Shown here in pieces: positions 1-64,000 of a stretch of DNA of 64,000 nt. Numbering within the stretch: the first letter of the stretch is position 1; every line of letters begins with the position of its first letter. The stretch covers positions 4,201,001-4,265,000 of the forward strand of contig CP007053.1 in NCBI GenBank assembly GCA_000242935.3, read 5' to 3'. The stretch is from Opitutaceae bacterium TAV5 (lineage in GTDB: Bacteria; Verrucomicrobiota; Verrucomicrobiia; Opitutales; Opitutaceae). Position numbers and translations under genes: made by a program. Under the pieces are notes generated by a model. That model was not told the DNA's origin, searched no databases, and saw only the letters and a list, made by a program, of their open reading frames with translations.

Positions 1-524
1 TACGCCAGATTGGCCTCGCCCTTTCTCTTTACGCGGATGAGCACAAGGACTTTTACCCTCCGCCCAAAAAGGCATGGCCGGATTATTGGATGGCCCTTGT
101 AGCGTCCTATACCGGGCGGGTGATGGATTCCTACGGCACAATGGGTACAGATCAGCAACGCCTTATTTGTTATGATGGTGTCTTCAAGTGTCCAGGTAAA
201 CTCGAATTCAAACCCCATGAAAATGGAACAGGAAGCCAAGGGAATGATTATTACCGAGCTTCTTATGCAATGCAGCAATTCTCGGGCGATGAAACGGCCG
301 CAGTGGAACGCGCCAGCATATCTGAGCCACCCTCTCGTGTTATTTTGGTTATGGATGCAGAAAATAACCATTTCTTCAGAGCACCCGAGAGAATGAATAG
401 CATATATTTCAGAACCGAACGGCATGGTTCAAGAATCAATATTCTATTCATGGATAATCATGTGGGAAACCATTCCTATAATGATCTGGAGCGAAATACG
501 AATCAGGTATGGGTAAGGAAATAA
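1..524 (+). CDS. Prepilin-type (DUF1559/H-X9-DG-like) protein, 5'-truncated
   Basis: The frame is open from base 3 and the gene begins before the window. The first visible residues (RQIGLALSLYADEHKDF) correspond to the segment just after the N-terminal helix in the two complete relatives at 18441 and 45765 ([34 protein letters not shown]). The end carries INILFMDNHVG, the counterpart of the FDGHV motif near the C-terminus of those proteins. Family members have a type IV pilin-like N-terminus that is cleaved and methylated and are thought to be extracytoplasmic. In this phylum they often sit beside carbohydrate-active enzymes, as here. Their precise role is unknown. The N-terminal cleavage motif lies outside the window, so the assignment rests on the two internal motifs. 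Confidence 0.8.
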   Translation, partial: RQIGLALSLYADEHKDFYPPPKKAWPDYWMALVASYTGRVMDSYGTMGTDQQRLICYDGVFKCPGKLEFKPHENGTGSQGNDYYRASYAMQQFSGDETAAVERASISEPPSRVILVMDAENNHFFRAPERMNSIYFRTERHGSRINILFMDNHVGNHSYNDLERNTNQVWVRK

Positions 525-633
525 TTCCCCATCCCTTCCACCTGCCTCACCATCTGGCGCACAATGCGCCAATCGATAAATATAAAGGGCAAGCCATCCA
601 CTCGTGATCGTTGCCCGAGTATGTTTTTATATC

Positions 634-2478
634 ATGACTGTAAGCAAGCCCATCAAGCGATTCCTTTTCGCAACCTGTCTGGCTCTCATTGCCACCTCTC
701 TGTCTGCTATTCCCACTCGCGAGACTTCTCCATCTGCACCGGCGATTGCCGGGAATACAATCACTGCGCAAACTCCTGTTCCCGAATCATTCGGCATTAA
801 TATCCATTTCTTTGATCATGATGCCGGACTGGATGCCTTTGCGAGCACCGGAGCGAAATGGGTGCGCCAGGATTTCTTCTGGAACAGCGTGGAAAAAGAG
901 AAAGGCCGATATGATTTTTCCGAAACTGATGCTCTCGTAAATGGCGCGACCAAGCGCGGGTTGAAGATCTTCGCCATCCTTTGCTATCAGAGCAACCACT
1001 ATGAAAAACAACGTCGCATTGCCACCGAGGCAGGGAGGCAGGCGTTTGTGCGTTACGCCGAAGCTCTCGTCACTCGCTATGCGGGCAAGCCTATCGTGTG
1101 GGAAATCTGGAACGAACCCAACAACGGGGGGTTCTGGCCTGGCAATGATCCGAAGGAGTATATGCAACTCGTCAAAGCCGTCAGCCCGGCCCTTCGTAAA
1201 GCAGACCCCAATGTGGTCATCCTGGGGCCATCCACCTACAGATTCGACCTCCCCTATATCGAAGCCTGCCTGAAAGAAGGGCTTCTTGATTACGTAGATT
1301 CGGTAAGCATTCATCCTTATCTGCGTAATCACCCCGAAGAGCTTGTCGGAGAGATGGCCAAGCTACGTGAGCTCCTTGCCAAATACACCTCGACCCTTCC
1401 TCCCATTGTATGCAGCGAGTGGGGGTTCAGCGCCACGCATCACGGCGTTGAAGGAATGGCTGCCCGGGTCGCCCGGTCACTCTTCCTTGGGACTATGGAG
1501 AAGATGCCCATCCATATCTACTACGATCTGTGGAACGATGGCTCCAATCCTGCCAACAGCGAGCACCGCTATGGTCTTTTCACCAGCCCGCCTTGGCTCG
1601 TTCCCCAGCCCTCCGCGCTGGCCTTCATGACCGCCTCCCGCGTCATGGACGGTCACATTTTCACCCGGCGCATTCACCTCGACGGTCAGCCGGATGTGTT
1701 TCTTCTCGAATTCCACAAGGGCGATACGAAACGTTACGTCCACTGGGCGGGCACACCCGATGACAAAACGGCCATCGAATGGTCCGTGCCCAAAGAATTG
1801 GGTCGCATCACCCGCGTGACGCAGGCCGGTCAGGAGTTGCCGGGAGTCTTCCGCAATGGCGACAAGCTGCGATCCACGTTTGAAGTCGAATACCTCCTTG
1901 CTAATACCGACATTCCAGCGACTTCCAAGTCTGCGTGGCAAGTCGATGCCAAGCTCCTGCCCGCTTCCAAAGCGTCCATCGATACCAACGTGCCCTGGTC
2001 GGCTGACCTCGTGCTGCGTGGCCCCGCTCAAGAAGCAGCCCCCGCCCCTCTCGACTCACGTGATTACCAAACCGGCAAACGCGATATCAATGACGGTGCC
2101 ATCGATGTCTGGGTGCGGCCCGACAAAGCCGACTTCGGCAAAAGCATCGTTGTCGCGGGAGACTTGAAAAAACCCTACATAACCCTGCGCATCGATCTTG
2201 ATAAAAACGGCAATGTCAGCGCGTCCCATTACACGTGGGAGGGCAAAGACTGGCGCACTGCACTAAAGACCAATCAACCCGTGCAAGCCGGCCAATGGAC
2301 CCGCATCACCTATCAATGGGGGAAAGCCGGCCGGCGACTCTTTGTCGACGGGCTTCCCGTGGCCAGCGATCCGGGAGAACCGCGGGGCGTCCCCTTCTTT
2401 TTTGGCCTGCGTGCACAAGCGCTCTCCGGTCAGACCGGACTCCTCCAACTCATCACCGGTCATGGCTATGAACCATAA
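634..2478 (+). CDS. Exported clan GH-A glycoside hydrolase with C-terminal LamG-like domain
   Basis: A 614-residue secreted enzyme if read from the ATG at 634. That start gives a standard signal peptide (KRFLFATCLALIATSLSA). A GTG at 604 would add ten residues in front of it. Residues about 45-330 look like a GH5/GH39-type (beta/alpha)8 barrel. The likely acid/base is Glu161 in WNEPNN and the likely nucleophile is Glu262 in CSEWGF, spaced as in clan GH-A. Residues about 480-614 form a concanavalin A/LamG-like domain (DVWVRPDK, GQWTRITYQWGK, LFVDG). The substrate cannot be read from sequence, but export and the neighbouring hydrolase suggest plant or microbial polysaccharide. The family assignment within clan GH-A is uncertain. 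Confidence 0.8.
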   Translation: MTVSKPIKRFLFATCLALIATSLSAIPTRETSPSAPAIAGNTITAQTPVPESFGINIHFFDHDAGLDAFASTGAKWVRQDFFWNSVEKEKGRYDFSETDALVNGATKRGLKIFAILCYQSNHYEKQRRIATEAGRQAFVRYAEALVTRYAGKPIVWEIWNEPNNGGFWPGNDPKEYMQLVKAVSPALRKADPNVVILGPSTYRFDLPYIEACLKEGLLDYVDSVSIHPYLRNHPEELVGEMAKLRELLAKYTSTLPPIVCSEWGFSATHHGVEGMAARVARSLFLGTMEKMPIHIYYDLWNDGSNPANSEHRYGLFTSPPWLVPQPSALAFMTASRVMDGHIFTRRIHLDGQPDVFLLEFHKGDTKRYVHWAGTPDDKTAIEWSVPKELGRITRVTQAGQELPGVFRNGDKLRSTFEVEYLLANTDIPATSKSAWQVDAKLLPASKASIDTNVPWSADLVLRGPAQEAAPAPLDSRDYQTGKRDINDGAIDVWVRPDKADFGKSIVVAGDLKKPYITLRIDLDKNGNVSASHYTWEGKDWRTALKTNQPVQAGQWTRITYQWGKAGRRLFVDGLPVASDPGEPRGVPFFFGLRAQALSGQTGLLQLITGHGYEP

Positions 2479-2536
2479 ACAAACGCCGGCCAAGCCTCTG
2501 TAATCTTTTATTCAGCTTCTCCGATCTTACTTACAA

Positions 2537-5500
2537 ATGAATTCCCGTTTACTGATTTTCCTTACTATCCTTGGTGTTTCCCCGTGCGCTTCTTTCGCCG
2601 GTGGCATCCAGGGGATATCCATCGATCCTGACATCGCTCGCCCGGATTCCTCCGCCATCAAGGCATCTCCCCAGGTGATTTCCCTTCAGGCCCCAGGCCA
2701 ATGGTTTGGTTCCGGAGTGGTCACCGTTGATCTGGAACTCACTGACATCAGTGACGGCATCATATCTTTCTGGATACATCCTCTCGGTGCCCCGGTCACC
2801 GCCATTCCACGACACACCAACAAGGATAAGGTCCCGGGTATCAGTATTGGCTTCCCCGACAAACACGCGCTCGTGGAAGCGGGAGACCTCAAAAAGCCAT
2901 TTTCCACCCTCCGGATCGAAGTCGATGCGGAAGGGCATGTGACGGCCGATCATCTCAGCTGGCACAACGATCAAAAATGGCTCGCCGGCGTGTCCACCCC
3001 GGAGCCGGCCCTCTCCCCCGGCCAGTGGACCCATGTCGCCTACGGTATTGGAAAATCCGGTCAGCGGCTCTGGATCAACGGTGCCCTCGTGGCGCAGAAC
3101 TCCGCCGGCACACAATCGGTCAGCTGGCCATTTCAACTTCGAATCAATCGCACCGCGTCGTTCCTGGCGGATTTTCGCCTCACGCGGGACGAATCCGCCG
3201 CGTTGGCCGGAGCCCGGACACCTCCTGAAGTCGATCCCCAGCCCGCCGCCTCAGACAATGGCGACGCGGCTCCTGTTGATGCCATGGCCGCCGAGCTTCT
3301 GACGCTCATCACGGAGAACAACAATCGCGCAAACCGGCTGTCCATCCTCCGTTCCAGACAAAACCTGTCTCCCGACAGTCTTCCTTACGAACAAGCCCGC
3401 CTCAATATCCTTCGCCGGCTTGCTCCGCTGGCGCTTCATCGCCTGCTTCTCGAATCGACCTCACCCGCGCCCGTCGGTGTTGACCTGCATGCACTCGCCC
3501 ACAGCGAGGCGCGCTGGATTCTCGATACGGCCCGACTTTGGGATGCGCACCTTGTCTCGCTTGCAAGCGGAGAAACAGCTCCCCTCGCAACCCCTCGGAT
3601 CGTCCCGGACACCTCGACCCTCACGGTTCGCAACGGAGCATTTTGGCAGAATGATCGCCCCGTCTATTTCGTCGGCATGCAGGACCCCCGCTATGATCTG
3701 ACGCAAGGGCTCGGGTTCACGTTCACCGGACATACCGTAGGGCCCCACTGGGAAGTCCCCTCGCGCGGTCAACTCGCCCGCACCGGTCGCGATCAGCAGA
3801 AACGCGCCGAACAGGCGGAAGCCAACGGTCAGTTCTGGGACATCCTTTATTCCGGACATATATTCCCGGCTTGGATACGAAAAGAGCAGCCTGCTCTTCG
3901 CGTAGGGACAGGTTTTATGAGCCACGACATGCTCGCCCCCGCTGCCTGGGAAATTCACAAGACGGCGCTCGAAAGCATCCTCGCCGATCTTACCGCCGCC
4001 AAAAACATCCTGGGGTTCGACCTCGCCAATGAACCCGCCTTTAACGGCTATTCGGCCGAAAGCCTGCCCAACTGGCGCGCTTGGCTCCAGCGGCACCACG
4101 GCACAATCAAGACTCTCAACCAGCGCTGGGGCGCCAGCTATGCCGATTGGGCCGACATTCCCGTTCCCGATTTCGTCAACACCACGCACGTCCAGCCTTG
4201 GGGACAGAAATTCATTACCACCCCGGGTCCCCAGCTTGCCCGTTACGTTGACTGGAGCCGCTTCAATCTGGAACGCGTCAACAACTGGTTTGCCGACGTC
4301 AACCGCATCGCCAAGACCGCCCTGCCTCACACCTTTACCTACACCAAGATGATCCAGTCCACCACGGGTAACGCCCGCATGGGCATCGACGTGATCGCCA
4401 ACATCCGCACCACCGATCTCAACGGTTCCGATTCATGGTGGGTTTTTAATGGATTCGACCAAAACCAGGTGAGCAGCGCCGACCGCATGTCTGGCACTCA
4501 AGCCACTACCGGTCGCAGCGATTACTCTGTTGGCTGGCAGCACAGCCTCATGCTCTACGATTTGCTGACCGGAGCCCGCCCCGAAGCCCCCGCTGCCAAT
4601 GCAGAGTTTCACCTGTTCAGCGACACCTACAAACCCATGTCCAAGGATTACCCGTCGCCTCCGCCCGGACACTGGGATCGGCACATACCGTGGAACCATT
4701 TTTATGCCGGCATCTGGCAGCAGGCCATTCACGGCCAGGCCATGTCCAACCTCTGGACACACTGGCCTCGCAACAACATCACGGAACGCGCCGAAGCTCT
4801 CGACGCAGCCAGCCGTGCCGCCATGGACCTCAATCGCCTCGCACCCGAAGTCCATGCCCTCCACACGGCTGCCCGCCCCGTCGCCATCCTCTGGGGTTTG
4901 ACACCCGTGCTGTGTGATACCTCGGGTCAATGGACCCCCTCCATAGACAAACCCTGGAGGCAGCTATGGGAAAGCGTGACCCTGAACGGCCATCGGCCCG
5001 ACTACGTTTTGGAACGCGATCTGGCCGACGGCAAACTCCCCGACCCGGCCCGCACAAAGGTCATCCTCGCGGGCTCCTTCAGAAACATTTCCGCTGACGC
5101 CCTGCGCGGCCTCATCGCCGCCCAGAAATCCGGTATTCAGATATGGACGATTGATGACCGCAAAGACCGCCAGAATCTCACCCACGATCCCTACAATCAT
5201 CCCCACACCGGCCCGGCTCTCCAATTTCATCCAAATCGCGTGATTGATATCGCAGCCTACGAGCAAAACTCCTTCGCCGAGATACGCACTGCCTTGACCG
5301 CTGCCAACCTCCTTCCCTCGGTTCAAGTTCTGATCAATGGGACTCCCACACCGCTTGTTCACTACCGCTCGGCCACCGCTCCCGGAGGACGACATCTTAC
5401 AAATCTCTGCAACTATGCCCGCCACGAAGTGACCGCCAGCATCCGCACATCAGGAATACCGCGATCATCGACGCAGGCTACGGACCTGATTACGGGCGAG

Positions 5501-5560
5501 ATTGTTAATCTGGATCGGATCACCCTGGGAGTTCAGCAGGTCCGCCTGTTGCAGTTTTGA
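2537..5560 (+). CDS. Large exported glycoside hydrolase, LamG-like domain plus GH42/GH5-like barrel
   Basis: A 1007-residue protein with signal peptide (LLIFLTILGVSPCASFA). Residues about 50-230 are a LamG-like domain (IISFWIHPLG, GQWTHVAYGIGK, LWING) closely similar to the C-terminal domain of the upstream hydrolase. Residues about 370-760 resemble a GH42-type barrel: GFDLANEPAFNGY carries the likely acid/base Glu499, and NAEFHLF (Glu690) is a candidate nucleophile. The region 760-930 (VAILWGL, KVILAGSFRNIS) looks like the flavodoxin/glutaminase-like domain that follows GH42 barrels. It lies 58 bp downstream of the preceding hydrolase and is probably co-transcribed. A beta-galactosidase-like activity is possible but not proven. 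Confidence 0.75.
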   Translation: MNSRLLIFLTILGVSPCASFAGGIQGISIDPDIARPDSSAIKASPQVISLQAPGQWFGSGVVTVDLELTDISDGIISFWIHPLGAPVTAIPRHTNKDKVPGISIGFPDKHALVEAGDLKKPFSTLRIEVDAEGHVTADHLSWHNDQKWLAGVSTPEPALSPGQWTHVAYGIGKSGQRLWINGALVAQNSAGTQSVSWPFQLRINRTASFLADFRLTRDESAALAGARTPPEVDPQPAASDNGDAAPVDAMAAELLTLITENNNRANRLSILRSRQNLSPDSLPYEQARLNILRRLAPLALHRLLLESTSPAPVGVDLHALAHSEARWILDTARLWDAHLVSLASGETAPLATPRIVPDTSTLTVRNGAFWQNDRPVYFVGMQDPRYDLTQGLGFTFTGHTVGPHWEVPSRGQLARTGRDQQKRAEQAEANGQFWDILYSGHIFPAWIRKEQPALRVGTGFMSHDMLAPAAWEIHKTALESILADLTAAKNILGFDLANEPAFNGYSAESLPNWRAWLQRHHGTIKTLNQRWGASYADWADIPVPDFVNTTHVQPWGQKFITTPGPQLARYVDWSRFNLERVNNWFADVNRIAKTALPHTFTYTKMIQSTTGNARMGIDVIANIRTTDLNGSDSWWVFNGFDQNQVSSADRMSGTQATTGRSDYSVGWQHSLMLYDLLTGARPEAPAANAEFHLFSDTYKPMSKDYPSPPPGHWDRHIPWNHFYAGIWQQAIHGQAMSNLWTHWPRNNITERAEALDAASRAAMDLNRLAPEVHALHTAARPVAILWGLTPVLCDTSGQWTPSIDKPWRQLWESVTLNGHRPDYVLERDLADGKLPDPARTKVILAGSFRNISADALRGLIAAQKSGIQIWTIDDRKDRQNLTHDPYNHPHTGPALQFHPNRVIDIAAYEQNSFAEIRTALTAANLLPSVQVLINGTPTPLVHYRSATAPGGRHLTNLCNYARHEVTASIRTSGIPRSSTQATDLITGEIVNLDRITLGVQQVRLLQF

Positions 5561-6072
5561 GGGTACCTGGCTACAACCTGCTCAGCAACGATTCCGATTA
5601 CGGCATTCCGTAAGAATGCCCACATGACGTATCTCAAGGATTTCAACTACTGGAATGATCCCCGGACCCTGGGCACTCTCCGGCTTCTCGCCGATTGATT
5701 CATCATGCGGCCGCCTTTCGCCACATATCGGTGCCAACTCCAACCGTATTCCGGAATGACAGATCCCTTTTACGGGAACGCATCCAGGGTTTTGGCATGA
5801 GCGATCGGGGGAAATGGAAACGCTCCGCTCGCATGGGACCGGATTTGCCAATGCAGGTGGCAATCCGTCCCGGCATCTCCAATTCCTCGCGACGCCCGGG
5901 TTATTTTCGAAACCACGAACGCATCTCGACCTTCGCTTCTGCATGAGGTTTCTGTCAATCCGGACCTTCGCTTCACCGAGCACCGCAAAAAATCGTACCT
6001 TCCCCTCCGCCTCTTTCCATGAAACGTCATTGGAGAGAGTTCAAAACGGCTCCGGCAACTGTTCTTTTGCGC
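5561..6072. other. 512-bp intergenic region without a convincing gene
   Basis: No frame has the codon pattern or motifs of a gene. A short stretch ending at about 5698 reads as fluent protein (AHMTYLKDFNYWND) but has no start or recognisable family, so it may be a gene remnant. No terminator with a T tract was found after the hydrolase. Confidence 0.4.
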
Positions 6073-6756
6073 TCATGATTTCCGGAGGGGTTCTACGGAT
6101 CGGGAATTGCGGGAGTCACTAGCCTGCGAGGACGTTGGCAAGAGCTGCCGGGCGAGGATGCTCATCTCGATGACGGAAAAGAGCAGCAGCGCATACCCGA
6201 GGAGTTCGGTGCTTTCTTCCGCCATCGTCTTGGCAATCTTGATGTAACCCTCCTGCAGCGCTGTCCGCCAGAGATATTGGGTGCCGAACAGACGGGAGAA
6301 CACATAGGTGGTCAGAAAACCGCCCATGAACAGGCCGCAGGCGGAGGTGGGCAGGTAAAGTTTCATGCCGGCCAGAAAGGACAAACGGTTTTTCCAGATG
6401 TGGAAAAATACGATGGCAAGGGTGGAAAACACGAGCACCTGCCAGCAACCGTCGAAGACATATTCGTCGAGAAAGGCGTCGCATTCCCTGATGAAGGAAA
6501 CCCCCGTAAAGGTCGCAAGAAGCAGGGCCGCGTGCCGGATTTCCGACCTGCCGCGCCAGATCCGCAGGCAGATCACCGTCGAGGCGAGGAGCAGTACCAG
6601 TTGCGTCATCTCCACCCACGAAGTCTCGTCAAACCGGTTCAGGCCGCTCCGGGCATCCCGGTAGATCAGGTACGAAATGCACAGGATTCCGGCAATGTAG
6701 GCCGCAAAACGGGCGACGGCCGGGAGAATGGCCTTGATGGAGGATTTCATTGTCAT
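6073..6756 (-). CDS. Integral membrane protein of unknown function
   Basis: A 227-residue protein from the ATG at 6756 (MTMKSSIKAIL). The frame stays open to 6933 upstream, but that extension is not protein-like. About six hydrophobic segments are visible (for example FAAYIAGILCISYLIY, TQLVLLLASTVICLRIW, CWQVLVFSTLAIVFFHIW, GYALLLFSVIEMSIL). Between membrane segments there is an acidic stretch, SFIRECDAFLDEYVFDG, and a second loop ends in MAEESTELLG. These Glu/Asp-rich motifs suggest a functional site, but I do not recognise the family. The LytTR regulator gene lies upstream on the same strand, separated by 328 bp, so a regulatory link is possible but unproven. Confidence 0.65.
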   Translation of the reverse strand: MTMKSSIKAILPAVARFAAYIAGILCISYLIYRDARSGLNRFDETSWVEMTQLVLLLASTVICLRIWRGRSEIRHAALLLATFTGVSFIRECDAFLDEYVFDGCWQVLVFSTLAIVFFHIWKNRLSFLAGMKLYLPTSACGLFMGGFLTTYVFSRLFGTQYLWRTALQEGYIKIAKTMAEESTELLGYALLLFSVIEMSILARQLLPTSSQASDSRNSRSVEPLRKS

Positions 6757-7084
6757 TTTGTATGGATACAAAAGGTTTTTGCATGACAGCGGCATGATTG
6801 CCGCACGTCCCGTGTTCTCCGGAGGGAGATATCCGGCTTGGCGGCCGACGCGGCAGGGAGGCCGCCCGGGAGAGTGGTCAGCAGACACCGGGCAGCGGTG
6901 AAGTGCAATAGCATAGTAGTCCGGATGTAGCATTAAAATGAATACGAAGCCGGTTTAACTGTTAGCCCGCTTGCCTTCCTGTCATCGGCGTCGTCGGGCC
7001 GGGCGTTTTCTTGCCCGGGAAACGGAGCGTGCGCGACATCGCCTTTGGCGGGAAACGCCGGTGATGCGTGTGGCAAAGCGAGCC
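6757..7084. other. 328-bp gap with one hairpin
   Basis: No gene is supported. A GC hairpin (CCGGGC, loop, GCCCGG) lies near 6999-7018, just after the stop of the LytTR gene on the minus strand. It lacks a clear T tract, so a terminator role is only possible. Confidence 0.35.
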
Positions 7085-7969
7085 TTACGACGGAAACTGT
7101 TGCCGTATGAGGTGGCGATAGCTGCGCCCGACAGGAAGCGGTGGATGGCCGGAACCGAGGCCGATCTGCCAGTCGCCGGAGGGGAGATGGAGACGTTGCC
7201 GGATAGCGGTTCTGTTGACGAGATAGCGGCGGTGGATGCGCAGGAAATGCCCCGGCGGCAGCACGTTTTCCCACATCGTCAATGTCTTCAACTGGAGGAG
7301 CGGACGGCCGCCGGAGAGAACGAGCCGGGTGTAATCGCCGGCAGATTCGATGTAGAGGAGTTGATCCGGCGGCAGGGCGAAAGAGCTCTCGCCCTGACGG
7401 ACAAAGATCCGGGGCGCGTCCGCATCCTGCCCGGTGACCGCGTCGGAAGGGCGGCCGGTGCGGGAGCGCTCGATGGCGGCGGAGATGATCCGCGCCGCCT
7501 CGTGCAGCGCGGCGGCGTCCTCCGGCGTCCAGGTGACGAACGAGCGCACACCGTCGTAGCCGGCGAACCCGACGAGTTGCCGGCGGCTCCGCAGCGGGAT
7601 GCACAGGACGGTGCGCGAACCCTGGCGTTTCAGTTCGGCGCGCAGGGCCGCGGTGCCGGGAGGCATCGAGCGGGTGTCGTAAAACACATCCCGCCCGGCA
7701 AGGATTTCGCGGTGCAGCGGGCCGAGCATGGCGACAGGTATGTCCTGCAATTCCTTGACGAAGCGTCGCACGCCGGGGCGCACCCATTCGTGGGAGTTGG
7801 AAAAGTGCGTGAGTTTCGGGCTGTAACGGATGACCCACGCGCGGTCCGCCCGGTGAGCCCGGCCCAGCGCGCCGAGGAGGCGATTGACCGCTTCATCGAC
7901 GGGGCGCTCGATGAACCAGCAGGTCACCTGGCGCCAGAAGGTCGGGGAATCGAACGGGATTTTTGGCAC
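7085..7969 (-). CDS. GAF-LytTR family transcriptional regulator
   Basis: A 294-residue cytoplasmic regulator. Residues about 25-165 resemble a GAF sensor domain (GSRTVLCIPLRSRRQLVGFAGY, TPEDAAALHEAARIISAAIE). Residues about 190-290 are a LytTR DNA-binding domain with the usual landmarks: LLYIESAGDYTRLVL, the LRIHRRYLVN core and a final PVGRSYRHLIRQ. LytTR proteins bind direct repeats and commonly control exported or cell-surface functions. There is no receiver domain, so the input is probably a small ligand or redox signal through the GAF domain rather than a partner kinase. It may control the membrane protein downstream or the PEP-CTERM gene that starts divergently at 8081. Confidence 0.88.
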   Translation of the reverse strand: MPKIPFDSPTFWRQVTCWFIERPVDEAVNRLLGALGRAHRADRAWVIRYSPKLTHFSNSHEWVRPGVRRFVKELQDIPVAMLGPLHREILAGRDVFYDTRSMPPGTAALRAELKRQGSRTVLCIPLRSRRQLVGFAGYDGVRSFVTWTPEDAAALHEAARIISAAIERSRTGRPSDAVTGQDADAPRIFVRQGESSFALPPDQLLYIESAGDYTRLVLSGGRPLLQLKTLTMWENVLPPGHFLRIHRRYLVNRTAIRQRLHLPSGDWQIGLGSGHPPLPVGRSYRHLIRQQFPS

Positions 7970-8080
7970 CGGTCACGGTAACACGGGCGGCGTTTCCCGC
8001 CAGTCGTTCGTCGGTGAAAAATCGCTGTTGATCGAAAACCGGTTGCGACGATGCGCGGGCAAACCAGTTGCAGGAGGTTG

Positions 8081-8806
8081 ATGAACTACCACGCATCCGG
8101 GAATCCGCTTTCCTTTTTTCTGCGCGCCGGCCGGCTGGCGCTTTTTTCCCTGGTCCTGGCCAGCGCCGTCGTGGCGCGGGCGCAGACGGTGATCGCCAAT
8201 CCGGTGGGAGAGATTGCCGCCGGCGAGGGTTTGACGATTGATGCGGAGAACAGTCAGGGCATCCGCTTTTCGATTGCCGGTGAGCTGACGGTCACGGGCA
8301 TCACGGTGACGTTCTTGTCGTCGGACGGCAATCCGGTCGTGGCGGTTTTCATGCGGGCCGGCGAGGACGGATTTCCGGCTTCCGGTCCCATCAATCCGGG
8401 CCATCCCGATGTTGTGAACCCGGGGGATGCGGTGCTGTTTTCTCCCGGCGTTTTTTCGGATACGCCGACCCCGGTGCAGATCGATCTGGTGACGACGCTC
8501 GGGGCGGGCGAGTACATCTTTGCGATCGTGCCGCTGGAGTATGGTTATTCGAGCGTGTTGCAGGCTTACGGTGCTGTTTCCGGGAGCGAAACGGTGAGTT
8601 ACGCGCAGGAATTCGGTGTGGACGGCTGGACGGGGGCGTGGTCCCTGTCGGACAGACAGGCGGACATCCGCATCCAGGGCACGCTGGCCGTCATCCCGGA
8701 GCCGGCGACTGCGGGTGCGTTGCTGGCCGGTGCCGGGATTCTGTTCACGTGGGGGACCAGACGTCATCGAGCCAGCCGCATACGCGCGCAGTCGTTCGAC
8801 AAATGA
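8081..8806 (+). CDS. PEP-CTERM sorting domain protein
   Basis: A 241-residue exported protein. The start at 8081 is fixed by a strong ribosome-binding site (AGGAGG seven bases upstream), one of the few clear ones in this window. A signal peptide (LALFSLVLASAVVARA) is followed by a beta-rich body with no catalytic motif. The C-terminus carries the PEP-CTERM signal: IPEPAT, a hydrophobic helix (GALLAGAGILFTWG) and an arginine-rich tail (RRHRASR). Such proteins are processed by an exosortase and placed on the cell surface or in extracellular matrix. No exosortase gene is in this window. Confidence 0.88.
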   Translation: MNYHASGNPLSFFLRAGRLALFSLVLASAVVARAQTVIANPVGEIAAGEGLTIDAENSQGIRFSIAGELTVTGITVTFLSSDGNPVVAVFMRAGEDGFPASGPINPGHPDVVNPGDAVLFSPGVFSDTPTPVQIDLVTTLGAGEYIFAIVPLEYGYSSVLQAYGAVSGSETVSYAQEFGVDGWTGAWSLSDRQADIRIQGTLAVIPEPATAGALLAGAGILFTWGTRRHRASRIRAQSFDK

Positions 8807-8849
8807 GGCGCGCATCCATCCGTCGTATTGGCTGGCAGGCACGTGCCCG

Positions 8850-9577
8850 CTAGCGGGAAGCGCTTCGCAGAAAGTCGGCTTCCCTGCCGGTTATGCGTTG
8901 GATGATCGCATCGATGACATGGACATCGGCTTCGTCGCTCATTCGAAAATTGCCGGGATGGGCATCGAAGAGCGCGATGCCCCGGTCGATGTTGAGGAAG
9001 CTCATTGTGCCTGTGCGTCCGATATGCACACCGGCAATCAGCCGGTAGTCCAGGCCAGCCATGCACTCCACCATCTCCTCCTGCGTTGCCGGGCGTCCCG
9101 GGATGTCGGCCTGCGAAATCGCGATCCTCCAGTCGTCACCTTCCCGCCACAACCCTTCCAGCTCGATGGTTCCGCCCAGTTCTTCGTTATGAAGCAGCAT
9201 TCTTTCCAGATACTGCAGCGGAGTTGCCTCTATTGCCGAAACGCCAAGAACCTCAAATGGCGGAGTATCGGACCAGTCAAATTCGCCTATGAGGCCGTTG
9301 CGACCTCCGTGGGTCATCTTCCACCAGCGGCCGGTGTTTTCATCGAAGACGACATCATGTTCGCCATGCCGTTTGGGCGATCCGAACCGGATCAGCGGAT
9401 TTTCCGAAAAGAAAAGACCGTGCGCCCTTGCCCATTCGCCAAGCGACTCTCTTTCGCGGGCTCTACGAGCACTCCGTTGATGTAGTAAGGCTGATTGTGA
9501 TCCGCCCAGGCTTCGGCGGAGGTACGCCGCCGCATCTGCAAGGCTTTTTCCCTGAGTTTCGCCGGGTTGATTTTCAT
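8850..9577 (-). pseudogene. Kinase-like protein resembling the polyvalent-protein kinase domain, frameshifted
   Basis: Two overlapping frames make one coherent protein. From the ATG at 9577 the first frame reads MKINPAKLREKALQMRRRT...YYINGVLVEPAKE. A second frame continues at once with SLGEWARAHGLFFSENP and runs to 8850. The junction is a GAGAG run at 9447-9451, and removing one GA restores a single frame of about 240 residues. The body (GSPKRHGEHDVVFDENTGRWWKMT, PLQYLERMLLHNEELGG, ISQADIPGRPATQEE, LFDAHPGNF) resembles, from memory, the kinase domain found in phage and mobile-element polyvalent proteins (Kinase-PolyVal). The frame break could be real decay or a sequencing error. Partner genes of such elements are not nearby. 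Confidence 0.6.
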
Positions 9578-9686
9578 GCATCAAAAGGTGACGTTTTTGG
9601 GCTGAATGGCGAATTTTTTCAAGAATCCCTTCACCGCCAAAGCAGAGGTTCGGCGGGTGTGCCGTGTTTCGACGCCTCCCGGTCTT

Positions 9687-11045
9687 TCATCGCGTCAGCC
9701 GTGCCAGCCGCCAGACGAGCAGCACGGCGGCGATGGCGAGGCCGCTGGCGAGTGCGCCCCAGATGCCGAGCGCACCGGCCGGGCCGCGCACGCCAATGAA
9801 GTAGCCCGCCGGAATGGCCAGCAACCAGTAGGCGGCAAAGGTGATCGCCGTCGGCACACGTACATCCGTGAGCCCGCGCAACGCCCCGACCGCCACGACC
9901 TGTGCGCCGTCGAAAAGCTGGAAAATCGCCGCCACGATCAGCAACCGGGCGGCCAGGGCCACGACTTCCGGGTCCTCGGGCACGAAGCCGCGCGCGAGCG
10001 TGGCGCCCGCCAGCCAGAAAAACAGCGCCGCGGCGCTCATGAAGACGCAACTCATCGCGAGGGAGCCGAACGCCGTCGGGCGGCGCGCCGCCAGGCGTCC
10101 TTCGCCGACGAGGCTGCTCATGCGGATGCCCACTGCCATCGAAAGGCCGAGCGGCACCATGAACGTCACTCCGGCGCAGGTGAGCGCGATCTGGTGCGCC
10201 GCCAGCGCCGGTGCGCTGATCCAGCCCATCATCAACGCCGCCATGGTGAAGGCCGTGACCTCGAACAGCAGCATGGCCGCCGCCGGAGCGCCGATTTTCA
10301 GCATCTCGCGGAAGCCGGCGGCATGCAGGCGGGCGGTCCAGCGTTGCCAGAGTCCGCCGGCATCGCCGGGGCGGGCACGCGGCCAGGCGTCACGCAGGCG
10401 TTGCGCGCGGCGCGCCCATGCGATGATCGCAACCAGCGTGCCGAGGCGGGCGAGCAAGGTGGCCAGGCCCGCGCCGGTGAGCCCGAGCGCGGGGGCGCCG
10501 AGCTCGCCGTAGATGAGTATCCAGTTAAGTACTACGTTGAGACCGACGCCTCCGAGCATGATGACCATCGGGATCCATGGACGCCCGAGCGCCTCGGCAA
10601 ATTGCCGGAATGCCTGGAAGAGCATCGCCGGCACCACGGAGAGGGCGATCAGCACGTAGTAGGGGCCGACGATGGCGATGACTTCCGCCGGCTGGCCGAA
10701 GTGGTGGAGCTGCCCGGTCAGCGGCAGCATGAGGGCGAGCTGGAGGACGCAGGTGAAGGCGGCGAGAGCCACGCCGTGCTTCAGCCACGAGGCGATGCCG
10801 GCCGGGTCGCGCGCGCCATGCGCCCGGGCCGTGAAAAGGGACACGGGCACGAGCAGCCCGAGTCCGCCCAGGAAAATCACGTTGAAAACGCTTCCGGCAA
10901 ACGCGGCGGCGGCCAGTTCGGTGGTCCCGACGCGGCCGATCATCACGCTGTCGGCGACGTTGATGAGCATCTGGCTCGTCTGGCCGACGATGATGGGAAC
11001 GGCCAGCGCGAGGGTGGCGCGGGCTTCTTTAAGGACAGTGGACAT
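9687..11045 (-). CDS. MATE family efflux transporter
   Basis: A 452-residue inner-membrane protein, the usual length for the family, with about twelve hydrophobic segments. The ATG at 11045 (MSTVLKEARATLALAVPIIVGQTSQM) gives the standard MATE N-terminus. The frame is open farther upstream, but that part is not protein-like. Typical features include ADSVMIGRVGTTELAAAA in helix 2 and the internal two-fold repeat (LKIGAPAAAMLLFEVTAFTMAALMMGW). MATE proteins export cationic drugs or metabolites in exchange for sodium or protons. The substrate cannot be inferred. The gene is divergent from the response regulator at 11221, with a 175-bp shared control region. Confidence 0.92.
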   Translation of the reverse strand: MSTVLKEARATLALAVPIIVGQTSQMLINVADSVMIGRVGTTELAAAAFAGSVFNVIFLGGLGLLVPVSLFTARAHGARDPAGIASWLKHGVALAAFTCVLQLALMLPLTGQLHHFGQPAEVIAIVGPYYVLIALSVVPAMLFQAFRQFAEALGRPWIPMVIMLGGVGLNVVLNWILIYGELGAPALGLTGAGLATLLARLGTLVAIIAWARRAQRLRDAWPRARPGDAGGLWQRWTARLHAAGFREMLKIGAPAAAMLLFEVTAFTMAALMMGWISAPALAAHQIALTCAGVTFMVPLGLSMAVGIRMSSLVGEGRLAARRPTAFGSLAMSCVFMSAAALFFWLAGATLARGFVPEDPEVVALAARLLIVAAIFQLFDGAQVVAVGALRGLTDVRVPTAITFAAYWLLAIPAGYFIGVRGPAGALGIWGALASGLAIAAVLLVWRLARLTR

Positions 11046-11156
11046 GGACAGGACCCGCCAGCAGGAGGCATTCGGCCGCCTCCGGCAAGCCCCTGCGAGG
11101 GGGATAATGCCGGGCGCGAGCCGGAACGGGGCTCCCGGACCAGGCAAGGGGCGGGC

Positions 11157-11176
11157 ATGGCGTGATCCTACGCCAT
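11157..11176. promoter_or_regulatory. Short palindrome between divergent MATE and response-regulator genes
   Basis: ATGGCGT and ACGCCAT form a perfect 7-bp inverted repeat separated by six bases, 45 bp before the regulator start. It could be an operator, but one palindrome of this size in GC-rich DNA is weak evidence. Confidence 0.25.
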
Positions 11177-11220
11177 CGAACGCACTTGCGCGGCCGGCCC
11201 GACGAAGCACGTTGTGCATC

Positions 11221-11877
11221 ATGACTGCTCCCGTCGCAACCGCAGGCAGACGTTTTGTGCTGATCGACGATACCGCGACCTTGCGCGAATTGCTGAAGGA
11301 CGAACTCGCGCGCCGGTTCCCCGGATCGACGGTACTGGATTTCGAGGACGGCAAGGACGGGCTCGCGGCCTGCATCGCGAATCCGCCCGATCTGCTCATT
11401 GTGGATCTCTACCTGCGCGACACGGACGGCCGCGACATCGTGCGCGAACTGCGCAAGCGGGCCATCCGCATCAAGGTCATCGTGCTCACGGCGCATCCGG
11501 ACGCCGGGCTGCCGGCCGAACTGGTGGGGCTGGGGGTGGCGGGGTTTGTGGACAAAAACTCGCCCCTCGACCAGATCGAGCGCGCCGTGCAGCGGGTGCT
11601 CGAGGGCGGCATGTTTTTTTCGGCCGCGGTGCCGCCGCCGGTGCCGTCGCACGACAGCGCGCCGGACTTGCCCCGGGTGGGGCCCGAGGTGCTTTCGGAG
11701 CGGGAAAAAGAGGTGGTGCGCGCGGTGGCCCGCGGATTTTTGTCGAAGGAGGTCGCCGACCAGCTCGGCCTGAGCACGCGCACGGTGGAAAAACACCGTT
11801 CGCGCATCCTCGCCAAACTCGGGCTGCGCGATGTGCCGTCGCTGGTGCGCTGGTGCCTGCGCAACGGGCTGGGCTGA
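11221..11877 (+). CDS. LuxR/NarL-family response regulator
   Basis: A 218-residue two-domain regulator. The receiver domain (residues 1-125) has the acidic pair in VLIDDTATL, the phospho-acceptor Asp62 in LIVDLYLRD, the conserved Thr in VIVLTAHP and the Lys in GFVDKNSP. After a proline-rich linker, residues 155-215 are a GerE/LuxR helix-turn-helix (LSEREKEVVRAVARG, SKEVADQLGLSTRTVEKHRS). It should be phosphorylated by a histidine kinase and bind DNA as a dimer. The nearest kinase is at 13991-15961, two genes away and on the opposite strand, so pairing is plausible but not shown. The start at 11221 gives a receiver that begins at the usual place. Confidence 0.92.
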   Translation: MTAPVATAGRRFVLIDDTATLRELLKDELARRFPGSTVLDFEDGKDGLAACIANPPDLLIVDLYLRDTDGRDIVRELRKRAIRIKVIVLTAHPDAGLPAELVGLGVAGFVDKNSPLDQIERAVQRVLEGGMFFSAAVPPPVPSHDSAPDLPRVGPEVLSEREKEVVRAVARGFLSKEVADQLGLSTRTVEKHRSRILAKLGLRDVPSLVRWCLRNGLG

Positions 11878-11942
11878 GGCGGCGGCGTCCTCGCCGCCAC
11901 TCCAATGCCCGGGAGCTTGCTCCGGGGATTTTTACTTTTGGG

Positions 11943-12118
11943 AATTTCTAAAAATTCATTTTTGAACAGAAGGAAACAAAGGTAACGAAGGTAAAAACGA
12001 AGAAGACTCTGAATAAAAGTTATTAATTATAATAAAGTTAAACAGGAATGAATGGTAAACGGCCTTGGTTGTTCTCCGTTCTCTTCGTTGCCTTCTGTTC
12101 AATTTTTAGAAGTCCCCT
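11943..12118 (+). repeat. ~175-bp dispersed element R4, copy A
   Basis: An AT-rich element between the response regulator and the first ggt gene. It matches, base for base over most of its length, the reverse complement of 28405-28584. Its ends carry inverted arms (GAACAGAAGG near 11964 and CCTTCTGTTC near 12091) and the middle holds a shared TTAAACAGGAATGA block. It encodes nothing convincing. The size, inverted ends and dispersal fit a MITE-like or REP-like element. Confidence 0.8.
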
Positions 12119-12133
12119 TTTCCTTTTGTCTCC

Positions 12134-13882
12134 ATGCATCTGTCCCTGCGCCCGATCCTGCTGCTTCTGGTCCTGTCCTGCCATTCGCTCTCCGCGGCCG
12201 CGCCCGGTGCGGGCGGTCCGCAGGTGGCGGAGACGCGGCGGGGGCTGGTCGTCGCGGCCGAGCGGCTCGCGGCGGAGGAGGGCGCGGCGGTGTTGCGGCG
12301 GGGCGGCAATGCGGTGGATGCGGCCGTGGTCACGGCGCTGGCCTTGGCCGTCACCTATCCGTGCGCGGGCAATATCGGCGGCGGCGGTTTCATGATGATC
12401 CGGCAGGCCGACGGCGAGGCGGTGGCGCTCGATTTCCGCGAGACCGCGCCGGGCGCATCCACGCGCACGCTTTATCTCGACGCCGCGGGCGAGGTCATCC
12501 CGGACGCCTCCACGATCGGCTTCCGGGCGGTGGCGGTGCCGGGCACGGTGGCGGGCCTGGCGCGGGCCCTGGAACGGTTTGGCTCGGGTAGTGTGAGCTG
12601 GGCCGACGCCGTGACGCCGGCCTGGCGGCTGGCGAGCGAGGGTTTCACGGTCACGCCGGAGTTTGCCGCGGAGCTGCGCGCGACCCGCGAGTTGCTGGAA
12701 CGCAACGCCGCCGCCCGCCGGATTTTCCTGCGCGACGGCCGGCTCTACGAGGCCGGCGAGACCTTCGTGCAGCCGGACCTGGCCGCCACCCTCGCGCGCT
12801 TGCGGGAGGAGGGGCCGCGCGAGTTCTACACCGGGCGCACGGCGACGCTGATCGCGGAGGACATGGAGAAACACGGCGGCCTCGTCACGCGCCAGGATCT
12901 GGCCGGCTACCGGCCGGCGGAGCGGGCGCCGGTGCGCGGCACCTATCGCGGATACGAAATCCTCGCCATGCCGCCACCGAGTTCGGGCGGCGTGGCCCTG
13001 CTGCAAATGCTGACGATGCTCGAACCGCGCGACATCGCGGCGCTGAAGCCGGCGAGCGTGGAAAAAATCCATCTGTTCGCCGAGGTGATGCGGCGCGCCT
13101 ATGCCGACCGGGCGGAGTTTGCCGGCGATCCCGATTTCAACGACATCCCGGTGCGGGCGTTGCTGCGCCGTGACTACCTGGAGCGGCGCATGGCGGACTT
13201 CGATCCGGAGCGCGCCACGCCGAGCAGCCGCGTGGGCGGCGGTCCGCTGCCGCCGCCGGAATCCACCGAGACCACGCATTTTTCGGTGCTCGACGCCGAC
13301 GGCAACGCCGTCAGTTGCACCTACACGATCAACGGACTTTACGGCTCCGGCGCGGTGGCCGAGGGGACGGGCATCCTCCTCAACAACGAGATGGACGATT
13401 TTACGTCAAAACCCGGCACGCCCAACGCCTACGGCCTGATCCAGGGCGAGGCCAACAGCATCGGCCCCGGACGCCGGCCGCTGTCGTCGATGACACCGGT
13501 GATCGTCGTGCGCGAAGGCCGCGTGCGGATCGTGACGGGCAGCCCCGGCGGCTCGACGATCATCAACACGGTGCTGGAGGTCGTGACCAACCTGATCGAC
13601 CACGGCATGACGCCGGCGGAGGCGGTGGCTGCGCCGCGGTTCAACCACCAGTGGATGCCGGATGCGATCTCGCACGAGGCCGGTCTGGCGCCGCCGGAGG
13701 TGCTGGCGGCGCTGCGCGCGAAGGGGCACACGCTGCGGATGCGCCGGCTGTACGCGAACGATGTGGCGCCAGCGGCGAGCACGCAGGGCAGCGCGGAGAC
13801 GATCGTGGTCGATCCGGAAACAGGCCTGCGCACGGGCGTGGCCGACGGCCGCCGTCCGGGCGGCGCGGCGGTGGCGGAATAG
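12134..13882 (+). CDS. ggt: Gamma-glutamyltransferase
   Basis: A 582-residue exported Ntn-hydrolase proenzyme with signal peptide (LRPILLLLVLSCHSLSAAA). It cleaves gamma-glutamyl bonds such as those of glutathione in the periplasm, after autocatalytic cleavage into two subunits. The cleavage site and nucleophile is the Thr at about residue 380 in TETTHFSVLDADG. Donor-binding motifs PLSSMTPVIV and oxyanion motif GSPGGSTI are intact. N-terminal landmarks RRGGNAVDAA and GNIGGGGFM are typical. The length matches the family. It is followed by a repeat-rich gap and the antisense histidine kinase, then by a second, more divergent paralogue at 16092. Confidence 0.95.
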   Translation: MHLSLRPILLLLVLSCHSLSAAAPGAGGPQVAETRRGLVVAAERLAAEEGAAVLRRGGNAVDAAVVTALALAVTYPCAGNIGGGGFMMIRQADGEAVALDFRETAPGASTRTLYLDAAGEVIPDASTIGFRAVAVPGTVAGLARALERFGSGSVSWADAVTPAWRLASEGFTVTPEFAAELRATRELLERNAAARRIFLRDGRLYEAGETFVQPDLAATLARLREEGPREFYTGRTATLIAEDMEKHGGLVTRQDLAGYRPAERAPVRGTYRGYEILAMPPPSSGGVALLQMLTMLEPRDIAALKPASVEKIHLFAEVMRRAYADRAEFAGDPDFNDIPVRALLRRDYLERRMADFDPERATPSSRVGGGPLPPPESTETTHFSVLDADGNAVSCTYTINGLYGSGAVAEGTGILLNNEMDDFTSKPGTPNAYGLIQGEANSIGPGRRPLSSMTPVIVVREGRVRIVTGSPGGSTIINTVLEVVTNLIDHGMTPAEAVAAPRFNHQWMPDAISHEAGLAPPEVLAALRAKGHTLRMRRLYANDVAPAASTQGSAETIVVDPETGLRTGVADGRRPGGAAVAE

Positions 13883-13895
13883 GCGCCGGCTGCGC

Positions 13896-14004
13896 CGGGG
13901 GAGTTTGTAATTGGAAGTTGGAAGTTTGTCGTTGATTTCCTGTTTCGCGGGCTGGAGACCAACTTCCAACTACCAACTTCCAATTACAAACTACAAACTC
14001 CCCC
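13896..14004. repeat. Dispersed inverted-repeat element R6, copy 1
   Basis: The element is built of GTTTGTA/TTGGAAGTTGG-type motifs on the left and their reverse complements on the right (CCAACTTCCAATTAC and similar), so it can fold into a long imperfect hairpin. It lies between the convergent ggt and histidine-kinase genes. Close relatives are at 63162-63314 and, with altered motif, 53222-53341. Confidence 0.7.
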
Positions 14005-15961
14005 CGCTCCCCTCGGGAGCGGGGGGCTCCGCGAGCGGCAGGAGGACGCGGAACAGCGCGCCCTGGCCGGGCTGGCCCTCGACCTCGAGCATGCCGTCGT
14101 GCATCGAAACCAGTTCGCGCGCGATAAAGAGGCCGAGACCGCTGGAATCCTCGCTCGCCGTGGGCTCGGCGGAGAGCGGCTGAAACGGACGGAACATCCG
14201 CGCAAAATCCTCCGGCGTGAGCCCGGGGCCGGTATCCTTCACTTCCGCATACACCCAGCGGCCGGAACGCCCGAGGGAGAGATCGACGCGGCCGCCGGAC
14301 GGCGTGAACTTGAGGGCGTTGGCTACCAGGTTGTCCAGAATCTGGCGCAGGCGGCCGGCGTCGGCGAGGACGGGCGGGAGCGGCTCGGCGGCGGTGATCA
14401 GGCTCAGGCGCTGCCGCTTGGCTTCGGCCAGCGGCGTGAAATTTTCGACGGTGTCGCGGGCGTGGGTTTCGAGATCGACCGGGACGCGGTGAAGCTGGAG
14501 CCGGCCGGCCTCGATCGCGGCGGAATCGAGAAATTCGCGGACGAGCCCGCCCATGCGGAGCGCGTCGGTGCGGATGTGGCGGGCGAGATCGGCCACGGCG
14601 GCGGTCTCGCCGGGTTTTTGTTCGATCCGGCGGGCGGAGGCGCCGAGGGCGGCGAGGGGAGCCTTCAGGTCGTGCGAGGCGATCTGGAGCAGGCGCGACT
14701 TGAGGCGGGCGGCGCGCTCGGCCTCGGCGCGGGCGTGTTCGTGGGCGGCGCGGGCGGCGCGCTCGGCCTTGAGGCGGGCGCGCTGGAGGGCGACGAGACC
14801 GGCGGCGAGGCCGAGACCGACGGCCAGCGCGACGGCGAGAAACGTGATCTGGAGGCGGCGTCGGCGGATTTCGGCGGCGGCGGTTTCCTGGTCGCGGCGG
14901 AGCATCTCGATCTCGTGCTCGCGGCGTTCGCTCTGGTAACGGGCGTTGAGCTCGGCGACGCGCAGGCGCGTCTGTTCGTCGAGCAGGGCTTCGCGGGCCT
15001 CGGCATAGCGGCGCTGGTAGAGGAGCGCGGAGCGGAGTTCGCCGAGGGATTCGTGGGAGCGGGCGAGTTCGCGGTAGATCTCGGCGAGGACGGCCTGGCT
15101 GCCGAGAGGCCCGGCGAGCGCGAGGGCGGTGCGGAGATGTTGCACGGCCTCGTCCACACGGCCGAGGCGGCGGAGGGCGGCGGCGACGCGGCGGTGGCCG
15201 CCGGCGATGCGCCGCGTCTCGTCGTGCTGCCGGTAGGTGGCGAGGGCTCGCTCGTAGTTGGCGAGGGCGGCGGAGGGATCGCCGGTGGCGAGGGCGATGG
15301 TGCCGATGTTGGTGAGGGAATCGGCCGCGCCGAGGGCGTCGCCGGCGGATTCGCGGAGGGCGAGGGCGCGGGAGTGGAGGGCGAGAGCGCCGGGGTAGTC
15401 GCGGCGGGCGAGGCGGTTGTTGCCGGCGTTGTTGAGCACCCAGGCGATGCGGGCGGGCTCGCCGAGGCGTTCGGCGGCGGCGAGGGCGTCGGTGAAGTGG
15501 CGTTCGGCGGCGTCGAACTGGCGGGCGCTGGTGTAGGTGACGCCGAGCGTGGCATGGGCGCGGGAGAGGAGGTCGGGGTCGTCGAGCGTTTCGGCGAGAG
15601 GCAGGAGGCGGTGGCAGGTCTCGATGGCGGCCGGGTAGTCGCCCACGCTCCAGTGGGTGCGGGCGAGGACGTAGAGGAAGCCGGCGAGGAGGCGGGTGTT
15701 TTTTTCCTGTTCGGCGCGGGCGATGCCTGCGCGGGAGAGGTCGAAGGCCTGGCGGTAGTCGCCGCGCACGCGGGCGGCGGCGGCTTCGTTCAGGCGGGAA
15801 GAGAGATCGGGAGCGGCGTCGCCGGGATCGCCCGTGGACGCCTCGGCAGCTTCGTCGTCGTCGAGGGCGGACAACTCGACCGGATCGGCCGCGAACAGGC
15901 AACCGGCGGCAAAGAGGACGGCAGCGAGGAGCCGGGCGGGAACGGTGGCGAGCGAAGGCAT
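13991..15961 (-). CDS. TPR-containing sensor histidine kinase
   Basis: A 656-residue membrane kinase read from the ATG at 15961, which gives a signal sequence (LLAAVLFAAGCLFAA). Residues about 55-330 are tetratricopeptide repeats (for example ALHSRALALRESAGDALGAAD, ALANYERALATYRQ), placed outside the membrane. One transmembrane helix follows at about 372-394 (LQITFLAVALAVGLGLAAGL), then a coiled linker. The kinase core has the H box IASHDLKAPL with phospho-acceptor His430, the N box QILDNLVANALKFTP, and the G1 and G2 boxes DTGPGL and GLGLFIA. TPR-periplasmic kinases sense protein or peptide signals. No response regulator is adjacent in operon, and the closest is at 11221. The gene is divergent from the second ggt (130 bp). 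Confidence 0.9.
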   Translation of the reverse strand: MPSLATVPARLLAAVLFAAGCLFAADPVELSALDDDEAAEASTGDPGDAAPDLSSRLNEAAAARVRGDYRQAFDLSRAGIARAEQEKNTRLLAGFLYVLARTHWSVGDYPAAIETCHRLLPLAETLDDPDLLSRAHATLGVTYTSARQFDAAERHFTDALAAAERLGEPARIAWVLNNAGNNRLARRDYPGALALHSRALALRESAGDALGAADSLTNIGTIALATGDPSAALANYERALATYRQHDETRRIAGGHRRVAAALRRLGRVDEAVQHLRTALALAGPLGSQAVLAEIYRELARSHESLGELRSALLYQRRYAEAREALLDEQTRLRVAELNARYQSERREHEIEMLRRDQETAAAEIRRRRLQITFLAVALAVGLGLAAGLVALQRARLKAERAARAAHEHARAEAERAARLKSRLLQIASHDLKAPLAALGASARRIEQKPGETAAVADLARHIRTDALRMGGLVREFLDSAAIEAGRLQLHRVPVDLETHARDTVENFTPLAEAKRQRLSLITAAEPLPPVLADAGRLRQILDNLVANALKFTPSGGRVDLSLGRSGRWVYAEVKDTGPGLTPEDFARMFRPFQPLSAEPTASEDSSGLGLFIARELVSMHDGMLEVEGQPGQGALFRVLLPLAEPPAPEGSGGSL

Positions 15962-16091
15962 TCCGGAGGGGAACAGATAGAGCGACGACGCGCCGGGCGC
16001 AAACCCCGGCTGCGGGGAATCCGGGAGGGGCGCTGCGGCATGGGCATGGCGTAGAAATACCCTCCAGCCGGGTTTTGCGAGGAAAGGGGAA

Positions 16092-17804
16092 ATGGTGTCA
16101 CGTGGAGGCATGCAACGCGGATATGTCCACGCCCGAGCCCTGTTTTTCGCCCTCGTGTTCCTGCTGGCGGCGGTCGCCCGCCCGATGGCGGCTCCGATGC
16201 CGGTGCAGGTGGCGGAGGGAAAACACGGGATGGTGGCGGCCGGGCATCCCGATGCGACGGCGGCGGGGCTGGCAATGTTGCAGGCGGGCGGCAACGCCAT
16301 CGACGCGGCGGCCGCGGTGGCGTTTGCGCTGGGCGTGACGGAGCCCTACGGCTCGGGCCTCGGAGGCAAGCTGATGCTGGTGTACCGGGAGGCACGTTCG
16401 GGCAAGGTTTACGTGGTGGAGGCGCTGGACGCCGCGCCGGCGGGGCTGGACGAAAAGGCGTTCCGGGCCACGCCGCTGGCGCAGCGTCAGGGAGGAGCCC
16501 TTTCGGTGGGAGTGCCGGGGTTGACGGCGGGCGTGCTGGCGGCGCACGGGCGCTGGGGGGCGCGGCCGCGGGTGGACGTGATGGCGCCGGCGATCCGGCT
16601 GGCGCGGGAAGGGTTCGAGGTGCGGGCGGCGCAGGTGAAGTTTTTCCGGGCGCAGGAGGCGAAGCTGCGGGCGAATCCGGAGGCGGCGGCGTTCTACCTG
16701 CCGGACGGCCGGACGCCGGAGACCGGGCAAAAGCTGCGCAACGAGGACCTGGCGCGGACGATGGAGGTGATCGCGGCGCGCGGCGCGGACGGATTTTACC
16801 GGGGGCCGGTGGCGGAAAAAATCGTGGCGGCCTTGCGCGCGCAGGGCAGTGCGATGCGCGTGGAGGATTTTGCGCGCTACCAGGCGCGGACGGTCGAGCC
16901 GCTGGCGGTGCGGTTTCACGGGGTGGATATTTATTCCGCCCCGCCGCCGGTCTCGGGCGGCGGGGTCTACCTGCTGACGCTGGCGGCGCTGGGCGACGAG
17001 CGCCTGCCGGGCAAGTCGGTGCTGGAGCCGGCGGCGATGGACCGGGTGATGCGGCTCTACCTGGAGGCCGATGCGCGCGGGCGCGCCGTGCTGGGCGACC
17101 GGGAGGATTCGCGGTCGCGCTGGCAGCAGTTGCTGGCGCCGGCGATGCTGGCGGAAATCCGCCGGCAGGCGGCGCCGAAGACGCGGGTGGCGCTGGAGCC
17201 CGCCGCGCCGGAGACCGACGAGGCGATGGCGGCCGAGACCACGCACTTCGTGGTGATGGACGCGGAGGGCAACGTGGTCAGCGCCACGCAGTCGCAGAGC
17301 AACCACTTCGGTTCGGGCCTCGTGGCGCCGGGCACGGGCGTGGTGCTCAACAACAGTCTTTCCAATTTCAATACCACGCGCGGCAACCCCAACGAGGCGA
17401 TGGCGGGGCGGCGTCCGCGCACGACGATCGCTCCGACGATTTTCGTGAAGGCCGGCCGGCCGGTGGCGGCGCTCGGGGTGCCGGGCGGCAGCCGCATCCC
17501 CAGCGCGATGGTGCAGGTGACGCTGGACTATCTGGCCTACGGGCGTCCGCTGGACGAGGCGATCGGCGCGCCGCGGTTTCATCCGGTGACGCGGCGCGGC
17601 GGATCGGCGGAGAGCCGTTTCGAGACCGAGCGCGAGACCGACTACGTGGTGGCGGAGGCACTCCGGAGCCGGTTCGGCTGGCGCGACGGCACGGAGGGGA
17701 CGACGGAGTCCTTTGGCGGCTTCACTGCGGTGGAGCTGTTGCCCGACGGCGGCAAGCGCGGCTTCGCCGACCAGCGGCGTTCGAACACGGCGATGGGGTA
17801 TTGA
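16092..17804 (+). CDS. Gamma-glutamyltransferase family protein (divergent paralogue)
   Basis: A 570-residue exported Ntn-hydrolase with signal peptide (ALFFALVFLLAAVARPMAA). The start at 16092 has a purine-rich AGGAAAGGGG just upstream. The autoprocessing threonine is at about residue 383 (ETTHFVVMDAEG) and the oxyanion PGGS is kept. The canonical PLSSM donor-binding motif reads RRPRTTIAPTI, so both serines that hold the substrate alpha-carboxylate are threonines. The N-terminal GGN motif (QAGGNAIDAA) is normal. It is therefore expected to mature, but its donor specificity may differ from the canonical enzyme at 12134. Confidence 0.88.
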   Translation: MVSRGGMQRGYVHARALFFALVFLLAAVARPMAAPMPVQVAEGKHGMVAAGHPDATAAGLAMLQAGGNAIDAAAAVAFALGVTEPYGSGLGGKLMLVYREARSGKVYVVEALDAAPAGLDEKAFRATPLAQRQGGALSVGVPGLTAGVLAAHGRWGARPRVDVMAPAIRLAREGFEVRAAQVKFFRAQEAKLRANPEAAAFYLPDGRTPETGQKLRNEDLARTMEVIAARGADGFYRGPVAEKIVAALRAQGSAMRVEDFARYQARTVEPLAVRFHGVDIYSAPPPVSGGGVYLLTLAALGDERLPGKSVLEPAAMDRVMRLYLEADARGRAVLGDREDSRSRWQQLLAPAMLAEIRRQAAPKTRVALEPAAPETDEAMAAETTHFVVMDAEGNVVSATQSQSNHFGSGLVAPGTGVVLNNSLSNFNTTRGNPNEAMAGRRPRTTIAPTIFVKAGRPVAALGVPGGSRIPSAMVQVTLDYLAYGRPLDEAIGAPRFHPVTRRGGSAESRFETERETDYVVAEALRSRFGWRDGTEGTTESFGGFTAVELLPDGGKRGFADQRRSNTAMGY

Positions 17805-18205
17805 GTTTCCGGTGACGCGACGGACGGGAAAGGGAATCCGTGCCGGCGAAGGCCGGGGTGGATGCGTCGCAACCGGAGGAAGGGCCGAACAAGGGCGAAA
17901 AAATCATTCTGCCCTGTGTGGTCCCCCCGCGTGCGTTGCCGCCATGCCGACGACTCAAAGCATCTGGATTTTCACACAAAGATCGCGAAGACCGCAAAGG
18001 TTTGGTTACCTGGAACTTCGTGGCCTTCGCGATCTTGTAGGAGAACTTTGTGTAAAATAAAAACATCAGAGACGCCGGTACAAACGCGATGAAGGGCTTC
18101 ATGTGTGACGGGATTCTCACGCACCCTCGCGGCCAGCCGGATTAGATCTAACGGGAGAAGCAGGTGCGAAAGGAAAACTGCCAGAGGCCGGAGACCGGGG
18201 AGAAT
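17805..18205. repeat. Non-coding gap with a long palindromic unit at 17969-18058
   Basis: No gene is supported. Nested inverted arms are seen: CACAAAG/CTTTGTG on the outside, and GATCGCGAAG against CTTCGCGATC inside, giving a potential hairpin of about 85 bases. A short downstream stretch (GCGATGAAGGGCTTCATG near 18088) resembles the core of repeat R1. Confidence 0.6.
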
Positions 18206-18314
18206 GGCCACAAAAAACACGAAAATTCTTTCCGCCCGGCGGGGATCTCCCGTGCGCTTATAAGCGCGATGGAGGGTTTCATGCGCGGCGTGTTCTTTTG
18301 TGCTTTTTGTGGCC
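18206..18314 (+). repeat. 109-bp dispersed element R1, copy 1
   Basis: The element starts GGCCACAAAAAACAC and ends with the inverse (GTGCTTTTTGTGGCC), with a central CGCTTATAAGCG palindrome and a GCGATGGAGGG core. Two further copies are at 31494-31602 and 32034-32140. Confidence 0.85.
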
Positions 18315-18370
18315 ATCCGTTTTCTGGTTCCGGCGCAGCCCGCCTGTGATTGTGCCATGAATCCGGATAC

Positions 18371-18400
18371 AAAAAGGCGGCCTTCGGAGTGAAGGCCGCC
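18371..18400 (-). terminator. Intrinsic terminator of the prepilin-type gene
   Basis: Read on the minus strand, GGCGGCCTTC, a five-base loop and GAAGGCCGCC form a perfect 10-bp stem followed by TTTTT. It lies 41 bp after the stop of the gene at 18441-19187. Confidence 0.88.
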
Positions 18401-18440
18401 GCAAGGGAAGGGAATACTGCGCGGGAAAAGCGACGATGAT

Positions 18441-19187
18441 TCAGGGATTGACGGGAAGGTTGTCGAGCTTGCGCGATTCCACATGGCCGTCGAAGAAGGC
18501 GTAGTTGCGGCCACCTTTGTGAGCAGGGAGAACCTCATTGGAGGCGCCTGCATCCGGGTAGCCCGAATAGCCTCCATAGTTGATGCTGTCGGCATCACAC
18601 AGCATCCATATCCGGGTTAGCTCGGTCACGCCGGATGTGGCATCGGCCATGAGACCTCCATCCAGCCGCTTGGGAGATTTCCCGGAGGCGCCGAAGAAAT
18701 AAGTGGGCGATGTATCAACCTGATTGTTACAAAGGTAGGTGACCCCGGTGGTGCTTGCCCGGTAGCCGGCTTCATTGCCGAGGCAGCGCCAGATGCCCAT
18801 GGACTTGCCGGCATCCAGGTAGTGATTGAGGACACCGCTGAGCTGGGCATTGTCCGTTTCCTTGCTGACAATAACATCGATGGTTTTGCCGTCCGATTTG
18901 GCCCCGGGAGGAATGATGCCGCGATTAATCGTACCGTAATCACCTTCGCTGGTGAGGTTTCCGGGAAGGATTCCTCGATTGTCGTTGGCGTAGGTGATGA
19001 CAGCGGTGGCAATCTGCCGCAAGTTGGAAGCGCAGACGGCCTGGCGGGCGGAAGCGCGCACCGAGCTGACAGTGGGAATGATGATGGCGGCGAGGATGCC
19101 GATGATGGCGATGACGGTGAGAAGCTCGATGAGCGTAAAGGCGGACTTCGATGCGCGCGTGGCAGCGGGACGAATGGCTGTTTTCAT
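18441..19187 (-). CDS. Prepilin-type N-terminal cleavage/methylation domain protein (DUF1559-like)
   Basis: A 248-residue protein with the type IV prepilin motif [21 protein letters not shown] at residues 14-34, where the prepilin peptidase would cut before Phe. The segment SNLRQIATAVITYANDNRG and the C-terminal H-X9-DG-like motif (HKGGRNYAFFDGHVE) are hallmarks of the large DUF1559-like families of Verrucomicrobia and Planctomycetes. The globular part has several cysteines (WRCLGNEAGY, YLCNNQ). Its function is not established. It probably forms part of a pseudopilus or an envelope-anchored protein. It has its own terminator and is likely monocistronic. Confidence 0.92.
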   Translation of the reverse strand: MKTAIRPAATRASKSAFTLIELLTVIAIIGILAAIIIPTVSSVRASARQAVCASNLRQIATAVITYANDNRGILPGNLTSEGDYGTINRGIIPPGAKSDGKTIDVIVSKETDNAQLSGVLNHYLDAGKSMGIWRCLGNEAGYRASTTGVTYLCNNQVDTSPTYFFGASGKSPKRLDGGLMADATSGVTELTRIWMLCDADSINYGGYSGYPDAGASNEVLPAHKGGRNYAFFDGHVESRKLDNLPVNP

Positions 19188-19300
19188 TTCAGGATTATTA
19201 CATTGCAGGGAGCGTGCCGACAGGGGCGGGTAGAACTACGCATCGAGTCGTGCGGGGCGACTGTCTGTGCCGTCGATGGGGACGCGGGAAAACGGGCCAC

Positions 19301-19334
19301 AAAAAAAGACGAAACCCGGTGATGGGCTTCGTCT
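19301..19334 (-). terminator. Intrinsic terminator of the amidotransferase-like gene
   Basis: On the minus strand AGACGAAGCCC pairs with GGGTTTCGTCT (11 bp, one G-T pair) around a six-base loop. A run of seven T follows, the first of which closes the stem. Confidence 0.85.
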
Positions 19335-19391
19335 TCTGTCCCCGCATCCTGCGGAAAGGGCGCGGTGGATTCCCCGTCTGCGCGATCCGGT

Positions 19392-20228
19392 TCAGGGCGC
19401 GTCCTTGCCGGCTGCCCAGTAAAGGGCGCGCGGGATCATGGCCTGCACGCCGGGTGTGTTTTCGGGATGCGGGCTGGAAATAAAAACGCGCCCTTTGCCG
19501 AACGTGGTCGTAGCCTGGGCGGGTGAATTGACCATCACGCCGACCGGCGTGCCGTTTTCCGCGATCTCGCTGCGGAACCAGGCAACCACCTCGTAGGCGG
19601 GCAGATCGGTCCGGTTGTGCGGGCGGATGATCGGCCCGTTGGCATAACGGATCTTGAAGGTGTCTTTCACCGGCCCGAAAAGGGCCCGGCCGGCATCGGA
19701 AAGCTCCACATCCATGTAGCCGCGGCCGCGCCGCCACTTGCTGGAAACGGTGCGGGCGTTGAGGATGCCGAGGCCCCAGTCGAAGCCGGAGCAGGCGAGG
19801 TAGGCGCCGGCGCAGACGCCGACGTAGCCGCCGCCGTTTTCGACGAACTTGCGCACGTTGGCGCGACCGGCGTCGCCGATGGCCTTGGACTGGGCGCTGC
19901 CGCTGCCGCCGCAGAAGACAATGACGTCGAACGCGGCGAGGTCGGTGGTGCCGACCTGTTCGGGGGCAAGCATCGTAAACCGGGCCTCGGGCATGGCGCG
20001 GATGTTGACCATCATGTTTTCGATGCTGGAGGCGAAGGCGCCGGGACCGGTGTAGACGGCGATGCCGAGAGGGCGGGGCGCGGGCGGGGCGACGATGATG
20101 CGGCCTTCGTTGATGGAGGGGGGCGTTGTGTCGGTGTCGGTATCGGTATCGGTCTGCGCGGCCAGCGGGGCGGACGCGAGAACCAGGCTGGCGAGGAGCG
20201 GGAGGAGACGGGCGGGACAGTTTTTCAT
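19392..20228 (-). CDS. Exported BPL_N-type class I glutamine amidotransferase-like protein
   Basis: A 278-residue protein with signal peptide (LPLLASLVLASAPLAAQ). The body matches the glutaminase-like domain known from the N-terminus of some biotin-protein ligases. It has PLGIAVYTGPGA, DVIVFCGGSGSAQ and the nucleophile elbow GGGYVGVCAGAYLA with its cysteine, followed by VAWFRSE and GRVFISSPHPE. Secreted members are common in this phylum, and their substrate is unknown. Between the signal peptide and the domain lies a Thr-Asp microrepeat (TDTDTDTDTT) encoded by imperfect hexanucleotide repeats at about 20129-20152. It is followed by a good terminator at 19301. Confidence 0.8.
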   Translation of the reverse strand: MKNCPARLLPLLASLVLASAPLAAQTDTDTDTDTTPPSINEGRIIVAPPAPRPLGIAVYTGPGAFASSIENMMVNIRAMPEARFTMLAPEQVGTTDLAAFDVIVFCGGSGSAQSKAIGDAGRANVRKFVENGGGYVGVCAGAYLACSGFDWGLGILNARTVSSKWRRGRGYMDVELSDAGRALFGPVKDTFKIRYANGPIIRPHNRTDLPAYEVVAWFRSEIAENGTPVGVMVNSPAQATTTFGKGRVFISSPHPENTPGVQAMIPRALYWAAGKDAP

Positions 20229-20256
20229 AGGGAGAACGAGGTGGTGAAATAGGAGG

Positions 20257-20344
20257 GGACCCGCGCCCGGCGCACCGGAGCGACAACCCGGCGACGTGGC
20301 CTCGTCGTCGTGCCATCGCCGGAGCGGCCGGAAGGCGCGGGTCC
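20257..20344. other. Inverted repeat at the end of the beta-strand repeat gene
   Basis: GGACCCGCGCC at 20257-20267 is perfectly complementary to 20334-20344, with further GC hairpins between. It lies between two minus-strand genes and could terminate transcription from 20352, although no T tract follows. Confidence 0.45.
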
Positions 20345-20351
20345 GGGGATG

Positions 20352-21848
20352 CTATGACCGCCGCGCTGGATGGCGGCGAAGGAAGAAGGCCAGCCCGAAG
20401 AGAGCGAGGCCGGCGAGGGCGGCGAAGGTGGCGGGCTCGGGAATGGCGCCGACGCGAAGGACGAGGGAGGTGCCGTTGCTGCCGAGAGCGAGGACGACGT
20501 CGCGGCCGTCGAGCGTGCCGGTGAGGGTGTCGCCGAGCGTACCGACGATGGTTTCGGAAGTGGAGAACAGGGTATAAATGCCGTCGTCGAAACCGGCGAG
20601 GGCGGTGAGTTGCAGGTTGTCGAGGTCGAAGACGCCGCTGCCGATGTCGAGCACGGCGCCGGCTGCGAGCTGCACGAGGTCGCTGGCGCCGGTTGTGGCG
20701 AGGTCGAAGAAGAAGGAGGCGTCGCCCACGGAAAGGTTGCCGGTGAAGGCGAGGGTGCCGATGGCGTCGGACAGGACACCGGCGCTGTATGTGCCGATGT
20801 CGACGATGGCGCCGTCTGCCAGGACGGAATCGCCGGCGACCGTGCCGCTGCCGGCAAGGGTGGCGCCGGAGGCGACGGTGACGCCGGCGCCCTCGTCACG
20901 CCCGAGGGTGACGCCGGCATTGAGGAGGAGCGTGCCGGCGGAAACGACGGTGCCGCCGGTATGGGCATACCCGGAAGTGCCGGTGCTGGTGTTTTCGAGC
21001 GAGAGGGTGCCCGCGCCGGTTTTGACGAGAACGCCGTCTTCACCCGAGACATTGCGCATGGAGCCGAGGATGCGGAAGGTCACGTCTTCCGCGACTTCGA
21101 GGGTCCCTCCCTGTGCGCCAACTCGCCAGCCACGATTGGCAAAGGAAGCGGTGGTGCCACCGGTAACCTGCAAGGTGCCGCCGTTGATGATCACGCCGTT
21201 GGTGTTGACCGATGCCGTGGAGCCGAGGTTGGCGGCATTGTCGATCGAGACCACGCCTTCGGAAATGGTGAGCCCGCCGGTGAAGGTGTTCGTCGTGCCG
21301 AGGACGAGGGTGCCGGTTCCGGTCTTTTCGATACCGCCGGTACCCGTGATGGAGGCGGTGCTGAAGGTGACGCTGGAGGTGGAGTCGATGTTGATGCCGC
21401 CGTAGCCGGTGTAGCCCAGATTGATGGTCAGGGTCGAACTGGTGTTATACCGCCAGAAAGTAACCGTGGCTTCGTTGGTGGCGGAGATGATAGTGATGTC
21501 AGCGGTGCCGAAAGTCAGCGTACGGGTGGACGCGGAGGAAGCCGTGGTCGGCCCGATGCGGAGACCGTCCGGGCCGTAACGACCGGCAGCATTGTCGAAG
21601 GAGATGGAGCGGATTGTGTAATCGGCGCCTGTCAGGAGGGTCGGAATGGTACCGCTCCCGTTGCGAGTGGCGATGACGAGATCGGTATCGGCGCCGGGAC
21701 TGATACCTTCCGTCCAGTTACCGGTGCCGGACATGTTGGCGTTACCGCCGCCGCTGCCGCCGCTCCAGTTGAGCGTGGTCTGGGCGTTGAGGAAACCGCA
21801 GGAAAGCCCCGTGACGAGGACGGCGGCGGTGAGATGGCTGTATTTCAT
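20352..21848 (-). CDS. Autotransporter-associated beta-strand repeat PEP-CTERM protein
   Basis: A 498-residue exported protein with signal peptide (LTAAVLVTGLSCGFLNAQ). The central part contains autotransporter-type beta-strand repeats (GGIEKTGTGTLVLGTTNTFTGG, KTGAGTLSLENTST, ATLAGSGTVAG), which build a right-handed beta-helix. The C-terminus is a PEP-CTERM signal: IPEPATFAALAGLALFGLAFFLRRHPARR. No translocator barrel is present, so the protein should be sorted by an exosortase rather than autotransported. It is rich in Gly, Thr and Ser and likely a structural or adhesive surface protein. It is divergent from the UxaE-like gene at 22039. Confidence 0.9.
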   Translation of the reverse strand: MKYSHLTAAVLVTGLSCGFLNAQTTLNWSGGSGGGNANMSGTGNWTEGISPGADTDLVIATRNGSGTIPTLLTGADYTIRSISFDNAAGRYGPDGLRIGPTTASSASTRTLTFGTADITIISATNEATVTFWRYNTSSTLTINLGYTGYGGINIDSTSSVTFSTASITGTGGIEKTGTGTLVLGTTNTFTGGLTISEGVVSIDNAANLGSTASVNTNGVIINGGTLQVTGGTTASFANRGWRVGAQGGTLEVAEDVTFRILGSMRNVSGEDGVLVKTGAGTLSLENTSTGTSGYAHTGGTVVSAGTLLLNAGVTLGRDEGAGVTVASGATLAGSGTVAGDSVLADGAIVDIGTYSAGVLSDAIGTLAFTGNLSVGDASFFFDLATTGASDLVQLAAGAVLDIGSGVFDLDNLQLTALAGFDDGIYTLFSTSETIVGTLGDTLTGTLDGRDVVLALGSNGTSLVLRVGAIPEPATFAALAGLALFGLAFFLRRHPARRS

Positions 21849-22038
21849 GATGTGGCAGATTGGTTGCCGGTAAATGGAGCAGCGGGCATTCCGCCGGGGT
21901 TACGTAGAGCTACGCCCGGGGACGGGCGTGCTCCCCGGCGGGGTTTCGCGGGCGCGTCTGAAAACGTTTGTCGGTCCGGGGAAGTGGCGATTTTGCGCGG
22001 CGGGGGTCGTGCTGGAGCCAGTCTCCCTGCTTTTCACC

Positions 22039-23952
22039 ATGTCAGCCATCAACGATTTCCTCCTCCGCAACGATCTTCGCATCGCCACCAATCCGTGCGT
22101 CAGCCCGGATTTCTGCCTCGACTGGCCTGCGCTGCGCGCCCAGCTCGTCGCCGGTGATCCGGCGGTGACGCGGTATCCGCAGAGCCGTTTCGCCACCGCG
22201 CAGGGTTTCTGGGAACTGGCGGAAAACGCGCACGGCGACTGCGCCTGGGTGCTGTCGCCGGCGGCGGGCGTCGCCGATGCGGAGGCGACGCTGGCGGAGG
22301 GCGCCGCGCTGGCGGACGGGCGATGCGTGTTCCCGGCGACCTTTGAGAACCTCCTCGTGCTCAAGAACCGGATACAGGAGCACGAGGCCGGCTCGACGAT
22401 CTTCCCGACGGCGGGCGCGCAGCTCGGGCGGAGCACGCTGGGCATCGGGGCGCGGTTCACCACGCTGCACTGGCCGGCGGTGGACTGGGCGATGGCGGCG
22501 CTGGGCATCGGGGTGACGGCCAACCAGAACTCGATCCCGCGCGAACTGGTTTACGATGTCGACGCCATGCTCGGCGGACGGCTCGACACGGTGCCGTTCC
22601 CGTTCATCGGCACGAGCGTGCCCGAGGGGCATCAGGGGCAGAGCGTCGAAGGGATGAGCCACGGTTGCGTGCTCGCGAAGCTGAAAACCGGATTTCACCG
22701 GCGCGGCATCGCCTGGAGTTTTAACGCCGACCATCAGCCGATCGGGGGAAAATTCGACGCGCGCGAGGATGCGCTCGTGGCGGGCTGCGTGCTGGCGAGC
22801 TACATCACGTTCGACCTGTCGCCCGAACTGGCGCAGACGCGCGCGCCCGCCTCGCCGCAGGCCGCGGCGGAGTGGGTAAAGGCTCATGTGCCGGCGGAGC
22901 TGGTCGAAACGGTCCGCGCCCGGGTGGGCGGGCTCGGGTTCGACGGAAAAACCGGCGTGGCAACGCTCGACGAGGGGGCGTTCGCGTTGCTGCTCGCCAC
23001 CGTCTGGCCCGCGATGGAAAAAATGAAGCGGCGCGACGAAAAGTACCGCGCCGCGCGCGAGCGGCTTTTCACGACGGAGGCGGGGCGCGCATACCTGCGC
23101 GAGTTGTCGATCGACGAGTTGCCGGGACTCACCACGCCGGAGACGACGGCGATCATGCTGGCGCTGTGCGAGGCGCTCGGGATGACGATCCACTTTGTGG
23201 CGCCGGCCTTCGGTTTTCAGAAAAACATGCCGTATCCGGACAACGCGGCGTTGCGCGCGCTGATCGAAAGGCAGTGGGCGGTGTGCCGGGCGTTCGGCGC
23301 GAGCATCGGTTTCCATTCCGGCTCCGGAAAGTCGGCCGAAAACTATCAGGTGATGGGTGCGGTGACGGGCGGCCGCCTGGAGATCAAGACGAGCGGGCGC
23401 TACACCTACGAGATGGGGCGGGCGCTGCACGCATCGACGGATGCGGGCGACCGGGCGCTCTGGGAAGACTGGCACCGCTTCACGGTGGAGCTGGCGCTGG
23501 CGGGCGGCTTCAGCACGGACGAGACCGAGCGCCGGATGGCGCGGAGTTTTGTCATCGACGCGCTGACCAGGGCCGGGCGCGCGGCGGCGGAGACAGCGGA
23601 GGCGGCGGTGTTCGCCTCGCCGGAGTCGGCGCGGGCGGCGATCGGATCGCTGCCGGCGAGTCCGGAAAACATGTTCTGGTTTGAATACAATTTCCTGTAC
23701 GTGCTCGCGGGCGACGGCCGGGCGGAGAAGGCGGCGCTCGGCGACCACTCGCCGGCGGGCTACCGGCAGCGCGCGCGGTTTTATGCGATCAGCGACGAGG
23801 CGAGGCTGCTCTATGCGAAAAACGTGGCGGCCTACATCGTGTTTCTCGCGGAAAACACGGGGCTGGTCTCGCGCGAACGTTGCGCGGCGGCGGCGAAGGC
23901 GCTGGCAGGGTATGCGACGCTGGCGGAGTTGCTGGCGGCGACCGGCGCGTAG
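22039..23952 (+). CDS. uxaE: UxaE-like tagaturonate epimerase family protein
   Basis: A 637-residue cytoplasmic protein from the ATG at 22039 (MSAINDFLLRNDLRIA). The frame is open farther upstream, but that part is not protein-like. Motifs recall UxaE, the metal-dependent D-tagaturonate/D-fructuronate epimerase: LGIGARFTTLHWP, WSFNADHQPIGGKFD, and HSGSGKSAENYQVMG followed by LEIKTSGRYTYEMGRAL. These give conserved His and Asp candidates for the metal site. The comparison is from memory of the Thermotoga enzyme. This protein appears longer than that one, with extra sequence around residues 270-390. If right, it links galacturonate and glucuronate catabolism and would fit a pectin-degrading lifestyle. 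Confidence 0.6.
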   Translation: MSAINDFLLRNDLRIATNPCVSPDFCLDWPALRAQLVAGDPAVTRYPQSRFATAQGFWELAENAHGDCAWVLSPAAGVADAEATLAEGAALADGRCVFPATFENLLVLKNRIQEHEAGSTIFPTAGAQLGRSTLGIGARFTTLHWPAVDWAMAALGIGVTANQNSIPRELVYDVDAMLGGRLDTVPFPFIGTSVPEGHQGQSVEGMSHGCVLAKLKTGFHRRGIAWSFNADHQPIGGKFDAREDALVAGCVLASYITFDLSPELAQTRAPASPQAAAEWVKAHVPAELVETVRARVGGLGFDGKTGVATLDEGAFALLLATVWPAMEKMKRRDEKYRAARERLFTTEAGRAYLRELSIDELPGLTTPETTAIMLALCEALGMTIHFVAPAFGFQKNMPYPDNAALRALIERQWAVCRAFGASIGFHSGSGKSAENYQVMGAVTGGRLEIKTSGRYTYEMGRALHASTDAGDRALWEDWHRFTVELALAGGFSTDETERRMARSFVIDALTRAGRAAAETAEAAVFASPESARAAIGSLPASPENMFWFEYNFLYVLAGDGRAEKAALGDHSPAGYRQRARFYAISDEARLLYAKNVAAYIVFLAENTGLVSRERCAAAAKALAGYATLAELLAATGA

Positions 23953-23965
23953 CCCGGATTATTTC

Positions 23966-24258
23966 ACTGATGTTACGCGGATCGACCGTAGTCACAGGCC
24001 TCGACTTTTCCTGGCGGAAAAGTGCCTGTGGGACGGCGCGAAGCGCCGCCGGTCTGTGTGGCGCGGGCGTCTCGCCCGCAGACGGCGAAGCCGCCGGATC
24101 GTGTGGCACGGGCTTCCAGCCCGTGAGCGTTGCCTCTCCGCGACGTCCGGAAACAAACCGGCGGCGCTTCGCGTCGTCCACGGGCAAGGATGCCCGTGCC
24201 ACGTCGGAAGCGGGCGAGACGCCCGCGCCACTTCAAGGCCGATCCGCGTGACATCAGT
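23966..24258. repeat. 293-bp composite palindromic element R5 with terminal inverted repeats
   Basis: The outer ends ACTGATGTTACGCGGATC (23966-23983) and its near-perfect complement (24241-24258, 17 of 18) enclose a chain of smaller hairpins such as GCGGGCGTCTCGCCCGC and GGCGCTTCGCGTC. Fragments of the same element recur at 34716-34768, 36472-36665, 37629-37802 and 41783-41906. It carries no gene. Confidence 0.8.
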
Positions 24259-24273
24259 CATGACGTCGCGCTC

Positions 24274-26040
24274 TCAGTTCTGCGCAGTGGTCTGCGGGCG
24301 GCTGCTGGCGGGCTCGACCACGGCGATGTTGTAGCGCGAGAGCGAACTGGCCTCGAGGCGGGCGAGTTCGGAAAGCGCAACGCGCAGGTTGACGCGGGAC
24401 TGGAGCTCGTTGACACGCGCGGTGTCGAGGTCTTCCTGCGACTCCTGCACACGGCGGAAGGTGGTGAGGCCGGAATCGTAACGCGCCTTTTCAAATTCGT
24501 ACTGGCGCTCGCTCAGCGTGGTGGCGAGCGAGGAGATGCGGACGGCTTCGCGGTTGGTGTCGACGGCGCGGACGGCGGCGCGCACGGCCACGCGGAGATC
24601 CTGCTCGATCTGGGCCAGGCGGGTCTGCTCGCGGGTGAGGCCGAGCACGGACTGCCGGTAGCGGGCGCGTTCGGCCTTCATGCCCCAGGGGAAACTGACC
24701 GTGACGTCGACCTGCCAGTTGTAACGGTCGCCGTTGAACGTGTGGCCGGCGGCGTCGCTGTAGCTGTCGTCGTCGGCATTGTAACCGACGGCGCCCCCGA
24801 GGGCGAGAGAGGGGAGCTTGTCGTTGGCGGCCACACGCACATCGAGCCGGAGCTGGCGGATCGAGAGCAGGGTGGCGGTGTAGTCGGGGTAGTTGTCGAG
24901 CGCGAGTTTGTAGGAGCGGTCGATGGAGACGTCGGGAATGGCGGTGTCGGGCAGGGTGAGGGCGCCGACTTCCAGTTCGCCGGGCCGGGCGCCGAAGAGG
25001 GCGACGAGCGCATCCTCGCGGTTGTTCACCGTCTGTTCGCTCTCGAGGACGGCGCGGCGGGCATTGGCGACGCCGACTTCGGCCTGCAACACCTCGAGAT
25101 CGGTGCCGACACCGACGTCGCGACGGCTGGTGTTTTCCCGCAGCAGGCGTTCGGCGACATCGAGGCTGAACTGGAGCACGCCGAGCTGGCCGCGGGCATA
25201 AAGAAGATTGTAGTAGGAGGTCTCCACATCGCGCACGACGTCGAGCACGGTGCTCTTGAAATCGAGGTCGGCGATGTCGCTGCCGAGGCGGGCGCGATTG
25301 ATGGCGGCGCGGTTGACGGTGGTGCCGGCGCCCTTGAGCAGGGGTTGGCTGACGGAGAAGGCGACATCGCTGCCATACACGGAGTTGTAACCGGAGGGGT
25401 AGGGGGGGGTATTGGTGTGGCTGCGGTCGAGCGCGCCGCTGACGGCGGCGGTGGCGCCGGTGGCGAGTTTTTTGGAAACCTGGAGGCGGGTGTCGTTGCC
25501 GTTGGCCTTGGTCGCGTCGGCCCGGCTCTCGCCATAGGCGGTGGAGAGCGAAAGATTGGGAGAAAAGACGGATTCGGCCACGGGCACGTTTTCCCGGGTG
25601 CTTTCGGTGGTGAAGCGCTGGATGCGGAGGTTGAAATTGGCGTCGAGGGCGCGGCTCACGCAGTCCTCGAGCGTGAGGGGGACGCCGCCGGGCGTGGGCG
25701 AGGCGAGCGCGACCGCGGCGATCACGGGATCGGTGATGGGCTCGTCCGGCGTGCTGGTGGTCGCGGGTGGCGGCTTGGGCGGGGTGGGCGCGGGGGCGGG
25801 GCGGGAGGGCGGCGGCGTGGGCGGGGCCTCCTTGGCATCGGCCGGGGCGGTGTCGGACGCGGCCGGAGTGGCGGCGGCGGATGCGGACACCGGGGCAGCG
25901 GCGACGACCGGCCCGGAGAGTATTGCCGGCGAGGCGGTTGGCGATTTGCTGTCCGAAGAGGTGGCCCGGAGCGGCGAGAGGAGAGCGATGGCGAAGGCGG
26001 CAGCGGTGGCGGCAGCGCGAGGGCGGAGGAGGGCGGTCAT
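24274..26040 (-). CDS. TolC-family outer membrane efflux protein
   Basis: A 588-residue protein from the ATG at 26040, which gives a signal peptide (AAATAAAFAIALLSPLRA). A Pro/Ala-rich spacer follows (residues about 60-110). The rest has the duplicated outer-membrane efflux protein fold of long helices and beta strands: LTLEDCVSRALDANFNLRIQ, DVETSYYNLLYARGQL, RRDVGVGTDLEVLQAEVGVANAR and FEKARYDSGLTTFRRVQESQEDL. It should form a trimeric channel through the outer membrane for export by a tripartite pump or type I system. No inner-membrane partner is nearby. The coding strand contains a run of eight C (25402-25409 as G on the plus strand). Its start overlaps the stop of the zinc-ribbon gene by ATGA. 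Confidence 0.88.
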   Translation of the reverse strand: MTALLRPRAAATAAAFAIALLSPLRATSSDSKSPTASPAILSGPVVAAAPVSASAAATPAASDTAPADAKEAPPTPPPSRPAPAPTPPKPPPATTSTPDEPITDPVIAAVALASPTPGGVPLTLEDCVSRALDANFNLRIQRFTTESTRENVPVAESVFSPNLSLSTAYGESRADATKANGNDTRLQVSKKLATGATAAVSGALDRSHTNTPPYPSGYNSVYGSDVAFSVSQPLLKGAGTTVNRAAINRARLGSDIADLDFKSTVLDVVRDVETSYYNLLYARGQLGVLQFSLDVAERLLRENTSRRDVGVGTDLEVLQAEVGVANARRAVLESEQTVNNREDALVALFGARPGELEVGALTLPDTAIPDVSIDRSYKLALDNYPDYTATLLSIRQLRLDVRVAANDKLPSLALGGAVGYNADDDSYSDAAGHTFNGDRYNWQVDVTVSFPWGMKAERARYRQSVLGLTREQTRLAQIEQDLRVAVRAAVRAVDTNREAVRISSLATTLSERQYEFEKARYDSGLTTFRRVQESQEDLDTARVNELQSRVNLRVALSELARLEASSLSRYNIAVVEPASSRPQTTAQN

Positions 26041-26285
26041 TGCTTTTCGTATTCGCCGGCGGACGTGCGTTTGAGGACGGTAAAACCGGCTTGTTTCGCA
26101 TCCGTGACGGACAAGGGCTTCAGAAGTTTCGGTGTGTTGATTGTATGAATGTCTTCGCGGGCCACGGCCTGGCCGCAGACGGGGCACTGCGTGAGTGCGG
26201 GCTCGTTCGCGGAATGCCGGCGATCGAATCCCGTGCCGCAGAGTTTGCAGGGCGATTTGAGCGGGACGTAGCGATAGACAGGCAT
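26037..26285 (-). CDS. Small FmdB-like zinc-ribbon protein
   Basis: An 82-residue protein starting MPVYRYVPLKSPCKLCG. Two CxxC pairs (CKLCG and CPVCG, about 22 residues apart) form a zinc ribbon, and the YRYV start is typical of FmdB-type regulatory ribbons. The C-terminal half (FTVLKRTSAGEYEKQ) resembles family tails. The stop overlaps the start of the TolC-type gene by four bases (ATGA), so the two are probably translated together. The role is unknown: such ribbons are linked to regulation or protein quality control. The divergent DAHP synthase gene starts 130 bp away. Confidence 0.75.
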   Translation of the reverse strand: MPVYRYVPLKSPCKLCGTGFDRRHSANEPALTQCPVCGQAVAREDIHTINTPKLLKPLSVTDAKQAGFTVLKRTSAGEYEKQ

Positions 26286-26415
26286 GGGAATTGGTCCGGA
26301 AAAGGAGAAGCGAAGCCGTGGCGGAGCCCGCGGGCAACAGTTTTGCGAGCAGGAATGCCTGCGGTCGCGCGAAATCTTGCCGACCGGCCGCGAATGCGGC
26401 ACGCTCCGTCCCTTT

Positions 26416-27483
26416 ATGCGAAAAACATCCGATATCAACGTGGTTGAAACGCGCCTCCTGCCGTCGCCGGCCGAGCTCGTGAACGAGTATCCCCGTTCCG
26501 AGGCGCAGTCGGAGTTTATCACCCGGGTGCGGCAGGAGATCCACCGGATCGTTTTCACGGCGGACCGCCGTTTCCTGCTCGTGGTGGGCCCGTGCTCGAT
26601 TCACGACACGGAGGCCGGGCTCGATTACGCGCGGCGCCTGGCCGTGCTGGCCCGGGATGTGGCCGACCGGGTGATGGTCGTGATGCGCGTATACTTCGAA
26701 AAACCGCGCACGACGGTCGGCTGGAAAGGCCTGATCATGGACCCGGGGCTCGACGGTTCGCACGACATCGCCCGCGGCCTGCGGGCGGCGCGGGCGTTCC
26801 TGCGCGAGGTGGTCGACCTCGGCCTGCCGACGGCCACGGAGTTGCTCGACCCGATCACGCCGCAGTACATCGCGGACCTGATCTGCTGGTCGGCGATCGG
26901 GGCGCGCACCACCGAATCCCAGATCCACCGCCAGATGGCCTCGGGCCTTTCGATGCCGCTGGGCTTCAAGAACGGCACGGACGGCTCGCTGACGACGGCG
27001 ATCAACGCCATCCGCGCGGCGTCGCAGCCGCAGACTTTTCTCGGCATCAACATCAACGGGCAGTCGTCGGCGATCGTCACGGCGGGCAATCCCAACTGCC
27101 ATGTGGTGCTGCGCGGCGGCAAGGCCGGGCCCAACTACGACGCCGCGCATGTGGGCGAGGCCGTGCAGGCGCTCGACAAGGCGGGGCTCGTCCCGGCCGT
27201 GATGGTGGATGCCTCGCATGACAATTCTTCCAAAAAACCGGAGCGCCAGCCCGAGGTGGTGCGCGAGGTGGTGCAGCAAATCGTGGCGGGCAACCACGCG
27301 ATCATCGGCGCGATGGTGGAGAGCAATCTCGAGGCCGGCAGCCAGCCCTTCCCCCAGCCGCGGGAAAACCTGCGTTACGGCGTGAGCATCACCGACGGCT
27401 GTATCGACTGGGCCACGACCGAGGCGCTGGTCCGCGAGGTCCACGCCGCGCTGGCCCCGCGCTTTGCGAAGGCACGGGGGTGA
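26416..27483 (+). CDS. aroF: 3-deoxy-7-phosphoheptulonate (DAHP) synthase, type I
   Basis: A 355-residue enzyme that condenses phosphoenolpyruvate and erythrose 4-phosphate in the first step of aromatic amino-acid synthesis. Family motifs are intact: LLVVGPCSIHD, YFEKPRTTVGWKGL, LPTATELLDPITPQY, WSAIGARTTESQIHRQMASGL, FKNGTDG, and VDASHDNSSKKPERQ. The length matches AroF/AroG/AroH enzymes of the AroAI-alpha group, which are usually feedback-inhibited by one aromatic amino acid. Which isozyme this is cannot be told, so the symbol is generic. The start at 26416 (MRKTSDINVVETRLLPSP) fits the family N-terminus. Confidence 0.95.
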   Translation: MRKTSDINVVETRLLPSPAELVNEYPRSEAQSEFITRVRQEIHRIVFTADRRFLLVVGPCSIHDTEAGLDYARRLAVLARDVADRVMVVMRVYFEKPRTTVGWKGLIMDPGLDGSHDIARGLRAARAFLREVVDLGLPTATELLDPITPQYIADLICWSAIGARTTESQIHRQMASGLSMPLGFKNGTDGSLTTAINAIRAASQPQTFLGININGQSSAIVTAGNPNCHVVLRGGKAGPNYDAAHVGEAVQALDKAGLVPAVMVDASHDNSSKKPERQPEVVREVVQQIVAGNHAIIGAMVESNLEAGSQPFPQPRENLRYGVSITDGCIDWATTEALVREVHAALAPRFAKARG

Positions 27484-27514
27484 GCCTCCGCTCAAGACAT
27501 CGGGTGCGCGGGTA

Positions 27515-28351
27515 TTACCCGAAAAACCGCGCAAAGTTTTCCGCCACCTGCGCGGCGAGCGCGGCGGGCTCGACTCCGCGGATTTCGGCCAGACCGGCAT
27601 ACGCGGCCTCGATGTTGCCGGGATGATTGACCGGCGTGCCGTCGGCGGCGGGGGGCAGCCTGTGCGTGCGCCGCGCGAGCGGCAAGGGCATCGCGGGGGC
27701 GTCGGTTTCGACGAGCAGCCGGTCGGCCGGCACGCTGCGAAACACCTCGCGCGCCTTCTCCTTGCGGGGATCGAGAAACGCGCCGTTGAAGGAAAAATAC
27801 GCGCCGCGATCCGCGAATGTTTTCACCATCTCCGCCGGGCCTCCGTAAGCGTGCAACAAAAAGCCGCGCGCGGGCAGCGCCACCTGGCGCAGTACGCCTT
27901 CGAGCGCGCCCCACGCGTGCAGGCAGTGGAGGGTCACCGGACGGTTTTCCGCACAGGCGAGAGCGAGTTGCTTTAAAAACACCTCGCCTTGTTCGGGCAG
28001 CGGAGCGCGACGCAGGCCGGCGAGTCGCGGGTCGTCGGGCCGCGCGCGGTCGAGCATCCAGCGGTCGAGGCCGATCTCGCCGACGCCCGCACGAGGATCG
28101 GCGGCGAGTTGCCGCTTCAGCACGGCAAACCACTCCGGCGAACGGTTGCCGGCGTGCCACGGATGCACCCCGTAACTCGCCCGCACCCACGGGAAACGGC
28201 GGGCGAGCGCGGCCACGCGCGGCCAGTCGGCCTCGCCGGTGCCGTTGACGACCGCGCCGCCGAGCGGCAACGCGTCAAGCTGCGCGGCGATCCGGTCGAG
28301 ATGCGGCGCGAGCCATTCGTCCTGCAGGTGGTTGTGGGCGTCGTAATACAT
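27515..28351 (-). CDS. TatD family hydrolase
   Basis: A 278-residue metal-dependent hydrolase of the amidohydrolase superfamily. Metal ligands are visible as the HxH motif in YDAHNHLQDEW, Glu in GVGEIGLDR, His in VTLHCLHAWG, His in FLLHAYGG and Asp in LLVETDAPAM. TatD proteins are 3'-5' exonucleases that act in DNA repair and RNA quality control, though some members have other substrates. The sequence contains GVHPWHAG, a normal TatD motif. It is convergent with the DAHP synthase gene, and the 31-bp gap leaves no room for a separate terminator. Confidence 0.88.
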   Translation of the reverse strand: MYYDAHNHLQDEWLAPHLDRIAAQLDALPLGGAVVNGTGEADWPRVAALARRFPWVRASYGVHPWHAGNRSPEWFAVLKRQLAADPRAGVGEIGLDRWMLDRARPDDPRLAGLRRAPLPEQGEVFLKQLALACAENRPVTLHCLHAWGALEGVLRQVALPARGFLLHAYGGPAEMVKTFADRGAYFSFNGAFLDPRKEKAREVFRSVPADRLLVETDAPAMPLPLARRTHRLPPAADGTPVNHPGNIEAAYAGLAEIRGVEPAALAAQVAENFARFFG

Positions 28352-28404
28352 GCGTCCGGGTTATATGCAGCGCAGGAAAAATGCAGAAGAACGTTTAACA
28401 CCAA

Positions 28405-28584
28405 AGGTGACTTCCAGAAATTGAACAGAAGGCAACGAAGAGAACGAAGACCAACCAGGGACGTTTACTGTTCATTCCTGTTTAACCTTCTTAAAACAAA
28501 CAACTTCTTGTTCAGGATCTTCTTTGTTTTTACCTTCGTTACCTTTGTTTCCTTCTGTTCAGAAATGAATTTTCAGAACTTCCC
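28405..28584 (-). repeat. ~175-bp dispersed element R4, copy B (inverted)
   Basis: Reverse-complement copy of 11943-12118, upstream of the TatD gene. Both copies share the GAACAGAAGG arms, the GGTAACGAAGGTAAAAAC block and the TTAAACAGGAATGA core, and differ mainly in the AT-rich centre. Confidence 0.8.
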
Positions 28585-28663
28585 CAAGCCTTTGGCACGA
28601 AACGTCAAATCAAGGACATGCGAGCGTAAGCGTAAAGGTTGCCGGAGCCGCTGGGATACAATT

Positions 28664-28800
28664 TTTTCACGCCACCTCTTGCTGTTCGAGCGGTCGTACA
28701 ACCCCGTAATCGAGCCAATGTTTCACTCGGTTATTTTTGTTTGTGTTGTAAGACCCCCTGCCTTCCGGGCGCCGAGATCGTCCGGTGGCAGGGGGCTCTT
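28664..28800 (+). ncRNA. Structured RNA candidate, 6S-like 5' half
   Basis: A -10-like TACAAT (28657-28662) precedes a segment able to fold strongly. GGTC-TACAAC (28692-28702) pairs with GTTGTA-GACC (28745-28755), enclosing an AATCGAG/CTCGGTT hairpin (28708-28732). A second hairpin is CCCCCTGCC/GGCAGGGGG (28754-28795), competing for the last two bases of the first stem. The order TGTTCG, CGG, CCCC, GAGCCAATGTTTCA recalls the 5' half of 6S RNA (TGTTCG...AGCC-AT-TTTCA). The 3' half does not match well from memory. It could also be a leader of the hisN operon. Confidence 0.35.
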
Positions 28801-28869
28801 GTTCCGGCGGCGGGCGGTTTCCTTTTGCTCCCGGCGGCGGTGATGTGATTCATCTGCCGGTCTTCCGCC

Positions 28870-29631
28870 ATGATCCTCGAACCTTATCGCGCCTTCCTGA
28901 TCGAACTTGCAGAAAAAAGCGGCGACTTCATCCGCCCGCTCTTCGCCAGCCCGGGTCTCGTGGTGGAGCACAAGGGCGACGACTCTCCCGTCACGCGCGC
29001 CGACCGGGGCGCCGAGGAATTGATGCGCGCCCTGATCGCGAAACGTTTTCCCGACCACGGTGTCATCGGGGAAGAATTCGGCAACGACCGCCCCGACGCC
29101 GAATGGGTGTGGGTGCTCGATCCGGTGGACGGCACGAAATCCTTCATCTCGGCCGTGCCGCTTTTCGGCACGCTCATCGCGCTCATGCACCACGGCCAGC
29201 CGGTGCTCGGCTGCATCCACCAGCCCGTCCTGCGGCAGCTCATGATCGGCGACGGACGCGAAACCATGCTCAACGGTCGCCCCGCCCGCCTCCGCCCCTG
29301 CGCCTGCATCGAGGACGCCACGCTCCTGACGAGCGATCCGGTCAACCCCTCCCGTTATCAGAACGGCGTCGCCTTCGATGCCCTGCAACGGCGCGTCCGG
29401 CTCGCCCGCACCTGGGGCGACGCCTGCGGCTACCTGCTGCTCGCTTCCGGTTATGCCGACATCATGGCGGATCCGGTCATGAACCCGTGGGACATCGCCG
29501 CGCTCATCCCGATCGTGCGCGGTGCGGGCGGTGTCATCACCGACTGGCATGGCGGTGACCCCGTGCGCGGCGAATCCATCCTCGCTGCCGGGCCGGAGTT
29601 GCATGCGCAGGTCGTGGCGGCGCTGAAATAG
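28870..29631 (+). CDS. hisN: Histidinol-phosphatase, inositol monophosphatase-type
   Basis: A 253-residue enzyme of the lithium-sensitive phosphatase superfamily. Metal and catalytic motifs: DDSPVTRADRGAE, GVIGEEFG, WVLDPVDGTKSFISAVPLFGTLIAL, and DPVMNPWDIAALIPIVRGAGG. The pattern TWGDACGYLLLASGYADIM is characteristic of HisN, which dephosphorylates L-histidinol phosphate in histidine synthesis. An inositol or other sugar-phosphate substrate is not excluded. It heads a probable operon with ribD (72 bp downstream) and rdgB. Confidence 0.85.
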   Translation: MILEPYRAFLIELAEKSGDFIRPLFASPGLVVEHKGDDSPVTRADRGAEELMRALIAKRFPDHGVIGEEFGNDRPDAEWVWVLDPVDGTKSFISAVPLFGTLIALMHHGQPVLGCIHQPVLRQLMIGDGRETMLNGRPARLRPCACIEDATLLTSDPVNPSRYQNGVAFDALQRRVRLARTWGDACGYLLLASGYADIMADPVMNPWDIAALIPIVRGAGGVITDWHGGDPVRGESILAAGPELHAQVVAALK

Positions 29632-29702
29632 CGCGGCGCATCCGGCGAGCGCATCCCGCAACCTCGACAAATCCTCCCTCGCTCCGTTTTGTTGCCAATT
29701 CC

Positions 29703-30884
29703 ATGCAGCCTGAACTTGCACAGCACGAACCCTTCATGCGCCGCGCGCTCGCCCTTGCCCGGCAAGCCTGGGGGAAAACCCATCCCAATCCGATGGTCGG
29801 CGCGCTCCTCGTCGAGGACGGTGTCGTCGTGGCCGAGGGATTCCATGAGCAGGACGGCGGTGCGCATGCCGAGCGCGTTGCCCTCGCCGGGTATGCCGCC
29901 GCCGGACGCCGGCCGACGCCCGCCACCACGCTCTACGTCACGCTGGAACCCTGCTCCACCCAGGGACGCACCGGCGCGTGTTGCGACGCGATCATCGCCG
30001 CCGGCATCAAGCGTGTGGTCGTCGGCGCGACCGACCCCAATCCCGACCACGCCGGCGCCGGCTATGCGAAACTGCGCGAGGCCGGCGTCGAGGTCATCGA
30101 AAACGTCTGCGAGCCCGAGTGCCGCGACCTCAACCTCATTTTCAATCACTGGATAACCACCCGCAGCCCGCTCCTCGCCGGCAAGATCGCCGTGACGCTC
30201 GACGGCAAGATCGCCTGCCGCACCGGCCAGTCGAAGTGGATCACCGGCGAGGAATCCCGCGCCGACGTGCACCGCTGGCGCCGGCTGTTTCCCGCCATTG
30301 CCGTCGGGGCGATGACCGTGCTCGCCGACGATCCGCGACTCACCGCCCGCCTGCCCGAATCCGAAGGCGGCGAGTGGTGTCCGATCCGCTTCGTGTTCGA
30401 CGGCCTGCTCCGCACGGTCGTCCATCGCAACCTCCCCAAGGTCTACTCCGATGGTTACAAGGAACGCACCATCGTCGTGACCACGCCGCACGGCGGCATG
30501 GGCTACGTGCGCAAGCTGCGCGAGATGGGGGTCACGGTGTGGGTGCTCGATTCGACCTCGCAACAGGTCAACTTTGGCGATTTCCGCCGCCGCTGCCTGA
30601 TGGAAAACATCACCGGCGTCTATTTCGAAGGCGGCGCGCGCCTGCTCAGCGAACTGCTCCGCCACCGCGAGCTCGATTACCTCTTCAACTACCGCGCCCC
30701 GCTTCTCTTTGGCGACGAGAAGGCGCGCGGCGTCTTCAACGGGCTGCGCACGGAAAACATCGCCCAGGCCGTGCGCCTCACCGACACGATCAACGAGCGG
30801 CACGGCGAGGACACGCTGCTGCGCGGCCGCATGGTTTATCCGCAAAAACTCTCCGTCGATGAAACTGCATTTGGCCTCGGGTAA
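29703..30884 (+). CDS. ribD: Bifunctional riboflavin biosynthesis protein RibD
   Basis: A 393-residue protein with an N-terminal deaminase and a C-terminal reductase. The deaminase zinc site is seen in GAHAERVAL (HAE) and TLEPCSTQGRTGACCDAI (PCxxxxxxxxC), and THPNPMVGALLV is a family motif. The reductase part has PLLAGKIAVTLDGKIA, SKWITGEESRADVHRWR, AIAVGAMTVLADDPRLTAR and VYFEGGARLLSELL. It carries out two successive steps after GTP cyclohydrolase II. Other rib genes are not in the window. The 3' end overlaps the start of rdgB by 26 bases. Confidence 0.95.
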   Translation: MQPELAQHEPFMRRALALARQAWGKTHPNPMVGALLVEDGVVVAEGFHEQDGGAHAERVALAGYAAAGRRPTPATTLYVTLEPCSTQGRTGACCDAIIAAGIKRVVVGATDPNPDHAGAGYAKLREAGVEVIENVCEPECRDLNLIFNHWITTRSPLLAGKIAVTLDGKIACRTGQSKWITGEESRADVHRWRRLFPAIAVGAMTVLADDPRLTARLPESEGGEWCPIRFVFDGLLRTVVHRNLPKVYSDGYKERTIVVTTPHGGMGYVRKLREMGVTVWVLDSTSQQVNFGDFRRRCLMENITGVYFEGGARLLSELLRHRELDYLFNYRAPLLFGDEKARGVFNGLRTENIAQAVRLTDTINERHGEDTLLRGRMVYPQKLSVDETAFGLG

Positions 30885-31494
30885 CGCGCACAAGGTCGCC
30901 GAGATGAACGCGCTCGCCGCCGCCAGCGGGCTGCCGTTTCCGTTAAAAATCTGTTCGGCCCGAGAGTCCGGCGGCATGCCGCCGGTGGTCGAGGACACCG
31001 GCACGTTTGTCGGCAACGCCCGCAAGAAAGCCGTTGCGCTCCGGCAACAACTCGCCGCCGCCGGCCAGCCCGACGCGTGGGTGCTTGCCGACGACAGCGG
31101 CCTCTGCGTGGACGCGCTCGGCGGCGCGCCCGGCGTCGAGAGCGCGTACTACGCCGGCCCGCAGGGCGACAGCGACGCCAACCTGCAAAAACTCGTCGAG
31201 ACTCTGCGCCCGGTCGCCGGCGACCGGGCGGCGCACTACACCTGCGTGCTTCTGCTGCGTGGTCCCGGCGGCCTCGAAAAGATCTTCGAGGCGCATTGTC
31301 ACGGCCGCCTCCTGGTGGAGCCGCGGGGGCAGGGCGGTTTCGGCTACGACCCGCTGTTCGTGCCCGCCGCCGACAACCCCGCCGCCCGCACCTTTGCCGA
31401 ACTCGGCGACGATTTCAAAAACGCCCGCAGCCACCGCGGTCTCGCTTGGGCCAGACTCGTGCAGTGGCTCCGCGAAAACCCGCCGGAGGGATAG
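30859..31494 (+). CDS. rdgB: Non-canonical purine NTP pyrophosphatase (RdgB/HAM1 family)
   Basis: A 211-residue enzyme that removes dITP, dXTP and ITP from the nucleotide pool. Motifs: LHLASGNAHKVAEM at the N-terminus, VEDTGTFVGNARKKAVAL, VLADDSGLCVDALGGAPGVESAYYAG, and GGFGYDPLFVP followed by TFAELGDDFKNARSHRGLA. The start at 30859 lies inside the end of ribD, suggesting translational coupling. Its stop codon is directly abutted by repeat R1 copy 2, with one base shared. Confidence 0.94.
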   Translation: MKLHLASGNAHKVAEMNALAAASGLPFPLKICSARESGGMPPVVEDTGTFVGNARKKAVALRQQLAAAGQPDAWVLADDSGLCVDALGGAPGVESAYYAGPQGDSDANLQKLVETLRPVAGDRAAHYTCVLLLRGPGGLEKIFEAHCHGRLLVEPRGQGGFGYDPLFVPAADNPAARTFAELGDDFKNARSHRGLAWARLVQWLRENPPEG

Positions 31495-31602
31495 CCGCAA
31501 AAAGGCGCCAAAAATCTTTCTGCCCGACGAAAATCCTCCGCGCGCCTATAAGCGCGATGGAGGGTTCCATGCGCGGCGTGTTCTTTTGTGTTTTTTGTGG
31601 CC
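31494..31602 (+). repeat. 109-bp dispersed element R1, copy 2
   Basis: It starts at the last base of the rdgB stop codon (GCCGCAAAA) and ends TTTTTTGTGGCC. It carries the same GCGATGGAGGG core and TATAAGCGCG palindrome half as copies 1 and 3. It lies just upstream of the GxxExxY gene. Confidence 0.85.
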
Positions 31603-31632
31603 ATTGCTTTCTGTCATTTCTCCCAACGAGTC

Positions 31633-32034
31633 ATGAACACAAAATCCCTCAACCAGCTCTGTGATGTTGTCCGCGAGACCAGCTATGCCATCCACCGTTA
31701 TCATCGTAACGGACATGCCGAAAAAATCTACGAGAACGCACTCGTCCATCGTCTCCGGAAGCAAGGGGTTGAGGTAAAACAACAGCATCCTCTGCACGTA
31801 TACGACGAAGATGGAACCCTGCTCGGAGAATTTTTTGCGGATCTGTTTATCGAAAACTGCCTGATCGTGGAACTCAAGGCCGTGCGCAAGGTGATTAATG
31901 AGCATATCGCCCAGCTTCTTGGTTATCTTTGTTCGGGACGGATCGAGACCGGTTTGCTCATCAACTTCGGATCAGCCAAACTCCACGTGAAAAAGTACCT
32001 CATGAGCGACATCGACGCTCTCGAAGAGGAATAG
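31633..32034 (+). CDS. GxxExxY family protein (PDDEXK_3-like)
   Basis: A 133-residue protein that begins at the ATG 31633 (MNTKSLNQLCDVVRETSY). The family signature is GHAEKIYENAL, matching G-x-x-E-x-x-Y. Further landmarks are QHPLHVYDEDG, FFADLFIENCLIVELKAV (the ELK of a PD-(D/E)XK-type nuclease fold) and TGLLINFGSAKL. The biochemical role of the family is unknown. Members are often multi-copy in Verrucomicrobia and Planctomycetes. The gene is bracketed by two direct copies of repeat R1, the second of which begins at the last base of its stop codon, so gene plus repeat may move or duplicate as a unit. Confidence 0.9.
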   Translation: MNTKSLNQLCDVVRETSYAIHRYHRNGHAEKIYENALVHRLRKQGVEVKQQHPLHVYDEDGTLLGEFFADLFIENCLIVELKAVRKVINEHIAQLLGYLCSGRIETGLLINFGSAKLHVKKYLMSDIDALEEE

Positions 32035-32140
32035 CCACAAAAAACACAAAATTTCCATCTGCCCGGCGAGAATCTTCCGCGCGCTTATAAGCGCGATGGA
32101 GGGCTCCATGCGCGGCGTGTTTTTTTGTGTTTTTCGTGGC
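32034..32140 (+). repeat. 107-bp dispersed element R1, copy 3
   Basis: It starts at the last base of the GxxExxY stop codon (GCCACAAAAAACAC) and ends GTGTTTTTCGTGGC, with the central CGCGCTTATAAGCGCG palindrome intact. It sits 55 bp before uvrB. Confidence 0.85.
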
Positions 32141-32194
32141 TATTCTTTCCTTCAGTTGCAGTGCAGCCAGTCTGGCGATTGGGTGATTGATCCG

Positions 32195-34270
32195 ATGTCT
32201 CTTTTCAAACTTCACGCCGACTACACACCCACGGGCGACCAGCCGCAGGCCATCGAGGCGCTGGTCCGCTCCATCCGCGCGGGAAACAAACACCAGACGC
32301 TCCTCGGCGTCACCGGCTCGGGCAAGACGTTCACCATGGCCAATGTCATCGCGCAGTGCGAACGGCCCACCCTCATCATCTCCCACAACAAGACCCTCGC
32401 CGCCCAGCTCTACTCCGAATTCAGGAACTTCTTCCCCGAAAACGCCGTCGAGTATTTCGTTTCCTACTACGACTATTACCAGCCCGAGGCCTACATCCCG
32501 TCGAGCGACACCTACATCGAGAAAGACTCCTCCATCAACGACGAGATCGAGCGCCTCCGCATCTCCGCCGCCAGCTCGCTCGTCTCGCGGCGCGATGTCA
32601 TCGTCGTCGCCTCCGTGTCCTGCATCTACGGACTCGGCTCGCCCGAGGACTTCCAGGCCATGCGCATCCAGCTCCGCCGCGGCGCGCCGCTCGGCCGCAA
32701 CGTCCTGCTCACCCGCCTCGTGGAAAACCTCTACGAGCGCAATGACTACGACCTCAAGCGCGGCGCCTTCCGCGTGCGCGGCGACGTCGTCGACATCATG
32801 CCCGCCTACCTCGAACAGGGCCTGCGCGTCGAATTCTGGGGCGACGAGATCGAGGCCATGAGCGAATTCGACCCGCTCACCGGCAACATCATCCGCCCGC
32901 TGGAGCAGTTTGATCTGTATCCGGCTAATCAGTACGTAACCTCGCGCGACAAGCTCGAGGCCGCCATCACCGCCATCAAGGCCGAACTCGACGAGCGCGT
33001 GAGCCAGTTCGAGAAAAACGGCCAGTACCTCGAGGCCCAGCGCATCCGCATGCGCACCAGCTACGACCTGGAGATGCTCCAGGAAATGGGCTTCTGCAAC
33101 GGCATCGAAAACTATTCCCGCCACCTCGCCGGGCGAAAGGCCGGCGACCGCCCCATCTGCCTCGTCGATTTTTTCCCGAAAGATTTCATGCTCATGATCG
33201 ACGAGAGCCACGCCACCGTCCCCCAGATCGGCGGCATGTACAACGGCGACCAGGCCCGCAAACAGAACCTCGTCAACTTCGGCTTCCGCCTTCCTTCCGC
33301 GCTCGACAACCGTCCGCAGTCCTTCGCCGAGTTCACCTCCATCACCGGGCAAACCCTCTACGTCTCCGCCACCCCTGCGAAGTACGAGCTCGAAAAATCC
33401 GCCGTCGTCGCCGAGCAGGTCATCCGCCCCACCGGCCTGCTCGATCCCGAAATCGACATCCGCACGACCAAAGGCCAGGTCGAGGACCTCATCGCCGAGG
33501 CGCGTCGCGCCGTCGAGGCCGGCGAACGCGTCCTCGTCACCACGCTCACCAAACGCCTCTCCGAAGACCTCACCGGTTTCCTGCGCGAATCGAAAATCCG
33601 CGTCGAGTACCTGCACAGCGACATCGACGCCATCGAGCGCGTCGAAATCCTCCGCAACCTCCGCCTCGGCAATTTCGACGTGCTCGTCGGCATCAACCTC
33701 CTGCGCGAGGGCCTCGACCTGCCCGAAGTCGCGCTCGTGGCCATCCTCGACGCCGACAAGGAAGGGTTTCTCCGCAGCGAGACGTCGCTCATCCAGACCG
33801 CCGGCCGCGCCGCCCGCCACGAAAAGGGCCGCGTGATTTTTTACGCTGACCGGATCACCGATTCCATCCTGCGCACGCTCGAAGTCACCCGACACCGCCG
33901 CGAAAAGCAGCTCGCCTACAACGCCGCCCACGGCATCACCCCGCGCAGCGTGAAACGTTCCCAGCAATCGAGCCTGCACGTTTACGATGGCAGCGGCCGC
34001 TCCTCTGACGACGACACCGCGATGGTGGCGGAAGGCGCGGAGGATGTCAGCGCCGTGATCGCGGAGCTGGAGGACGAGATGACGCTGGCCTCCTCGCAAC
34101 TGGAGTTCGAGCGCGCCGCCGTCCTGCGCGACCAGATTACGGCGCTGCGTTCGGGCGATTTCAAAAAAGCCTTCGCGCCCCGCGTGAAATCCGGCGGCAA
34201 GGGGAAGGGCCGGGGAGCGACTCCCGGCAAATACCCGAAGACCGTCGGCAAGAAATGGAAAAAAACGTGA
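32195..34270 (+). CDS. uvrB: Excinuclease ABC subunit B
   Basis: A 691-residue helicase-like repair protein that verifies DNA damage and loads UvrC. The start at 32195 (MSLFKLHADYTPTGDQPQAI) matches the family N-terminus. Motifs: Walker A GVTGSGKTFTMAN, the beta-hairpin region YYDYYQPEAYIPSSDTYIEKDSSIN, motif II region MLMIDESHATVPQIGGM, VTTLTKRLSEDLT, GINLLREGLDLPEVALVAILDADKEGF, and QTAGRAARH. The C-terminal UVR motif (VIAELEDEMTLASSQLEFERAAVLRDQI) is present. The basic Gly/Lys-rich tail is longer than usual. The stop overlaps the downstream NYN-domain gene. Confidence 0.97.
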   Translation: MSLFKLHADYTPTGDQPQAIEALVRSIRAGNKHQTLLGVTGSGKTFTMANVIAQCERPTLIISHNKTLAAQLYSEFRNFFPENAVEYFVSYYDYYQPEAYIPSSDTYIEKDSSINDEIERLRISAASSLVSRRDVIVVASVSCIYGLGSPEDFQAMRIQLRRGAPLGRNVLLTRLVENLYERNDYDLKRGAFRVRGDVVDIMPAYLEQGLRVEFWGDEIEAMSEFDPLTGNIIRPLEQFDLYPANQYVTSRDKLEAAITAIKAELDERVSQFEKNGQYLEAQRIRMRTSYDLEMLQEMGFCNGIENYSRHLAGRKAGDRPICLVDFFPKDFMLMIDESHATVPQIGGMYNGDQARKQNLVNFGFRLPSALDNRPQSFAEFTSITGQTLYVSATPAKYELEKSAVVAEQVIRPTGLLDPEIDIRTTKGQVEDLIAEARRAVEAGERVLVTTLTKRLSEDLTGFLRESKIRVEYLHSDIDAIERVEILRNLRLGNFDVLVGINLLREGLDLPEVALVAILDADKEGFLRSETSLIQTAGRAARHEKGRVIFYADRITDSILRTLEVTRHRREKQLAYNAAHGITPRSVKRSQQSSLHVYDGSGRSSDDDTAMVAEGAEDVSAVIAELEDEMTLASSQLEFERAAVLRDQITALRSGDFKKAFAPRVKSGGKGKGRGATPGKYPKTVGKKWKKT

Positions 34271-34716
34271 GCGCGACAAAACACCTCATCGTCGACGGCT
34301 CCAACCTCCTGCACGCCTGGCCGGAGTTGCGCGCCCTGCTCCGGCGCGACCGCGACGCCGCCCGTGCCCGGCTCGTCGATCTTCTCGCGCCGCTGCACGA
34401 CAACAGCCCCGAACCCCTGCGGCTCACCGTCGTCTTCGACGGGCGCGGCTCCGGACTCGTCGTCGAACACCCGGCCGGCCCGCCGTCATTTTCCTGCATC
34501 TACACGCCGGCCGGCACGACGGCGGACGACGTGATCGAGCAACTCGTGGCCCGCTCCGCCGATCCTGCCGCCTGTCTCGTCGCGACCGACGACCAGGCCG
34601 AGCGCAGCACCGTCGAGGCCGCCGGCGCCGTCTGGTGTTCCTCGCGGGACCTCGCAGCCCGCGCCGGCGCCGCGACGGACCGCCTGCGCCGGGAGATCAG
34701 GCGGCGGCGGGAATAA
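34255..34716 (+). CDS. NYN-domain (YacP-like) RNA-binding or nuclease protein
   Basis: A 153-residue protein whose domain starts HLIVDGSNLLHAWPEL, with the first conserved Asp of the PIN-like NYN fold. Other acidic clusters are VVFDGRGSG, TTADDVIEQLV and LVATDDQAERSTVEAAGA. Members are predicted endoribonucleases acting on structured RNA. The start may be ATG 34255 or the GTG at 34267, which would give the common GTGA overlap with the uvrB stop. Coupled translation with uvrB is likely either way. Confidence 0.85.
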   Translation: MEKNVSATKHLIVDGSNLLHAWPELRALLRRDRDAARARLVDLLAPLHDNSPEPLRLTVVFDGRGSGLVVEHPAGPPSFSCIYTPAGTTADDVIEQLVARSADPAACLVATDDQAERSTVEAAGAVWCSSRDLAARAGAATDRLRREIRRRRE

Positions 34717-34745
34717 ACGTGGCACGGGCTTTCGGCTTGGGAAGT

Positions 34746-34768
34746 GGCGCGGGCGTCCCGCCCGCATC
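34746..34768 (+). repeat. Left 23-bp direct repeat flanking the insertion sequence
   Basis: Identical to 36472-36494. It is part of an R5-type palindrome (GCGGGCGTCCCGCCCGC). Joining the two sides with one copy rebuilds a continuous R5 element, so this looks like a target-site duplication. Confidence 0.75.
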
Positions 34769-34790
34769 TGGAGTTTGGCGGACCGGAGAG

Positions 34791-36214
34791 TCAGTTATGG
34801 GAGTAGAACAGGGCGGAGGCGAGGTCGGTGGAGGGTTTATGCGACTTGGTGTTCGAGGAGGAGCGGGAGCAGAAGTGGGATAAACTCTCGCGGCGGAGGT
34901 GGCGGGCCCAGAGTTCGACGCGCAGTTGGTTGATGAGCAAGCCGGTGGTGGCGCGGCGCGGGGGCTCGCGGCGGCGCCATTTGGCCAAGGGCACCGACGG
35001 GGGCAGTTTGTCCGCGCCATAGGTGTGATGCGCGGCAAGCAGCAAAAGGGCATACGCGGCCACCGCGCAGGCAGGCTGGCGGCGCACCGCCTCCGGCTCC
35101 CTGACCTGTGCCTCGCTTACGCCCAGCAGACACTTTTCATCCCGGAAGTTCACCTCGATGTCCCAGCGCCAGAGGTATTCCTGCAGGATGTCTTCGAGCG
35201 GCACGTCCGGGTTGGTGCAAATCAGGCAGGCAGGCTGGCGGTAGAGCAGCTTGCCTGCTTTTTTCAACCGGTAGCCCAGGGGGGCGATCACCATCACCCG
35301 GACCAAGGTATCGACTCCGGTGATACGGGCCAGCACCGGCCCCAGTGTTTTGATCTTGAAATCGTGGCGCTTTTCCGCCGCGAAGGCCGGCACCCGGCTC
35401 CACCCGACGGTCTGGTCGGTGCGCAACTGTTCCGGCGTGGGCAGGGTGTCGCCATACTTGCGGGGGCGTCCCTTTTTGCCGGGCCGCGCCTGGCAGGGCG
35501 CGTAGAGCACGGTGTCTTTGCGCACCCGGCCGATCAGGACGGTGTTCTCCGGCAGCTGGCGCAACACCGTGCGGTTGGTGAAGCGTCCGTCGCTTACCCA
35601 GTGGATAGGGCGCGCGGTCGCGGTGCGCAGGTGCGCCATCCGCCCGGCGGCGACTTCGTTGATGTTGGCCTGTTTGCGGGCCTCGACGTAGGCCTTCTGC
35701 GTTCGGGTATCGGCGTGGCGCGAAGGTTTTTTGGGCAGCGGGGCCTCCTGCCAGTCCACCGGCACCAGCCGGGCCGAACCGTCGGCGGCGGGGAGGGCCG
35801 CGCAGAACTGCAGCACACGCTGGCCCCAGACAAAGTTGAGGTTGAACGGCGGGCCGAGCGGATCCTTGCGCCAGCCGCAGCCGGGGATGCAGCGGCCGGT
35901 TTTGCGGGTGATGGAGTCATCCAGCGCGACCACCCAGGGCCGGGCGGCATCGGTGGCCGCCAGCGCCTCGTGTTGCACGTGCGCGAAGACCGGATCGACC
36001 GGCAGGCGTTGCAGCAGGCGATACTGCGCCGACCAGTCCCGGTGTTGCGCCCCGGCCGTGCTCAGGGCTCCGGTCACCGTGTGGCGACCCAGATTAAGCA
36101 GACCGGCCAGCCACTGGGTGCGCGCCCGGGTAAAATCCCCGGGCGAGCCGAAGGCGGGGGCCAGCCCGTCGAGCAGGGAATCGAAGGCTTCGCTCAACGA
36201 CGCTTTTTTTTTAC
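34791..36214 (-). CDS. DDE transposase (IS4-clan-like), expressed by -1 frameshift from the upstream ORF
   Basis: About 470 residues of transposase from the shift site (KKKASLSEAFDSLLDGLAPAFG) to the stop 11 bp inside the left terminal repeat. The open frame reaches 36374, but sequence upstream of the shift is not protein-like and there is no nearby ATG. DDE motif candidates are WVVALDDSITRKTG, HWVSDGRFTNRTVL and WDIEVNFRDEKCLLG. The last matches the YREK-like signature region of IS4-clan enzymes. A basic stretch KKGRPRKYG is present. The absence of its own start plus the slippery run argues for a fused product with the AbrB-like ORF. Confidence 0.85.
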
Positions 36215-36397
36215 CGGGACCGGATCGGGCGGAACCTCGCGCCGGGAAACGATCAGGTGGCCCTTGTCGTGGATCGTCCACTCGACCGTCTCGCCCTTGG
36301 CGAAGTCCATCGCCTGCGCGATGGGGGCGGGGAAGTTGATGTAATACTGCGCGGTTTCCTTGCGCTGGATGCATTGAACTTTGGTTGGATAGCCCAT
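36194..36397 (-). CDS. AbrB/SpoVT-like small ORF A of the insertion sequence
   Basis: A 67-residue protein from the ATG at 36397 (MGYPTKVQCIQRKETAQYY). The pattern INFPAPIAQAMDFAKGETVEWTIHDKGHLIVSRR resembles an AbrB swapped-hairpin DNA-binding domain (P-ups-xxLa--l.l..Gd.V.w.i...g.lii.r). It ends VPVKKKRR at the A9 run. It may regulate its own promoter, target the transposase to DNA as the N-terminal part of a frameshift fusion, or both. The assignment is by pattern only. Confidence 0.7.
   Translation of the reverse strand: MGYPTKVQCIQRKETAQYYINFPAPIAQAMDFAKGETVEWTIHDKGHLIVSRREVPPDPVPVKKKRR
36204..36212 (-). promoter_or_regulatory. Slippery A9 run, predicted -1 frameshift site
   Basis: In the ORF A frame the codons are GTA AAA AAA AAG, giving the canonical A-AAA-AAG heptamer. 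A -1 slip continues AAA GCG TCG TTG AGC into the transposase frame, two codons before ORF A would stop at TGA. Confidence 0.75.
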
Positions 36398-36405
36398 AAA
36401 GGAAA

Positions 36406-36421
36406 CTAGTATTATAACTAG
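36406..36421 (-). promoter_or_regulatory. -10 box of the insertion sequence inside an inverted repeat
   Basis: On the minus strand TATAAT (36416-36411) lies between CTAGT and ACTAG arms, 13 bases before the ORF A start. The arms could be an operator for the AbrB-like product. No clear -35 box is seen. Confidence 0.45.
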
Positions 36422-36471
36422 ATATTTAATCAAGCCTTTCCTGCTGCAAAACTAGTCAGCGCCAAACTCCA

Positions 36472-36665
36472 GGCGCGGGCGTCCCGCCCGCATCCGGCGT
36501 GGCACGGCCATCCTGGCCGTGGACGGCGCGAAGCGCCGCCGGTTTATTTCCGGACGTTGCGGAGAGGCAACGCTCACGGGCAAGATGCCCGTGCCACGTC
36601 GGAGCGGAGAGGCACCCGATGCGGGCGAGACGCCCGCGCCACGACGCTCCGCGTAACATCCGTTA
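36472..36665. repeat. R5 palindromic element, right part, including the right 23-bp direct repeat
   Basis: Bases 36472-36494 duplicate 34746-34768. Beyond them come hairpin units (GGCACGGCCATCCTGGCCGTG, GGGCGAGACGCCCGC) and the end CGCGTAACATC, the same right end as the R5 copies at 23966 and 41783. Confidence 0.8.
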
Positions 36666-36676
36666 ACAAAACAGAA

Positions 36677-37567
36677 CTACATAGGGTACTCCCGCAGACA
36701 CCGCTCCACCTCTTCCGCTCGCGGCAACGAAGGCCAGCCGCCGGGGCGGGTGCAGGCGAGCGCGGCGGTGGCGCTGGCGAAGCGGAGCATTTCGGCGAAC
36801 GGCAAACCGCGGGCGAGGGCGAAGGCATAACCGCCATGGAAGGCGTCACCGGCGCCGTTCGTATCCGTTACCCGGACACGAATGGCGGGCAGGCGCCCCG
36901 CCTTTCCCTCGTGGCGCCAGACGAGGCCGCGCGCACCGAGCGTCACGACCCAGGTGGCATCGGTCCGCGACAGGCGGGCGGCGAGTTTTTCCAGGCCGGC
37001 TTCATCCGGCGACGCGCCATCGAGCGCGGCGCAGGCGAAGGCTTCGGAGGCCACGACATGATCGGCGACCCGCGCCGCGTCGCGCGTGGCGTCGTTGAGC
37101 GAACCGGCGTCGAGCACGAGTGGCGCCGGGCAGGCCCGGGCATGGGCGGCCAGGCCGGCCGTCCATTCGGGACGATGGCCATCGATGAGGACGACGCGGG
37201 CGGGCGGGAAGGGCGGCTCCGGGCATGCGCCGGTTTCACGGTGGGAGACCACGCTGCGCTGTCCGTCGGGTTTGACGAGAATGACGGCGAGCGGAGTTTG
37301 CGGCAAAGTGGCGACAAGTGCGGAAGTCCCGACGCCTTCGTCGGCGAAGGCGCGGCGGAGTTGTTCGCCGGAAAGATCGTTGCCGACACATCCGGCAAAA
37401 GCCGTGTGGCCGCCGAGGCGGGCAACCTGCACGGCGGCGTTGGCCGCAGGACCGCCGCCAGTGATGCCGAGTGAACCGGCGCGAAGTTTTTCATCCGCCG
37501 CCGGGTGACGGGGAACGGTCAGCGAAAAATCCATGCACGCAAAACCGGCGCAAAGCACATCAATCAT
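36677..37567 (-). CDS. PfkB-family carbohydrate kinase
   Basis: A 296-residue sugar kinase of the ribokinase fold, started at the ATG 37567 (MIDVLCAGFACMDF). Signature 1 is seen in GITGGGPAANAAVQVARLGGHTAFAGCVGND. Signature 2, with the catalytic Asp, is VTDTNGAGDAFHGGYAFAL. The central strand VVLIDGHRPEW and the WVVTLGARGLVW segment are typical. The sugar cannot be assigned: motifs lie between ribokinase and sulfofructose/ketohexokinase-like members. It is divergent from the small membrane-protein gene at 37878, separated by R5 repeats. Confidence 0.9.
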   Translation of the reverse strand: MIDVLCAGFACMDFSLTVPRHPAADEKLRAGSLGITGGGPAANAAVQVARLGGHTAFAGCVGNDLSGEQLRRAFADEGVGTSALVATLPQTPLAVILVKPDGQRSVVSHRETGACPEPPFPPARVVLIDGHRPEWTAGLAAHARACPAPLVLDAGSLNDATRDAARVADHVVASEAFACAALDGASPDEAGLEKLAARLSRTDATWVVTLGARGLVWRHEGKAGRLPAIRVRVTDTNGAGDAFHGGYAFALARGLPFAEMLRFASATAALACTRPGGWPSLPRAEEVERCLREYPM

Positions 37568-37877
37568 GCTTCGAGCGCAGCCGCCGGGCGGCGGCGGGGC
37601 AAGTGCGGAAGGCAGGCAGCGAGCAGCGGTGTCCGAAGTGGCGCGGGCGTCCCGCCCGCCGTGGGAGCGGCGGTCTCCAGACCGCTGGACGACGCGCAGT
37701 GTCGCACGGTTCGTATGGTTCGGAGGCGAGGCGCGTTGCGCCTCGTCGCAGCGGCAGGAATGCCGCCGCTCCCACGGCAGGCGAGACGCCTGCACCACCG
37801 GAAAACAAACCGCGGCTGTTTCGGGTGGATTTCCGGGGCGGCGGGGACAGACTCCGGCATTGTCCCCGTTGTTCCCG
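37568..37877. repeat. 310-bp gap filled by R5-type palindromes
   Basis: GTGGCGCGGGCGTCCCGCCC near 37637 and further inverted units run to about 37802. Bases 37748-37772 are identical over 25 bp to 57212-57236 and to 62426-62450 inside sucB. No gene is seen. Confidence 0.75.
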
Positions 37878-38423
37878 ATGCACAGATCCTTGCACATAAC
37901 AGTTACCGTGTTGCGCTGGTTGGCGGTGGCGGGGCTGCTTGTGCTGGCGTGGAGGTTGTTTTCCGGAGCATTTGCCTCCGGCTCGATTGCCGCTGCGGCC
38001 GGGCAAAGTCTTCTCGCTTTGGGTTGCATCATCTTCGCAGGGATTATCGCGGCTCCAGCGCTTGCCGGATGGGCCGGTTATTATATCGGCGGATTTCTCG
38101 GCAGTCTGTTCTACCCGGAAGACTACAACACCGAGCCGCCGGAAGCGTTGTTGAAATCGCTGCGCATGCGGATTCGCGAGCGGATGCACCTTTCCGTCGA
38201 AAAACAGCTTCGCGGCCTGCTGAAGGCATACCGTCCGCATCCGGCGGTGTTTCACCTGCTCGCGGTCAATGCGGCGGCGCAGGAGCGCGACTGGCATCCG
38301 GTGGTGGCCGAGGCGGCCACGGCACTCTCGAAGAAAAAGTTCCGGCGGTTCGAGGCGCTCGTCCTCGCCGATCCGCCGCTGCCGCTGGACAGCCGGCGGC
38401 CGGCGCAGCGCGAGCACGCGTGA
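37878..38423 (+). CDS. Small membrane protein of unknown function
   Basis: A 181-residue protein from the ATG at 37878 (MHRSLHITVTVLRWLAVAGL). Two hydrophobic segments are seen, at about residues 10-28 (LRWLAVAGLLVLAWRLF) and 42-72 (GQSLLALGCIIFAGIIAAPALAGWAGYYIGGFLGSLFYP). The soluble C-terminal half (EALLKSLRMRIRERMHLSVEKQLRGLLKAY, HPVVAEAATALSKKKF) is helical and charged, recalling TPR-like helices. I do not recognise the family. The frame extends upstream through the repeats, but that part is repeat-derived and should not be counted as protein. Confidence 0.6.
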   Translation: MHRSLHITVTVLRWLAVAGLLVLAWRLFSGAFASGSIAAAAGQSLLALGCIIFAGIIAAPALAGWAGYYIGGFLGSLFYPEDYNTEPPEALLKSLRMRIRERMHLSVEKQLRGLLKAYRPHPAVFHLLAVNAAAQERDWHPVVAEAATALSKKKFRRFEALVLADPPLPLDSRRPAQREHA

Positions 38424-38444
38424 AACCCGGTTCGCATGGGCGGT

Positions 38445-38870
38445 TTACCGCCGCGCTTCGAACAACGGTATGTTTTCGTAATGATGCACAGTCTCGATTT
38501 CCCCGGCGGCGCCGGTGACGACATCCACGATGTCGAAACGGTAATGCGCCGGTTCGGGCCGCAGCCGGTCGAGGTAGGCGCGGCAGGCCCGCCGGAGGAT
38601 CGCCTTTTTCTTGCGGTCAACCGTGTGGTAGCCGGGCACGAGCGCGGACGCGGCGCGGGTCTTGACCTCGACGAAAACCAGCACGCCGCCGTCGTCGCAG
38701 ACGAGGTCGATCTCCTCGCGGCGGTCGCGCGGATTGCGCCAGTTGCGCACGATGAGGGCGCACCCTTTCCGGCGCAGGTGATCGGCCGCCGCACGCTCGC
38801 CGGCATCGCCGCCGGAGACGGGCGAAAGCGTGCGCGCGAAAACCGAACGGAATCGTGACCACCAGCTCAT
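38445..38870 (-). CDS. UPF0102/YraN family protein
   Basis: A 141-residue protein from the ATG at 38870 (MSWWSRFRSVF). It has the restriction-endonuclease-like YraN core: GERAAADHLRRKGCALIVRNWRNP, REEIDLVCDDGGVLVFVEVKTR (the E-x-D...VEVK catalytic pattern) and YHTVDRKKKAILRRACRAYL. The family is presumed to act as a nuclease in DNA processing and is nearly universal, but the role is unproven. It is convergent with the preceding gene, with 21 bp between the two stop codons. Confidence 0.88.
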   Translation of the reverse strand: MSWWSRFRSVFARTLSPVSGGDAGERAAADHLRRKGCALIVRNWRNPRDRREEIDLVCDDGGVLVFVEVKTRAASALVPGYHTVDRKKKAILRRACRAYLDRLRPEPAHYRFDIVDVVTGAAGEIETVHHYENIPLFEARR

Positions 38871-39013
38871 GCGGCATCGAGAGATGCGCGAGCGGGCCGG
38901 GGAGGGGCGAGCCTGTTTTTCGATGATGTCGCTCTTCCGGCGCCTCTTTCTTGTCACTTCGATTTAACATGGAGCCAACCTGTTTGTAACACAGGAGCGG
39001 CATACTGGCCGGT

Positions 39014-39742
39014 ATGATCCACTCCCGTTGTCGCCTCTCCGCTTCCGTCCTTCCCGTCTTTCTTGCCGCGGCTGCGCTTCTGGCTCCTGCCGCGCTTTCG
39101 GCCAAAAGTCTCGGATGGCAGGCCGATGCGCTGGCCGCCGAGCTTGTCGCCAACGAAAAATTCCCGCCCGCCCCCGAGGGCGTGACCGATCTGCGGTTCT
39201 CCGACTTTTTCAAAAAACCGGTCGGACCGCGCGGCCTCGAACTTTCCGACCGCCTCCGGGGGCTCGCCGGAAAACGCGTCCGCATCATGGGCTTCATGGT
39301 GCAGCAGGAGCAGCCGGTGCCGCATCGCGTGATCCTTGCACCCTACGCGTTCACGACCAACGAAGCCGAATACGGCCTCTGCGACGACCTGCCGCCGGCC
39401 GTCGTCTTTGTGGACGTCCCCGGCACGCGCATATCGCCGGAGCACCGCTCCGCCGCGCCGTTTGTTTCGCCGCTGTTCGCCCGCGCCGCGCAGTTCTGCT
39501 GCTCCACCCTCAAAGGCGAGGAAGCCCGCAAGGTCGCGGTGCCCTGGACTCCGGGCCCGCTGCTGCTGACCGGCCGGCTCGAAATCGGCAACCGCGAGGA
39601 GCCGGACGGACGCGTCTCGTTCATCCGTCTCGCGCTCGATCCGACCCCCACCGAGGGCGACACGCTCCGCGTCGCCGCCAGCCCGGCGGCCCCGGCCGAA
39701 CCCGCCGCCTCCCTTTCCCCGTCGGTCGCTTCGGCGCGCTGA
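39014..39742 (+). CDS. Exported protein of unknown function (DUF3299-like)
   Basis: A 242-residue protein with signal peptide (SVLPVFLAAAALLAPAALSA). The central part RLRGLAGKRVRIMGFMVQ recalls the K-x-V-x-I-x-G-(F/Y) start of DUF3299-type lipid-transport or cofactor-binding domains. A cysteine pair QFCCSTLKGEE and another in YGLCDDLPP could be functional. The C-terminus is Ala/Pro-rich and probably disordered. It is 40 bp upstream of the alkaline phosphatase gene and likely shares its transcript. Confidence 0.65.
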   Translation: MIHSRCRLSASVLPVFLAAAALLAPAALSAKSLGWQADALAAELVANEKFPPAPEGVTDLRFSDFFKKPVGPRGLELSDRLRGLAGKRVRIMGFMVQQEQPVPHRVILAPYAFTTNEAEYGLCDDLPPAVVFVDVPGTRISPEHRSAAPFVSPLFARAAQFCCSTLKGEEARKVAVPWTPGPLLLTGRLEIGNREEPDGRVSFIRLALDPTPTEGDTLRVAASPAAPAEPAASLSPSVASAR

Positions 39743-39782
39743 CGTATCCGGAAACTACAGACAACACATACATGCAATCCTC

Positions 39783-41777
39783 ATGAATACCGTAACCAAA
39801 GCCTTCCTCATCCGCGGGCTCGCGGGCGCGGCGCTTGCCGGCGCCGCTCTGGCTCCCGCCGCCGCCCTCGCGGCGCCTGTCGTGTCGCGCCTCACGCCGC
39901 CCAGCCTCAAGTTCAGCTACGGCGACGACGGCGCTCCGTATATCTCGCGCTTTTTCATCGATCAGCGTTTCGATCTTCAGGCCACGGTCAGCCCGGACGC
40001 AGGCAGGACGATCACCGGCGCGAAGTTTCTCGTCGATGACGTCGAGGTGCCCGGCACGGTGACATTCATCCCGTGCAACGCGCCCGGCCTCCCGGCCGAC
40101 ACCGTGGCTCCCACGCTCCGCGCCTACAGCAACACTACGCCCGGCGTCCACACGCTCAAGGTGGTGGCCACCCAGGACGACGACACCACGGTCGAGGCCG
40201 AGGGCAATTTCGAGGTTGTCGGTTTCACGGTCAACGGACGCCAGGCGAAGAACGTGATCTTCATGATCGGCGACGGCATGGGCATCGCCCACCGTTCCGC
40301 CGCGCGCATCATGTACCGCGGCATCGTTTCCGGCAAATCGCTCGCCCCGCTCGAAATGGATGACATGCCGGCCACTGCGCTGGTGAAAACGGCCTCGCTC
40401 AACTCCATCATCACCGACTCCGCGCCCGGCGCCGCCTGCTATTCCTCCGGCAACAAGGGCAACAACAACCAGCAGGGCGTGTTCCCCGACGACACGACCG
40501 ACGCGTTCGACAATCCGCGCATCGAGCTCATCGGCGAATACCTCGCCCGCACGCAACAAAAGTCCCTTGGCATCGTGACCACGGCCGATGTGTTCGACGC
40601 CACTCCCGGCGCCTTCGGCAGCCACACCCAGGACCGTGGCGCGGGCACCGGCATCTGCGACGGCTATCTCGACGAGCAGGCCGTAAACGCCAACCTCAAG
40701 GTGCTGCTCGGCGGCGGCCGCAAGTGGTTCCTGCCCGCCGGCGAGACCGGCTCGGCCCGCTCGGGTCCCACCGGCTCTACCATCAGCGCCGAACTCGCCG
40801 CCGCCTGGAATCTCACGCCCGGCACGAGCGATCCCGCCCGCGATCTCCTGTCGGATTTCGAGGATGCCGGCTTTGTCTACACGCCCGACCGCACCACGCT
40901 CGCCGCCATCCCGGCCGACACGACAAAACTCCTCGGCCTCTTCGCCTTCTCCAACATGAACGTGGCCAAGGACAAACTCGATGGCCGCCGCGGCATCACG
41001 CCGGCCGGCGCCACGCAGTCTGTCGTCGCCGATTACGGCTTCACGGACCAGCCGCTGCTCGAGGAGATGACCGACGCCGCCCTTCGCGTGCTCAACAAGA
41101 ACCGCAAGGGTTTTGTCCTCATGGTCGAGGGCGCCTCGATCGACAAGCAGGCGCACAACATGGACACCGAACGCTGGATCACCGACACCATCGAGTTCGA
41201 CAAGGCGATCGGCGTGGCCAAGCAGTTCGCCGCCGCCAATCCCGACACGCTCATCATCGTGACGGCCGACCATGAATGCGCCGGCGTCAACATCATCGGC
41301 GCCTCCCGCGTCACCGACGCCAACCTCAAGGCCCTCGCTTCCGCGGGCGGCGGCGCGGCGACCCTGCGTGACCAGGTCGTGGGCACTTATGAAGTCGCCG
41401 GCTTCCCGATCTACACGCTCGCCGACGACGGCTATCCGCAGACGACCGACATCGACTATCGCATGCTCGTCGGCTACGCCGCCAACTGCGACCGCTACGA
41501 AGACTGGCTGACCAACCCGCGCCCGCTGCGCGACAGCCAGCAGCCGCTCAACGGCGAGCCTCCGCTCAACACCTATCCCGGAGCCCCGGTGAATCGCGAC
41601 CAGGCGGGCGACTTCTTCGTCACCGGTCAGGTCCCGGGCAGCCAGGCCGTGCACACCGGCTCGGATATCCCGCTCACGGCGACGGGCCGCGCTTCCAGCC
41701 TCTTCCGCGGCGTGGTGGACAACACCGACGTCTTCTTCCTCGCGATGCAGGCCATCCACGGCGGCGCATCGTACTGA
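39783..41777 (+). CDS. Exported alkaline phosphatase (PhoA superfamily)
   Basis: A 664-residue protein with signal peptide (LAGAALAGAALAPAAALAA). An N-terminal beta domain (residues about 35-150, ATVSPDAGRTITGAKFLVDDVEVPG) precedes the phosphatase core. Core motifs: NVIFMIGDGMGIAHRSAAR with the first metal Asp, the nucleophile Ser213 in IITDSAPGAACYSSG, FVLMVEGASIDKQAHNMD, VTADHECAG, and the late metal-binding His in HTGSDIPLTA. It should hydrolyse phosphate monoesters in the periplasm or outside the cell. The added N-terminal Ig-like domain and the long C-terminal insert around residues 520-600 make it larger than E. coli PhoA. Confidence 0.93.
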   Translation: MNTVTKAFLIRGLAGAALAGAALAPAAALAAPVVSRLTPPSLKFSYGDDGAPYISRFFIDQRFDLQATVSPDAGRTITGAKFLVDDVEVPGTVTFIPCNAPGLPADTVAPTLRAYSNTTPGVHTLKVVATQDDDTTVEAEGNFEVVGFTVNGRQAKNVIFMIGDGMGIAHRSAARIMYRGIVSGKSLAPLEMDDMPATALVKTASLNSIITDSAPGAACYSSGNKGNNNQQGVFPDDTTDAFDNPRIELIGEYLARTQQKSLGIVTTADVFDATPGAFGSHTQDRGAGTGICDGYLDEQAVNANLKVLLGGGRKWFLPAGETGSARSGPTGSTISAELAAAWNLTPGTSDPARDLLSDFEDAGFVYTPDRTTLAAIPADTTKLLGLFAFSNMNVAKDKLDGRRGITPAGATQSVVADYGFTDQPLLEEMTDAALRVLNKNRKGFVLMVEGASIDKQAHNMDTERWITDTIEFDKAIGVAKQFAAANPDTLIIVTADHECAGVNIIGASRVTDANLKALASAGGGAATLRDQVVGTYEVAGFPIYTLADDGYPQTTDIDYRMLVGYAANCDRYEDWLTNPRPLRDSQQPLNGEPPLNTYPGAPVNRDQAGDFFVTGQVPGSQAVHTGSDIPLTATGRASSLFRGVVDNTDVFFLAMQAIHGGASY

Positions 41778-41782
41778 ACAAA

Positions 41783-41906
41783 AGTGGCGCGGGCGTCTCG
41801 CCCGCTGACGGCGCGAAGCGCCGCCCGGAAACGCGGGCGAGACGTCAAGGCCATCTGCGTAACATCAGTGAATAAAAACGGCGCGGGCGTTTACCGCCCG
41901 CGCCCT
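41783..41906. repeat. R5 palindromic element, partial
   Basis: It holds GTGGCGCGGGCGTCTCGCCC, GGCGCGAAGCGCC and the right-end motif CTGCGTAACATCAGTGA, then a further GGCGCGGGCGT...CGCCCGCGCC hairpin. This may also stop transcription from the phosphatase gene. Confidence 0.7.
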
Positions 41907-41937
41907 CATCACCATCTCCGGATTTTTTTACACTCTT

Positions 41938-42627
41938 ATGCTCTCCACCTTCTTTCGCGCCCTTCCTGCGGCGCTTCTCTTCTCCGCCGCCGCCTCGGTG
42001 CCGGCTCTCGCGCAAACGGTCACGTTCGACCAGGACTTCAGCGGTGTGCCTTCGGGCACGCTCCTCAGCGAATTCAACACGAGCTTCCTTTCCTTCAACA
42101 ACGCCCACACCGTCGACGAAGTGACGTATGACGACGACGGCTTCGAAACCTCGCGTGTCGAGAAGTGGCGGATCGACGCCGCCATGGATAACCCTCTGAC
42201 AGGCGCCCCGCTGGCTGTCCTCGACTACGGTGACGGCAGCACCGTCGGCAGCGCCATCGATGCCTACGTCGCGCTCGTGCTCATCACCTTCGACCAGGTT
42301 TACGAACTCGGCTCGTTTTCCGTGACGCTTGATCTCGATACCTACGGTGATTCGGCGGCGGACGTGCGGTTCCTGCTCGACGGCGATGTCGTCTCGACCT
42401 TCCCGCTCGACCAGAGCATCGCCGGCAATATCGCCACCCTGACACCCGGCGCGGGCGAATCCTTCCTCTTCGACGCGATCCTCCTGCCCAGCGGAGATCA
42501 ATACCAGGCGCTCTCCATCACCGCCACCGCCGTCCCCGAGCCCGCCACCTGGGCGGCGCTGGCCGGCGGTGCGCTCCTGGCCGGCGCCGTCATCCGCCGT
42601 CGCCACCAGCGCCGGGCGGGCGCGTGA
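41938..42627 (+). CDS. PEP-CTERM sorting domain protein
   Basis: A 229-residue exported protein with signal peptide (ALPAALLFSAAASVPALAQ). The beta-rich body (FSGVPSGTLLSEFNTSF, GSFSVTLDLDTYGDSAADV) has no catalytic motif. The C-terminus is VPEPATWAALAGGALLAGAVIRRRHQRR, a standard exosortase signal. It ends at an intrinsic terminator that is part of repeat R7. It is probably a surface or matrix protein of unknown function. Confidence 0.88.
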   Translation: MLSTFFRALPAALLFSAAASVPALAQTVTFDQDFSGVPSGTLLSEFNTSFLSFNNAHTVDEVTYDDDGFETSRVEKWRIDAAMDNPLTGAPLAVLDYGDGSTVGSAIDAYVALVLITFDQVYELGSFSVTLDLDTYGDSAADVRFLLDGDVVSTFPLDQSIAGNIATLTPGAGESFLFDAILLPSGDQYQALSITATAVPEPATWAALAGGALLAGAVIRRRHQRRAGA

Positions 42628-42686
42628 CCGGCAGTTCGAAGACCACGCTCCTCAACAACCCGTGTTGCGATTCCGCGACACGGGTT
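42628..42686 (+). repeat. 59-bp repeat R7 half-element, copy 1
   Basis: It differs by a single base from 48469-48527, which lies inside the 3' end of a methyltransferase gene. Both end in an AACCCGTGT/ACACGGGTT hairpin. Confidence 0.85.
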
Positions 42687-42693
42687 TTCTTTT
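42657..42693 (+). terminator. Intrinsic terminator after the PEP-CTERM gene
   Basis: AACCCGTGT and ACACGGGTT form a 9-bp stem around a 12-base loop. The T tract TTTTCTTTT begins in the last stem bases. It lies 29 bp after the stop codon. Confidence 0.8.
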
Positions 42694-42741
42694 CGATTCC
42701 GACGGCGGAGGGAGCGGGCACGAACGCCTCCTGTTTCCGGG

Positions 42742-43173
42742 CTAGCTGATCGACAGTCCAGCCGCTCTGGCAACGGTGTGCTGGCGGATGTCGAACGTCC
42801 AGAACCGGGCGGCCTTGAGGACGGTGGCGGCGGCGATATGCAGCAGGTCGAGCGTGCGCAGGCCTGTTGACGGTGTGTGCGCACGGGAGAGCGTTTCGGC
42901 TTGCTGCCAGAGTGCGTAAGCGGGAAGGGGGCGAGGAAGGATGTCTCCATTCGTCACCATTGCCCGGATGGCCGCTTCAATGTTGCGAACGTCGGCAACG
43001 GTCAGTTTGCCGCGTGCGATGAGGGCGCGGGTGGCGTTGCCAAATTCCACTTTTTGCCAAGGGGTCCAGAGGATTTTCCCGTGTGCGGTTTGCATGAGGG
43101 CTTGCGCTTGCGGGAAGTTCGCATCGTGCAGGTGTAGAGCCATCATGACCGAGGTGTCGGGGTAGATGCTCAT
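42742..43173 (-). CDS. vapC: PIN-domain toxin, VapC-like
   Basis: A 143-residue PIN-domain ribonuclease from the ATG at 43173 (MSIYPDTSVMMALHL). Conserved acidic residues are Asp6 in YPDTSV, Glu in KVEFGNA, Asp in TLDLLHIAAA and Asp in FWTFDIRQ. Its start overlaps the stop of the antitoxin gene by ATGA, a normal toxin-antitoxin layout. VapC toxins cut tRNA or rRNA when free of antitoxin. The exact target is unknown. Confidence 0.9.
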   Translation of the reverse strand: MSIYPDTSVMMALHLHDANFPQAQALMQTAHGKILWTPWQKVEFGNATRALIARGKLTVADVRNIEAAIRAMVTNGDILPRPLPAYALWQQAETLSRAHTPSTGLRTLDLLHIAAATVLKAARFWTFDIRQHTVARAAGLSIS

Positions 43174-43394
43174 TCGCGGCCGGGGATGAGCCTCCATGTT
43201 TCCTCACCTTCGAAGCGCCCGGCGAGGTGGGCGGTAAGCTTCTCGTAATCGACCCTGCCCTTGCGGCTGACATCAGCGCCCGCGACCTTGCTCAGCACAT
43301 AGGCGTTGAGGCTTTTTTTGGCCCGGCGAGCCTGCGCTTGCAGACGTTTTTTTTCCTTCTCTGTTACTTTGAGTGTGATCGTTGTGGTTGGCAT
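43170..43394 (-). CDS. vapB: Ribbon-helix-helix antitoxin, VapB-like
   Basis: A 74-residue protein from the ATG at 43394 (MPTTTITLKVTEKEKKRLQ). The N-terminal strand TTTITLKV and the helices KEKKRLQAQARRAKKSLNAYV form a ribbon-helix-helix DNA-binding domain. The C-terminus (VDYEKLTAHLAGRFEG) should wrap the toxin. It is expected to repress its own operon. The pair lies between two halves of repeat R7 (42628-42686 and 43516-43580). Confidence 0.82.
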   Translation of the reverse strand: MPTTTITLKVTEKEKKRLQAQARRAKKSLNAYVLSKVAGADVSRKGRVDYEKLTAHLAGRFEGEETWRLIPGRE

Positions 43395-43452
43395 GATGTT
43401 ACCATCAGTCACCCTCTCCGGAGGGTCAAGCGCCGCCCGGAGCCGCTGCTCC

Positions 43453-43580
43453 GCCGTCGGAGGGAGCGGCGGCATGGCAAACTGTCGGCCTGCGACCCCG
43501 GTACCTGCCGCTGCCTTGCCGGACGGAACGACAGATAGGGAAAAACGTCACGCAGCGCGATATGACTGCGATCCCCATGC
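43453..43580 (-). repeat. R5-type fragment plus R7 half-element, inverted
   Basis: Bases 43516-43580 are the reverse complement (about nine in ten bases) of 48398-48462. The adjacent GGGAGCGGCGGCATGG...GTACCTGCCGCTGCC stretch matches the element at 57085. Confidence 0.7.
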
Positions 43581-43627
43581 CTTCGCCGACAGGCAGATTC
43601 TCCGATCCGGGTGTCGTGCAATATCTG

Positions 43628-45565
43628 TCAAAAATGCAACGTGTAGTCGAGTTGCCCGGCGGACGGTATCTTGAGCAGCATCAGCCGTCGGCCCGGCAGG
43701 GGGGTAGCATTTTCCGCAACTACGGGAATCCCGCTGGCTCCACGAAACGCAATGGTGAGCAGGGGGGAATTCCGCTCCATGCGCCGGACGACAATGGCGT
43801 CGGGCCTGATTGTGATCGTGTCGCCGTGGGCGAGGACAAGGGGAAAGTGTTCCGCAAACTTGCGGGACAGGCCGATGCTCACGTCGATGCCGTCATCGGT
43901 AAACAGGACCTTCTTGCTGCCGGAAGGCTTTCCTTCGGCGTACAGTGAATACGCGAGGGCGAGATCACCTTGCTTCAGGTCGGCTGCCGGCGGGAATGGC
44001 CTAGAAACAGGATGATTGGCGATGGCCATGCGAGCATCGAAGGAAAGTGCTTCGAAAGGATAATCGGACTTTTCCGCATACGTTCCCCAGGCGAGTGATT
44101 TTTGGCGTGATTGACTCTGAAGCAGGATACCGGTGTCAGGACGCCAGACAAAGCCCAGGCCATAGCGTTGTTGCCTGGACGCCGGATTGCCAAAGGCAAA
44201 CGAGGCATACCAACCGGGGCGCCGCAGATAAAGAAACGCGCTGTTCTGGCGCGGGTCGTGCCGGATATGGTTGAAATTTTGCCGAGCCGCCCAGGGCAAT
44301 TGTTCACGGGCGGCGTCACGTTCGACCCGGGACGGATACCAGGCCGGGTCACGGTGATCGAGAAAAGTATAAGGTGAAAACGAATCAAAGGCGGGCACCT
44401 GAAGGCGCCGTATCCGAGGCGGCCATTCACGCGCAAGGCGGGCGCGGGTCGCGGCAATGCCGGCGGCGCGCTCCTCCCGCGTGGGGGAAAAGGCCCGGGC
44501 GTGGTCAACGAACTCCGCCACTGGCGTTTCGGTGCCCGGGAAAAAGGGGAGCCGGGTGCGGGATTCGATGGCGCAATTGACCGCGATCCAGTTCTCGCCG
44601 GGCTGGAGCACGGCATTGTAGGCGAGCCACTCGAACCAGGCCGATTCCTTGCGAATCCAGGTCCGGGCCAGCGAAGCGTCGTGACGCAGGCGAGGCCAGG
44701 CGCTTCGCGTATTGGTCCCGTGCGTGCCAAGCGTGTATTGGAAATCGGGACCATTCTGCTCGTAAAAGAAACCGGCGGGGCTCTGGAAATCCCCGGCGCT
44801 CTGCCGGAGGCGTTTCTCCCATAGCGCCTTCAGTTCCCTGTCGTTATCGTGCATGGCAAACCATGACAGGCCGCCGGGCCAGATATTGCCGTACTGGTTG
44901 GAATAGAGCAGCCCTCGCTCGTAATAGTCATCGCGGGCGAGAGCGGCGAGCAACGCCTTGCGGCAAGTCTTGTGGGCGTGGGCCAGCACCTCCTTGTTGA
45001 CAGGCGGGGCGTCCGGGGCGGAAAGGTGCTCGAGAGCCCGCCCGAGGAATTTGGTCATGAACGCGGTGGCCGCGATGTTCCACCGTTGCGGGCCGTATTC
45101 GGAAAAGGAACCATCCGGAGCCTGGATGCGTGAGATAAAATCCAACGCGGCTTCGAGACGGACGCGCACGGCGGGGTCTCCCCGCCAGGGATTCCACTTG
45201 CGGTCGGCAGTGTAGAACCAGGCAAGCGAAAGGATGTTTTCCATGACACGTGCGTTGTAGGTCCGGTTCTCCTGCGCGCGCCTCCAGACGGAGATGTTGA
45301 AGAAACCCCGGTCCGGCCCCTCCTCGACAACGGCATTGGCAAACGTGGAAAAATGCGCGAGCGGCTCGATGAGATCCAGTTCGTCGTCGGAAAAATCCGC
45401 CGCCGACAGTTTGCTGAAATCGACAGGTGAAACCATCGGCCAGCGTGCCACGCCCTGAATCGTGGCGTCGGCGAACGCCGCTTCGCCGGACGAAATGGCA
45501 AGGGCGCACGCGCCCAATGCGATGGAGAGCGCCACGGAGACGGTGGTTGCGATTGGAGGAATCAT
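43628..45565 (-). CDS. Exported protein of probable (alpha/alpha) toroid fold, unknown function
   Basis: A 645-residue protein from the ATG at 45565, which gives a signal peptide (IATTVSVALSIALGACALAISSG). Residues about 60-370 are helical, with repeats ending in Trp/Tyr-rich loops (YNARVMENILSLAWFY, FSEYGPQRWNIAATAFM, LLYSNQYGNIWPGGLSWFAMHD) that suggest a sugar-processing toroid. The second half is beta-rich (WYASFAFGNPASRQQRYGLGFVW, FTDDGIDVSIGLSRKF). This order resembles polysaccharide lyases and heparinase-like enzymes, but no catalytic motif is recognised with certainty. It is the last gene of a minus-strand cluster with prepilin-type and PEP-CTERM genes. Confidence 0.7.
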   Translation of the reverse strand: MIPPIATTVSVALSIALGACALAISSGEAAFADATIQGVARWPMVSPVDFSKLSAADFSDDELDLIEPLAHFSTFANAVVEEGPDRGFFNISVWRRAQENRTYNARVMENILSLAWFYTADRKWNPWRGDPAVRVRLEAALDFISRIQAPDGSFSEYGPQRWNIAATAFMTKFLGRALEHLSAPDAPPVNKEVLAHAHKTCRKALLAALARDDYYERGLLYSNQYGNIWPGGLSWFAMHDNDRELKALWEKRLRQSAGDFQSPAGFFYEQNGPDFQYTLGTHGTNTRSAWPRLRHDASLARTWIRKESAWFEWLAYNAVLQPGENWIAVNCAIESRTRLPFFPGTETPVAEFVDHARAFSPTREERAAGIAATRARLAREWPPRIRRLQVPAFDSFSPYTFLDHRDPAWYPSRVERDAAREQLPWAARQNFNHIRHDPRQNSAFLYLRRPGWYASFAFGNPASRQQRYGLGFVWRPDTGILLQSQSRQKSLAWGTYAEKSDYPFEALSFDARMAIANHPVSRPFPPAADLKQGDLALAYSLYAEGKPSGSKKVLFTDDGIDVSIGLSRKFAEHFPLVLAHGDTITIRPDAIVVRRMERNSPLLTIAFRGASGIPVVAENATPLPGRRLMLLKIPSAGQLDYTLHF

Positions 45566-45764
45566 GCAAGTATACAAATTGAGGGGGAGGCGCTGAGCCC
45601 AAAGAGTATCAGCGCGGAACATACAAGACTGTCGATGCAGGCGTTGCGCAGTAATGTGAATGGCGCCAGACGGGACGCCTTTCCATCGCAAGACGGAGAA
45701 CTTCCTTGGCCTGGCACCATTCGGAGCGAATGCTCAAGGAGAAGCCACAGGGGGGAGGGGACCC

Positions 45765-46475
45765 CTAAAAATTGTTGGGGACAGGGGAGCTTTTCACATG
45801 GCCATCGAAGTAGAGCGTGTTGCGCTTGTTGTCATGGACCGGTTTATCCGGCGAGTTCTGGACCGTGCTGAGATTGCCGACCGTATCGCCAACGGATTTT
45901 TTATCGGCATCCTGCAGCGCCCATGAGCGGGTAAGCTGCTCCGATGACAGCCGGGAAAACGGTTGGGGCGGACCGCTGTTTTCATGCCCCCAGGGGCTCC
46001 ATGTGCTGCCGTCTGCATCCTTGATGCTGTGATTCAGCACATAAACTTGGCGCAACGGGTCCCGGGGAACGGATGCCATGGCGACAGTCCACCCGGGGCA
46101 TATGACGCTGGAAGGAGCATATTTGACATCGCTGGCACTTTCGGAAACAGGCAAGTCCAGATAAGGAGCAAGGACATCGAAAAAGAACCGGTTGAGAGTG
46201 ACACCCTTCTTATACCAGGAATCCGTGACGGCATAGGCGAATCTTCCCGGGAAACTGCCCTTGTTATCATTGATGTAGAGGTGAATGCCCACGCCGATCT
46301 GACGCAGGTTGGATTTGCACTGTGATGTGCGCGCCGAGATACGCACCTTTCCGACCACGGGAATCAGTATCCCGGCAAGGATGCCGATGATGGCAATAAC
46401 GACGAGAAGCTCCACCAGCGTAAAAGCGCCACGCAGCCGATGGCCGGATGTTGTGGGACAGATTGATGCAGGCAT
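45765..46475 (-). CDS. Prepilin-type N-terminal cleavage/methylation domain protein (DUF1559-like)
   Basis: A 236-residue protein with the prepilin motif [21 protein letters not shown] (residues 15-35), the following [19 protein letters not shown] and a terminal [12 protein letters not shown]. Two cysteines are seen ([14 protein letters not shown]). It is the third such protein in the window. The 29-bp gap to the upstream PEP-CTERM gene suggests one transcript. Its function is unknown beyond the family view that it is processed by a prepilin peptidase and displayed outside the inner membrane. Confidence 0.92.
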
Positions 46476-46504
46476 AGGGAGTAATTCATTGTTTTGAGAC
46501 CGTA

Positions 46505-47440
46505 TCAGGAACGCGGAGCACGTTTCCCGGGAGAGGTGAACCGCTTGGCAAATGTGAGGATGAACACACAGGCTGCGAAACCGAACACAGCGGCATGCGG
46601 CTCTGGAATCGAATAAAGGGAAATGGATACGTTTTCCAGGGTAAAACCGGTGAGACTGGAACTACCCATGCCGACGAAGGCCAATGTGTCGAATGACATG
46701 TAATCAGCGGAGGCATTCGTATCGTTATATGTCATGGTGGTGAGGGTGACGCCACTGCCATCGAGAATGCTCAGGGTGAGGCTGATCCGGGAATCATCCG
46801 TGCGACTGAGGGTGACAAGTCCAGTGTAGGTGGTGTCATCGGCAAGGGTAGCATATGCTCCGCCGGCTTGTCCCAGTTGAGTCAGGGCCGAGGTGGCCCC
46901 GGTAGCATTGATGAGACTGGTGTTATTCTTGTTGCGTTTATAGAATACAAGCGGAGAGGGTGAGGATGCATCGGGCGCGGGGTTCAGGTGAAATGAATAA
47001 CCTCTATAGGCGTTAAACGCGGCATTGGCAACCCCTTGATTATCAGAATCAATACGCGAGCCTTGGGAGTTCAGGACTCCGATACGAAAAGCCATTATGG
47101 AATCACCGGAACCGGAGAGACTGAAATCGAATTTGACGGTCAGCGTGTCCCCGACGCCGAGGCTGACAGGATTGTCCGTGCCCGTAAAATAGGTGAGAAG
47201 CTGACTGGTGGTCCCGCTGACGGTCTGGGTAATGCTGCCGCCATTTGTCGTATCGTAAGTGATCCGGCTGGCACTTCCTGATGTGTACCATGAAGAGGTC
47301 TCAGGGAGATTGGTGGTCGGTCGATCCTGAATAAAGTCCTCGGTGAGAATCGTGGTAGCGCCAAGACTGCCGGAATGTGCAAGCACGTGGAGGCCGAAGC
47401 ATACAATAAGGATAATGATAGATATATTTTTGGATTTCAT
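46505..47440 (-). CDS. PEP-CTERM sorting domain protein
   Basis: A 311-residue exported protein with signal peptide ([21 protein letters not shown]). The body is a Ser/Thr-rich beta sandwich ([48 protein letters not shown]). The C-terminus [24 protein letters not shown] plus a basic tail is a somewhat divergent exosortase signal, with PH rather than PA after the PEP. It is likely a surface or matrix protein of a polysaccharide-related cluster. Confidence 0.82.
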
Positions 47441-47495
47441 GGTATTTTGTGTTTGAGCTAATCTCGGGTGAATCGGGAAACGGCAGGCCGGGCGG

Positions 47496-47783
47496 TTAGC
47501 CCCGGAGAGAGGGGGACGGGGTTGGAGGAAAAACGAAATGGTTCTTTTTGAGGGAAGAGGAGCAAATGAACCGGATAGGAGTGGTGCCGGAAGCGGACAC
47601 CAGGCTTCCGCCCGGATCGAATCCCGTCAGCTGGTCAGCCGACAGATTGAAGCGATAAGTGTGGTCAGGCACGGAAACATCCGAATCCTGAATGGAGACG
47701 GCGGCCTGCGCCGAGATGACGAAGGCGAGGCACATCACGGAGCGCGCAGCACCGGTGAGGAGGGAGGGGAGGATGGGTTTCAT
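47496..47783 (-). CDS. Short exported protein of unknown function, possibly truncated
   Basis: A 95-residue frame with a signal peptide (SVMCLAFVISAQAAVS), followed by DVSVPDHTYRFNLSADQLTGFDPGGSLVSASG. It looks like the start of a larger secreted protein and ends in low-complexity sequence (FPPTPSPSLRG), so it may be truncated. It would be the first gene of the minus-strand cluster, facing the XRE regulator. I do not recognise a family. Confidence 0.45.
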   Translation of the reverse strand: MKPILPSLLTGAARSVMCLAFVISAQAAVSIQDSDVSVPDHTYRFNLSADQLTGFDPGGSLVSASGTTPIRFICSSSLKKNHFVFPPTPSPSLRG

Positions 47784-47829
47784 GACGAGGTTGGCCGGTT
47801 TTGAAACCGGAGAGATTTCAAGTCAATCA

Positions 47830-47853
47830 TTTTGTTAACATGTGTTCACAAAA
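47830..47853. promoter_or_regulatory. Palindromic operator candidate between divergent genes
   Basis: TTTTGT...ACAAAA arms enclose AACATGTGTT. Twenty of 24 positions are symmetric. It lies 33 bp before the XRE-type regulator start and 47 bp before the exported-protein cluster, so either the XRE protein or a LacI-type regulator could bind it. Confidence 0.5.
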
Positions 47854-47885
47854 TAGAGGAACAAAATCGCTAACATCATGGCCTC

Positions 47886-48227
47886 GTGGCTAATTCTAAT
47901 ACAGGCGCGTCCAGAAAAAATCTTCGGGCCAAAAATCCATTTCGTCCCGGAACAACGCGCCGCAATCGCTCCGGCCCGATCATCCGTCGGCTTCGGTTGG
48001 AACGTGACTGGAGCCAGAACGAACTGGCGGGTAAATTGCAACGAGCTGGCTGGGATCTTTCGCGGGAAAACCTCGCACAAATCGAGTGTGGCAGACGGGC
48101 TGTTACTGACCATGAACTGGTTCTGCTATGTCAGATTTTCCGTGTCACAGCCGGACAACTACTGGGACTGGAATCATTCTTTCCAGGTGAGGAGAAGCGC
48201 CCTGCTCGTTCACCGGGTCATGCTTGA
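47886..48227 (+). CDS. XRE-family helix-turn-helix regulator
   Basis: A 113-residue protein starting at GTG 47886. After a basic N-terminus, residues about 30-95 form a Cro/C1-type HTH (IIRRLRLERDWSQNELAGKLQRAG, SRENLAQIECGRRAVTDHELVLLCQIFRV). The tail is short, with no sensor domain. No Shine-Dalgarno site is seen. It is divergent from the exported-protein cluster at 43628-47783 and next to a palindrome, so it may control that cluster. Confidence 0.8.
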   Translation: MANSNTGASRKNLRAKNPFRPGTTRRNRSGPIIRRLRLERDWSQNELAGKLQRAGWDLSRENLAQIECGRRAVTDHELVLLCQIFRVTAGQLLGLESFFPGEEKRPARSPGHA

Positions 48228-48397
48228 ACTAGAGAACATGAAGGAAGACGGCTGAAGAGCATTGGCCGTTAGAGTCGGGCATTCAGCCACGCGCCGGGCA
48301 CGCCGCCGTCCAGCCTGCGCAGGCGCAGGCCGGTATCCTGTCTGTGGTTACAAGGGGAACATCAGCGGCACCGGCAGTGCGCTGATGCCCGGACCAG

Positions 48398-48527
48398 GCA
48401 GGGGAGATCACAGTCATATCGCGCTGCGCGACGTTTTCCCCGATCTGTTATTCCGTCCGGCAAAGCTGGCCGGCAGTTCGAAGACCACGCTCCTCAACAA
48501 CCCGTGTTGCGACTCCGCGACACGGGT
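48398..48527 (+). repeat. R7 repeat, complete arrangement
   Basis: Both R7 halves lie side by side here: 48398-48462 (also at 43516-43580, inverted) and 48469-48527 (also at 42628-42686). The right part, and the left part from 48414, form the 3' end of the methyltransferase gene. Confidence 0.75.
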
Positions 48528-49142
48528 TGTTTTGAGCCCGGCCGCTTCGATGATGCCCTCGCTGCCGGGCAGCCGCCGGGCGCTCAGTCCGGTTTGCCAG
48601 CGGAAAAACGCGTACATCACCGCCAGCCACGCCTGCGCCCGCACCCGCCGCCAGCCACGGCGGGCGGGCAGGGCGAAATCCGCGTGCAGCCAGAGCGCGC
48701 CGGGACGCAGCGCCGGGCGCAGCCGGGCGACGAACGCGGCCACCTCCGCCAGCGTGAAACAGTCGAGAAAAAACAGCGTCGCCACCGCATCGTATTCTTG
48801 TGGCGGATACGAAAAGGCGAGCGCGTCGGCGTGATGCAGCGACACGCGGCCGCGCTGCGCTTCCGGGAGCCGGCGACCGGCGCGGGCGAGCATGCCGGCG
48901 CTGATGTCCACCGAATCGATGCGGGTCTCCGGCAGCAGCTCGCAGGCGCGGGCCAGGCCGCGCCCGTCCCCGTCGCCAAGCAGGAGCAGGCGGCGGCGCC
49001 TGCGCTGCCCGAGCAGATCGAAATGACAAAAACGCGCCCGCTCCAGCGCGCGGCCGAAAGCGGCGTATTCGAGCAGCCGGTACGGCGAGGCGAGCCGGTC
49101 GAAGCCGGATTTTCCCGGCGTGTTCTGGGCGGAGGCGCTCAT
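48414..49142 (-). CDS. SAM-dependent methyltransferase
   Basis: A 242-residue class I methyltransferase from the ATG at 49142. Motif I is LLLLGDGDGRGLARACELLPETRIDSVDIS, followed by SLHHADALAFSYPPQEYDAVATLFFLDCFT and a UbiE/SpeE-like helical region. The substrate is unknown. Its start overlaps the stop of the membrane-protein gene at 49139 by ATGA, so the two are coupled and may act on the same lipid or quinone. The last ~38 residues (TTRVAESQHGLLRSVVFELP onwards) are encoded by repeat R7, so the original C-terminus has been replaced or extended. Confidence 0.85.
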   Translation of the reverse strand: MSASAQNTPGKSGFDRLASPYRLLEYAAFGRALERARFCHFDLLGQRRRRRLLLLGDGDGRGLARACELLPETRIDSVDISAGMLARAGRRLPEAQRGRVSLHHADALAFSYPPQEYDAVATLFFLDCFTLAEVAAFVARLRPALRPGALWLHADFALPARRGWRRVRAQAWLAVMYAFFRWQTGLSARRLPGSEGIIEAAGLKTTRVAESQHGLLRSVVFELPASFAGRNNRSGKTSRSAI

Positions 49143-50005
49143 GCGAGCGCGAGCCACACCAGCGGCGTCATCAGGGCGATATCGGCGAGCGTGCGGGCGG
49201 ATTCGCGGCCGATGGCCGGTTCGACCAGATCCACGCCTGCCAGCAGGAAGCCGGAGGCGCCGGCGCAGGCCAGAAACGGCCCGAGCGGCGCCCGCGCCAG
49301 GGGCGCGAGCGAGAGCCCGAGCAACCCGGGCAGCCACGGCAGCAGGCGCAGGCGGTCGTGGCCGCGCCGCCATTGCCGGGCGAGCGACATCTCGCCGCGG
49401 CGCGTGTCGGTTTCCGCTTCCCAGATGGCGATCAGCGCGCAGTTGGCGAAGCACAGCAGCGCGAAGAGCGCCCCCGGCAGCAGAACCGGCTCCAGGCGGC
49501 CGCCCGCGCGGAAGGCGGGAAAAAAGGCGGTGCCGGCGAAGAAAATCAGCGCCACGCAAATCTCTTTGGGCACCCGCCACGGATGGTGCCGGTGAAAATG
49601 CTGGTGCGAACAAAGGTAGGCGAGGGTGACGGCGAGCAGCGCGCTGCCGGTGGCGATCTCGCGGGGCGGCAGGCAGACGAACGTGATGAGCCCGCACGCG
49701 GCCAGTCCGGCGGCACCGGCGAGGGCGGCGGGGGTCCGCCACCGGTGATAGAAGGCGTGGCGCCGGGTGTGGATGTGTTCCGGCGGCACCCGCCAGCCTT
49801 CCAGCCAGCGGTCGGCGGCGTAGACCAGCCAGACGCTGATCCCGAGCAGGACGATTTCCGCCGGCCGGAGCGTGACGCCGAGCAGCCGGGCAAAGGTCCA
49901 TTGCCAGCACAACGCCACCAGCGGCGCATCGAGCGAGAGGATGGTCAGCCACTGCAACCCGCCGGTCAGGCGAGGGCAGGGGGACGATCGTGACAAAGGT
50001 GACAT
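49139..50005 (-). CDS. Multi-spanning membrane protein, UbiA-like
   Basis: A 288-residue protein from the ATG at 50005 (MSPLSRSSPCPRLTGG). Seven or more hydrophobic segments are visible. The motif VYAADRWLEGWRVPPEHIHTRRHAFY, just after a helix, resembles the Asp-rich loop of UbiA-type prenyltransferases in weakened form, and AIWEAETDTRRGEMSLARQW could be the second. The family link is tentative. It is coupled to a methyltransferase gene, as in quinone or isoprenoid modification, which supports but does not prove the guess. Confidence 0.6.
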   Translation of the reverse strand: MSPLSRSSPCPRLTGGLQWLTILSLDAPLVALCWQWTFARLLGVTLRPAEIVLLGISVWLVYAADRWLEGWRVPPEHIHTRRHAFYHRWRTPAALAGAAGLAACGLITFVCLPPREIATGSALLAVTLAYLCSHQHFHRHHPWRVPKEICVALIFFAGTAFFPAFRAGGRLEPVLLPGALFALLCFANCALIAIWEAETDTRRGEMSLARQWRRGHDRLRLLPWLPGLLGLSLAPLARAPLGPFLACAGASGFLLAGVDLVEPAIGRESARTLADIALMTPLVWLALA

Positions 50006-50225
50006 GGCGGGTTTGGCGGCCCGGCAAAGCCGGAAATGCCGGAAACAAATGGCTGGAGGCGGAAAAATGGCAACAGGCGGCCGGAACGGCGAAAGCAGAC
50101 AAAACCAGGCTGGCCGGAGGAAGACAAACTTCCGGCTGCAAAAATCCGGAGCCGCTCCCCGAATGCGCCCTTGACACGCGCCGGGCGGACGGGCACTTCG
50201 GTCAACTCTTAATCTCTTAAACGTC

Positions 50226-50363
50226 ATGCAACCCACTTTCCGTCCGCACCGCAAGAAACGCGTCCGCAAGATCGGCTTCCGCGCCCGTATGGCCACCCGG
50301 GGTGGCCGCAAGGTCATCGCTTCCCGTCGGGCCAAGGGCCGCAAGCGCCTGACCGTCGCCTGA
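50226..50363 (+). CDS. rpmH: 50S ribosomal protein L34
   Basis: A 45-residue basic protein, [20 protein letters not shown] then [25 protein letters not shown], matching L34 along its full length. It heads the conserved rpmH-rnpA-yidD-yidC block. In many bacteria that block lies near the replication origin, but no DnaA-box cluster was seen in the 220 bp upstream. Confidence 0.97.
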
Positions 50364-50390
50364 GCCGCGCCGCTCACGCTGACGGCCCGG

Positions 50391-50876
50391 ATGTCTTTCC
50401 TCGCCATGCGCTTCCGCGCCGGGCAACGCTTGCGGCGCCAGGGCGATTTTCAGCATGTGCGCACCCGCGGGCGCCGCTTCGATTGCGGCGCCTTTGTGTT
50501 TTGGCATGCGCCGCGCCGCCCGGACCCTGTCCGCCGGCCGGCGGCGGCTCCGGATGCAAACCCGGCTCCGGATGCCGATGCGCCTCCGCCCGTTCCGGCT
50601 CCGGCTGTCGTCCCGTCGCCGGTTTCTCCCGTGCCGGCGGCCCCCGCCCGGCTCGGTGTCGTCGCTTCCCGCGCCGCCGTGGGCAATGCCGTGGCCCGCA
50701 ACCGAGCCAAGCGCCGCCTGCGCGAGGCATTTCGCCAGCACCAGGATCTGGTGCCGCCCGGTCATGACGTCCTGCTGGTGGCCCGTCGGGCGATCAATCA
50801 TACGGTTTTCGACGAACTGGAAAAAAGGTTCGTCGGGGCCTGCCGGAAACTCTTCGCTCCTCCACCCGATGCCTGA
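50391..50876 (+). CDS. rnpA: Ribonuclease P protein component, with Pro/Ala-rich insertion
   Basis: A 161-residue protein subunit of RNase P, which matures the 5' ends of tRNAs. The N-terminus ([30 protein letters not shown]) and the RNA-binding RNR motif region ([30 protein letters not shown]) are canonical. Between them, residues about 43-88 hold a Pro/Ala/Asp-rich insertion ([18 protein letters not shown]) where most RnpA proteins have only a few residues. A second ATG at 50406 is also a possible start. It overlaps yidD by eight bases. Confidence 0.93.
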
Positions 50877-51210
50877 ATCACTCGCCAGGTTTTTTCGCAC
50901 TGCCGCCCGGTTGCCTGTCCGGGGGCTGCTGCTTGGCATCCGGTTTTACCAGCGCGTGCTCTCGCCCCTGAAACCCGCGATTTTCGGGCCTGCGTGCGGC
51001 TGCCGTTTTTACCCGACGTGTTCGCATTATGGCGCCGAGGTGTTGCGCGTGCACGGGTTGATCCGCGGAACGGGCCTCACCGCCTGGCGGGTGCTCCGCT
51101 GCAATCCGCTTTTCGCCGGCGGCGACGATCCGGTGCCGCCCCGCCGCGAGCCGCGGGCCCGGGGAGAACGCCGCCCCGTGTGCTCCCGGGTGTCGCGCCC
51201 GGCGGCGTGA
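50869..51210 (+). CDS. yidD: Membrane protein insertion efficiency factor YidD
   Basis: A 113-residue protein with the full YidD signature: [37 protein letters not shown], and [20 protein letters not shown]. The three cysteines of the family ([14 protein letters not shown]) are present. It assists YidC-dependent membrane insertion. The C-terminal 25 residues are basic and specific to this lineage. The start at 50869 overlaps the end of rnpA. Confidence 0.95.
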
Positions 51211-51284
51211 CGCCTCCCGCGCACCCTTTCTTTTCCCGGACGCATTTCCACAATTTTCCAACCGTTCGCCTTACTTCTCGTTAA

Positions 51285-53198
51285 ATGGACAAAAAAAACC
51301 TGACCATCGGGCTCGCCTTCCTTGCGGCGGCCGCCGCTGTCTTTATCTACGGCGCGCGCCAGCAACCCAAGGCGCCGCCTGCCCAGACACCTCCGGCCGT
51401 CTCCGCTCCGTCCGCGGCGCCCGCGCCGGCCCCGGCCGTGGAGCAGACGAGCGCTCCGGCCACCATCCCGGGCGATGCGTCGTCGCCCGCCGAGCCGGTC
51501 CTGGCGGCGCCACCGCCGCCGCCCAGCACGGAGTTTGCCGCGCTCGCGAGCCCGAAGGCGGACGCCGTCATCACCACGCTCTCCAACGAATTTGTCGAAG
51601 TGCGCTTCACCAACTTCGGCGGCGCCGTCCGCGACGTGGCGATAAAGAAGTATCCGGTCACGAAGGACGATCCCGCGCCCTACGTGTTCAACGAGATCCA
51701 TGCCGACCCGATTCTCGCCTTCACGGGAATCCCCGGCCTCGACCAGAGCACTCGCTTCGAACTCGTCAGCGCCACGCCGGCCGAGGTCGTTTACCGGGCC
51801 GTGTTCGAAAAGCGCCTCGAAATCACCCGCCGCTACACGCTCGCTCCCGCCTCCGACGACAAGGGCAGCGGCGATCCCTATCGTATCCAGCACACCACCA
51901 CGCTGCGCAACATTTCCGACCACACCAATCCGCCCACCTGGGTCAACCTGAGCCTCGGCACCTCCTCGATCCTCAGCGCCACCGACAACGGATTTTATCT
52001 CAACGTCGCCTCCTACGATGGTGACAAGCCGCATTTCACCGACCGCAACGAACTCAAGGGCGGCGGCTTCCTCACCAATTTCGGCATCGGCGACGCCCGG
52101 CCCAAGGCCTGGGTGCACCAGCCCGGGCCGGTCGTCTGGGCCTCGGTCAAGAACCAGTTTTTCGCCAGCATCTACACGCCCGATGCGGCTCCCGCGGCCG
52201 GCGTCACCGTGCGCCGCGTGAATTTCGGCGTGCCGATCCCCGGCTCCAGCGCGGAAAACATCGGGCTCACGGCGTCGGTCAAGGTCGACCTCTCCGCCAT
52301 CCCGCCCGGAGAATCCGCCACGATCGCCGGCAAGCTTTACGTCGGCCCCAAGGAGTACACCCGCCTCTCGAAGTTCGAGCACCGCGAGGACAAGGTGATG
52401 CAGTTCGACCGGTACTTCTTCAACCGCATCTTCCTGAGCGGCATCGTCGCCCCGATCATGAACCGGCTCATGAACTGGATCCACTCCGGCGTCGGCAACT
52501 GGGGCGTGGCGATCGTGCTCATGACGCTGCTCCTCAAGACCGTCTCGCTGCCCTTTACCCTCGCCGCCTCCCGCTCCGCCAAGCGCATGCAGAAATTGCA
52601 GCCGCTGATGAAAGAGATCCAGGAGAAGTACAAGGACAACCCCAACAAGAAGAATCAGGCGACGATGGCGCTTTTCAAGGAGCACAAGGTCAACCCGATG
52701 GGCGGCTGTCTGCCCGTGCTCATCACGATCCCGCTTTTCGTGGCGTTCTTCGCCATGCTGCAGGGCACGGCCGAGCTGCGTTTCCAGTCGTTCCTCTGGG
52801 CGAAGGATCTTTCCGCGCCCGACACCATCGCGCGCATCCCGCTCGGGTTCATGACGCTCCCGATCAACATCCTGCCGCTCCTCATGGGCGCCACGATGGT
52901 CTTCCAGATGCGCCTCACGCCATCGCCGTCCGTGGACAATGCCCAGGCGAAAATCTTCAAGCTGATGCCGTGGATCTTCACGATCATCTGCTACAACTTC
53001 TCCTGCGCCCTCGCGCTGTACTCCACGATCAACGGCCTGTTCACCATCGGCCAGCAGATCGTGGTCAACAAGCTCACCGACGACGAGCCCGTGGCCCCCG
53101 CCCCCGCTCCGGGCGGCGGCGGCAAGGGCCGCGGCCCCGGCGGCAAACCCGCCAAGCCCGTCAGGAACGTGACGCCGAAAGGCCCGCGGAAGTTTTGA
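51285..53198 (+). CDS. yidC: Membrane protein insertase YidC
   Basis: A 637-residue inner-membrane insertase. The N-terminal helix (NLTIGLAFLAAAAAVFIYGA) is followed by a Pro/Ala-rich spacer and the large periplasmic beta domain (residues about 85-380). The insertase core begins at NWGVAIVLMTLLLKTVSLPFTLAASRSAKRMQKLQP and contains NPMGGCLPVLITIPLFVAFFAMLQ, with the hydrophobic groove and helices to about residue 600. The C-terminal tail is basic and Gly-rich, as often seen for ribosome contact. It is the last gene of the rpmH block. Confidence 0.96.
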   Translation: MDKKNLTIGLAFLAAAAAVFIYGARQQPKAPPAQTPPAVSAPSAAPAPAPAVEQTSAPATIPGDASSPAEPVLAAPPPPPSTEFAALASPKADAVITTLSNEFVEVRFTNFGGAVRDVAIKKYPVTKDDPAPYVFNEIHADPILAFTGIPGLDQSTRFELVSATPAEVVYRAVFEKRLEITRRYTLAPASDDKGSGDPYRIQHTTTLRNISDHTNPPTWVNLSLGTSSILSATDNGFYLNVASYDGDKPHFTDRNELKGGGFLTNFGIGDARPKAWVHQPGPVVWASVKNQFFASIYTPDAAPAAGVTVRRVNFGVPIPGSSAENIGLTASVKVDLSAIPPGESATIAGKLYVGPKEYTRLSKFEHREDKVMQFDRYFFNRIFLSGIVAPIMNRLMNWIHSGVGNWGVAIVLMTLLLKTVSLPFTLAASRSAKRMQKLQPLMKEIQEKYKDNPNKKNQATMALFKEHKVNPMGGCLPVLITIPLFVAFFAMLQGTAELRFQSFLWAKDLSAPDTIARIPLGFMTLPINILPLLMGATMVFQMRLTPSPSVDNAQAKIFKLMPWIFTIICYNFSCALALYSTINGLFTIGQQIVVNKLTDDEPVAPAPAPGGGGKGRGPGGKPAKPVRNVTPKGPRKF

Positions 53199-53221
53199 AG
53201 CGCCCGGCGCTTCAAAATTTC

Positions 53222-53341
53222 CGCGCAGTTCAGGGTTTGGAGTTTGGAGTTCAGAGTTGGCGCAAAACGTCCAATCTCATCTCCGGATTCTGAACCAACT
53301 CCCAACCCTGAACCTTAAACCCTGAACCCTAAACTCGTTCG
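53222..53341. repeat. R6-type inverted-repeat element, variant motif
   Basis: The left arm is made of GTTTGGAGTTTGGAGTT units. The right arm is made of CCCTGAACC/TTAAACCCTGAA units ending just before the YebC-type gene. It resembles telomeric AACCCT only by chance. The layout matches the R6 elements at 13896 and 63162. Confidence 0.65.
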
Positions 53342-53344
53342 AAC

Positions 53345-54067
53345 ATGGCCGGTCATAACAAGTGGTCCAAAGTCAAACGGCAGAAAGCCGTCACCGACGC
53401 CCGCAAGGGCAAGGTCTTCTCGCGCCTCTCGCGCGACATCACGCTCGCCGCCAAGGCCGGCGGCGGCGACCCCGAAGGCAACGCCCGCCTGCGCACCCTG
53501 CTCGCCAAGGCGCGCGAAGCCAACATGCCGGCCGACAACGTCGACCGCGCCGTGAAAAAAGGCACCGGCGAACTCCCCGGCGTCGTGTATGAGGACATCA
53601 CCTACGAAGCCTACGGACCCGGCGGCGTCGCCTTCATCGTCAAGGTGACGACCGACAACAAGACCCGCGCCGCGCAGGATGTCCGCTCCGTTTTCTCCCG
53701 TCACGGCGGCAACCTCGCCAGCACCGGCGCCGTGGCCTTCCAGTTCATCCATGCCGGCCAGTTCCTCATCGCCGCCGACCAGACCACCGAGGACGCGCTC
53801 ATGGAAGTGGCGCTCGAGGCCGGCGCCGACGACGTGCTGACCAGCGAGCACGGTTTCGAGGTGCGTTGCGACGTGCACGTTTTCGACAAGGTGCTCACCG
53901 CCCTCGACAAGGCCGGCATCCGGACCGAAAGCGCCGAACTCGCCTACATCCCTTCGAATACCGTGCCGGTTGACGCCACCGTCGCCGCCGGCATCGAAAA
54001 GCTGCACGACGCCCTCGACGACCTCGACGATGTGCAGCAGGTCTTCTCCAACGAGGAGACGGCCTGA
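53345..54067 (+). CDS. YebC/PmpR family DNA-binding regulatory or translation protein
   Basis: A 240-residue protein with the family N-terminus AGHNKWSKVKRQKAVTDARKGKVFSRLSRDI, then ANMPADNVDRAVKKGTGE, VYEDITYEAYGPGGVAFIV, NKTRAAQDVRSVFSRHGGNL and SAELAYIPSNTVPVD. YebC proteins act as transcriptional regulators and, as shown more recently, relieve ribosome stalling on proline-rich stretches. That second role would suit the many Pro-rich spacers in this genome. The gene starts three bases after an R6 repeat. Confidence 0.95.
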   Translation: MAGHNKWSKVKRQKAVTDARKGKVFSRLSRDITLAAKAGGGDPEGNARLRTLLAKAREANMPADNVDRAVKKGTGELPGVVYEDITYEAYGPGGVAFIVKVTTDNKTRAAQDVRSVFSRHGGNLASTGAVAFQFIHAGQFLIAADQTTEDALMEVALEAGADDVLTSEHGFEVRCDVHVFDKVLTALDKAGIRTESAELAYIPSNTVPVDATVAAGIEKLHDALDDLDDVQQVFSNEETA

Positions 54068-54178
54068 AGCGGAGAGCCGGCAGGCCGGCTTTCCCTCGAC
54101 TTTCCCCAAAAATCAGGTGTTTGCCTGACTACCGCGAGGAAGGCGGAACTGGTAACGTACGTGTTATTTTCCGATCAC

Positions 54179-54928
54179 ATGTACAACGCTACCACATACC
54201 CGCATCCACAGCCTGTTTCACCTCGCAAGGGCGGCTTTCTCAACCTGATAGCGAAACCGGTCCGGCTCGGCGGCGCAGTTTTTGCGTCCACGGTCCTGTC
54301 GGCTGCGGGAGCCTTCGCCGATCTCTCGATTACCTTGCAGGATATCGATTCCAGCAGCCTCTCCTTCACTATCACGGGTACCTGGCCCGAATGGGCGGGC
54401 AGTTCTGCCGACAGTGTTATTTTCGTCTGGGCTTCCTCGTCCGGGATCATCGGCCCCTATACGGAATTCCTCAGCGACTCGCCGGATGCGGTGACGACAT
54501 GGGAAAACACCAGGAAGGGGACGACGACGATTACAGACAATCTCAGTAGCATGGTGGAGGATTTGCCCTCAGGGTCAGCCGTGTTGGGCACCGGGGATGT
54601 CGGGGGGATCGATTCTCCAACCGGGGCGATTTTTTACATCAGCTATACCAAACTTCAGGAGAAGGTCGGACAGCCTGTTGACCTGACCTTTTCCCTGGAC
54701 TGGAGCGCAGCGGCCGCCCTCATGGGAGGAAGTGTCTTCGACACCGGCTGGACGGGAGATCTGATCTTTGGCTGGGGGATGTCCGGGGCGCCTGGTTTCC
54801 CGACGCAGGCAAGTGATGCGGGCGTGATTCTGGGAACGGTGTCCGTCGTTCCCGAACTGGCTGCCTATGCGGCGCTGGCCGGACTGGCGATGCTGGCTTT
54901 CGTCGCGCTGCGCCGGCGGAAACGGTGA
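54179..54928 (+). CDS. PEP-CTERM-like exported protein with VPEL variant
   Basis: A 249-residue protein from the ATG at 54179 (MYNATTYPHPQP); a GTG at 54161 would add six residues. A signal sequence (LGGAVFASTVLSAAGAFA) precedes a beta-rich body (SFTITGTWPEWAGSS). The C-terminus VPELAAYAALAGLAMLAFVALRRRKR has the layout of a PEP-CTERM signal, but Pro of the PEP triplet is Leu (VPEL). Whether the exosortase still accepts it is an open question. Confidence 0.78.
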   Translation: MYNATTYPHPQPVSPRKGGFLNLIAKPVRLGGAVFASTVLSAAGAFADLSITLQDIDSSSLSFTITGTWPEWAGSSADSVIFVWASSSGIIGPYTEFLSDSPDAVTTWENTRKGTTTITDNLSSMVEDLPSGSAVLGTGDVGGIDSPTGAIFYISYTKLQEKVGQPVDLTFSLDWSAAAALMGGSVFDTGWTGDLIFGWGMSGAPGFPTQASDAGVILGTVSVVPELAAYAALAGLAMLAFVALRRRKR

Positions 54929-54951
54929 CGAACTGATAGCACATTACGCAG

Positions 54952-55085
54952 CGCACAGAGGGAGCGGCGGCGTCTCCGCCGCCGGACGCGCGTCAGCGCG
55001 CCCGGATTTTGCAAGGATTGCATTTTTGGCGGACCTGCCGGGTCCGTCGGGCGGCGAGGACGCCGCCCCTCCCTGTCGGGGCTTG
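54952..55085. repeat. GC-rich palindromic repeat (R5-like)
   Basis: The ends GAGGGAGCGGCGGCGTC and GGCGAGGACGCCGCCCCTCCC are near-complementary. An inner GCGCGTCAGCGCGC hairpin lies between. It sits upstream of the first corA gene. Confidence 0.65.
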
Positions 55086-55127
55086 CCGTCACGCCCTCTC
55101 CGGCATTCGTTTGGCGCTCGCGCAGGT

Positions 55128-56096
55128 ATGATCCACAACTTCATCTTTTCCGACGGCAGGCTGGTGGGCCACGATCTCGATCTCGACGCCCTGCGGCTCG
55201 TCCGTGCCGACAAGGGCCTCGTGCTCTGGGTCGATCTCGACCAGCCGACCGACGAGGAAATCAAGGCGGTGCTGGAAGGCGTGTTCGCGTTTCACCCCCT
55301 CGCCATCGAGGACTGCGTGACGCCCAGTTCCCTGCCCAAGGTCGAGGATTACGAAGACTACCTGTTCCTCGTCGCCCATCCGGTCGATTTCTCGCAGACG
55401 GACAAGTTCGCGACCACCGAACTGAACTTTTTTATCGGCAAGGAGTTTCTCGTCACCTTTCACCGTTCGCAGCTGCGCTCCGTCGCCTCGGTGATCGAGC
55501 GTTGCAGCAAGGGCGCGGGCATCGCCGCCCGCGGTTCCGACAAGCTGGCCCACCTCGTCCTCGATGCGATGATCGACAACTACGCCCCGATCACCGACCG
55601 CCTGCGCGCGCTGATCGAGGACATCGAGGAGGAAGTGCTCTCGCCCGATTCGGCCGACCTCACGCCGCGCCTGCTCGCCGCCCGCACCGAAATCTCCCGC
55701 CTGCGCGAGGTCATCCGCCCGCAGCGCGAGGTCATCACGCGTCTCGCCCACGGCGAATCGAAGGTGATCCGCAACGTCATGCTGCCCTACTTCCGCGACC
55801 TGCGCGACAATCTCGTGCGCATCGAGGAGACGGCCGCCAGCTACGCCGACCAGCTCCTCATCTCGTTCGATCTCTACCTGAGCAAGTCCGGCTACCAGGC
55901 CAACGAGGGCATCAAGGTGCTCACTGCGCTCACCGCGATCAGCCTGCCGGCGATCCTCATCGGCTCGTGGTACGGCATGAATTTCGAAAACATGCCCGAG
56001 CTCCACCTGCACTACGGCTATGCCGGCGCATGGATTGTCACCCTCATCTGCACCGCCCTGATGATCTGGTGGTGCCGCCGCCGCCGCTGGATATGA
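55128..56096 (+). CDS. corA: CorA-family magnesium/cobalt transporter, copy 1
   Basis: A 322-residue protein from the ATG at 55128 (MIHNFIFSDGRLVGHD). The cytoplasmic funnel part carries FHPLAIEDCVTPSSLPKVEDYEDYLFLVAH and the long helix with RLREVIRPQREVITRLAHGE. Two C-terminal transmembrane helices follow, the first ending in the YGMNFENMPE signature for ion selection (GMN), the second in a basic RRRRW tail. It should transport Mg2+ or another divalent ion as a pentamer. Its stop overlaps the start of a second corA by ATGA. Confidence 0.94.
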   Translation: MIHNFIFSDGRLVGHDLDLDALRLVRADKGLVLWVDLDQPTDEEIKAVLEGVFAFHPLAIEDCVTPSSLPKVEDYEDYLFLVAHPVDFSQTDKFATTELNFFIGKEFLVTFHRSQLRSVASVIERCSKGAGIAARGSDKLAHLVLDAMIDNYAPITDRLRALIEDIEEEVLSPDSADLTPRLLAARTEISRLREVIRPQREVITRLAHGESKVIRNVMLPYFRDLRDNLVRIEETAASYADQLLISFDLYLSKSGYQANEGIKVLTALTAISLPAILIGSWYGMNFENMPELHLHYGYAGAWIVTLICTALMIWWCRRRRWI

Positions 56097-57067
56097 TCAC
56101 GACCCTCGTTTTTCGCGACAACCGCTTCAACCAGCGCAATCCGCCGCCGGAGGCGCTGGCCGCGCTGCGGCAGGACCCGGCGGTGATTCTCTGGATCGAC
56201 CTGTCCGCGCCCACCGATGCCGAAATCAGATCCGTGCTCGAGGACTCCTTCGCCTTTCACCCGCTCGTCATCGAGGACTGCACCACCGATTCCCCGCTGC
56301 CCAAACTCGAGGACTACGGCGACTACCTCTACCTCGTGATGCACGCGGTGGACTATTCGAGGACCGACAAGTTTTCCACGACCGAACTCGATCTCATCCT
56401 CGGCAAAAACTTTCTCGTCACGCTGCACCGGCAGCCGCTCCGGCCGGTCGATCTCGCCATCGAGCGCGCCGTGAAACTGCCGACCGTGGTGCGCGGCCCC
56501 GACCGTTTCGCGCACACGCTGCTCGACTTCATGGTTGAGGCCTACAAGCCCGCGCTCGACGAACTCAACCGCGACCTGCGCGACATCGAGGTGGCGGCCC
56601 TGAGCAATGCGCCCGCGCGCGAGCTTTTCCCGAACGTGGTGGCCTTGCGCAAGGAGCTCTCGCAACTGCGCCAGATCGTGAAACCGCAGCGCGAGGTCGC
56701 CGCCCAGCTCGCCGGCCGCAAGTGGCGGCTGATCCGCCCCGTGATGGTGCCCTACCTGCGCGATCTCTCCGAGGAACTCGGGCGCATCGAACAGCATGCC
56801 GCGGCCTGGGCCGACCAGTTGATCCTGTCGTTTCGCATCTATCTCAACAAATCGAGCCACGAAGCCAACGACGGCATCCGCGTGCTGACGGCGCTGACGG
56901 CGCTGACGATCCCGCCGCTGCTGGTCGGCGGCTGGTACGGGATGAATTTCAAGGCGATGGAAGGCGTCGAGCTGCATGCCCGTTACGCTTACCCGATCGC
57001 GGCGGGCCTCACGGCCGCCTGCGTGCTGGCGATGCTGGCCTACATGCGGCGCAAAAAATGGCTGTGA
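56093..57067 (+). CDS. CorA-family magnesium/cobalt transporter, copy 2
   Basis: A 324-residue paralogue of the preceding gene, begun at the overlapping ATG 56093 (MITTLVFRDNRFNQRN). It keeps FHPLVIEDCTTDSPLPKLEDYGDYLYLVMH, ELSQLRQIVKPQREVAAQL and the selectivity motif WYGMNFKAMEG. The two proteins align along their whole length. Translational coupling suggests they are made in similar amounts and could form mixed pentamers, which is inference. The acidic loop after GMN (MEGVELH) differs from copy 1 (MPELHLH). Confidence 0.92.
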   Translation: MITTLVFRDNRFNQRNPPPEALAALRQDPAVILWIDLSAPTDAEIRSVLEDSFAFHPLVIEDCTTDSPLPKLEDYGDYLYLVMHAVDYSRTDKFSTTELDLILGKNFLVTLHRQPLRPVDLAIERAVKLPTVVRGPDRFAHTLLDFMVEAYKPALDELNRDLRDIEVAALSNAPARELFPNVVALRKELSQLRQIVKPQREVAAQLAGRKWRLIRPVMVPYLRDLSEELGRIEQHAAAWADQLILSFRIYLNKSSHEANDGIRVLTALTALTIPPLLVGGWYGMNFKAMEGVELHARYAYPIAAGLTAACVLAMLAYMRRKKWL

Positions 57068-57084
57068 GCCGACGGGCGCCCGAC

Positions 57085-57237
57085 GGAGCGGCGGCATGGC
57101 AAGCTGTCGGCCTTCGGCCTCGGTACCTGCCGCTGCGACGAGGCGCAGGCGCGCCTCGCCCTTTGCCTGATCATAGCCCAAACACCTGACCGGCGACGCT
57201 TCGCGTCGTCTGCAGCGGCAGGAATGCCGCCGCTCCC
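57085..57237. repeat. GC-rich repeat with GGAGCGGCGGCAT terminal inverted repeats
   Basis: GGAGCGGCGGCAT (57085-57097) and its perfect complement (57224-57236) bound the element, which directly abuts the stop codon of the gene at 57238. Bases 57212-57236 are identical to 37748-37772 and 62426-62450. Confidence 0.8.
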
Positions 57238-57954
57238 TTACGGCTGCGGAGCCGCGGCGTGCTCGCTTTCCAGCTCGGCCTCGGCCGTTCTGGCGGCGGC
57301 CTCGCGGCGCTCGTTTTCCATCAGCACCTGCAGATTGTAGTGTTGGCGGACCTTGTATTCCGGCGGATAAACGATCCGGTCGACCGGGCGCACCGAGGCG
57401 ATGGCGGAGAGCTGGCGGTCGCGCTCCTCCTGCGCCCGGAGGGCGGCGAGGCGGGCGGCTTCGCGGTCGGCATCGGCCCGGCCGCTGTTCAACTCGCCGG
57501 TGCTCTGAACCCGGGCAAGGGCATCCTGGCGCGCTTTTTCGGCGGCGGCGGCCTCGCGGGCGCGCTGTTCGGCGAGCTGGCGGGCCTCGACATCGGCGCG
57601 GGCCTTCTCGTCGGCGAGGCGCTTTTGCTCGGCAGCGAGGCGGGCGGCTTCTTCCTCGCCGGCCTTTTCGGCGGCGACGCGGCGTGCTTCGGCTTCGGCC
57701 GCGGCGAGGCGGGCGGCTTCGGCCGCCTCGGCATCTTTCCGTGATTTGAGCTCGGCGAGGCGGGCCGCCTCGGCCTCTGCGGCGGCCAGGCGGGCAGCTT
57801 CGGCGGCGCGCTCACGTTCGGCCAGTTCATCGGCGGCGGTTGCCTCGGTCTGCTTCGCCTCGGTGGCCTTCTTTTGCCAGCTCTGCCAGCCGAAAAAGCC
57901 GGCGCCGGCGAGGAGCAGAAGGACGATGATCGTGATGATGCTGTTTTTTTTCAT
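57238..57954 (-). CDS. TolA-like membrane-anchored coiled-coil protein
   Basis: A 238-residue protein with one N-terminal transmembrane helix (SIITIIVLLLLAGAGFFGW). A long Ala/Glu/Arg-rich coiled coil follows (residues about 35-190), built of AARLAAAEAEAARLAEL-type repeats. The C-terminal part (RPVDRIVYPPEYKVRQHYNLQVLMENERR) is conserved-looking and non-repetitive. The plan resembles TolA or other periplasm-spanning proteins, but the globular TolA domain is not recognised. Function unknown. Confidence 0.75.
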   Translation of the reverse strand: MKKNSIITIIVLLLLAGAGFFGWQSWQKKATEAKQTEATAADELAERERAAEAARLAAAEAEAARLAELKSRKDAEAAEAARLAAAEAEARRVAAEKAGEEEAARLAAEQKRLADEKARADVEARQLAEQRAREAAAAEKARQDALARVQSTGELNSGRADADREAARLAALRAQEERDRQLSAIASVRPVDRIVYPPEYKVRQHYNLQVLMENERREAAARTAEAELESEHAAAPQP

Positions 57955-58137
57955 AAAAGGGCTTCCGGGCTTGGAGGAGAGAGAATCAGGCAGGCGGCAG
58001 GATTGCCGGATCGAGGCCTGAAGGGTCCGCTCCGGACAAAACGTTGAGCCAGGTTAACCATTGCGGGGCATCATGCAAGCCATGTGAGGGGGTTGCGCAA
58101 CCCCCTCCCTCCCCTGGCGGGCATTTCCCGCAGGATG

Positions 58138-58563
58138 TCATCCGCCGGCGAATACGGGCCGGAAGCCGGCCTCGGCGAGGATCCGCGCGACGTCCTCGCG
58201 TTTGTCGCCCTGCACCTCGATCTGCCCGTCCTTGACCGTGCCGCCGCACCCGCACGCCTTCTGCATTTTTTTCGCGAGTTGTTCCTTCTCCGGCAGGCCG
58301 ATGCCGACAAAACCGCGCACCACGGTCACCGTCTTGCCGCCGCGGCCGGCCTTGGTGCGGAGGATGTCCACGCGGCCGCGATTTTTCTTCGGAGCCTCGC
58401 CGCCGGCCGGTGACGGTCGAAATTCCGCCTTGGCGGATGCTGGCGGGCCGGGCGGCAGGCCGAGGCCGGCGAGCGCGCCAAAGGGGTTTTGTCCGAGGTC
58501 CTGCCCGCCGTCGGTGGCGAGCTTGCCTGTGCCGTTTCCGGTGATTCGATCGTTCCTGCTCAT
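58138..58563 (-). CDS. yciH: eIF1/SUI1-like translation factor (YciH family)
   Basis: A 141-residue protein whose C-terminal half is a SUI1 domain: GRVDILRTKAGRGGKTVTVVRGFVGIG, KEQLAKKMQKACGCGGTVKDGQIEVQGDKREDVARILAEAGF. This is the classic bacterial YciH core, thought to influence start-codon choice on the ribosome. The first ~60 residues are Gly/Pro-rich and look disordered, longer than in E. coli YciH. The start overlaps the stop of the preceding 87-residue gene by ATGA. Confidence 0.92.
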   Translation of the reverse strand: MSRNDRITGNGTGKLATDGGQDLGQNPFGALAGLGLPPGPPASAKAEFRPSPAGGEAPKKNRGRVDILRTKAGRGGKTVTVVRGFVGIGLPEKEQLAKKMQKACGCGGTVKDGQIEVQGDKREDVARILAEAGFRPVFAGG

Positions 58564-58823
58564 GCGCCAGCTCCCCCTTTCCGGCCTCCGCCACAGACGC
58601 CCGCCGGGATGTCCCCGGCGCCGCCGAGAAACATGAGCGCTTTCGCATAGCTCCGGTTCTGAAGAAAATGCGCCAGTTGTGGGTGCAGGCCGCCCGTCTG
58701 CCCGCGTGCCAGCAAATCATCCAGTTGCGCCATACGGGTGCCGATGGTCTGCCCATCCGATTTCCTGATGGCCTCCAGTAGCGCGATGAGTGCTTCCTTG
58801 ATGTCGGTTTCCATTTTTGTCAT
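58560..58823 (-). CDS. Small protein of unknown function upstream of yciH
   Basis: An 87-residue protein from the ATG at 58823 (MTKMETDIKEALIALLEAIR). A mostly helical N-terminus (RKSDGQTIGTRMAQLDDLLARG) is followed by LHPQLAHFLQNRSYAKALMFLGGAGDIPAG and a Gly-rich tail with one cysteine. The HFLQNRSYAKALMFL region is typical of short conserved hypothetical proteins of Opitutales, but I do not know a function. It overlaps yciH by four bases, so the two are coupled. Confidence 0.75.
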   Translation of the reverse strand: MTKMETDIKEALIALLEAIRKSDGQTIGTRMAQLDDLLARGQTGGLHPQLAHFLQNRSYAKALMFLGGAGDIPAGVCGGGRKGGAGA

Positions 58824-59047
58824 TAATTTATAATCACGTCTCGCGGACAATGCTTCAGCTACGCTCACATTATACGCAGCAAGGGGCAATGAACTTGAGA
58901 AAAGATACGATCCGGTAATTGATAAGGGTGCCCAAAAACAACGGGCATGACTACGAACGACCTCAAGCACACATCCTGCATCTTTCCGAATCCGCGCCCG
59001 ACCGCATCTTCCGGACGGCCGCGGCTTGTTTTTTTACGACGACAATC

Positions 59048-61795
<2,748 letters not shown>

Positions 61796-61905
61796 AAACT
61801 GCGGCGATGGGCAGAAAACCCGTTCCCGGGCTTTTCAGCCCGGCGGATCTGCCCTATCAGTCTCATCTGTCATCTCTGTCCCGTCCAACGACCCGTTTAC
61901 CGACC

Positions 61906-63162
61906 ATGCCAACTATCGACGTAAAAATCCCTCCCATGGGCGAATCCATCCTGACCGGCGTGCTGGCCAAGTGGCGTGTGGCCGATGGCGACGTTGTCGC
62001 CCGCGACCAGCCGCTCTTCGAGCTCGAGACCGACAAGATCACGTCGGAAGGCATGGCGGAGGCCGCCGGCAAGATCACGCTCAGGACGGCCGAAGGCACC
62101 GAGGTGAAGATCGGCGAAGTGGTCGCCACCATCGACACCGACGTCACCGCCGGCGCGGCTCCGGCCGCGGAACCGGCGCCCGCGCCGTCCGGAGCCAAAG
62201 CCGCCGCGTCCGCGGCTCCCGTTTCTCCGGCCGTGGCCCGGATCGCCGCCGAGACCGGCATCGATCCGGCCACCGTCCCCGGCACCGGCAAGGGCGGGCG
62301 CGTCACCAAGGCCGACCTGCTGGCCGCCGCCGAAGCCGCCGCGTCTTCGCCGAAAGCTGCCGCCGCGCCTCAGCCTCCGCCGCCCGCGGCACCGTCCCCG
62401 GCGCCGGCGCCTGCCTCCGACTCCGGCAGCGGCAGGAATGCCGCCGCTCCTGCAATCCCCGCCGGCCGCCAGACGCGCAAGAAACTCTCGCCGCTGCGCA
62501 AGCGCCTCGCCGAGCGCCTCGTCCAGGCGCAGCACCAGGCGGCCATGCTCACCACGTTCAACGAAGTGGACATGAGCGCCGTCATGGAGCTTCGCAAAAA
62601 ATACCAGGACGATTTTGTGAAGAAAAACGGCATCAAGCTCGGCTTCATGTCCTTTTTCACGAAGGCGGTCGTGCATGCCCTCCAGGCCGTGCCCGGCATC
62701 AACGCGCGGATCGAGGGCGACGAGATCGTCCAGAACAGCTATTACGATGTGGGCGTGGCCGTCTCGACCGACAAGGGCCTGATGGTTCCGGTCATCCGCG
62801 ATTGCGACACCGTCAGCATGGCCGGCATCGAAAAACAGCTCGGCGACCTCGCGAAAAAAGCGCGCGACGGAAAGATCACGCTTCCCGATCTCGAAGGCGG
62901 CGTCTTCACGATCACCAATGGCGGCATTTTCGGCTCGATGCTCTCGACGCCGATTCTCAACGCCCCGCAAAGCGCCATCCTCGGCCTGCACGCGATCAAC
63001 GAGCGCCCCGTCGCCATCAACGGCCAGGTGGTCATCCGCCCGATGATGTACCTCGCGCTCAGCTACGATCACCGCCTCGTGGACGGCAAGGAAGCCGTCA
63101 CCTTCCTCGTCAAGGTCAAGCAGGCCATCGAAGACCCGACCCGGCTTCTGCTGAATCTGTAA
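61906..63162 (+). CDS. sucB: 2-oxoglutarate dehydrogenase E2 (dihydrolipoyl succinyltransferase)
   Basis: A 418-residue protein. The lipoyl domain (residues 1-80) has the attachment lysine Lys44 in [11 protein letters not shown] Pro/Ala linker leads to the E1/E3-binding domain ([33 protein letters not shown], residues about 105-142). A second linker precedes the catalytic domain ([33 protein letters not shown]) with the active-site [11 protein letters not shown] (His389). The second linker contains a 25-bp block (62426-62450, residues 174-182, GSGRNAAAP) identical to intergenic repeats at 37748 and 57212. No such short repeat is normal in this gene. Confidence 0.96.
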
Positions 63163-63314
63163 CTGGAAGTTTGTAGTTGGAAGTTGGTAATCAGAAACCG
63201 GTGAAGGCGTGTTGCCGGGCCTGTCTCCTGTTTACCGCTCATTTCCCTGCCCTGCCCCGTCCGTCGCCAACCACCAACTACAAACTACAAATTTCAAACT
63301 ACCAACTTCAAACC
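63162..63314. repeat. R6 inverted-repeat element between sucB and lpdA
   Basis: The left arm is AACTGGAAGTTTGTAGTTGG-type sequence starting at the last base of the sucB stop. The right arm is its complement (CCAACTACAAACTAC, then ACTACCAACTTC). It ends six bases before the lpdA start, close enough to affect its ribosome-binding region. Confidence 0.7.
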
Positions 63315-63320
63315 ACCACC

Positions 63321-64000
<680 letters not shown>

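Follow-up and report, generated by a model that had tools for sequence, protein, structure and literature searches.

Closest described systems

The RAYT (TnpA-REP) genes and their REPINs are the closest described counterparts of the unit reported here, and parts of two accounts present RAYTs as single-copy genes that coexist, each with its own repeat, with co-evolution of gene and repeat proposed (PMC3116915, PMC8266576). As portrayed in those parts, the likeness to GxxExxY units is that a nuclease gene is flanked by palindromic repeats and accompanied by many dispersed inverted doublets (PMC3116915, PMC8266576). The RAYT enzyme is an HUH/Y1 tyrosine transposase, whereas the GxxExxY protein is of the PD-(D/E)xK type according to a structural model, and RAYT repeats are one short REP hairpin, whereas the ends of GxxExxY units are tandem units repeated every 8–10 bp. 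In the window (the whole 64,000-nucleotide stretch of DNA analysed here) the product of the flanked gene matches TIGR04256 and PF13366 and is modelled with a PD-(D/E)xK fold, and is not an HUH/Y1 transposase. By analogy, our best reading is that the GxxExxY unit would work like RAYT/REPIN with an unrelated enzyme and without the HUH transposase that defines RAYT.

Other systems share single elements of this design. DDE insertion sequences and MITEs also have terminal inverted repeats and short non-autonomous derivatives, but the arms of GxxExxY units are internally iterated, the two family matches of the window protein include no transposase, and no target-site duplication was found above a shuffled-flank control at 118 GxxExxY loci, where the ends are fuzzy and repeats of 3 bp or longer were counted. 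PD-(D/E)xK nucleases of the Cas4/RecB type are among the best fold matches of the window protein, but that protein has 133 aa, lacks a convincing solved relative by sequence and sits in a flanked unit. The 23S rRNA IVS, like a GxxExxY unit, is a small unit (about 430 bp) with one small ORF between inverted repeats; its S23 protein, a four-helix bundle, is however unrelated to GxxExxY, its arm units are 7 bp long, and whereas its ORF lies inside a 23S rRNA gene, the GxxExxY units inspected closely lie between protein genes, that of the window in the gap between rdgB and uvrB. The window, pheS-pheT, hemL and fabD-fabG units all lie between genes, and not in an intron or intein as homing endonuclease genes do. 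We did not find a GxxExxY gene between inverted arms described in the open-access literature, which was the scope of the search, subscription papers and preprints lying outside it. In the other bacteria examined, most of the related genes likewise have inverted repeats on both sides whose sequence goes with the enzyme subfamily, and this pattern suggests a type of tiny mobile DNA not described before.

The rdgB-uvrB locus and the R1 repeat

The GxxExxY gene of the window has a copy of R1, an imperfect palindrome of about 109 bp, in direct orientation on each side, and the whole arrangement lies between genes that we take to be rdgB and uvrB; these names, like nadE-like, hemL, pheS, pheT and HAD phosphatase, are our own from reading translations and not database assignments.

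31633..32034, + strand: GxxExxY gene (TIGR04256/PF13366), 133 aa, predicted PD-(D/E)xK nuclease from a model
31490..31609, + strand: left R1 copy, imperfect palindrome, whose end supplies the rdgB stop codon
32029..32148, + strand: right R1 copy, imperfect palindrome with arms at 32029-32051 and 32123-32145; the GxxExxY stop codon falls in its end
18202..18321, + strand: third R1 copy of the window, bare, with no adjoining GxxExxY gene

An earlier sequence-only reading of this stretch had described two R1 copies of about 109 bp bracketing the gene, at 31494-31602 and 32034-32140, and a third near 18206; the copies listed above enclose the first two and the third is the bare one. It was also correct that each flanking copy begins at the last base of a TAG stop codon (31492-31494 for rdgB and 32032-32034 for the GxxExxY gene) and that the copies have inverted ends and a common core, the core being TATAAGCGCG and the palindromic end reading (A)TAGCCAC or (A)TGGCCAC. 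Because the end has this sequence, both stop codons fall within R1. The arms of the right copy are GAATAGCCACAAAAAACACAAAA and TTTTGTGTTTTTCGTGGCTATTC, and the left and right copies are 79% and 85% identical, respectively, to the reference copy at 18202-18321. The protein scores 109.5 bits against TIGR04256 (cut-off 35) and 97.8 bits against PF13366 (cut-off 22), placing it in both families, and its matches are confined to these two entries of NCBIfam and Pfam.

The source genome comprises 7,417,673 bases, of which the chromosome accounts for 7,317,842, and contains 77 R1 core sites at no more than two mismatches in its 7.42 Mb, compared with 5 for a control. By our arithmetic, the chance of R1 lying within 250 bp on both sides of one given gene is about 1e-5; given these two values, the repeat-gene-repeat layout is not attributable to chance. 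The proposal that this layout reflects mobilisation therefore stands in its general form, since the layout is no coincidence and points to mobilisation, and fails in its detail, since R1 is not generally linked to GxxExxY genes: R1 lies beside one of the seven GxxExxY loci in the genome, which is the scattering that the same reading had named as counting against R1 taken literally. Duplication of the gene by recombination between R1 copies, which had also been proposed, is unsupported, because the remaining six loci have no R1.

R1 as a GxxExxY-specific repeat is ruled out on the same count. In the fetched stretch of about 1.5 kb upstream of uvrB, rdgB is absent from all 20 of the other uvrB loci compared.

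Predicted structure of the window protein

HUH and PD-(D/E)xK are textbook motif names, and modelling places the window protein in the PD-(D/E)xK nuclease superfamily as a predicted nuclease. An AlphaFold2 model made with 47 sequences has a pLDDT of 93.6 and the PD-(D/E)xK fold, and the best Foldseek matches include AdnA (9np6; E 3.8e-4) and SSO0001 (4ic1; E 5.9e-4), the latter with Z 9.7 and an rmsd of 5.5 over 108 residues by VIA. The kept residues are G27, E30, Y33, D70, E80, K82, Q94, Y98 and N111, of which D70, E80 and K82 are invariant in alignment A3, with E80 at 90% or more in alignment A1. By sequence no convincing relative of solved structure was found, the sole candidate being T7 endonuclease I at an E value of 2.

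Inverted arms at GxxExxY loci

PF13366 has nine matches in the source genome, spread over seven loci; the frame is open in six of these, one of which has two domains, and is interrupted by a frameshift or stop in the seventh. Inverted or palindromic repeats next to the genes emerged when the loci were aligned to themselves. All seven have inverted repeats in their flanks, mostly unlike one another in sequence, with a flank score of at least 38, the score being that of the strongest inverted match between the 250 bp on one side of a gene and the 250 bp on the other. It is this design, inverted repeats in the flanks, that is general, and not the R1 sequence.

The same holds in the class to which the source organism belongs, in which 58 of 113 genomes have a GxxExxY gene. 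A score of 36 or more was reached by 95 of the 116 class loci and by 1 of 303 control ORFs from the same contigs (medians 44 vs 18), and a score of 28 or more by 107/116 and 5/303, respectively. In a set drawn from many phyla the corresponding values are 49/79 GxxExxY loci vs 2/87 control ORFs at 36, and 65/79 vs 3/87 at 28; one of the two control ORFs at 36 or above is itself a second GxxExxY gene (L277). On the threshold of 36, then, 95/116 and 49/79 loci have arms that qualify as terminal inverted repeats. Genes of a same-size family, those with a PIN domain, gave 0/29 at 28 or more. The one class-level control ORF that is also situated between such palindromes (L093) has a translation that in our reading resembles a 3'-5' exonuclease.

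The many-phyla set is the best 80 of 586 GxxExxY loci from one scan of genome contigs, and spans Cyanobacteria, Chloroflexi, Planctomycetota, Acidobacteria, several classes of Proteobacteria, Bacteroidota, two Methanothrix-named MAGs and others; of the two MAG loci one has arms (L257, score 47) and one does not (L247, score 17). Eighty extra class loci came from the top of their list, not strictly by rank, with at least one entry (G093:C1:1990800) passed over and lower entries not taken. L007 was merged into L003 and L009 into L008 (tandem pair, frameshifted copy), and L242 (short flank), L153 and L170 (contig ends) and L366 were left out. Scores fall below 36 at 21/116 class loci and 30/79 many-phyla loci, and below 24 at five of the 116 (L047, L067, L071, L112 and L147) and 11 of the 79.

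Eight plasmid records were matched by each of three GxxExxY queries, and a single query matched zero phage records. Among five plasmid loci inspected, L290 scores 45, L304 36 and L292 34, while the one in Treponema has only an 11-bp pair and that in Prevotella no clear arms.

Bare palindromes and a proposed mobile unit

The arms of the GxxExxY unit located between pheS and pheT in the source genome (L004) belong to a dialect represented by 158 arms genome-wide, against 0 for a control, with a single gene. These amount to about 75 palindromes at most. Pairing was counted in 100 of the 158 places (46 plus, 54 minus): among the 46 plus-strand arms, an inverted partner lies no more than 400 bp away for 34, at a distance of 121-122 bp for 18 of them, and the 34 include one arm that forms the left flank of the gene-bearing unit. 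The bare palindrome of this dialect, about 140 bp long, is thus present in many copies, including two in the window, to which a third, less certain palindrome may be added.

11962..12102, unstranded: bare palindrome of the L004 dialect, TTGAACAGAAGG..AACnAAG (that of the pheS-pheT unit), from a palindrome scan
28422..28561, unstranded: second bare palindrome of the L004 dialect, from the palindrome scan
17974..18054, unstranded: possible further bare GxxExxY-type palindrome (CACAAAGATCGCGAAGACCGCAAAG), seen by eye and absent from the palindrome scan output

The layout known from RAYT/REPIN, in which one single-copy gene is flanked by a repeat that is also dispersed as inverted doublets, is found for R1 and for the L004 dialect, the two counted among the seven loci. 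Across loci more widely, arms of the same dialect occur at 9.5 per Mb around other loci of the same genome, compared with 0.86 in other genomes, and a further arm of the same dialect lies within the fetched stretch at only 15 of 75 loci.

Palindromes of a different dispersed family, recognisable by GCGGGCGTCCCGCCCGC-type ends, are seen in the window at 24023-24186, 36472-36640 and 37643-37793, and also upstream of uvrB in G113 (L181).

The explanation that we favor, with a probability of roughly 0.6, is a mobile unit encoding a nuclease that recognises the iterated ends of that unit, the bare palindromes being its satellites. Such a unit would be about 470 bp long, a single gene together with its ends; the encoded protein would be a small PD-(D/E)xK nuclease (GxxExxY), and each end would be an arm of tandem units, most often three, spaced every 8-10 bp, with the two arms mutually inverted. 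The nuclease would bind to units in its dialect and cleave the DNA at the arms or close by, and cleavage would let the gene-bearing unit, together with bare palindromes that have the same ends, be copied or moved into intergenic gaps. In the source genome the L004 dialect has its 158 arms and one gene, and the window gene lies between two R1 copies, with some 77 R1 core sites in all. Recognition of the arms by the nuclease, its role as mobiliser and its chemistry are all things that we infer. Counting against this reading are the lack of target-site duplication above the control, the loci that score below 36, the small share of loci (15 of 75) with a further arm of the same dialect, the differing arms of the similar proteins at L289 and L280, and the single R1-protein case of the window.

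Filled and empty sites

Insertion of GxxExxY units is supported by comparison of sites. Two units of the source genome, L002 and L008, are 83% identical across 472 bp and the identity ends at their inverted repeats. Between pheS and pheT a GxxExxY gene is present in G000, G113, G093 and G118 and absent from G069, G058, G121 and G042, the gap in G058 and G042 containing, by eye, a bare palindrome. The hemL site is filled in G000, G064, G081 and G118, empty in G121 and G058, and occupied in G124 by another gene, glyoxalase-like in our reading. Upstream of uvrB, G114 has a HAD-type phosphatase gene followed by a GxxExxY gene, while in G124, G125 and G081 the phosphatase gene precedes uvrB with nothing of the GxxExxY type between. 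A GxxExxY gene separates fabD from fabG in Sphingomonas parapaucimobilis; in S. paeninsulae a fabG-like sequence begins 32 bases past fabD, and in Rhizobium indigoferae the fabD-fabG gap is 30 bases. In the genus of G060 no empty site was found, the two flanks of the query never occurring together among the matches listed.

GxxExxY genes are situated just upstream of uvrB in three genera (G000; G114, L183; and G058, L185), with differing arms and orientation (minus strand in G058) and with 33-35% protein identity to the window gene. It is possible that the region upstream of uvrB is an insertion hot spot.

Some of these patterns need not reflect movement, and the pheS-pheT and hemL slots that several genera have in common could be the outcome of old inheritance and loss. 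They also bear on homing, a reading that overlaps with the one we favor, in which the nuclease would cut allelic empty palindromes or sites and repair would copy the unit in, so that units stay put and do not transpose. Slots that are filled in several genera and elsewhere empty or holding a bare palindrome fit it, as do the absence of target-site duplication, the scarcity of plasmid matches and the lack of phage matches; however, one dialect is present at different sites, at hemL (L002), at another locus of the same genome (L008) and elsewhere (L086), and the dispersed bare copies require movement to new sites. We consider homing by itself unlikely.

Arm grammar and its match to the protein

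The arms are composed of short tandem units such as CACAGAG, and the lag at which an arm best matches itself is 8, 9 or 10 in 137 of 164 loci. Counting units by the shorthand CRCNDA, for C[AG]C[ACGT][GAT]A, 106 of the 164 loci have three per arm, 22 have two, 10 have four and the other 26 have one or none. By eye, many arms read, from the outside in, ACCACAGAG a CACAGAG a CACAGAG, and the units of other subfamilies include CACGAAA, CACTAATG, ACAGGAT, TCAGGAAA, CGCGCAGAG and TTGAACAGAAGG. From outer end to outer end the median length is 469 bp (142 units).

A comparison of arms and proteins, in which 164 of 196 loci were kept (those with a score below 30 or with stops being left out), reveals a correlation. 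The Mantel r between protein distance and arm distance is 0.373, where the highest of 2000 permutations gave 0.096. Two arms from one genome are no closer (mean distance 0.790) than two from different genomes (0.775), and for the nearest protein relative in another genome the arm distance is 0.500, compared with 0.776 for random loci. Arm dialect thus tracks protein subfamily across phyla, and not genome, and common descent of a linked unit could account for part of this match. For 25 cross-genome pairs with at least 73% amino-acid identity, there are 0.69-0.93 synonymous differences per site, at or near saturation, and 0.06-0.22 nonsynonymous ones; judged from these codon differences, GxxExxY proteins are under strong purifying selection. 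In 21 of the 25 pairs the arms nevertheless align at a score of 30 or more, as they do in 29 of 396 random pairs, and since they still align where synonymous sites are near saturation, the arms have been conserved and have stayed matched to the protein. Part of this conservation could come from gene conversion between dispersed copies, and there is a counter-case, L289 and L280, with proteins 74% identical and different arms.

These relationships count against the view that the palindromes are independent miniature elements of another transposase and that GxxExxY is a passenger, inserted or caught between copies. That view draws on the excess of bare copies over gene-bearing ones, on the composite-like look of the window, where two whole R1 copies surround the gene, and on the palindrome-flanked exonuclease-like control ORF at L093; but the arm dialect goes with the protein subfamily across phyla and not with the genome, the arms remain alike near synonymous saturation, and such arms are rare at other genes (1/303 control ORFs and 0/29 PIN genes). 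We regard it as distinctly unlikely.

The two arms of one unit differ at 5.3% of unit-core positions (111/2103) and at 29% of linker positions (205/707), where a regular expression applied to one arm defined the core and the ratio may, by our estimate, be biased by up to about two-fold. Such conservation of core over linker is a better match to recognition of the units than to simple base-pairing. A regulatory role for the arms, as operators for autoregulation or as stem-loops in the RNA that shield or terminate the transcript of a gene with a cellular function, would suit the strong purifying selection, the position of several units in operon gaps (pheS-pheT and fabD-fabG) and the ability of inverted arms to pair in RNA, but is improbable given that pairing alone does not need the core-linker difference, that gene-free bare palindromes are numerous and that related species differ in filled and empty sites.

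The fit of R1 itself to this grammar is loose: each arm has only two CACAAAA units, R1 contains a further, inner palindrome, and no other protein of the 164-locus set is more than 39% identical to the window protein. For these reasons the pairing of R1 with its protein is a single case, which counts against the mobile, self-recognising unit that we propose. Two R1 copies about 10 kb apart (L017 and L032) have outer flanks that by eye look mutually inverted, and several others have a longer flank in common (GCGGATGCGTTCCGGATTCAAACCGGGAT), so that R1 seems to be nested within a larger repeat. Upstream of uvrB in G132, a member of the same order, the sequence TAGCCACAAAAGGCACAAAAAACACAAAA consists of three R1-dialect units. 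This locus (L197) has about 150 bases of arm-like pieces in mixed dialects (CACAAAA, CACGAAG, CACGGAT and CGCAGAT), and the window protein finds no GxxExxY match in the stretch fetched there.

S23 units as a parallel class

Inverted arms also flank members of the 23S-IVS protein family (PF05635) from the class of the source organism, in 26/29 at a score of 28 or more and in 16/29 at 36 or more, and their grammar is a different one. The best lag is 7 or 14 in 30 of 34 loci (those of 37 with a score of at least 28), indicating heptamer units, and two or more CRCNDA units are found in 1/34 S23 loci, compared with 134/164 for GxxExxY arms. In the part of a paper on the Coxiella IVS that bears on this, tandem heptamers are reported to precede the S23 start codon and the IVS is called selfish (PMC4990558), and as far as that part goes the Coxiella heptamers fit the heptamer arms of S23 units (PMC4990558).

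Related cyanobacterial plasmids of about 97% identity differ in an S23 unit, which is present in those of Trichormus and Scytonema and absent from those of Nostoc linckia and Microchaete. Comparison of filled (L330 and L337) and empty (L335 and L336) sites in a plasmid conjugation cluster shows a 428-base insertion with, in our reading, a 4-5-bp duplication of TAAT or GTAAT; L338 looks like the remnant of an S23 unit, and at a second plasmid site (L333, L339 and L340) the junction is not clean.

Most S23/four-helix-bundle genes examined are situated between inverted arms of heptamer units (L040 and L041 of the source genome; L151-L179 and L327-L334). On cyanobacterial plasmids, one S23 unit lies between cas6 and cas4 (L328) and another between cas10 and a cmr3-family gene (L331). 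At 13902-13992 the window has a palindrome built from S23-like units (AGTTTGTAATTGGAAGTTGGAAGTTTG); a relative in inverted orientation lies at 63158-63188.

Implications

We offer tentatively, and at slightly less than even odds, a broader proposal in which GxxExxY and S23 proteins would be the mobilisers of two unrelated classes of miniature palindromic DNA, both very widespread and told apart by the grammar of their ends: about three units at 8-10-bp intervals in the one and heptamers in the other. The GxxExxY subfamilies and their dialects would then constitute a natural protein-DNA recognition code, the unexplained CACAGAGACACAGAG- and CAGTTGTCAGTTGT-type short palindromes of environmental genomes would be satellites, and the 23S rRNA IVS would be S23 units that landed in rRNA genes. 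The idea is open to bench test with one protein and short DNA, and because subfamily and dialect match across phyla, their pairs form a ready data set on how a small PD-(D/E)xK protein may read DNA. If the proposal is true, a large protein family known chiefly for the motif in its name would gain a role, the short palindromes of this class in environmental genomes would gain an origin, and the RAYT/REPIN arrangement, one nuclease gene with many tiny palindromes, would have arisen a second time, in this case around an unrelated enzyme.
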